Positions 1-32,716 of a DNA stretch of 32,716 nt are shown here, piece after piece. Under the pieces are notes generated by a model. The model did not search any database. It was not told the DNA's origin and saw only the letters and a program-made list of their open reading frames with translations. The stretch spans positions 1-32,716 of the forward strand of contig QMOK01000006.1 of assembly GCA_003648195.1 (NCBI GenBank). The letters are read 5' to 3'. Position 1 is the stretch's first letter. Every line of letters begins with the position of its first letter. Source of the stretch: Chloroflexota bacterium (GTDB lineage Bacteria; Chloroflexota; Anaerolineae; Anaerolineales; UBA11858). Made by a program: the position numbers and the translations under genes.

Positions 1-2
1 CA

Positions 3-1358
3 GAGCATATCCAAGCCATAACCTCCTTTGACACTCAAACCTTTGCCACAGCGGCCGAAAACCCCTTAGTTCTTTATCTTAAAGATAATCTCTCAGAATT
101 TGGTATGAAGCGCGCCTGGCGATCCACCCTGCACTCCTACTACCACTACCCCATCACAACTGCCATCGTCAGACCTCTAGCTGAACCCCACCTCGTTGTG
201 GGTGATCAAAAAAACTATCACCACTTGGAAGACTTTGGTTTCATAACCCTAGGGTGTGGGGGAGGGGGAAAAGTGGACGCTCCCCTTGCTTTTGTAGGTG
301 GCACCTCCCTAGAGCGTAATCCCGCCCTAGACGATTTAAACCTCCAGGGGCAGGTAATCCTGTCCCCCGGAGCGGACGTGCCAGCTAACTTCCCCGACCA
401 AGTCGCCGCCCTTGGCGCCCTGGGCGTACTCCTCATCTCCGATGATGCTCAGCCTATTGTCTCCCAATTCGAAATGACCGGCGATATGACAAAATATCAA
501 TGCCCCAACGAAATCCCCGTTTTCAAAATTACCCCCTCCGCCGCTGAGAGCATTTTAGCCCAAACCGGCCACACCCTGGCAGAGCTTTCATCACCCGCCG
601 AGGAATCATTCATCCAACCCCTTGACATTGATGCTTCTATGTCGCTAGAACTTAGCCAACCAACCGCCGTAGAAATTCCCAACGCAGTTGGCTTTTTAGG
701 CGGCTACGACATGGATTACGCCAACGAACTCGTAGTTGTTTTCACCACCTTTGACGGCCTCGGATTAACCCCTGCCGGCCAAGACGGCATCCCTGCCTCA
801 GACGCGGTTAGTATGGCCGTTTTCTTAGAAAGTGCCCGAATCTGGCAAGAGAATAACCTAGACCCCCGCCGTTCAATTATCTTTGTGATGTGGGGCGGCG
901 AATATCTCGAACATTCACTAGATGCTTTATTATACGATTTATGGGTTGTCAATAGGCTTAACCCCGAAGTCCCGGCAGCGCCCGTCAAACCCAGCCTTTG
1001 GGTTCAAGTTGGCCCGTTCGGGACAGAGAACACATCTTTTCAATCTCTCACCCCCGCCAATGGAGCCGACCCAAGTTTATATAACGTGTTTATTGACTCC
1101 GCGAACAAAGCAGGCCTAGATATAACCCCCAGCGCTAATTCCGGTAAATTTATTGATACAAGGCTACCTTCTATCTACTTTTGGGACGAAAATGCAGATT
1201 TGCCCGAAAACGAGCTAAACCTAGATGAGTTGCAAAACATTGGGGAAACGACATGCTTCACCCTAATTAGGCTTCTGCGAGAAATAAAATATACCCCCAT
1301 GGATTCCGCTGTAAAAGAAGCACTTTCGAACGCCCTCAGGATGCACACTCATAAGTAG
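3..1358 (+). CDS. M28-like peptidase family protein with PA-like insert, 5' end truncated by the window
   Basis: Frame is open from position 3 (EHIQAITSFDTQTFATAAENPLVLYLKDNLSEFG-MKRAW...), so the Met at 105 is probably internal. M28-like block ELVVVFTTFDGLGL...SIIFVMWGGEY. Confidence 0.6.
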   Translation, partial: EHIQAITSFDTQTFATAAENPLVLYLKDNLSEFGMKRAWRSTLHSYYHYPITTAIVRPLAEPHLVVGDQKNYHHLEDFGFITLGCGGGGKVDAPLAFVGGTSLERNPALDDLNLQGQVILSPGADVPANFPDQVAALGALGVLLISDDAQPIVSQFEMTGDMTKYQCPNEIPVFKITPSAAESILAQTGHTLAELSSPAEESFIQPLDIDASMSLELSQPTAVEIPNAVGFLGGYDMDYANELVVVFTTFDGLGLTPAGQDGIPASDAVSMAVFLESARIWQENNLDPRRSIIFVMWGGEYLEHSLDALLYDLWVVNRLNPEVPAAPVKPSLWVQVGPFGTENTSFQSLTPANGADPSLYNVFIDSANKAGLDITPSANSGKFIDTRLPSIYFWDENADLPENELNLDELQNIGETTCFTLIRLLREIKYTPMDSAVKEALSNALRMHTHK

Positions 1359-1385
1359 TTTGGCAATGTCAGGTTTTAGGTTTTG

Positions 1386-1400
1386 ATGTCATTGCGAGCC
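1386..1400. repeat. Partial arm of dispersed ATGTCATTGCGA repeat
   Basis: gatgtcattgcgag matches the arms at 1594 and 31339. Confidence 0.45.
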
Positions 1401-1593
1401 GACTTTTTTAGGGTGGTGATATCCCTGCTGAAACAAGCGAACGCCGCGCTCCGCTGAAAGAAAGCCCGTTTAGATTACCTGATCCCTGTTTTCCTGATAC
1501 CCCTAATACCTGTTTTCCTAATCCCCCGATTCCTAATTTATCTGTGTTTCAGAGTTTTGTCACTCAACTAAACGATGTGGCAAAGAGCATGGC

Positions 1594-1686
1594 ATGTCAT
1601 TGCGAAGCGGTGTTTTCCCGCTGAAACAATCTCCTAGAGCGTCTGGGAGACTGCTTCGGGGCAAAAAATGCCCCTCGCAGTGACAT
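1594..1686. repeat. Dispersed palindromic repeat, ATGTCATTGCGA...TCGCAGTGACAT
   Basis: Inverted termini plus internal GGGAGACTGC. Same architecture at 31339-31471. Confidence 0.7.
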
Positions 1687-1780
1687 TTCAAAGGTGGGCT
1701 GAGTAGTTACAACATTTCTACAAACTCACGAAATGGGGGAGCCATTTCAAATCTAGCTTTTCCCGCTTTGTCTCCCATGC

Positions 1781-1786
1781 TATAAT
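1781..1786 (+). promoter_or_regulatory. Putative -10 box (TGCTATAAT)
   Basis: Extended -10-like TGcTATAAT about 140 bp upstream of the 1928 CDS; weak -35. Confidence 0.35.
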
Positions 1787-1927
1787 CATTAACGAGGTAT
1801 AATAATTTGCCAAGTTTTCCTGAGTTGCTCAGAACTGGGCAGATGATTTATGAACCTTTTCATTTTCTCGGCGTTTCATTACGTCCACACTTGGACAATC
1901 TAAATAGTTGAACAAAACATACCAAAC

Positions 1928-4288
1928 ATGTACTCTTTCTATAGTCAAATTATTGATATTCTGACAACGCCACCAGGGAATCTTACCTACCACCTAGTGC
2001 TTGCTTTTGCGGCTGCGGGAGCATTGCAGGGCGCATTGCTCCATTGGCGTCAAAGCGAGTTTCCTCAGGGCCGGCGGATGGTTATTGGTTTGGGGCTTTT
2101 GCTAGTTGGACGGGCAATCCTTTTTGTGGGAGCTGGCCTGGTTTGGCAAGGGCTTACGCCGCCACAAACCCTGCTCCCAATTCTCGACCGAACCATTACC
2201 ATATTGGGTATTATTCTCATCATTTGGCTCTGGTGCTTCCCAGAGCCCCTTCAGGTGGCCGACATGGCCAGTATTCTGCTGGGGTTTGTTGCTTTAGCGA
2301 TAGCCATATTCAGCTACGTTTGGGGCTTAACGCAAACATCTGGGGTGCCATCTAATGCGGTGTGGTTCAATTCTCTTTGGGAAGGGGCTGCATTATTTAT
2401 TCTTATTCTTGGAATAGCATTGATACTCATCCGCCGCCCTAATGGTTGGGTATATGGTTTTGTGATGCTTGGAGTTATGACTTGTGGGCATGTTTTTCAA
2501 TTTTTCTTCCCCTCAGCGGCTAGTGATTTTCCCGGAATTGTGCGTCTTGCCCAAATAGCGGCTTATCCCTTGCTTTTTACTCTTCCCCAGCGATTTGTCC
2601 CCACCGAAAGTTCGTCAACGCCAGTTTCTTCACCTCAACATGCTTCTTACGTTCACAAACGCCAACAATACAATTTAGACCCCGCCTTACTGGATGATAT
2701 TGTTAGCATCTCGCCAGAAGTTCCCTTGGCCGACCTGCAATTGACCGTTACGAAATTGGCTTCCCAAATCATGTTGGCGGATTTGTGCCTTTTGATTTCT
2801 CCTCCCGACGAGATGGGGACGATAGAAATTATATGCGGATACGATCTTATTCGAGAAGAATTCCTTAGCGGCCTTTCTCTTCCGGGCGACCAACTTCCTC
2901 TTCTCTCTACTGCTATTCAAAGAGAGCAATCATTGCGTCTCCCTGCGAGCAGCACCTCTCAAGATTTCCGCAATCTTAGCAAACTTTTGCGCCTGGGACG
3001 GATAGGTCATTTGCTGGCAGCGCCTTGTATCTTTTCACACGTTGAGCAAAAAACCGGCCTAATTTTATTATCTCCTTACTCAAATCGCAGTTGGGGCAAA
3101 GTAGATCAAAAATACCTAAGCCGTTTTACAGAAGTGATTCAAAAAGCATTATCGCGAAATTCAGAAACTCCTAAACTGCGCGAGCAACTTGAACAGGCGC
3201 GCCAAATTATAATAAGCGCTAAAGCCGATTTAGAAGAAGCGAAACTATACGGGCAAGCTCTCCAAACAAAATTAGATATCAGCCAAGAAGAAATAAAAAC
3301 GCTCCAAGAAGTATCTCAAGAAATAGAGAGACTCCAACAAAAACAAACAGAAACATACGAAACAATAGCTAATTTAGAAGTTGATAAAAAACAACTCGAA
3401 GAACAACTTGAAGAATTCAATGAGCAAGCCTCTATTGCTTCTGATGAACAATTGCAAAGAGAGCTGCAATTAGCCTTAGAAGAAATTGCCCGTCTCAAAA
3501 ACATATTGGTAGAGTCTGACCAAAAGATTGGACAGATCAAAACCCAATCAAAGATAGAAAAAGGCATCTTATCCGATGCGCAAATGGAATCTATCTCAAA
3601 ACTGGCACAGGAGCTTCGGCAGCCTCTTGTCTCTATGGTGGGATATACTGACATTCTATTGGGGGAATCAGTGGGCATTTTAGGATCTTTACAAAAACAA
3701 TTTCTAGACCGCATCAAGGCCTCGGCTGAACGCATTGGAGGTTTGCTGGATACGGTATTAGAAAAAGCTGCCATCAATATAGAGGAACTCACTCTTGCCC
3801 CCAGCGCGGTAGATTTAAGTGATGCCATTGACTACGCCATCACCGAAGTAAGCGAGCATATTTGGAAAAAGCGAATCTCCATGCGAGTTGATTTGGCGGA
3901 TAATTTGCCAAAATTGCACACCGATGAAGACAGCCTTCGCCAAATACTCATCAACTTACTAAAAAACGCCAGCGATGTTACACCCGCCGAAGGAGAAATC
4001 TTCATCCGTGCCAGACTCTACGATGAATATAGCGAACAGAGTTTTGCGTTCATTCAAGTAGCAGACCAAGGCGGAGGTATTTCTGTCGAGGATTTGCCTC
4101 GTGTCTTCTCGCAGCTTTACAATAACAACACAAACATTAAAGGTATTGGCGGGCAAGGAATAGAACTCTCGGTTGTAAAAGCTCTTGTCGAAACCCAGCA
4201 AGGACGCATTTGGGTAGATAGCCAAGAGGGAGTGGGCGCGGCATTTAGCCTTTTGCTCCCCCTTGCGGATGATGAAAGAGATGCGTAA
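1928..4288 (+). CDS. Membrane histidine kinase-like protein (N-terminal TM region, GAF-like, coiled coil, HATPase) without the phosphoacceptor His
   Basis: Hydrophobic N-terminus, long coiled coil, LAQELRQPLVSMVGYTDILLGE in the H-box position, N box NLLKNA, G boxes DQGGGIS and GIGGQGIELSVVKALVE. Confidence 0.8.
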   Translation: MYSFYSQIIDILTTPPGNLTYHLVLAFAAAGALQGALLHWRQSEFPQGRRMVIGLGLLLVGRAILFVGAGLVWQGLTPPQTLLPILDRTITILGIILIIWLWCFPEPLQVADMASILLGFVALAIAIFSYVWGLTQTSGVPSNAVWFNSLWEGAALFILILGIALILIRRPNGWVYGFVMLGVMTCGHVFQFFFPSAASDFPGIVRLAQIAAYPLLFTLPQRFVPTESSSTPVSSPQHASYVHKRQQYNLDPALLDDIVSISPEVPLADLQLTVTKLASQIMLADLCLLISPPDEMGTIEIICGYDLIREEFLSGLSLPGDQLPLLSTAIQREQSLRLPASSTSQDFRNLSKLLRLGRIGHLLAAPCIFSHVEQKTGLILLSPYSNRSWGKVDQKYLSRFTEVIQKALSRNSETPKLREQLEQARQIIISAKADLEEAKLYGQALQTKLDISQEEIKTLQEVSQEIERLQQKQTETYETIANLEVDKKQLEEQLEEFNEQASIASDEQLQRELQLALEEIARLKNILVESDQKIGQIKTQSKIEKGILSDAQMESISKLAQELRQPLVSMVGYTDILLGESVGILGSLQKQFLDRIKASAERIGGLLDTVLEKAAINIEELTLAPSAVDLSDAIDYAITEVSEHIWKKRISMRVDLADNLPKLHTDEDSLRQILINLLKNASDVTPAEGEIFIRARLYDEYSEQSFAFIQVADQGGGISVEDLPRVFSQLYNNNTNIKGIGGQGIELSVVKALVETQQGRIWVDSQEGVGAAFSLLLPLADDERDA

Positions 4289-5133
4289 TGAAGATTTACC
4301 GTTATATAGCTATCGGGATAATCACAGCCCTCGTTTCTGGAGGGCTTGTTCTTGGCAGCATAGCTATTTCGCTCGCGGAAGGAAAAACCTCCCCGTCTTG
4401 GACTTCTGCTCTCTCTGAGCCTTCGCCGACCCCCAAACCGGTATCCATATCCCAAATAGGAATCACGCCTTCTGGCGTGGAGGGTGAGGCCCAATTGCCT
4501 ACGCCCGTCACTGCCCTAGAGCTTTCTGCTACTCCTCAGCCAACTTCTTGCCCTGTCCCTCTGGGATGGATGCCGATAATCGTTCGTCCGGGCGACACAC
4601 TTGAAAACCTTGCTGACGCCTATCACACCACTCCCGACTTGCTTGCGAGTGCCAACTGTTTGTTATCTTATCAAATATTCCCCGGATCAACATTATATGT
4701 GCCCCCTATAGGCCCCACCAAGACGCCATTTCAATGCGGCCCTCCCCCAGGCTGGATTCTTTATACCGTGCAAAAAGGCGATAATTTATATCGGCTAAGC
4801 CTTGCTTTTAGCACCACCATATGGCAATTGCAGGTGGCTAATTGTTTGGGTAATTCTGTGTATATTCGAGTGGGGCAGAGAATATATGTGCCCAACGTAC
4901 CCACCCTTACAATAATCCCTACGGGAACGTCAACCCCCACGCTTGTGCCCACGCTTGAGCCAACGTTTACTCCCACGTTTACGCCTACGCCAACAGATAC
5001 GCTAGAGCTTACTGCAACGCCTACAAGTTCTGTCACCCCTACCCCCACAGAAACGCCAACCTCCACTTCCACTCCTACTTCCACGTCTTCGCCTACATCC
5101 ACAGATACTACCACCCCATCCCCCACCCCATAA
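4288..5133 (+). CDS. LysM-repeat protein with N-terminal TM anchor and Thr/Pro/Ser-rich C-terminus
   Basis: Two LysM-like repeats (IIVRPGDTLENLADAYHTTPDLLASANCL; YTVQKGDNLYRLSLAFSTTIWQLQVANCL), then a TPTPT tract. Start overlaps the upstream stop. Confidence 0.8.
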   Translation: MKIYRYIAIGIITALVSGGLVLGSIAISLAEGKTSPSWTSALSEPSPTPKPVSISQIGITPSGVEGEAQLPTPVTALELSATPQPTSCPVPLGWMPIIVRPGDTLENLADAYHTTPDLLASANCLLSYQIFPGSTLYVPPIGPTKTPFQCGPPPGWILYTVQKGDNLYRLSLAFSTTIWQLQVANCLGNSVYIRVGQRIYVPNVPTLTIIPTGTSTPTLVPTLEPTFTPTFTPTPTDTLELTATPTSSVTPTPTETPTSTSTPTSTSSPTSTDTTTPSPTP

Positions 5134-5139
5134 TTAAAT

Positions 5140-6252
5140 ATGAAAAAACTCAGCAGGATTGTTACCCCACTTAAAATATTTCCCCTGCTTGTTATCGGCG
5201 TTTTTTTTGTTGCATGTCAGTCTGTGCCAAAACAGACCAGCGGAGCTAATACACCGCATGACGAAGAAGTTCTTGTGAGCACTGTCGAACACGCGGCTTC
5301 TGCTGATACCGAAGCCACGGTCACTCTTACCCCCTTTCAACCCTCTCCCCCCACGGCTACTTATTTACCCATAGACCCTAAATATACCCTTATTCCGCCT
5401 ACTCCGGGCGGTGAACTTCTTTACGACTATCTGTATCCCCCAGTCTACGAGCAGTCATATTTTCAGGTTCCCCTTATTCCCCAACCGAAAAATCAGGTTA
5501 ACGTTTTAGTACTAGGAACCGACCAATTTGGCGACCGCCACGGGTACCGAACAGACGCAATTATGCTGGTGACCATTAATAAAAAAGAAGATACAGTGCA
5601 TATCACCTCTTTTCCGCGAGACCTTTACGTATACATTCCCGGCTGGACAGTGCAGCGCATAAACACCGCTTATCCTTATGGGGGTTTTGAAGCTTTGGCC
5701 AACACCATGGAATATAATTTTGGTGTTCGTCCTGATTATTACGCCCTAATTCATGTCTCTTTTCTTGAAGATGTTGTTAATGACCTGGGTGGAATTACTG
5801 TGCAGGTAGAAAAAACACTGTGCGACCATCGCGCGGATTATAACGGGCAATATTGTCTTTACCCCGGTACGCGCTATATGGATGGGGCGACAGCCTTTTG
5901 GTACGCAAGGTCTCGGCACACATCAGAAAATGATTTTGGCCGTAATAGACGGCATCAGGAATTGTTGCGCGGAATTTTCGATCAGGCGTTGGAGGTCAAG
6001 GCGCTTACCAAAGTTCCTCAACTTTACCAAACCTACAAAGACAATGTCGATACAAATATGGGGTTAGGAATTGTTCTTAAGCTTCTTCCCACCGCCATAA
6101 AACTTCAAGACCAATCTCGCATTACCCAATATTACATTAGCCAAGACGATGTAATTAACTGGACAACAGGCGGCGGAGCGAGCGTTTTAATTCCTCAACC
6201 AAGGTTGGTGCGGGATGTTTTGCTTCAGGCGTTGAACAGCCCAGAGCAATAA
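5140..6252 (+). CDS. LytR-CpsA-Psr (LCP) family lipoprotein
   Basis: Lipobox-like VFFVACQ; LCP core VNVLVLGTDQFGDRHGYRTDAIMLVTINKKEDTVHITSFPRDLYVYIPGW...RINTAYPYGG. Confidence 0.85.
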   Translation: MKKLSRIVTPLKIFPLLVIGVFFVACQSVPKQTSGANTPHDEEVLVSTVEHAASADTEATVTLTPFQPSPPTATYLPIDPKYTLIPPTPGGELLYDYLYPPVYEQSYFQVPLIPQPKNQVNVLVLGTDQFGDRHGYRTDAIMLVTINKKEDTVHITSFPRDLYVYIPGWTVQRINTAYPYGGFEALANTMEYNFGVRPDYYALIHVSFLEDVVNDLGGITVQVEKTLCDHRADYNGQYCLYPGTRYMDGATAFWYARSRHTSENDFGRNRRHQELLRGIFDQALEVKALTKVPQLYQTYKDNVDTNMGLGIVLKLLPTAIKLQDQSRITQYYISQDDVINWTTGGGASVLIPQPRLVRDVLLQALNSPEQ

Positions 6253-6355
6253 TCAGGGATGTTTAGGAATCGCGTTCCCGCGCGTGGGCGCATGAGAAGT
6301 TCAGGCGGCAGGCAAACCATGAAGCGTGTTGCTCTTCCCCCGCGAATGAAAAGCA

Positions 6356-6404
6356 CTCGTGGTGCGTTGCATCTGTTTGTAGATGCGTTGCACCACGAGT
6401 TTTA
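6356..6404 (+). terminator. Rho-independent terminator candidate
   Basis: actcgtggtgc...gcaccacgagt, 11-bp perfect arm extended by catct/agatg, followed by TTTTA. Confidence 0.65.
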
Positions 6405-6437
6405 CTAACTTGCCTAGTCACTACGAAAAAGGACAAT

Positions 6438-7799
6438 ATGGATTATTTTATAAACCTCACACTGTCTTTAACGTCATTCTTCTTTTTAGCAGGCTTTGGC
6501 GCTTTTAGCGCGATCTCATGGCAAGAGAAAGAACAACGGGCGGCCAAATTAGCTATTCTTGTCGCTATTATTGGCTCCGCGCTTTTTGGGGGCATCATCT
6601 TCTTGCCCTCGCCTATCCCTCAAATAGCGGCGGGTTTGATTGCTTTGGGCGCGGCAACAGGCCTGGTGCTTTTCTTCCTCCCCATGGGGCGAATCGCCTC
6701 CGGACCAGACGCCCCCACCACGCGCGTAGACGAGAGGGAAATCATGTTCGCCCGCGCGAGGTTAGAGCCGGGCACCGAGAAATACGCCAATTACTACGCC
6801 GACCATCCCCATCACCAAACAGAAGACGACAAAACACGCGCCAAGCCGGGATTGCTTTCTCCTAAATCACGGTTAGCTAACCCCTACCATTTTGCCGCCA
6901 CGGATGCCAGCTTTTTCCTGACCGAAAGTCTGCGGGACGCGATTGATGGTTCGCCCGCGCCAGAACGGGTTGCTCTTCCCCCACGTGAGATGACCGCTTA
7001 CGTGAAAAACTTAGCCAAATTCTACGGCGCGTTAGATGTGGGAATCACAAAATTGGAGCCTTATCACGTTTATTCGCACATTGGGCGTGGAACAGGAACC
7101 TACGGAGCGCCAGTCTCGCTCACCCACACCTACGCGATTGCTTTCACGGTAGAAATGGATTTTGAGATGGTTCAGTCTGCGCCATCCCCGACCCTGACCA
7201 TGGAGTCGGCGAAAGAGTACGTAGAAGCGGCTCGCGTGGCCGTGCAATTGGCCGCCGCGCTGCGGGGAATGGGTTACTCTGCCCGCGCTCATATTGACGG
7301 CAATTATCGGGTGATTGCTCCCTTGGTGGCTCGTGACGCTGGTTTAGGCGAGATTGGGCGGATGAGCATTCTCATGACTCCGCGTCAGGGTCCGCGCGTT
7401 CGGGTGGGGGTGGTGACGACAAGCCTAGAGCTTATCCCAGACGAGCGCGAACTGAATGCCGCCATGATTGACTTTTGCAATATTTGTCAGAAATGCGCCA
7501 ATACTTGTCCCTCACGGGCCATCCCTTTTGGCGAGCGAGAGCTAAATAACGGCGCTCTGCGTTGGAAGCTCAACCCCGACCTGTGTTTTAGGTACTGGAG
7601 CATAATTGGCACCGATTGCGGGCGATGTATGTCTGTGTGCCCATTCTCTCATCCCGATAATTGGGCGCATAACTTTGTACGTTGGGGCATTATGCGTTCT
7701 GGCTTCTTCCGCCGCGCCGCCCTATGGATGGACGACTTTTTCTACGGGAAAAAGCCTGAAACGCGAGACGCGCCTGAGTGGACAAAGGTGGGTGTTTAA
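6438..7799 (+). CDS. Reductive dehalogenase-like (RdhA-like) protein with N-terminal transmembrane helices and two 4Fe-4S motifs
   Basis: Three hydrophobic N-terminal segments; C-terminal CNICQKCANTCP and CFRYWSIIGTDCGRCMSVCPF. Confidence 0.75.
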   Translation: MDYFINLTLSLTSFFFLAGFGAFSAISWQEKEQRAAKLAILVAIIGSALFGGIIFLPSPIPQIAAGLIALGAATGLVLFFLPMGRIASGPDAPTTRVDEREIMFARARLEPGTEKYANYYADHPHHQTEDDKTRAKPGLLSPKSRLANPYHFAATDASFFLTESLRDAIDGSPAPERVALPPREMTAYVKNLAKFYGALDVGITKLEPYHVYSHIGRGTGTYGAPVSLTHTYAIAFTVEMDFEMVQSAPSPTLTMESAKEYVEAARVAVQLAAALRGMGYSARAHIDGNYRVIAPLVARDAGLGEIGRMSILMTPRQGPRVRVGVVTTSLELIPDERELNAAMIDFCNICQKCANTCPSRAIPFGERELNNGALRWKLNPDLCFRYWSIIGTDCGRCMSVCPFSHPDNWAHNFVRWGIMRSGFFRRAALWMDDFFYGKKPETRDAPEWTKVGV

Positions 7800-7814
7800 C
7801 ATTTAAACGTTGTT

Positions 7815-7890
7815 GGCTCATATGTAAATATTGTGCAAAGCGACATGAATGTCGTCCTACGAAAACGTAACGCGATATTTATATCGCCTT
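7815..7890. repeat. Dispersed paired-palindrome repeat, copy A
   Basis: GCGACATGAATGTCGT (7840-7855) and GCGATATTTATATCGC (7872-7887); flank ggctcat..tgta..ttgtg is shared with copy B. Confidence 0.6.
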
Positions 7891-7935
7891 TCCCCGCACA
7901 CTTTCAACAGATGAACCACATTGTTTTGTTTGGTA

Positions 7936-7964
7936 TTGACGTGGAGCGCATGTATAGTTATACT
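7936..7964 (+). promoter_or_regulatory. Sigma70-type promoter of the mazEF-like operon
   Basis: TTGACG - 17 bp - TATACT, with a small inverted repeat TAGTtatACTA over the -10. Confidence 0.6.
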
Positions 7965-7990
7965 AAATGTAACCAAGGAGGTATAACAAT

Positions 7991-8245
7991 ATGGCGAGTG
8001 TAAAAACAGCAATTTCAATCCAAGAACCATTATTTGAGCAAGTTGAAGCTCTGGCGAACGAGTTGAATATTTCGCGGAGTCGGATTTTTGTATTGGCAGT
8101 TGAGGAGTTCATTAAGCGATACCAAAATAGACAGTTGCTTGAAGAAATAAACCGTGCCTATGATGATTTGCCAAACGTCACCGAACAGTTGTATTTAGAA
8201 AAAACTCGACCACAACACCGGAAATTAATGGAGGGGGAATGGTAA
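7991..8245 (+). CDS. Ribbon-helix-helix (CopG/MazE-like) antitoxin
   Basis: 84 aa, TAISIQEPLFEQVEALANELNISRSRIFVLAVEEFI; AGGAGG upstream; overlaps the MazF-like ORF by 7 bp. Confidence 0.75.
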   Translation: MASVKTAISIQEPLFEQVEALANELNISRSRIFVLAVEEFIKRYQNRQLLEEINRAYDDLPNVTEQLYLEKTRPQHRKLMEGEW

Positions 8246-8595
8246 TCAATCAAGGTGAAGTATACTGGGTAGAACTTGAAGAGCCAGTGGGGTCAGAACC
8301 AGGATACCGGCATCCTCATGTAGTTTTACAAAACAATTTATTCAACCAGAGCCGGATAAATACAGTAGTTGTATGCGCATTAACTTCTAATTTGAAACGA
8401 GCGGAAGCTCCTGGAAATGTGATCTTAGAAGAAGGTGAAGCGAATTTACCAAAACGTAGTGTAGTGAATATTTCACAGATATTTACAGTGGATAAAACGC
8501 AGCTAGATGAATATATAGGAACATTGTCAAAGGCACGAATGCGACAAATCTTGAAAGGCCTAAGATTACTAACAGAGCCGCGAGAAGTGGAATAG
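8239..8595 (+). CDS. MazF/PemK-family endoribonuclease toxin
   Basis: INQGEVYWVELEEPVGSEPGYRHPHVVLQNNLFNQSRINTVVVCALTSNLKRAEAPGNVIL is typical PemK/MazF. Confidence 0.85.
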   Translation: MVINQGEVYWVELEEPVGSEPGYRHPHVVLQNNLFNQSRINTVVVCALTSNLKRAEAPGNVILEEGEANLPKRSVVNISQIFTVDKTQLDEYIGTLSKARMRQILKGLRLLTEPREVE

Positions 8596-8851
8596 TGGCA
8601 ATGCGGTGACGTTCAACGTTCTTTTGCGGGACGCGGATGAACACGGAAAACGCGGATTGCGAGGTGCGAATAGCGGAAAATGATAGGGGCAGCAGTGTCC
8701 CCTCTCCCTTGCGAAGCTGGGTAGAAAGTGGACAGAGAGCGGGCGGCAACTTACATGCGCTTGCAAATGCGTGATGTTTTCCAAAAACGAGCCTGTAAAC
8801 AAGGTTTGATCTAAAGATGATAGTGAAGCCACAAGCCATCCTCGAATAAAG

Positions 8852-8896
8852 CACGAATAAACGAATACCTAGCGGTTACCCATTCATTTATTCGTG
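8852..8896. repeat. Intergenic inverted repeat
   Basis: cacgaataaacgaat (8852-8866) against attcatttattcgtg (8882-8896), 14 of 15 complementary. Confidence 0.5.
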
Positions 8897-9055
8897 ACCC
8901 TAATTCGTGGATAGTAACGTCCTAACGTCCTAACCTCCCTAACCTCCTAACGTTCAACGGTTCAACGTTCCACAGTGAGGGTCCATGATATAATAAAACC
9001 AGTCCCACCCGGAGAGATAACACCGTAACCCAACTTGCAGACGGAGGAATGTAAA

Positions 9056-9340
9056 ATGACTATAAATATGCCTATGCAAAGCAGCACTATAACTTATCCA
9101 CAAGGTTTTCCTCAAATGATGAAGATGTCAGATGGAGAATTTGTTGATGAACTTCGTTTCTTAGCTTCTGCTAAACTTTATGAAATTGGCCGAGTAACTG
9201 CTGGTAAAGCCGCTCAATTAGCCGGCATGAAAAGATTAGACTTTCTATACCGCTTAGGGACTGTAGGAGTGCCAGCCATAAATTTGCAAACAGAAGAGGT
9301 TGATGCTGAGATTCAGGCGGCTAGGGAATTAGCGAAATGA
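9056..9340 (+). CDS. UPF0175-family antitoxin
   Basis: ELRFLASAKLYEIGRVTAGKAAQLAGMKRLDFLYRLGTVGVPAINLQTEEVDAEIQAARELAK. Start moved to the ATG at 9056, 8 nt after GGAGG. Confidence 0.75.
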   Translation: MTINMPMQSSTITYPQGFPQMMKMSDGEFVDELRFLASAKLYEIGRVTAGKAAQLAGMKRLDFLYRLGTVGVPAINLQTEEVDAEIQAARELAK

Positions 9341-9548
9341 GTGTTTGGGTTGCTGATGCTGGACCCTTGATTTTCCTTGCCAAGCTGGGCAGACTAAATT
9401 TGCTCAAGGAGGCGAGTGCTGAAATATATATTCCTGCTGGGGGAAAATCCCATCTCTAAAAAATGAAATTGATCAACTTCAAAGACATGGTTTCTGGGTA
9501 AGTGAGGCATTGGTTATTAATGTCTTGAAAGAGGTGGGGGAGTTTTAA
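9337..9548 (+). pseudogene. Internally deleted, frameshifted DUF3368/PIN-like toxin
   Basis: ATGA overlap with the antitoxin. N-end MSVWVADAGPLIFLAKLGRLNLLKEASAEIYIPAGGKSHL*, then in another frame EIDQLQRHGFWVSEALVINVLKEVGEF*. Confidence 0.7.
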
Positions 9549-9574
9549 ACATTAGCGATTGGAGGGAAAATATC

Positions 9575-9829
9575 ATGACCCAACTAAATCGAGAGAGCGT
9601 TCTAAAAACACTGCGCGGCTTTGAGGAAGTCAACCGCATCACCGAGGCTGAGAGACGTGAGCGGTTGGCGAATATGACCGATGAAGAAGCACGCGCTATT
9701 TTCGATGACCTCAACCAATCAATAGAAGAACTAACACCAGAGGAGAAAAAACGTCTGGAGCTATTTCGTTTGGAGCATCACTTAAAAGTTCGTAAAGCGA
9801 TGGCGAAAATGGGAAAGGCTAGGGTATGA
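9575..9829 (+). CDS. Small charged protein of unknown function, coupled to downstream nucleotidyltransferase
   Basis: 84-aa ORF with good RBS (GGAGG); ATGA overlap with the next ORF. Confidence 0.6.
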   Translation: MTQLNRESVLKTLRGFEEVNRITEAERRERLANMTDEEARAIFDDLNQSIEELTPEEKKRLELFRLEHHLKVRKAMAKMGKARV

Positions 9830-10398
9830 ATCCTCGTTTTGAAGCCGCCTGGGAAATTCATCAATTTCTGAAGCAACACAATGTCCCGTATGCTGTCATT
9901 GGGGGTGTGGCTGTCCAGAAATGGGGAGACCAACGTGCCACTCAAGATGTGGATATCTCGGTTGGCATATCTATAGAGGAAGGTTCCCAAAAACTTATCC
10001 AACTAATCATTGAGCACTTCTCCTCTCGTATAACAAACCCCGTTGAATTTGCCAAACAGACGCGCATGGTTCTGGTAAGAGCCAGCAACGGTATAGACGT
10101 AGATATTGCCCTAGCGTTGCCAGGCTATGAAGACCAGATGTTTGAACGCGCTGTTGAATATGAGTTGGAACAGGGGAAAGTCATCCAATTTTGTAGCGCA
10201 GAAGACCTTATCATTCATAAAGCCGTGGCTGGACGCCCCCAAGACGTGAGTGATATCCAGGGCATTGTCTACCGTCAGGGGGAAAATTTGGACTTGGATT
10301 ATATTCGTGGCTGGTTGAAAAAATTTGCCGATTTGTTGGGGGCACCAGAAGTTCCAGCACGATTCGAAGAGGCTTGGGAGCGATATCTAAGCCCCTAA
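9826..10398 (+). CDS. Nucleotidyltransferase (AbiEii/MNT-like fold)
   Basis: VPYAVIGGVAVQKWGDQRATQDVDISV matches the GGxA..xG..R.T.DvDi NTase signature. Confidence 0.7.
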   Translation: MNPRFEAAWEIHQFLKQHNVPYAVIGGVAVQKWGDQRATQDVDISVGISIEEGSQKLIQLIIEHFSSRITNPVEFAKQTRMVLVRASNGIDVDIALALPGYEDQMFERAVEYELEQGKVIQFCSAEDLIIHKAVAGRPQDVSDIQGIVYRQGENLDLDYIRGWLKKFADLLGAPEVPARFEEAWERYLSP

Positions 10399-10469
10399 CC
10401 CGCACCTCCCAACTTCATTTGCCTCCTCCGCAGGTGCAACGCACTCAAAAACAAAGTGCGACACACCTC

Positions 10470-12029
10470 CTACCTCCTAACTCGCAACTCTCGCACTTCT
10501 TTTACCCTCAACAGCAAAATCACCCCCGCATAAACGACTCCCCCTACCAGGACGCCGCCTCCCGCCACGAGCCAGACGGCACTATCTCCAAACTTGGATA
10601 ACCATCCCCACAGGGCTAGAGCCATCCCCACGGTGGCGAGGGTGGCGCTGAGTCCCCCTTGCAAGATTTCTCCTCCTTTAATTCCACCCAAACGTTTACG
10701 CATCAAGAAGAATAAGATCACCATCTCTAGGGCAGTGGCAAGTGAGTTGGCGAGTGCCAATCCGCCGCGTGGCATCCATCCCCAGCTTGCGAAAAGGGCC
10801 GCAAATGCGTAGCTGAAAACCACGTTGAGAGTCATGGCTCCCGCGCCAACGAAGACGGGGGTTTTGGTATCGTGCAAGGCATAAAACGCGCGGGCCAAAA
10901 TCTCCACTACTGAGTGCCCCACCAATCCCGCCGCGTACCACAGCAAAGCCCAGGCTACCAGGCTGGTGGAATGGGATGTGAATTCCCCGCGCTGGTAGAG
11001 GAGGGCGATGATGGGTTGGCGGAGGAGGATGAGGCCGGCAGAGGCAGGGAGGGCTAAAAAGATCACTCCGCGCAGGCTGGTTGCCAGAGATGAGCGCATT
11101 TCTCCCAGGCGGTTTTGGGCCACTTGCGCCGAGAATGTGGGCAGGGCGGCAATGGCTATGGATTGGGCGATGGCGGCTTGAGGCATGAGCATGAGCGCAA
11201 AGGCAAACTGAATGGCGGCCACGCTTCCCTCTGGTTGCTGGGATGCCAGGCGGACGTTGACCCAAAAGTTGAGCTGCACCACGGCCACTCCTAAGAGGCG
11301 CGGCCCCATTAGACGCGCTACTTCTCGCACGGAGGGGAGATCTAACCCCAGAGTGGGCGTGTATGCTCCATTTTGGCGTAAAAGCGCGGGCAGTTGGAGG
11401 ATGAGGTGTAGCCCGGCGCCAATAACCACTCCCCAGGCCAGCCCGTAGATGCCCATTGTGGGGGCTAGAACCAGGACGCCGAAGATCATTCCCACCTGGT
11501 ACATGGAGGGCGTGAGAGCGGGAATGAAGAAGACTTGCTTAGAGTTGAGGATGCCCATCACTAGGCCGCTGAGTCCGAAGAGCACGGCGGAGGGGAGCAT
11601 GATGCGCGTGAGCGAGATGGTGAGGGCCATTTTGTCGGGATCGGCGGCGACTCCGGGGGCTAGGACGCGCACTACCTGCGGGGCAAAAATGGCGGCTATT
11701 GCGGCTATTACGGTCACGGTTAGGAATACTAAATTGGTAATGGCTGAGGCTAGTTTCCAGGCTTTTTCACGTTTTTTTTGAGCGAGCAGCCCCGTGAAAG
11801 TGGGGATGAAGGCTGATCCCAACGCACCGCCGGCCACCAGGTTAAAGAGTGTTTCGGGGATGCGATTGGCGGCGGTAAAGGCATCCAGGGCAGGGCCGGT
11901 TCCAAAGGCTTTGGCGACCAAGATTTGCCGCACTAGACCTATGAGGTTAGAGATGATGAAGGCGGCCATGACCGTCCCGGCGGCGCGGGCTATTTGGTGG
12001 GTGGCGGTTTTTTGGGTTTCCGTACTCAT
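10470..12029 (-). CDS. murJ: Lipid II flippase MurJ/MviN family
   Basis: 519 aa polytopic; ISNLIGLVRQILVAKAFGTGPALDAFTAANRIPETLFNLVAGGALGSAFIPTF. Confidence 0.9.
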   Translation of the reverse strand: MSTETQKTATHQIARAAGTVMAAFIISNLIGLVRQILVAKAFGTGPALDAFTAANRIPETLFNLVAGGALGSAFIPTFTGLLAQKKREKAWKLASAITNLVFLTVTVIAAIAAIFAPQVVRVLAPGVAADPDKMALTISLTRIMLPSAVLFGLSGLVMGILNSKQVFFIPALTPSMYQVGMIFGVLVLAPTMGIYGLAWGVVIGAGLHLILQLPALLRQNGAYTPTLGLDLPSVREVARLMGPRLLGVAVVQLNFWVNVRLASQQPEGSVAAIQFAFALMLMPQAAIAQSIAIAALPTFSAQVAQNRLGEMRSSLATSLRGVIFLALPASAGLILLRQPIIALLYQRGEFTSHSTSLVAWALLWYAAGLVGHSVVEILARAFYALHDTKTPVFVGAGAMTLNVVFSYAFAALFASWGWMPRGGLALANSLATALEMVILFFLMRKRLGGIKGGEILQGGLSATLATVGMALALWGWLSKFGDSAVWLVAGGGVLVGGVVYAGVILLLRVKEVRELRVRR

Positions 12030-12262
12030 GGGGAAGATTATATCATTGCTGGTGTGTTTTATTCCGTTTGAAATACTCAGAAAGAAAACCGAATGGCGAA
12101 TTGTAAATGGTGGGCGGGAGACCGCGAAGAAACAGGCTGTTTTGTTATAGGAAATACCATACTTGACTTACCTCAACATCTTCTTTATACTGCATTCTCA
12201 CGAGGCTATTTGCTGAACAATAAAATTGGACGCTTTCAAATTGAACAATGGAGAAATAATTC

Positions 12263-13117
12263 ATGAATCCCCAAAAGATAGCAATATTAACAGATAGCTC
12301 CGCTTATATGCCCCAGAGCGCGTTAGAGGGGCTGAACGTCACAGTAATCCCTGTTTGGCTAATTTGGGGTGGCGAACGCTTCAGGGATGGGGTTGACATC
12401 GACCCAAGTACATTCTATCAACGGCTAAAAACATCAGACACTTTGCCAACCTCATCGCAGCCTTCAGCAGGGGAATTTATGACAGTTTTTCAAAAAATGG
12501 CCGTGGAGGCTGACGCCATTGTCAATGTTTTAGTTTCCTCTAAAATAAGCGGCACTATCGCTTGCGCTCAAGCCGCTCAAGAGCGATTGCCCGACATCAC
12601 CATGCGAACCGTAGATACCTTTTCTAGCTCAATGGGCTTGGGACTGGTGGTATTGGCGGCTGCCAGAGCCGTGGCCGCCGGAAAATCTCTCGACGAAGTT
12701 GTCGCCGTTGCCGAAGACGTAACATCAAGACTGCATTTGTTGTTTGTAGTAGATACTTTGGAATATTTGCATCGAGGCGGACGCATCACCGGAGGCAAAC
12801 GCATGTTGGGAACAGCTTTGCAAATAAAGCCAATCTTGCACTTCAAAGATGGCTTAATCCAGCCATTATCCCAAACGCGAACGAAACGCAAAGCAATAGC
12901 GCAAATGCTAGATATAGCGGAGCAACGCCTAGGAGGAAAGAAAATGGCCGAGGCCGCCATAGTAGATGTTGACGTCCCCGAAGAAGGCGATAAAGTCGCC
13001 AAAATGATAGAAGACCGCTTCTCTGTGCCGCTCATTCACCGCTCCGGTGTCAGCCCCGTTGTCGGAACACACGTTGGGCCCGGCGCCATTGGCCTAGCCT
13101 TTTACGCTGAAACATAA
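12263..13117 (+). CDS. DegV family fatty-acid-binding protein
   Basis: KIAILTDSSAYMPQSAL...TLPTSSQPSAGEF...EYLHRGGRITGGKRMLGTALQIKPILHF...GPGAIGLAFY. Confidence 0.9.
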   Translation: MNPQKIAILTDSSAYMPQSALEGLNVTVIPVWLIWGGERFRDGVDIDPSTFYQRLKTSDTLPTSSQPSAGEFMTVFQKMAVEADAIVNVLVSSKISGTIACAQAAQERLPDITMRTVDTFSSSMGLGLVVLAAARAVAAGKSLDEVVAVAEDVTSRLHLLFVVDTLEYLHRGGRITGGKRMLGTALQIKPILHFKDGLIQPLSQTRTKRKAIAQMLDIAEQRLGGKKMAEAAIVDVDVPEEGDKVAKMIEDRFSVPLIHRSGVSPVVGTHVGPGAIGLAFYAET

Positions 13118-13269
13118 GAGACGCCTCCCCGCAAGATAGATAGCGTAACTCCCGTCGGTCTGGCGGGTTTTACTATTTAGACGTTTAACCGTTCAACGCT
13201 TCCATTGACATATTGACACAATCATTTTTTACAGAAAATAAACTCTAACCACAACACAGGTGAACCCTC

Positions 13270-14190
13270 ATGGCACGTTACAAAATTATTCTCAACCCAG
13301 AATCAGGCCGAGGCATTGGCGGACAGTCTATCCCTCAAATCGAAGAATACTTAAAAGGTCACGGGTTAGATTTTGAACTCGTATGCACCGAAGCCCCCTG
13401 GCACGCGGTTGAACTAGCGCAACAGGCCGTTAAAGATGGCTTTGATGTCGTTGTCTCTGCTGGAGGAGATGGCACCGCGAACGAGGTACTCAACGGTCTG
13501 ATGCTCGCAAAAGAGGATGGACATACCGCCGCCATGGGCGTGTTACCTGTTGGACAAGGCAACGATTTCGCTTTCAGCATGGGCGTCCCCGTTGAGCTAG
13601 AGGCCAGTTGCCAAGCCCTGGCGCAAAATCATCGCCGGAACATTGACGTAGGCCGGGTAACGGGCGGGTTGCGGCCCGAAGGGCGCTTCTTCGGCAATGG
13701 GATAGGGATTGGATTTGACGCCGTGGTCGGCTTCGAAGCCCTAAAATTGAAACGATTGCACGGTTTTCCCGCCTATCTTGTGGCAGCTCTCAAAACCATT
13801 TTCCTCTACTACCAAGCTCCCAAAGTCCGCGTTGACCTTGATGAAGAGTCGCTCACTTTGTCTGCCCTGATGGTTTCTATTATGAATGGCCGCCGCATGG
13901 GAGGCGGTTTTATGATGGCCCCTCACGGAGACCCCGAAGACACTTTCCTTGACCTTTGCCTCGTAGAAGAAGTCAGCCGCCCGAAGATATTTGCTCTCAT
14001 CCCCCGCTTTTTGGGAGGAACCCAAGGCTCCCACCCGGCGGTGCAGTTCCAGCAATCTAAGCGAGTCACCGTGACTGCCCTTAAAGGTGTCTTGCCCACC
14101 CACGCCGATGGCGAAACCGTCAGCCTTGAAAGAACGAAATTATCTATTGAGCTGTTACCACACCAGCTAGAATTAATCACCCAACCATGA
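13270..14190 (+). CDS. Diacylglycerol/lipid kinase family protein (YegS/DgkB-like)
   Basis: IILNPESGRG...VSAGGDGTANEVLNGL...GVLPVGQGNDFAFSMGVP...HADGE. Confidence 0.88.
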   Translation: MARYKIILNPESGRGIGGQSIPQIEEYLKGHGLDFELVCTEAPWHAVELAQQAVKDGFDVVVSAGGDGTANEVLNGLMLAKEDGHTAAMGVLPVGQGNDFAFSMGVPVELEASCQALAQNHRRNIDVGRVTGGLRPEGRFFGNGIGIGFDAVVGFEALKLKRLHGFPAYLVAALKTIFLYYQAPKVRVDLDEESLTLSALMVSIMNGRRMGGGFMMAPHGDPEDTFLDLCLVEEVSRPKIFALIPRFLGGTQGSHPAVQFQQSKRVTVTALKGVLPTHADGETVSLERTKLSIELLPHQLELITQP

Positions 14191-14876
14191 AAATGAAACT
14201 TACCGAAAGAGCCGTAAATACCACTATTAAAGCATTGATATTCTCGCTCTGCCGTGTAGATAGAGAACAATTGGAGCGAGTCCCGCGCCAAGGCCCGCTG
14301 GTTATTTACATGAATCACATCAATTTTCTTGATGCTCCCATATTCTACACTCATTTGCGCCCCCGTCCCCTGACAGGATTTGTGAAAAGCGAAACCTGGG
14401 ATAGCCCTTATTTAGGCCCTCTTTTCACCCTGTGGGGCGCTATCCCCATCCGGCGCGGCGAGGCCGATATGAACGCTATTCGCCAGGGAGTGGCAGCCCT
14501 GCAAAATGGACAGATGCTCGCCATTGCTCCAGAGGGAACGCGCAGCGGGCATGGACGCATGCAAAAAGCTCACGCCGGCGTAGTGATGATGGCGTTGCTT
14601 AGCGGCGCTCCGCTTTTACCCATTGCCCACTTTGGCGCAGAAAGCTTTCAGCAAAACTTCTCCCGGCTTCGGCGCACGGATTTCAATATTGTGGTTGGCG
14701 AACCTTTTGTTTTGGATAATGGGGGCGAACGCGCAACGCACGCTATCCGAGAAAAAATGACCGATGAAATTATGTATCAGTTGGCCTCCATGCTGCCCCC
14801 ATCTTATCGGGGCGAATACGCCGACCTCACCAATGCTACACAGAATTATTTGCGATTTCTTTCTCATGGGAAATAG
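14187..14876 (+). CDS. 1-acyl-sn-glycerol-3-phosphate acyltransferase family (PlsC-like)
   Basis: MNHINFLD (HX4D variant), FVKSETWDSPYLGPLF, IAPEGTRSGHGRM; ATGA overlap with upstream gene. Confidence 0.85.
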   Translation: MKMKLTERAVNTTIKALIFSLCRVDREQLERVPRQGPLVIYMNHINFLDAPIFYTHLRPRPLTGFVKSETWDSPYLGPLFTLWGAIPIRRGEADMNAIRQGVAALQNGQMLAIAPEGTRSGHGRMQKAHAGVVMMALLSGAPLLPIAHFGAESFQQNFSRLRRTDFNIVVGEPFVLDNGGERATHAIREKMTDEIMYQLASMLPPSYRGEYADLTNATQNYLRFLSHGK

Positions 14877-14894
14877 TGGATAATGGTTGGCAGT

Positions 14895-14917
14895 AAACGC
14901 GCTTAGGCGCGTTTTTT
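14895..14917 (+). terminator. Rho-independent terminator
   Basis: AAACGCGC-TTAG-GCGCGTTTTTT. Confidence 0.8.
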
Positions 14918-15011
14918 CATTTAAACGCCTATTTTCCCCGACAGTATGTTTTATAAATCTCTGATATTTCTCTTACGTCTTTCATATGTTCCTTTTGTAT
15001 ACTTATGGCAG

Positions 15012-15032
15012 GCGTTAGGATTAACCTTACGC
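15012..15032. promoter_or_regulatory. Inverted repeat, possible operator upstream of the sHSP cluster
   Basis: GCGTTAGG-attaa-CCTTACGC (7 of 8), just downstream of a TATACT-like -10. Confidence 0.3.
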
Positions 15033-15076
15033 TGCAGAAAAAAATAAAACTATTAAATTCATAAGGAGGTATAGAT

Positions 15077-15499
15077 ATGTATCTAAACTATAGACCACTT
15101 TCAATTTGGCGTGAGATAGACCGTTTGCAACGAGGGATGGAACGTGTATTTGACAACTATTCCTCAGATCGTAATTACCCGCTTGTGAATGTATGGGCCA
15201 ATGAAAAAAGCGCCCTTATCACCGCGGAGCTTCCCGGACTCACCAAGGATGATATTGAGCTAAATGTTTTAGAAAACACTATCACGCTTAGCGGTGAACG
15301 CAAAACGGATGTTATCCCTGAGGATGCCAAGTACCACCGCCAAGAACGGAGCTATGGGAGTTTCACCCGCACCATCCGAGTACCTTATAAGATAGATGTT
15401 GATAAGGTAGAGGCTGTTTTTGCTAATGGTGTTATCAAAATTACCCTTCCCCGTGCGGAAGAGGATATTCCTAAGAAAATTAAAGTTGAGATCAACTAA
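15077..15499 (+). CDS. Hsp20/alpha-crystallin small heat shock protein
   Basis: PLVNVWANEKSALITAELPGLTKDDIELNVLENTITLSGER...RTIRVPYKIDVDKVEAVFANGVIKITLPRAEE. Confidence 0.93.
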   Translation: MYLNYRPLSIWREIDRLQRGMERVFDNYSSDRNYPLVNVWANEKSALITAELPGLTKDDIELNVLENTITLSGERKTDVIPEDAKYHRQERSYGSFTRTIRVPYKIDVDKVEAVFANGVIKITLPRAEEDIPKKIKVEIN

Positions 15500-15516
15500 T
15501 TTTAGAGGAGGTAATC

Positions 15517-15924
15517 ATGGCTGCTAAAAACAAAGAAATGGAAGTACAAAAACAGGAAACAATTCAAAAGGAAAGCGAACGTACCCGTGAATGTCCTAGT
15601 TTCGTGCCTCAAGCGGATATTTATGAAACCGATGAAAATATTGTTGTTCTCTTAGATATGCCAGGCGTTGAAAAGGATAATATCAGTGTCGGCTTGGAGA
15701 AGAACATCCTTTCGGTGAATGGTTACGTTGATTTAGAGTATCCCGAAGACTATTCATTGGCTTTGGCAGAGTACCGCTATGGTGACTATGAACGTAGTTT
15801 TCGCGTTTCAGATAGGGTTGAGCAAGACAACATTGAAGCTCGGTACAAGGATGGGGTACTTCGTTTAACCTTGCCCAAGGCAGAAGAAGCCAAAGAGCGC
15901 AAAATACCCGTCAAAATCGGGTAA
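15517..15924 (+). CDS. Hsp20/alpha-crystallin small heat shock protein (second copy)
   Basis: PQADIYETDENIVVLLDMPGVEKDNISVGLEKNILSVNGYVDL...ARYKDGVLRLTLPKAEEAKERKIPVKIG. Confidence 0.92.
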   Translation: MAAKNKEMEVQKQETIQKESERTRECPSFVPQADIYETDENIVVLLDMPGVEKDNISVGLEKNILSVNGYVDLEYPEDYSLALAEYRYGDYERSFRVSDRVEQDNIEARYKDGVLRLTLPKAEEAKERKIPVKIG

Positions 15925-15961
15925 TTCACAAACTCTTCAAGACAATTTGTAGCATAGCTAA

Positions 15962-15994
15962 GCAAAGAGGCGGGTCAATGACTCGTCTCTTTGC
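15962..15994 (+). terminator. Stable hairpin, terminator candidate
   Basis: gcaaagaggcgggtc-aat-gactcgtctctttgc, 15-bp stem including two G-U pairs. Confidence 0.6.
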
Positions 15995-16050
15995 TTATGC
16001 AGAGTTGGATGATATACTTTTGTAGTCCTTTTTAGCACTGATTAGGGTAG

Positions 16051-17034
16051 ATGACATATATGGAATATAAAGATTATTATAAAGTTTTAGGCGTCAATAG
16101 AGATGCCACGCAGGAAGATATTAAAAAAGCTTTTCGCAAACTGGCGCGTAAATATCACCCTGACGTGAAAGGGAGCGAATCTTCCGAAGAGAAATTCAAA
16201 GAAATCAACGAAGCATACCAAGTTCTCTCGGATACTGAAAAACGCCAGAAATACGACCAATTTGGCTCCCATTACAAGCAGTATTCTAGGGCTGGCGGTC
16301 AACCTGAGGATTTTAACTGGGGACCATGGCGCTCACAAGGCCAGCCTCGCAGAGGAGCTTACCAAACGCGCCAAGTTTCCCCCGAAGAATTACAACAAAT
16401 GTTTGGCCACTTTGGTGGGATAGGAGGAAGTGGAGGCGGAGGAAGTTTCTCCGATTTCTTCGAGACCTTGTTCGGTGGCTTTGGCGGCGCACCAACTCAA
16501 CAGCGAATGAATCAAGAACCGGCCCAATTGGATGCGAAGCATGACATTGAAATTACGCTAGAAGAAGCTCACAGAGGCACAACGCGTGTCCTGGCGTGGG
16601 AAGATGGGCGAAAGATTGAGGCCAAGATTCCGCCAGGGGTGAAGACCGGTTCCAAAGTGCGTTTGCAAGGGCAAGGTAGGCGCTCATCGCGCGGGGGTGG
16701 CGTGGGAGACTTATATCTGAAGATAAAAGTTTTGCCGCATCCACTCTTTGAACGTGAGGGCGCCAATTTACGAACCAATGTCCCCGTTGGACTTTGCGAT
16801 GCTCTCCTCGGCGGCGAGGTAGAAGTTGCCGCCATTGACAGGCGGGTGAAATTGACCATTCCCCCCGAAACAGAGAACGGGAAAATCTTCCGGCTGCGAG
16901 GCTTGGGAATGCCAGAACTGCGCAACCCAAAAAAGCGCGGTGATCTTTTCGTCAAAGTAAACGTATTGTTGCCCAAGAACTTGAGCGCGGAAGAGAAAAA
17001 ACTATTCCGTAAACTTCGAGATATGCGAAAATGA
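16051..17034 (+). CDS. J-domain protein, CbpA/DnaJ-type lacking the zinc finger
   Basis: [34 protein letters not shown] region, C-terminal DnaJ domains; no CxxCxGxG repeats. Confidence 0.9.
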
Positions 17035-17071
17035 AATGTGAAGCACAGAAACGTGCGCGTCTTTCTACGGC

Positions 17072-17108
17072 CCGCATTGCACTTCATGTTTATTGAAATG
17101 CAATGCGG
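17072..17108 (+). terminator. Hairpin downstream of J-protein gene
   Basis: CCGCATTGCA...TGCAATGCGG, perfect 10-bp stem; weak T-run. Confidence 0.45.
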
Positions 17109-17190
17109 TTCTAGCTAATTAATACCCTTAGAAAATCTAATGAACGTAAATTTTGGAACCGTATTCAATGGGACGCAAAGGAATTGATGC

Positions 17191-18312
17191 ATGTTCTTAG
17201 AACAGCTAAACATCAAAAAAAATACCCCTCTGCGAAACTTAACTACCTTTGGCATTGGCGGCCCGGCCCGGTATTATTTGCGCGTTGAAACCACCGATGC
17301 GCTACTGAAAGCTTGGGGCGCGGCTCAACGCGCGGGCATCCCCGTCTTCATCCTCGGCGGCGGCAGCAATATTTTAGTTAGCGACTACGGCTTTGATGGC
17401 TTGGTCATTCACGTCGCCACGCGGGGAATTGAAACTCTGGCAGAAGATGATAAAACAATTACCCTCAAAGCAGCCGCCGGGGAAATTTTGGATGACGTTA
17501 TAGCCCAAACCACAGCATCCGGTTGGTGGGGAATTGAAAACCTTTCTCTGATTCCTGGGCGAGTGGGAGCGTTCCCTATCCAAAACGTGGGTGCCTACGG
17601 GCAAGATGCTGGGGGAGTGGTTCAATCCGTAGAGGTTTGGGATTCCCATTCCCAGACGATTAAAAATCTGCCAAAATCGGAATGTCAATTTGGCTATCGC
17701 ACCAGCATCTTCAACACCACCCAACGGGGACGCTATCTCATTCTCCACGTTGTCATAAAATTGAGCAAAATCGGCCAGCCCAACCTCTCTTACCAAGGCC
17801 TGCGCGACTTCTTCGCCAAGGAGCCGCCCACCGCGCCCGGCCAAATGCGCTCAGCCCAAATACGGGCCGCTGTCACCCGCATCCGCAAGAGCAAATTACC
17901 CGACCCCGCCGAAATTGGCAGCGCGGGCTCATTTTTCAAAAATATCATCCTTAACGAAGAAGAATTCGCCCGCCTACAAACCCATGCCAAAAAGCATTTA
18001 CCCTCAAACGTTATCACCAAGCTAAACGGATTCAGGGAGCGCTTCCCCAACGAAAGCGGCATTAAAATTCCCACCGCCTACATCATTGAAGCCTGCGGAT
18101 TGAAAGGAGCCACCCTGGGCGGAGCGGCGCTTTCCCAAAATCACGCTCTCATCATGACCAATGCCACCGGCCACGCCACCGCCGCCGAAGTCATGCGTCT
18201 GGCCCGCCAGGTGCGCCAAACCGTCCACTCCCAAACGGGACTCGCCATCCACATTGAACCAACCCTGGTTGGGTTCAGCCAGGCAGAATTGGATGGGTAT
18301 CTTGAGTTGTGA
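17191..18312 (+). CDS. murB: UDP-N-acetylmuramate dehydrogenase
   Basis: NLTTFGIGGPARYYLRV, ILGGGSNILVSDYGFDGLVI, SLIPGRVGAFPIQNVGAYGQ, GSAGSFFKNI. Confidence 0.92.
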   Translation: MFLEQLNIKKNTPLRNLTTFGIGGPARYYLRVETTDALLKAWGAAQRAGIPVFILGGGSNILVSDYGFDGLVIHVATRGIETLAEDDKTITLKAAAGEILDDVIAQTTASGWWGIENLSLIPGRVGAFPIQNVGAYGQDAGGVVQSVEVWDSHSQTIKNLPKSECQFGYRTSIFNTTQRGRYLILHVVIKLSKIGQPNLSYQGLRDFFAKEPPTAPGQMRSAQIRAAVTRIRKSKLPDPAEIGSAGSFFKNIILNEEEFARLQTHAKKHLPSNVITKLNGFRERFPNESGIKIPTAYIIEACGLKGATLGGAALSQNHALIMTNATGHATAAEVMRLARQVRQTVHSQTGLAIHIEPTLVGFSQAELDGYLEL

Positions 18313-18396
18313 GAATAAATGCTCAACTTTGACTTTGAAGCCGTTTTCGTTTTAGTAAGGAAATGTTAGACTATATTTACAGTGAGGTGACAAATT

Positions 18397-19161
18397 ATGA
18401 AACAGGTTGGTTTGCAGCTTTACTCTATCCGCACCGCCATAGATGAGAACTTTGAAGATTCTATTCGAAAAGTGGCCGCTATGGGGTACAAGAATATTGA
18501 GACCGCATTTTTCCCAGAACACGTATCTTATGCGCGGGCTGGACAATTATTTAATGAACTTGGTTTGAACGTTGTGAGCGCGCATTGCGAGCTTCCCTCA
18601 GATGACCTGCAAAGAGATTTGTGGCTAGAGATGGCCGAAGCCTATGATTGTAAAAACATGATCTGGCATGGCTGGCCTCGGAATGACCGCTATAAATCGG
18701 TGGAAAATACCAAAAAATGGGTGGAAATTTACAATGAGGCCAGTGCTTTCGCAAAGGCGAACGGCTTGCGCTTAGGTTTGCACAATCACTGGTGGGAATT
18801 TGAAGAGGTTGATGGGCACATCCCATTTTATTATCTCCTAGAGAACCTAGACCCAGACATATTCTTTGAGATTGATATTTATTGGGCAAAGGTAGCTGGT
18901 AAAGACCCCGCGAAGATAATCGCTGATTTTGGTGACAGGGTTTCCCATTTGCATGTTAAAGATGGCCCAGCTCGCACGGGTGAAACAGACGCGATGCAAT
19001 TACCCGCTGGGCAGGGCACTTTGAATATCCCAGCGATTCTACAAGCGGCAAGCGACAAAACTGAGTGGCTGATAGTGGAATTTGATAATTGCGCTACAGA
19101 CATACTAAAAGCTGTTCAAGAAAGTTACCGTTATTTAGCAGAAGATGTTCTTGCAAAATAA
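18397..19161 (+). CDS. Sugar phosphate isomerase/epimerase family (xylose isomerase-like TIM barrel)
   Basis: MKQVGLQLYSIRTAIDENFEDSIRKVAAMGYKNIE...LGLHNHWWEFE...FFEIDIYWAKVAGKDP...HLHVKDG. Confidence 0.88.
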   Translation: MKQVGLQLYSIRTAIDENFEDSIRKVAAMGYKNIETAFFPEHVSYARAGQLFNELGLNVVSAHCELPSDDLQRDLWLEMAEAYDCKNMIWHGWPRNDRYKSVENTKKWVEIYNEASAFAKANGLRLGLHNHWWEFEEVDGHIPFYYLLENLDPDIFFEIDIYWAKVAGKDPAKIIADFGDRVSHLHVKDGPARTGETDAMQLPAGQGTLNIPAILQAASDKTEWLIVEFDNCATDILKAVQESYRYLAEDVLAK

Positions 19162-19295
19162 ATTGGGTGTGTTTCAAATGATTTGAAATTGTTCAGAAAA
19201 CAGGTTTCTTTCTGCCCAACGGTAGGGGCATACCCTCGCGGTTGACCAGTAGGATAGGAGCAAGTCCTGTCCCTACAATCGTTTATAAACAACAT

Positions 19296-19376
19296 GGCTC
19301 ATGTATAAAACTTGTGTGCACAGGGCGAGATAAATCTCGCATTATGCTCCGTAGCGCGACATTTATGTCGCCTCTC
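19296..19376. repeat. Dispersed paired-palindrome repeat, copy B
   Basis: GCGAGATAAATCTCGC (19325-19340) and GCGACATTTATGTCGC (19356-19371). Confidence 0.6.
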
Positions 19377-19433
19377 GCCCAAATGGGAATAGTACTACTG
19401 CAAAATTAGCGTGCCGTGCTAAAATTAAAGTGT

Positions 19434-19439
19434 TATAAT
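19434..19439 (+). promoter_or_regulatory. Putative -10 of the ubiA-family gene
   Basis: Perfect TATAAT; -35 poorly conserved. Confidence 0.4.
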
Positions 19440-19503
19440 GCCGCCGGGTTTTGAAACACCTTAGTACATTACACACAACCCCAAATTTATTTCCCATCTA
19501 ACC

Positions 19504-19531
19504 GCTATTGGAGTCTCCAATAGCATTTTTT
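19504..19531 (+). terminator. Intrinsic terminator/attenuator immediately before the RBS of the UbiA-family CDS
   Basis: GCTATTGGA-gtc-TCCAATAGC-ATTTTTT, directly followed by ATGGAGG. Confidence 0.6.
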
Positions 19532-19543
19532 ATGGAGGCATCT

Positions 19544-20437
19544 ATGAAATCCTTTAAATCCTTGCTTGGCCCCATGCGCGTCCCGTTTCTATTCCTAACC
19601 CCCGCCTGCGTAGTTGTTGGAGTCGGCACAGCCTACTTGCAAACCGGCAAACTCAGTTGGCTCAACGTCATCATAGTTCTCATTGGCGCCCTAGCGGCTC
19701 ACATCAGTACCAATATCTTCAATGAATACTTCGACTTCAAAAGCGGCCTAGACGCCAAAACCCAGCGCACCCCCTTTAGCGGAGGCAGCGGCACGCTCCA
19801 AGCCGAGCCAGAAATGGAAAAATCTGTTCTGGTTATGGGGTGGGTCACTGCCATAATCATCGCCGCTGTTGGAATATATTTTGTCATCTTACGAGGTTGG
19901 CAATTACTGCCCTTAGGTCTAGTAGGCATCTTCTTAGTTATAACCTACACCATCTGGTGGACAAAAAACCCTGTCGCTTGCCTCTTAGCCCCTGGCCTAG
20001 GTTTCGGTGTCCTCATGGTTATGGGAACCCATTTCGCTCTCACCGGCACCTATACCTGGACAGCTTTCATCGCTTCCCTGCTGCCTACCTTCCTTGTCAG
20101 CAATTTGCTCCTTCTCAATCAGTTCCCAGATGTGGAAGCAGACCAAAGCACTGGCCGCAAGCATTACCCCATCGCCATCGGCAGAGAAGCCAGCAGTACA
20201 CTTTACGGCATTTTCCTCTTACTGGCCTACCTCTCTGTCATCGTTGGCGTCATTCTCAATCTGCTGCCTATTTTTAGCTTGCTGTCGCTCCTCACCAGCA
20301 TCCTGGGATGGAAAATTTTCCAAAGCGCTCGTCAAAACTACGAAGACATTGAAGCTCTAGCTCCCTCTATGGGCATGAACGTCATCGTTAACATAACCAC
20401 TCCCATTTTGCTCGCCATTGGCCTCTTTATTGGCTGA
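19544..20437 (+). CDS. UbiA prenyltransferase family (MenA-like)
   Basis: Polytopic; NIFNEYFDFKSGLDAKTQRTPFSGGSGTL and NQFPDVEADQSTGRKHYPIAIG. ATG at 19544 (GGAGG at 19534) preferred over TTG at 19508. Confidence 0.85.
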   Translation: MKSFKSLLGPMRVPFLFLTPACVVVGVGTAYLQTGKLSWLNVIIVLIGALAAHISTNIFNEYFDFKSGLDAKTQRTPFSGGSGTLQAEPEMEKSVLVMGWVTAIIIAAVGIYFVILRGWQLLPLGLVGIFLVITYTIWWTKNPVACLLAPGLGFGVLMVMGTHFALTGTYTWTAFIASLLPTFLVSNLLLLNQFPDVEADQSTGRKHYPIAIGREASSTLYGIFLLLAYLSVIVGVILNLLPIFSLLSLLTSILGWKIFQSARQNYEDIEALAPSMGMNVIVNITTPILLAIGLFIG

Positions 20438-20455
20438 GATTTAAAATTGACCAAT

Positions 20456-20496
20456 CCGCGTGTATAGGGCTGAGCAACTGCTCTATGCGCGCGGGT
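20456..20496 (+). terminator. Terminator of the UbiA-family gene
   Basis: ccgcgtgtataggg...ctctatgcgcgcgg, about 14 bp with G-U pairs, then GTTATTTGTTT. Confidence 0.55.
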
Positions 20497-20507
20497 TATT
20501 TGTTTAA

Positions 20508-20720
20508 AAACTTTGGGGGATAGCGGGCGTGTTCCACCCCCCTGAGCGATGCACTACGCCTAAGCAAAAGAACTGCCCCCAAACCAGAGAGAGACCAGGC
20601 CGAAGGTGGGACAAACCACCGGGCATCCGTCCCTTCCCCAGCGAAAACCAAGCGCAATGCGCTAGGCATGTACAATCCCTTGCTAGGTAGAATATCCACT
20701 AGCAAGGGTTGCATTGTTTG
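20508..20720 (+). ncRNA. Candidate structured ncRNA (6S-like?), orientation assumed
   Basis: Non-coding interval with GUGUUC followed by CCCCCCUGAGCGAU, pairing TTTGGGGG/CCCCCAAA, GGTGG-gacaaa-CCACC, AGCGC-aat-GCGCT, and a 10-bp 3' hairpin (20677-20708). Confidence 0.35.
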
Positions 20721-20788
20721 AACATAGTTTGTGGTTTAAGACTTTTAGGTGTGTCTTGGTGGCGTTTCCCCCTGGTTTTTTGACACGA

Positions 20789-21973
20789 TTACGCTCGAAT
20801 GTAGTCTATTGATGGGTCAATCTCTGGGATGGATATGGGCAACGAAAAAGCAAAGTAAGAGCCTTTCCCTTTCTGTGAGCGCACTTCAATTTCGGCGCCA
20901 TGCGCGTTGATAATATTTCGCACAAGCGGCAGCCCTAACCCTGTTCCCCCGTAGGCACGCGTTGCGGAGCTATCTAGTTGGTGGAAAGGCTTGAAAATTT
21001 CTTCAAGTTTATTTGCTGGTATCCCAATACCGGTATCGCGTACGGATAGGCGAACTTCTTCCATTTGTACGTGTACATCAATGAATATTTCTCCACCTTC
21101 AGGCGTGAATTTGACGGCGTTGTCTACCAAATGGTGAAGTGCCCAGGTTAATTTTTCAGCATCCGCTTTTACGTAGGGGATGTATTGGGGGTATTTGTTT
21201 TTGAATTGGATGTTCTTTTTCTGGCATTTTGCTTGCGCTTCGGAAGTTATTTTCTCTAAGATAGGCAACAAGTTTATTTCTTCTATTTTGAGGTTGAAAT
21301 TACTGCGATCAAGAATTGAGAATTGGATTAGATCTTCAATCAAGTTTTCTAATCTGGTTTCGGAGTTTTGCATTACTTCAAGGGCATCAGCTTGTTGAGG
21401 GGAGAGTGTTCCCAAGTGTTCGTTGATGAGTAATTGGATGTACCCTTTTAGGTGAGTGAGCGGGGTTCTGAGTTCGTGGGAGATATTGGCTAGGAAGTTG
21501 GATTTTAGTTGTTCTAGCTCTGAGAGACGAGATAAGGCATACTCTAACTCTTCGGTACGTTCTTGAACACGGGCTTCTAACTCATCATTAGCGTTTTGCA
21601 AGGCTGACTGCAATTTGATGATTTGCTCTGTTATGGCTTGGTCAAGCTCTTCTTGGTCAATCAGGTTTAGGTCTAGTAGAATTTGTCCAATTAGCACAGT
21701 TTCTGTAGATGTATTTTGTTCTTTTTGATGAGCGAGGGCTTTTTCAAGGTTTTCTTGGCTTAATGAACCTTTTTCTATTAAATAATCACCTAGCCGTGGC
21801 ACAAGTATTTCTGGCGAGAGCTTAATCTTTTTGGGTTCTTGTGAAAGCTGAGTGATAGATTGCTTTGCTAGAATAGCGGCAAGTACTAAATTAGCTTCAC
21901 AGTGTGGGCATGTAGCGGCGTGGGGGTTGACAGGCTTCTTGCATGCGGGGCAGGGGATTGTTTTTTGTATCAT
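20789..21973 (-). CDS. Histidine kinase with N-terminal zinc ribbon and tandem MshEN-like motifs
   Basis: CPACKKPVNPHAATCPHC; RLGDYLIEKGSLSQENLEKALAHQ and LIGQILLDLNLIDQEELDQAITEQ; HisKA SHELRTPLTHLKGY; HATPase DTGIGIPANKLEEIF. Confidence 0.85.
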   Translation of the reverse strand: MIQKTIPCPACKKPVNPHAATCPHCEANLVLAAILAKQSITQLSQEPKKIKLSPEILVPRLGDYLIEKGSLSQENLEKALAHQKEQNTSTETVLIGQILLDLNLIDQEELDQAITEQIIKLQSALQNANDELEARVQERTEELEYALSRLSELEQLKSNFLANISHELRTPLTHLKGYIQLLINEHLGTLSPQQADALEVMQNSETRLENLIEDLIQFSILDRSNFNLKIEEINLLPILEKITSEAQAKCQKKNIQFKNKYPQYIPYVKADAEKLTWALHHLVDNAVKFTPEGGEIFIDVHVQMEEVRLSVRDTGIGIPANKLEEIFKPFHQLDSSATRAYGGTGLGLPLVRNIINAHGAEIEVRSQKGKGSYFAFSLPISIPEIDPSIDYIRA

Positions 21974-22153
21974 ATTAGTAGTTGTGATGTCTAAGTGATA
22001 GTAAATTCGCGTTTTTGTTAGAGCGGGGGTTCATTCCTTTTATTGTACCGTAAATTTATTAAAAAAAACTAGTTTGATGCGTGGATGCGTGGGGAGCTGG
22101 ATAATGTTCTACTGCTTTCCTTGCTAATGTAAGCCAATTTGCTATTAACCTGT

Positions 22154-24742
22154 TTATATCCACCGCCCTACATTTGCGTTTAACGTGCGATTAGTTACTT
22201 GTGCCAAAGTATCAACGGCGAATGGTTTGTGTATTACACCCAGGAACCCTGCTTCTTGTAATTCGTCCGCGTTTTTTTCCAACGCGTACCCTGTGATGCA
22301 CAACGCTTTTAGGTTTGGGTTTATCTTTCGTAATTCGTGTACCAATTCCTCGCCGCCCATTTTTGGCATTACTATATCGGCAATGACCAAATCAATGTTT
22401 TTTTCCGTTTTGTAAATTATTAATCCTTGTTGTCCATTCCTTGCTGTAAGCACTCGATAGCCCAATGATTCTAGGATACTCTGGCCTGCCTCGCGCAGGT
22501 TTTCATCATCTTCCACTAGCAGTATTTTTTCTCCATGTCCTTGTGGCACAGTTGAGGCTTCTTTAGTATTGTTATTTTCTCTTAATTCATCAGAGGCCGG
22601 CAGGTAAATATGGAACGTTGTCCCTTTTGCCAGCTTTGTTTCTACATCTATGTACCCTTCGTGTAGCCTAACGATGCCGTATACCTGCGCCAGACCTAAT
22701 CCTGTTCCTTTGTTTACTTCTTTGGTGGTAAAGAATGGCTCAAATATGTGATTGCGTACCTTTTCCGACATTCCTACCCCTGTATCTGTAACGGTCAGGT
22801 AAACCCATTTTCCGGGTGGCATATTTTTTATTGGTGGTGTGTCGTTGGGCGTGATTTCAACATGAGATAGTTCGAATCGTAATTCTCCGCCGTGTGGCTG
22901 TGCGTCACGAGCGTTAGTTGCCAGGTTGGTTAGCATCTGTTGAATGCGGCCTGAATCTGCTTGCACAATAAACTCGGATGATTGGTCTTTTGGCATTGTC
23001 TTTAGTGAGACCTGAATGTTTTCAGGGATTGTGCGTTGCAGTATGTTCATTGTGTTCTGGATGATGGTTTGCAGATTTAACGCTTGAACTTGAAGTAGTG
23101 AACTGCTGCTGAAATCTAGGATTTGCTGTATTAGGTCTGCTGCTTTTTTAGACTCACTAATGATGGTCTCAATGTTATACGTTAGCGTAGGTGGCAAATT
23201 GGGGGCAAGCAAAGACATTTGGGAGTAGAGGATGATGGTGGTTAGAAGATTGCGAAAGTCGTGGGCTATGCCCGCGGATAATTGCCCTACAGCGGCCAAT
23301 CGTTCCTGGCGTATCATTTGCTCTTGTGTCTCTTTCAATTTCGCTAGCGTTTCCCCTAGACGGGAATTGCTTTCCTGTAACGCTTTTAATGTAGCATCTC
23401 TCTCAGACTCTATTTGTACCCGCGCGGTTACATCTTGTTTGACAGCGGCATAGTTGATGATTTCACCGGCTGCGTTTTTGATGGGGAAAATGGTTGCTTC
23501 TTCGTGATACAGTTCCCCATTCTTTTTCTTGTTAATAAAAACACCTTTCCAGGTATTGCCAGTGGTGATGGTATCCCATAACTCTTTGTAGAATGAATCG
23601 TCTTGATCTCCGCTTTTTAAAATGCGGGGATTTTGGTTCAATGCCTCAGTTATGGTGTAGCCGGTACTAGTTTCAAAATAAGGGTTGGCGTAGATTATAT
23701 CTCCTTTTAAGTTGGTGATGACTATAGTCGCGGCAACTTGTTCAATCACGGTTGCTAAACGCGCTATTTCTGCCTCTGCTTGTTTACGCTTAGTGACATC
23801 GTGGATAAAGAGGGCAAAGCCGACAAGTTCACATTCTGCGTCGTAAATGCCTGATACCCGAGAATCGAAATAATGTATTCCATCTTCATGTTCTTGGGTA
23901 AACATGTAACGGTGCTCTCCGTGGGCGCGGACGTTTTTGACAGCTTTTTCGAATCGCTCTGGAGCCACCCGCTCTTTGGTGTGCATTTCTTGGACTGTTT
24001 TTCCAGTGACCTCTTTTGCTGTGTAACCAAATACTTGTTCGGCTAAAGGATTGTAATATGTAATATGAAAATTTAAATCGGTAGTGACAATAGCATACTC
24101 GGTGGAACCGCGCAAAATATTGTCTAAGAGCGTGCTTTTTTGCGATAGCCGTATTTCTGCCTGCTTACGTTCGGTAATGTCAGAATGAGTGCCTACGAAA
24201 CGTGTTGGATTACCGTCTTTGTCATGGGCTACAACCTTGCCTCTCCCTTGTATCCAAATCCAAGTACCGTTTTTGTGAGCAAACTGGAATTCCACGTTAA
24301 ATCTGTCAAATTTTCCTTTTAAGTGATCGTTGGCCGTCTTCATTACCTTTTCAATAGCATTCGGGTGTACCCGCTTTTGAAATTCTTCTAAAGTATGTGG
24401 AAACTCGTTAATTTCATAACCGGCCATCGTATAATATCGTGGGTCAAAATAGACTTTATTCGTTGTTAAATCCCAGTCCCATAGCCCATCGTTCGCAACC
24501 GACATGGCTAAATTGAGACGTTCTTCGCTTTTCTGCAGCGCCTCTAACGCGGCCTTTTTTTGATACTCCGCTTGCTTACGCTTGGTAATATCCCGAAAGG
24601 CCAGCACAACGCCGGTAATAACTCCTTCCTCATCCCGAATAGGAGCGATACTGTCATCAATAGGTGTCTTAGTTCCGCTTTTGTTGACCAATAGAATGTG
24701 ATTCGCCAAATCACCTACAGTCTCCCCCTGAAGCACTCGCAT
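22154..24742 (-). CDS. Multi-PAS hybrid histidine kinase with C-terminal receiver, 3' part of an ORF split by UGA
   Basis: Several PAS/PAC units (DITERKQAE, DVTKRKQAE), IAHDFRNLLTTI, HATPase, REC KILLVEDDENLREAG...VIADIVMPKMGGEEL. Confidence 0.85.
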   Translation of the reverse strand: MRVLQGETVGDLANHILLVNKSGTKTPIDDSIAPIRDEEGVITGVVLAFRDITKRKQAEYQKKAALEALQKSEERLNLAMSVANDGLWDWDLTTNKVYFDPRYYTMAGYEINEFPHTLEEFQKRVHPNAIEKVMKTANDHLKGKFDRFNVEFQFAHKNGTWIWIQGRGKVVAHDKDGNPTRFVGTHSDITERKQAEIRLSQKSTLLDNILRGSTEYAIVTTDLNFHITYYNPLAEQVFGYTAKEVTGKTVQEMHTKERVAPERFEKAVKNVRAHGEHRYMFTQEHEDGIHYFDSRVSGIYDAECELVGFALFIHDVTKRKQAEAEIARLATVIEQVAATIVITNLKGDIIYANPYFETSTGYTITEALNQNPRILKSGDQDDSFYKELWDTITTGNTWKGVFINKKKNGELYHEEATIFPIKNAAGEIINYAAVKQDVTARVQIESERDATLKALQESNSRLGETLAKLKETQEQMIRQERLAAVGQLSAGIAHDFRNLLTTIILYSQMSLLAPNLPPTLTYNIETIISESKKAADLIQQILDFSSSSLLQVQALNLQTIIQNTMNILQRTIPENIQVSLKTMPKDQSSEFIVQADSGRIQQMLTNLATNARDAQPHGGELRFELSHVEITPNDTPPIKNMPPGKWVYLTVTDTGVGMSEKVRNHIFEPFFTTKEVNKGTGLGLAQVYGIVRLHEGYIDVETKLAKGTTFHIYLPASDELRENNNTKEASTVPQGHGEKILLVEDDENLREAGQSILESLGYRVLTARNGQQGLIIYKTEKNIDLVIADIVMPKMGGEELVHELRKINPNLKALCITGYALEKNADELQEAGFLGVIHKPFAVDTLAQVTNRTLNANVGRWI

Positions 24743-24763
24743 TGCTGGATTTTCTATTGGTTT

Positions 24764-25351
24764 TCACGAAATTTCGTTGACAACGTGAAATACCTCGGCC
24801 AAATCACGCCCCACCGCATCTGCCTGCTTCCACCCGGTCAACCCTTCGGCCACGGGATTTATAAATATTATTTGCCCAATATTGTCGGTGGCTATTACCG
24901 CGTCTCCAATGCTGTGTAATGTTGCATTAAGCCATTGCTCGCTTTCTTTTAACCTGGTCTCTAGTTTATGTCTATAAAGTGCCATCTCAATGGTAGTGAG
25001 CAATTCTCTCCCATTGATAGGTTTTATGGTGTAACCAAACGGTTCGGTAAGTTTAGCTCGCTGCAAAATTGCATCGTCTGAAAAATCGGTTAAGTAGATT
25101 ACGGGGATATTGAAATGGCATTGAATCTGGTGAGTCGCTTCAATGCCGTCCACTTCTCCTTTCAACTTGATGTCCATCAATACAATATCTGGCAGCATTT
25201 TACCAGCCTGTCGTACTACTTCCTCGCCGGAGGTGACGATACCCAAAACGTTGTAACCTAAAGATGTCAGCGTATTCCGGATACTTTTGCCTACAATGAG
25301 TTCGTCTTCGGCAATTAGTATCCGCGTTTCTATCTCATTATTTTCATTCAC
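24764..25351 (-). CDS. Receiver plus PAS protein, 5' part of the UGA-split hybrid kinase
   Basis: REC RILIAEDELIVGKSIRNTL...DIVLMDIKLKGEVDGIEA, PAS, ends VVNEIS*; same frame as the 24742 ORF. Confidence 0.8.
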   Translation of the reverse strand: MNENNEIETRILIAEDELIVGKSIRNTLTSLGYNVLGIVTSGEEVVRQAGKMLPDIVLMDIKLKGEVDGIEATHQIQCHFNIPVIYLTDFSDDAILQRAKLTEPFGYTIKPINGRELLTTIEMALYRHKLETRLKESEQWLNATLHSIGDAVIATDNIGQIIFINPVAEGLTGWKQADAVGRDLAEVFHVVNEIS

Positions 25352-25662
25352 TATCGGTTTTCCTTTGTTGATGGAGTTTGCTATACTTTAGCCGCTCTGA
25401 ATATGAAATAAGTTTTTTATTTGAACGGGAGTTTGTCTTACTATGTTGATTATACTTCATTAACATTAAAACCGAGGCGGTTTTCTTGATAGTGGCACTG
25501 CATGCGCTCAGGTGATACTAAAAAAGACTGACTCTTCGTTCAGAATATCATTTTGAGCCAGCGGAGAGAAGCCTTTGATTAAGTGCTAGAACACAGTGCA
25601 TATTTACGTTAAAGATTCCCCCTTTGCTGTCGGAATGATGTGCTTATGATGATTCGTGCGTC

Positions 25663-25985
25663 TCACTTTGCCGCAGGGATGATATATTCGTTCAATAGCA
25701 TCTCTGGGATAAAAAAGTCGTTGTCACGCAGTTTGCTGGTAAAGACCACCACCATATTTTTCTCAGGAACGATATAAATGAACTGCCCCTGGTAGCCCAG
25801 CGCCATATAGTAACCGGCATCAAGGCCGGGGTGGAGGCGGGGGGCGGGGTTATCGCCAGAGTGGGCGTGTTTGCTATCTCTGGCGCTGAAATGGCTTTTT
25901 GTTCGCTGCTGCAAGCCGCGAGGTTAAAGGCGAACAAGAAGGCCAACACGAACATTCTACAAAGAATAGGCCGGTTGTGTGTCAT
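25663..25985 (-). pseudogene. Internally deleted serine hydrolase/beta-lactamase-family lipoprotein remnant
   Basis: N-end lipoprotein signal FVLAFLFAFNLAACSSEQ in one frame; C-end DAGYYMALGYQGQFIYIVPEKNMVVVFTSKLRDNDFFIPEMLLNEYIIPAAK in another. Confidence 0.65.
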
Positions 25986-26004
25986 TTTTCTCCATGCTAT
26001 TGGT

Positions 26005-28347
26005 TTAGTCTTGGTTTATATCTAAGCAGAGCGGCATACCGATAGTATCGTCCAGAATCACGTCAGGGAATGTCGGGTCTTCGTCCGGGAATGAGCCGAT
26101 TCCGTGATACATTTCTAGAAACTCGGGCACGGCAAAGACCACTTCGTGCATGTAGGTGCGTTGCTGCTGCTCAGCGAACAGCGCCGCTTCTTGCACCGAG
26201 ACGCAGCCATCACCATCACTGTCGGCAGATTTGTCGCTGAATGCGATGTTGAAATAATGGGTAAACACCCCGCCTATAATGGGCAGTCCTTCCTCTTCTA
26301 AGCCGCTCCAGCCGTACTCGTCCCCATCTACTGCCGCGATGCTTAGGTAGGGCGCCGGGTCGTTAGCGACCACGCCGGTGAAATTGGCGGCCTGACAGGC
26401 GTCTATGACCAATACTCGCCGCCGGCTGGGGATTTTTTCCCACGCGTCAGCGAAGAAGTTGTTCCACTCTAGCACATCGCTTAGGTAACGCCCGTGCGCG
26501 GCCACGTAGACCAGCACCACGTCTTCTTCGGCGGCGTTTTCTGCCAGCCAATCCAAATCATCTCGCAGCGTTTCCCCATCAAACTCCTTTAGCTCGTGGA
26601 TATGTTTGGGATTCCAACCTGCATTTATCAATATCTCTCGCATTTGTGTGATGCCAATATAGTCTACCGGCAGGTCGGTCATGTTGACGTCGCTGTAGTC
26701 GTCTTTTTGTGCCAGCACCGCCCATCCCGTGAATCTCCCGCCATTGCTAGTTTGGTTAGAAGAAGTCGGAGTGGGGGCATTTTCTTTGTCATAGACCCAA
26801 TCTAGGAATAATTTGGTCAGATCGCATTGGCAATGCTGTTCGGCTAATGCCCAAAACGCCGTGCCTGTGCCAATATCCCATTTGTAAGTTTGGTAGTAGT
26901 CGCGCAGGAAGATGTCAAAGGTCTTTTGCCCCATCTCTTCTGCCAGGGTTTGGATGAAGATTGGCCCGCGCCCGTAGACGATGGCTCCATATTCTCTGCC
27001 CTCATAATCACCAGCGGGCAGGCCAATGGGGATGTCGGCGTAATCAACACGGCTCCAGCGGTAATCCCACGAATCGCGATAATCTTCGGCGGCGAAATTG
27101 CTGTATCTGTCTTCAAAGTAGAGACCGGTGAGGTATTGTACAATGGCTTCATCTACCCAGGGTTCGCCCATTTGGTCATTGCCAACGGCGTTGTAGAACC
27201 ATTGGTGACCGACTTCGTGCGCGATGACGGATTCCATCATCACCGCGGCTGGTAAACCGCCTATTTCCGCGTTGAGGTCGTAAACGCCAAGGGTGATGCC
27301 CGTCATGCCAGGATATTCAATCCCCAGCGCTTGCATGGGTGTGCTGGCAACGTCAAACTCTGTGTATGGATAGGTGCCGAAGCGGTCGCTAAAAACGTTT
27401 AGCGCATGGGACGCAATTTCTAGGGCCAGATTCCCTGCTTTTTGGTATTCGGCAAAGGTGTAGCTGTTGACTATTGTGTCTCCCACTCTATTGCTGACCT
27501 TGACGTAGTGCTCGCTGGCAGCGAGGTAAAAATCACGGGCAGGGCCAGCGGCAATGGTTACTATTTGTTGGTCTCCCTCTTGCTTGTTATTTATCTCTAC
27601 GCCAGGAGCAACGATGATTAAGTCTGCGGGAGCGGTGACGCGCACTAGGTAAAAGCTGGCGTCAAAGTATGAGAGATCGCCGTTGGAGTAGGGGGCGTAG
27701 GCGTACCATCCATCTTCATCGTAGGCGGGAACGGCGGGGTAGAATTCGTCTAAGACCAGCACTTCTTCAAAGTAGCCGAATAAACCATAGTTGCCGGCCA
27801 TTGTGCGCGTTACGGTTACTTCAAAATCCATTTCGATGATGGCACGTTCGCCGGGTTGCAGTGCGCTTGGGAGAGGCACACGGAGCGAGCTGTTTTTCGC
27901 TTCGTAGGCGGATTCAACATCCGCGCCATCTACTTTTACATTAGAGACGGTCAACCCTCCGCCAGAGGTGTTCGGGAAGAGGCGGAAATAAACTTCGTTG
28001 AGTGGTTCATTTTCCTGGTTGGTGTAACGCAGTTCCTGATGGCCTTGGAGGACATCTAGCCCGGCGGGGATTTCCAGCTCAATATGGTAGATGGTCGCGC
28101 CTGGGAGTTGCTCGAGTACGGGCTGTTCGGCGTTGATAAGCCCCGTGCTGAAGACCTCGCGATCGTCCCAGCCTGCTTCAAAGGGATCGGACGCAACGGA
28201 CGCGGGTTCAACTTCTGTGGGGGAGGGTGATGTCAGAACCTCTGGCGCTGGGGTGGGTTCGGCCTGTTTGCACCCTCCTAGCAAGGCTATGATAGCCATT
28301 GCGGCAGCGATGAGGTGCATGAAGTGTTTTGGGCGTTGGGTGGACAT
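26005..28347 (-). CDS. Lipoprotein: M1-family metallopeptidase fused to caspase-like domain with EF-hand-like loop
   Basis: Lipobox LLGGCKQ; HEVGHQWFYNAVGNDQMGEPWVDE (HExxH-x18-E); caspase-like LVYVAAHG and VLVIDACQAA; DSDGDGCVSVQEA. Confidence 0.8.
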   Translation of the reverse strand: MSTQRPKHFMHLIAAAMAIIALLGGCKQAEPTPAPEVLTSPSPTEVEPASVASDPFEAGWDDREVFSTGLINAEQPVLEQLPGATIYHIELEIPAGLDVLQGHQELRYTNQENEPLNEVYFRLFPNTSGGGLTVSNVKVDGADVESAYEAKNSSLRVPLPSALQPGERAIIEMDFEVTVTRTMAGNYGLFGYFEEVLVLDEFYPAVPAYDEDGWYAYAPYSNGDLSYFDASFYLVRVTAPADLIIVAPGVEINNKQEGDQQIVTIAAGPARDFYLAASEHYVKVSNRVGDTIVNSYTFAEYQKAGNLALEIASHALNVFSDRFGTYPYTEFDVASTPMQALGIEYPGMTGITLGVYDLNAEIGGLPAAVMMESVIAHEVGHQWFYNAVGNDQMGEPWVDEAIVQYLTGLYFEDRYSNFAAEDYRDSWDYRWSRVDYADIPIGLPAGDYEGREYGAIVYGRGPIFIQTLAEEMGQKTFDIFLRDYYQTYKWDIGTGTAFWALAEQHCQCDLTKLFLDWVYDKENAPTPTSSNQTSNGGRFTGWAVLAQKDDYSDVNMTDLPVDYIGITQMREILINAGWNPKHIHELKEFDGETLRDDLDWLAENAAEEDVVLVYVAAHGRYLSDVLEWNNFFADAWEKIPSRRRVLVIDACQAANFTGVVANDPAPYLSIAAVDGDEYGWSGLEEEGLPIIGGVFTHYFNIAFSDKSADSDGDGCVSVQEAALFAEQQQRTYMHEVVFAVPEFLEMYHGIGSFPDEDPTFPDVILDDTIGMPLCLDINQD

Positions 28348-28556
28348 AGTTTATTCCTTTGTTGTGAGGGGGATTTGGGGAATTGGTAGGCTGGGAAACT
28401 GGTAGGTTGGTAGATTGGTTTCTACGTACCAAGCTTGTTATAGTAATACGCAAAAAAATGAGATTTGGTTCAACTTTGGGGTTGGTCGCTTACCCCAAGC
28501 GCAGATGATGCTTTCAAAATTTCGGTTTTATTTACCGTGAACTTATCTATTCCCCC

Positions 28557-29084
28557 TTAAGTATTGGTCTGACCGATTGCCTCCAATTGCCCCAAAACGT
28601 GTTCAGTCCCGCATTTTTTTGCCCGCCAATAGAGGTAGTCCCAATCTATAAGGGTGAAGACATTCCCCAGCATAGCTTCTACATCCTCCCAGTCGTGTTT
28701 CCCCACCTCTGTGCCGCGCCCCCATATAGCTTTGAGCAAGATGTTGTCTTCAGGAGGGATGACGGGGGCAATGACGCCCGCGACCTCATACCAATCCAAT
28801 CTTTCAGCCATCGCTTTGTCTAAATCTATGACATCCAATCCGGCGATGATGTCAATATTTGGCAATTTGATTCCCCGTACAGAGCCATCCCTTTGCCGCT
28901 CTACACGCGCTTCGGGAAAGAGAGCGGCTAATTGGTCTCCCTCCGTGGATGGGATTAGAATGTCCACATCGGTCAGCAGGCGGTGAGACCCGTAAACTGA
29001 GGCAGCCGCTCCCGCAAATACGCACCAGGTTATTTTTGCTTCGTCTAAACGGCGGGCGACTTCTTTTAGAGGTAGTGAGTTCAT
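28557..29084 (-). CDS. Nucleotidyltransferase-fold protein
   Basis: WCVFAGAAASVYGSHRLLTDVDILIPS. Confidence 0.65.
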   Translation of the reverse strand: MNSLPLKEVARRLDEAKITWCVFAGAAASVYGSHRLLTDVDILIPSTEGDQLAALFPEARVERQRDGSVRGIKLPNIDIIAGLDVIDLDKAMAERLDWYEVAGVIAPVIPPEDNILLKAIWGRGTEVGKHDWEDVEAMLGNVFTLIDWDYLYWRAKKCGTEHVLGQLEAIGQTNT

Positions 29085-29086
29085 AT

Positions 29087-29201
29087 TTATTCAGCCACTA
29101 AATGAAAATGGAGTTGCTTGATATCCTTGGCCTGCAAGTGGAATGTTTTCGTCTGGCATCCAATCAGCGTGCGCGTGACGTATCAGGTAGAGAGTGGGCA
29201 T
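29087..29201 (-). pseudogene. Histidine phosphatase (RHG) remnant, copy 1
   Basis: MPTLYLIRHAHADWMPDENIPLAG; C-end HLQAKDIKQLHFHLVAE* in another frame. Confidence 0.55.
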
Positions 29202-29232
29202 AGTTCATCGTGTTTTTCTGATAGTGTTATGC
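29092..29232. repeat. Direct repeat copy 1 flanking the TA islet
   Basis: About 87% identical by hand alignment to 30170-30311, with two perfect blocks of about 36-38 nt. Confidence 0.85.
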
Positions 29233-29268
29233 TGGACAATCCATCTGTATTTTCCCCCATCATCTCCA

Positions 29269-29316
29269 CTATCGAACGCGGATGCCTTTCTCGGTGACTA
29301 CAATGTAATGGCCTCT
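29269..29316 (-). pseudogene. C-terminal scrap of a DUF5615 PIN-like toxin
   Basis: RGHYIVVTEKGIRVR* directly after the DUF433 stop, resembling the DUF5615 C-terminus. Confidence 0.45.
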
Positions 29317-29528
29317 TACTCCACTACGTTAGCTGCATAGGTTATGGCTGCCTCAATATCTACAGCTTCCAATCGGGGATACTCATGCAGAATTTCTTCG
29401 GTTCTAATACCTTGTCCTAGCATTTTTAAAATGAGCGCAACAGGAAGCCGCGTTCCACGAATAATGGGCTTTCCAACCATGATGTTGGGATCAAGAATAA
29501 TTCGACCGTGTATATTGTTATTTTTCAT
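29316..29528 (-). CDS. DUF433 family antitoxin
   Basis: GRIILDPNIMVGKPIIRGTRLPVALILKMLGQGIRTEEILHEYPRLEAVDIEAAITYAANVV. Confidence 0.85.
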   Translation of the reverse strand: MKNNNIHGRIILDPNIMVGKPIIRGTRLPVALILKMLGQGIRTEEILHEYPRLEAVDIEAAITYAANVVE

Positions 29529-29578
29529 CGGTTCCAGGGATTATTGGCGCCGTGGACGGCACTGTGAGCGGGATATGG

Positions 29579-29845
29579 TTATTTGTATACCTCTCGGCGA
29601 TGTCTAGCTTTCAAGACAACCAGCTTACCAGTTGTTCGATCTAGCTGGTAAATGATCCGATAGTTACCTACACGGTATTTGAATGCCCCGCTCCACTCGT
29701 CTCCTAGCGCTTGATGGCGCAATAGTTCTGCGTTTTCTCCCATCCATTCTAGTTTGTCCAAAAGACGTGTCCGCATAGTGCTATCAAGACGCTTCATGTC
29801 TTCTTGCGCCACAACAGTCAAGACGACTTGAAAAGGCCTCGTCAT
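29579..29845 (-). CDS. RelE/ParE-superfamily toxin
   Basis: LRHQALGDEWSGAFKYRVGNYRIIYQLDRTTGKLVVLKARHRREVYK. Confidence 0.85.
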   Translation of the reverse strand: MTRPFQVVLTVVAQEDMKRLDSTMRTRLLDKLEWMGENAELLRHQALGDEWSGAFKYRVGNYRIIYQLDRTTGKLVVLKARHRREVYK

Positions 29846-30078
29846 TCAATTTGCTCCCGAAAGCTTTCCAAATCCACACTTTCCCCAAAACTTGCCTGTT
29901 CTATGGAGCGTCTGAGAGATGATGCAAACTCGGGTTGTAATTCTGAATTATCTTCATCTTGCAATCCTATCAATGCATCCATTAATTGGGTAAGCCAGAC
30001 ACTCAGGCGTTTATCTATAGTATTTTCAATCATTTCTTCAAATTCTTTTGCTGTCAATGTTCCTAAGACGTTTTCCAT
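29842..30078 (-). CDS. Antitoxin partner of the RelE-like toxin
   Basis: Small acidic ORF, ATGA overlap with the toxin. Confidence 0.7.
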   Translation of the reverse strand: MENVLGTLTAKEFEEMIENTIDKRLSVWLTQLMDALIGLQDEDNSELQPEFASSLRRSIEQASFGESVDLESFREQIE

Positions 30079-30161
30079 ATCTCAACTCCTTTCATAGTCT
30101 GGCCCATTGCTTTGTAACCAGTCATTAGGATATTCAATATACTTAATTATACTCCACAATC

Positions 30162-30279
30162 TCACCCCTCAGCTACCAAATGAAAATGGAGTTGCTTGAT
30201 ATCCTTGGCCTGCAAATGGTCGGTTTTTATCTGGCGTCCAATCAGCGTGCGCGTGACGTATCAGGTAGAGAGTGGTTAT
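30162..30279 (-). pseudogene. Histidine phosphatase (RHG) remnant, copy 2 (start codon decayed to ATA)
   Basis: (I)TTLYLIRHAHADWTPDKNRPFAG; C-end HLQAKDIKQLHFHLVAEG* in another frame. Confidence 0.5.
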
Positions 30280-30311
30280 GGTTTACCGTGTTTTTCTGAC
30301 GGGGTTACGCT
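30170..30311. repeat. Direct repeat copy 2 flanking the TA islet
   Basis: See 29092-29232. Confidence 0.85.
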
Positions 30312-30483
30312 GCTCAGGGGATGTTTTCGGCCTTGATCCTAATGTGGCTTCAATAAAAAATTAACCCTTACAAATCACGCTGCGTGTTGCGGAACGCAGT
30401 GAGGTATACTCGCAATTACATGTCCTTAGCGGGGATTCTTTCAGTGAAGCTTGTTTAGGGTGAATAGATATTGCTTTGTGTCT

Positions 30484-31538
30484 TTATCTAAATATGAGTA
30501 CACCGTATATAATTATAATCACGACGGTAAATGTTATCAGTCCAATTTGCTTCATTTTTGAAAACTTATGCCATCTCATCCTTATTTCAAAAACATCTGA
30601 CATAAGTTTACCCAACACCCAACCAGTACCTGCTCCAACACACAAGGAAACGATAGTTCCAATTACCGCAAGCCAACCTTGAATGCCTAATTTTTCCGTA
30701 TTTGGGCCGTAAAATGCTCCGCCTAAAAAAATTCCGAGAATCGCGCCCAAAAATTTTGCAGGAACTTGTTGCTGTGAAGCAAAGTATTTTTCTTTTGCAT
30801 TTCTAATAACATCTCGTTCTTTCTTTGACGCTGGAAAAATACTCTCATTGTGTCGAATTAAACTTACATGCTGGCTGAAAGTTTGCGACGGTGTCTCCAA
30901 TTGCTTAGTTGTTTCACGCAAATAAGGACTTGGTGGAATTGAAATAATAAAAAGGTTTTTTCCATCAATTTTTTCCTGAAAGCATTCAATATCTAGTGGT
31001 GTATCACATGCGGCATCAACCCAGTCTCGAATGTTACGTTCCGTTGGAAGTTTATCACCCACATCATAGAGTTTTCTACTTCCAGTAGCATCAATCATGT
31101 CCCCCGCTCCAAAAATTATATACCCCACCTCGTCTGCAGAGTATGCGTCGCCATTCGATACGCTCAGAACATCTTTTATTAGTTCGTTAATCTGCTTTTT
31201 TCGAAATTCATTATCTTCGTGATAAATCTTTGGTAATTGACGTTTAAAGTCAAGTTTTGCCCCTTCTTTTCTAGTTAGAAAACTTGGGATGGTTCATTTT
31301 GAACTAGAAATTAGTGGACACTTTTTCTCATTAAGCACATGTCATTGCGAACCCCCGTTTCTTGGGTGTGTGGCACGCTCTGCGCCCCCTTGCGGGGCTC
31401 TCCCTGATTTCAAAGCCACTGTGTTAACCGGGAGACTGCCACGTCACAAAAAACGTTCCTCGCAGTGACATATTGATTTGAAAAGTGTCTACATATTTGT
31501 GAACCATCCCGAAAACTTTTTACAATACCTGTGTTCAT
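30484..31538 (-). pseudogene. AlbA_2/Schlafen-like domain protein with C-terminal TM helices, interrupted by the element at 31286-31510
   Basis: Main part SFLTRKEGAKLDFKRQLPKIYHEDNEFRKKQINELIKDVLSVSNGDAYSADEVGYIIFGAGD... Removing 225 bp plus one 8-bp TSD gives ATGAACACAGGTATTGTAAAAAGTTTTCTAACTAGA... in frame (822 nt, 274 codons with stop). Confidence 0.75.
31286..31510. mobile_element. MITE-like non-coding insertion with TIRs and 8-bp TSD
   Basis: GGGATGGTTCA...TGAACCATCCC termini (11 of 11); GAAAACTT at 31278-31285 and 31511-31518; nested GACACTTTT and ATGTCAYTGCGA inverted repeats. Confidence 0.85.
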
Positions 31539-31642
31539 ATATCTCCATCATCTGTAGCTCAACGAGTTGCTTCACTTGCCAGTCGCTTTTACTCTTTTCC
31601 CTCTTCCCCAACCCGTAGGGGTGTCCTCATTTCCCCGTCTCT

Positions 31643-32579
31643 TTAAAACAAATACCTCGTCCCCACTGACCCCACCACAAACGCCCCCGGCATCTGATTT
31701 GCAAACTCATTGATCGCGTCAAAGCCCGTGCAGTGCATAGGAACGACCATTTCTGGGTTCAATTTCTTAATCTCATCAACCGCGTACTGAATATCCTCCG
31801 CGTTCGATCGTCCCAGGTGATACCCCCCCGATGATGCCCCATACCTTGTCCACACCGCTGATCTCACGAGCATAGTTGGCGGTGTTCACAATCCCCGAAT
31901 GGGCGCATCCAGAAAGGACAACCAACCCCTTACCCCTGACATTAATGACAATGGCCTGGTCGTCTTCAAGATAATCTGGGATAAACTCATCCCCTTTGCG
32001 GTAAGCCAGGTTTGTAGGGATACCCGCCGATTCCAAGCTCAAACGCGGAACAGCGCCCGTAGTCCAGCATCCAGGCCCAAGCCGGTAGGGTTCTTCGGAT
32101 AATATCAGGTCTGCGCCAGCCGCCTCCCAGTCCTCGCGTGGGATAATGATCGGGCCGTACTTTTTCCCAGTTCTCTCGCTAATTTTCCAGCGTTCCCGAA
32201 AGACGTGCGGATGGGCTATAAATGGGACAGAGCGGCCTTTTGCCCAATTCTCCATCTCCTCGATTGTGGCGTCCGCATCCCATTCCCGAACGCTTGGGCG
32301 GACAGCGATCTTTTCAAGCACATCGGTCATGGCCGCGTAGTGGTCATAGTGTCCGTGGCTGAGGGCAATCTTATCAACCGTGGCGAGGTCAATTCCCATG
32401 CGTTCCGCGTTTTCTAGCAGCGCAATGCGTGTAACCCCAGCGTCCCACAGGATTCTTATTCCCGCGTCCCTGAGGTCAACTAGCGCGGAGAATCCATGCT
32501 CTGCCAAGAGAGGCTTGTCGGTGAATCGCTTCACGGTATCGCTTGACTTGAGCATCAAATCGGCTCGGTTGTCAACCAA
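31643..32579 (-). pseudogene. Metallo-beta-lactamase fold hydrolase, frameshifted in a G7 tract
   Basis: LSHGHYDHYAAM (HxHxDH); VDKVWGIIGG continues in another frame as YHLGRSNAEDIQYAVDEIKKLNPEMVVPMHCTGFDAI. Confidence 0.8.
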
Positions 32580-32716
32580 GATGGTAATCTCTACCAGGGC
32601 AAACGCATTTAGCCAGAAAGCACCTTAAAAAGGTAGTTCATATCCCATCCGGCCAACATACGTTTAGCCTTTATACCGCACTGAGCAGTAGTTTCTTTCT
32701 TGAGCAAATTCAAGCA

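Follow-up and report, generated by a model that had tools for sequence, protein, structure and literature searches.

A predicted lipoprotein from a Chloroflexota bacterium joins an M1 aminopeptidase to a caspase-fold C14 domain

The window, the whole stretch of DNA analysed here, comprises 32,716 nucleotides of contig QMOK01000006.1 from a draft genome of a Chloroflexota bacterium (GCA_003648195.1). Its reverse strand carries an open reading frame of 780 codons, the translation of which revealed no internal stop (Table 1). The N-terminus of the encoded protein, LIAAAMAIIALLGGC, contains a hydrophobic segment closed by a lipobox cysteine. This assignment was made by motif match and predicts an exported lipoprotein. 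Pfam and fold searches located two unrelated protease folds on the chain, an M1 aminopeptidase followed by a C14-like domain, as had been proposed in a preliminary description of this DNA, which also gave the exact positions of the HEVGH motif and of the catalytic-type His and Cys codons. The anatomy by itself, M1 and C14 on one predicted lipoprotein, is regarded as almost certain.

Table 1. Features of the M1-C14 open reading frame, in positions of the window.
Feature	Positions	Strand	Basis
Predicted lipoprotein, 780 aa: two-domain M1 aminopeptidase and C-terminal C14-like (caspase-fold) domain	26005..28347	-	ORF/translation, Pfam, fold search
Lipobox LLGGC, residues 22-26, closing the N-terminal hydrophobic segment	28270..28284	-	motif match
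M1 N-terminal beta-rich domain, about residues 57-307	27427..28179	-	AF2 full-length model, fold match 6iff
M1 catalytic domain, residues 308-517	26797..27426	-	Pfam PF01433
GIEYPG at the position of the GxMEN exopeptidase motif, residues 342-347	27307..27324	-	alignment of 25 homologues
Zinc site HEVGH-x18-E, residues 377-400	27148..27219	-	HEVGH 27205-27219; conservation
Ser/Thr/Pro/Asn-rich linker between the M1 and C14 domains, residues 521-537	26737..26787	-	pLDDT; homologue ends
C14-like caspase-fold domain, residues 538-780	26008..26736	-	Pfam C14, own-family profile, fold search
Catalytic-type His618 (VAAHG), codon CAC	26494..26496	-	invariant in 13 aligned C14 domains
Catalytic-type Cys651 (IDACQAA), codon TGT; Asp649 at Cys-2	26395..26397	-	invariant in 13 aligned C14 domains
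12-residue EF-hand-type loop DSDGDGCVSVQE, residues 709-720	26188..26223	-	alignment

The M1 half was identified by the Pfam family Peptidase_M1 (E 2.1e-14, 54.1 bits versus a cut-off of 27.7). The HExxH-x18-E zinc motif named in the preliminary description was corroborated by this match and by an alignment of 25 M1 homologues, in which H377, E378, H381 and E400 were invariant. The same alignment revealed invariant residues in the GIEYPG segment (G342, E344, Y345, P346 and G347); compared with GxMEN, the Glu is kept whereas the Met and the Asn are not. In the full-length AF2 model residues 57-520 showed pLDDT values mostly above 90, with values mostly between 75 and 97 in the N-terminal domain. 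A fold search with the M1 model yielded 6iff as the best PDB match (E 9.7e-27, TM 0.74 by target length), and the best PDB sequence match of the M1 half was 6a8z, the M1 enzyme of Deinococcus radiodurans. Thus, the M1 half belongs to the short kind of M1 enzyme, without the C-terminal domains of the large M1s. It shares this two-domain layout with the D. radiodurans enzyme M1dr (PDB 6a8z, 6iff and 6kp0) at an identity of about 20%; M1dr, unlike the window protein, carries no caspase-fold domain. In the M1 tree the nearest relatives were the M1s of loci L010, L011 and L014, and the M1s of the window's own genus were more distant, which suggests that this M1 was acquired from elsewhere.

Homologues of the M1 half were collected from 84,980 species genomes (80 loci, the best 80 of 171 relatives) and from 61 related whole genomes. 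Apart from the window, about 95 M1 homologues, some loci being counted from two sources, end 0-27 residues from the end of the M1 domain and terminate at the position of the linker, which is predicted to be disordered (pLDDT below 50 at residues 527-542 of the full-length model). No second M1-C14 fusion was found among the best 80 of the 171 relatives or in the 61 related genomes. Loci L011 and L014, obtained as candidate full-length fusions by tblastn (query residues 12-778), were rejected, as each consists of separate neighbouring open reading frames.

The C-terminal domain is divergent, since a Pfam scan with the full-length 780-residue query reported no C14 match and the match was recovered by scanning the C-terminal 245 residues alone (Peptidase_C14, PF00656; E 7.9e-7, 29.4 bits, cut-off 21.4). 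Other members of the same family scored 26.3, 16.8 or 15.2 bits against this model, near or below the cut-off, or gave no match. The family's own profile covers the whole domain of the window protein. The nearest named caspase profile was that of an NCBIfam caspase subfamily, NF047832 (caspase, EACC1-associated; E 1e-9), where the score of 38.2 bits lies under the model cut-off of 140 and the alignment is good in the first third only. When PDB sequences were searched with a profile of the C14 family, all matches were at chance level, and only the comparison of folds was successful. The C14 half of the full-length AF2 model was poor because one sequence covered that half. A separate model of the domain, built from 3 sequences and with a pLDDT of 71, gave 23 PDB fold matches at E<=1e-3 and a TM of about 0.5, all of which belong to clan CD (MALT1, caspases, plant metacaspases and asparaginyl endopeptidase). 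In this model His618 ends strand 78-85 and Cys651 lies just past strand 111-117, in agreement with a dyad of His and then Cys at the ends of beta3 and beta4. Both residues were invariant in all six family members and in seven of seven distant bacterial C14 homologues. The caspase fold with a His/Cys dyad that the preliminary description had read from the motifs was therefore upheld by Pfam, by fold search and by conservation.

The residue at Cys-2 is acidic throughout the family (D/D/D/E/D/D in the six members). We take Asp211 of TbMCA2 to sit at the same position. This Asp211 is a proposed S1-pocket residue (PMC4357240). Based on the acidic Cys-2 residue the C14 domain probably cuts after basic residues. 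This P1 specificity is uncertain, since the family lacks a loop segment that other bacterial C14 domains carry after the catalytic His, and since the position of the second acidic S1 residue (Asp95 of TbMCA2) is not conserved and aligns poorly with the family. Bacterial metacaspases and orthocaspases of family C14 have the caspase fold, the His/Cys dyad, the acidic Cys-2 residue and, in most of the homologues aligned, an EF-type loop in common with the window protein; the latter differs in its shortened post-His loop, a unique C-terminal extension and predicted export together with an M1 domain. On a single 7-kb Chloroflexota contig (L127 of G424) three bacterial C14 caspase-like genes were observed on one strand at 1912-7183.

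The EF-type loop DSDGDGCVSVQE exhibits the full EF-loop pattern and is retained in 6 of 6 members of the C14 family. A loop of this type was also found at the same place in most of the unfused distant bacterial C14 homologues aligned. Consequently, it represents a common feature of C14 domains and not a special device or gate of the fusion: the Ca-binding-type loop of the preliminary description is present and conserved, but it is not special to the fused protein. Binding of Ca2+ through this loop is possible for C14 domains in general, and many metacaspases require calcium (PMC4357240). The preliminary description had suggested self-processing, calcium gating or a proteolytic cascade. In a calcium-gated self-processing the C14 domain would bind Ca2+ through the loop, cut the linker or the C-terminus of the M1 domain and thereby release or switch the aminopeptidase. 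An intact loop with helices on both flanks in the model, the disordered linker and a K-E site ahead of it (WVYDKENAP) would agree with such a process, as would the calcium requirement of metacaspases. However, the loop is shared with unfused homologues, and related M1s naturally end at the same spot without a protease, so that the M1 domain needs no release. Moreover, conserved cleavage sites are absent from type I metacaspases (PMC4357240). Self-processing is considered unlikely.

The M1-C14 fusion was observed once, in one draft genome with 5.1% contamination, and no second M1-C14 fusion was found in the search described above. Such a situation could also arise from an assembly artefact joining two genes, the objection already foreseen in the preliminary description; the order of C14 before M1 in loci L011 and L014, the reverse of that in the fusion, would be in line with it. 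Against a chimera stands the continuous 780-codon frame with the linker in frame. Both sides of the junction are alike in GC and GC3 (0.529/0.596 versus 0.538/0.627), and genes on both sides of the same contig have same-genus orthologues (MurJ with 83%, a histidine kinase with 64% and a metallo-beta-lactamase with 55-58% identity). A C14-family profile run over the source genome detected one copy only, that of the window, and hence no other copy was found to recombine with. A six-frame search of the same genome revealed no other C14 gene; it also missed the divergent domain of the window and is thus insensitive to such members. For a comparison of synteny with the nearest relative, G304, the contig of the latter ends before reaching the site. 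Matched base composition, same-genus orthologues on both flanks and the lack of a second C14-family copy in the search make an assembly chimera unlikely, and we assign it a very low probability.

The distribution of the C14 family was determined with profiles run over 396 class-level, 21 family-level and 400 order-level genomes and by a sequence search of 301 phylum-level genomes. Among these the family was present in five genomes only, and a contig scan of the species genomes added a sixth (L011). The viral contigs searched contained no relatives. The C14 family is small, sparse and previously unnamed, with six loci in Chloroflexota bacteria: the window, L011, L119/L125, L014/L126, G303 and G818. 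Both the M1 enzymes and the C14 proteins of bacteria are well known. An M1-caspase fusion is not described in the open-access texts searched, and no metallopeptidase appears in the text of a survey that covers 671 prokaryotic metacaspases and lists 71 Pfam domain types (PMC3501461).

Enzymes of the Peptidase_MA clan were found fused to or near the C14 family at four of the six loci. Besides the fusion to M1 in the window, the C14 domain forms the C-terminus of a DUF885 lipoprotein at L011 (from Thermoflexia), where M1 is the next gene, and is again fused to DUF885 at L119/L125. DUF885 itself is counted among the zinc metallopeptidases of the Peptidase_MA clan (PMC12572635). The two DUF885-C14 lipoproteins (open reading frames 3147-5735 of L011 and 6987-9674 of L125) belong to the same C14 family with 57-68% identity to the window; like the window protein they carry C14 at the C-terminus of an exported-type Peptidase_MA-clan protein, with DUF885 instead of M1 as the partner. 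At L014/L126 a lone C14 lipoprotein is encoded two genes upstream of M1 on the same strand, with a DUF3795 gene in between. A gene for a beta-lactamase-fold lipoprotein follows on this strand (L014, 4812-7815; L126, 7976-12202), and the whole may form an exported hydrolase operon. In G303, of the same genus as the window, the C14-family lipoprotein differs in its N-terminal region, and that of G818 stands alone. Neither has a metallopeptidase neighbour within the stretch read, which shows that the pairing is not obligatory. The N-terminal region of the G303 protein (L109, 4178-5467, reverse strand) comprises about 100 residues that match no Pfam family. In summary, the search for further examples of the fusion noted in the preliminary description yielded no exact M1-C14 counterpart, but it uncovered a recurrent linkage of the C14 family to Peptidase_MA enzymes. 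The relevant forks in the M1 tree and in the C14-family tree were not resolved, and therefore the number and order of fusions are not claimed.

Linkage to a zinc peptidase at four of six loci and with two different partners argues for a functional coupling. It also weighs against a coincidental fusion, in which two exported proteins were joined and still act separately. The fusion was seen once, and L014 has both domains as separate proteins from nearby genes, as would be expected in that case; in view of the recurrent linkage to MA-clan lipoproteins we nevertheless hold coincidence to be quite improbable.

Discussions of bacterial caspase homologues usually concern cell death, stress or phage conflict. 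The C14 domain might serve regulation and not bulk degradation, either by sensing or modulating the metallopeptidase beside it or by cutting one specific envelope substrate during stress or cell death. Its pairing with different MA enzymes (M1, DUF885) would be expected of a shared regulator, and clan CD peptidases typically have a strict P1 specificity (PMC4357240). On the other hand, no signalling, adaptor or defence partner and no PADLOC match was detected, the Pfam scan found no NACHT, TPR or WD40 domain on the chain, and two members of the C14 family stand alone. A regulatory role is likewise considered unlikely.

The explanation which we prefer, with slightly less than even confidence in the whole of it, combines the anatomy and the recurrent MA linkage with a stepwise degradation of extracellular or envelope protein by a membrane-tethered endopeptidase and aminopeptidase. 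The window protein would be an exported, membrane-anchored lipoprotein with two proteases in tandem, the M1 zinc aminopeptidase being placed near the membrane and the C14 cysteine endopeptidase at the far end of a short flexible linker. Proteins outside the cell or in the envelope would be cut internally by the C14 domain, probably behind basic residues, and the M1 domain would trim the N-termini so created, releasing amino acids for turnover or uptake. More tentatively, the C14 family may be a hitherto undescribed group of exported caspase-fold proteases that serves as an add-on module for surface enzymes of the Peptidase_MA clan in Chloroflexota; fused to or in an operon with M1 or DUF885, it would form protein-degrading lipoproteins of the cysteine and zinc type which act in extracellular degradation and not in cell death. 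The pairing of zinc peptidases with a caspase-fold family that has N-termini of the lipoprotein type renders a role in extracellular or envelope protein degradation testable, and the window protein represents an unusual natural two-protease chain.

Further observations were made in the window outside this gene. On the reverse strand at 22154-25351 a single in-frame stop (24764-24766) splits an apparent response regulator-PAS-histidine kinase-receiver hybrid gene. Its PAS domain runs across the stop, and the region may be a pseudogene, contain a sequencing error or comprise two genes. The open reading frames at 9826-10398 (forward strand) and 28557-29084 (reverse strand) match nucleotidyltransferase families of unknown function (DUF6036/DUF2204; NTP_transf_5 below the cut-off). 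Finally, a 4Fe-4S protein encoded at 6438-7799 on the forward strand gave a sub-threshold match to the Pfam reductive dehalogenase subunit (22.0 versus 24.3 bits).
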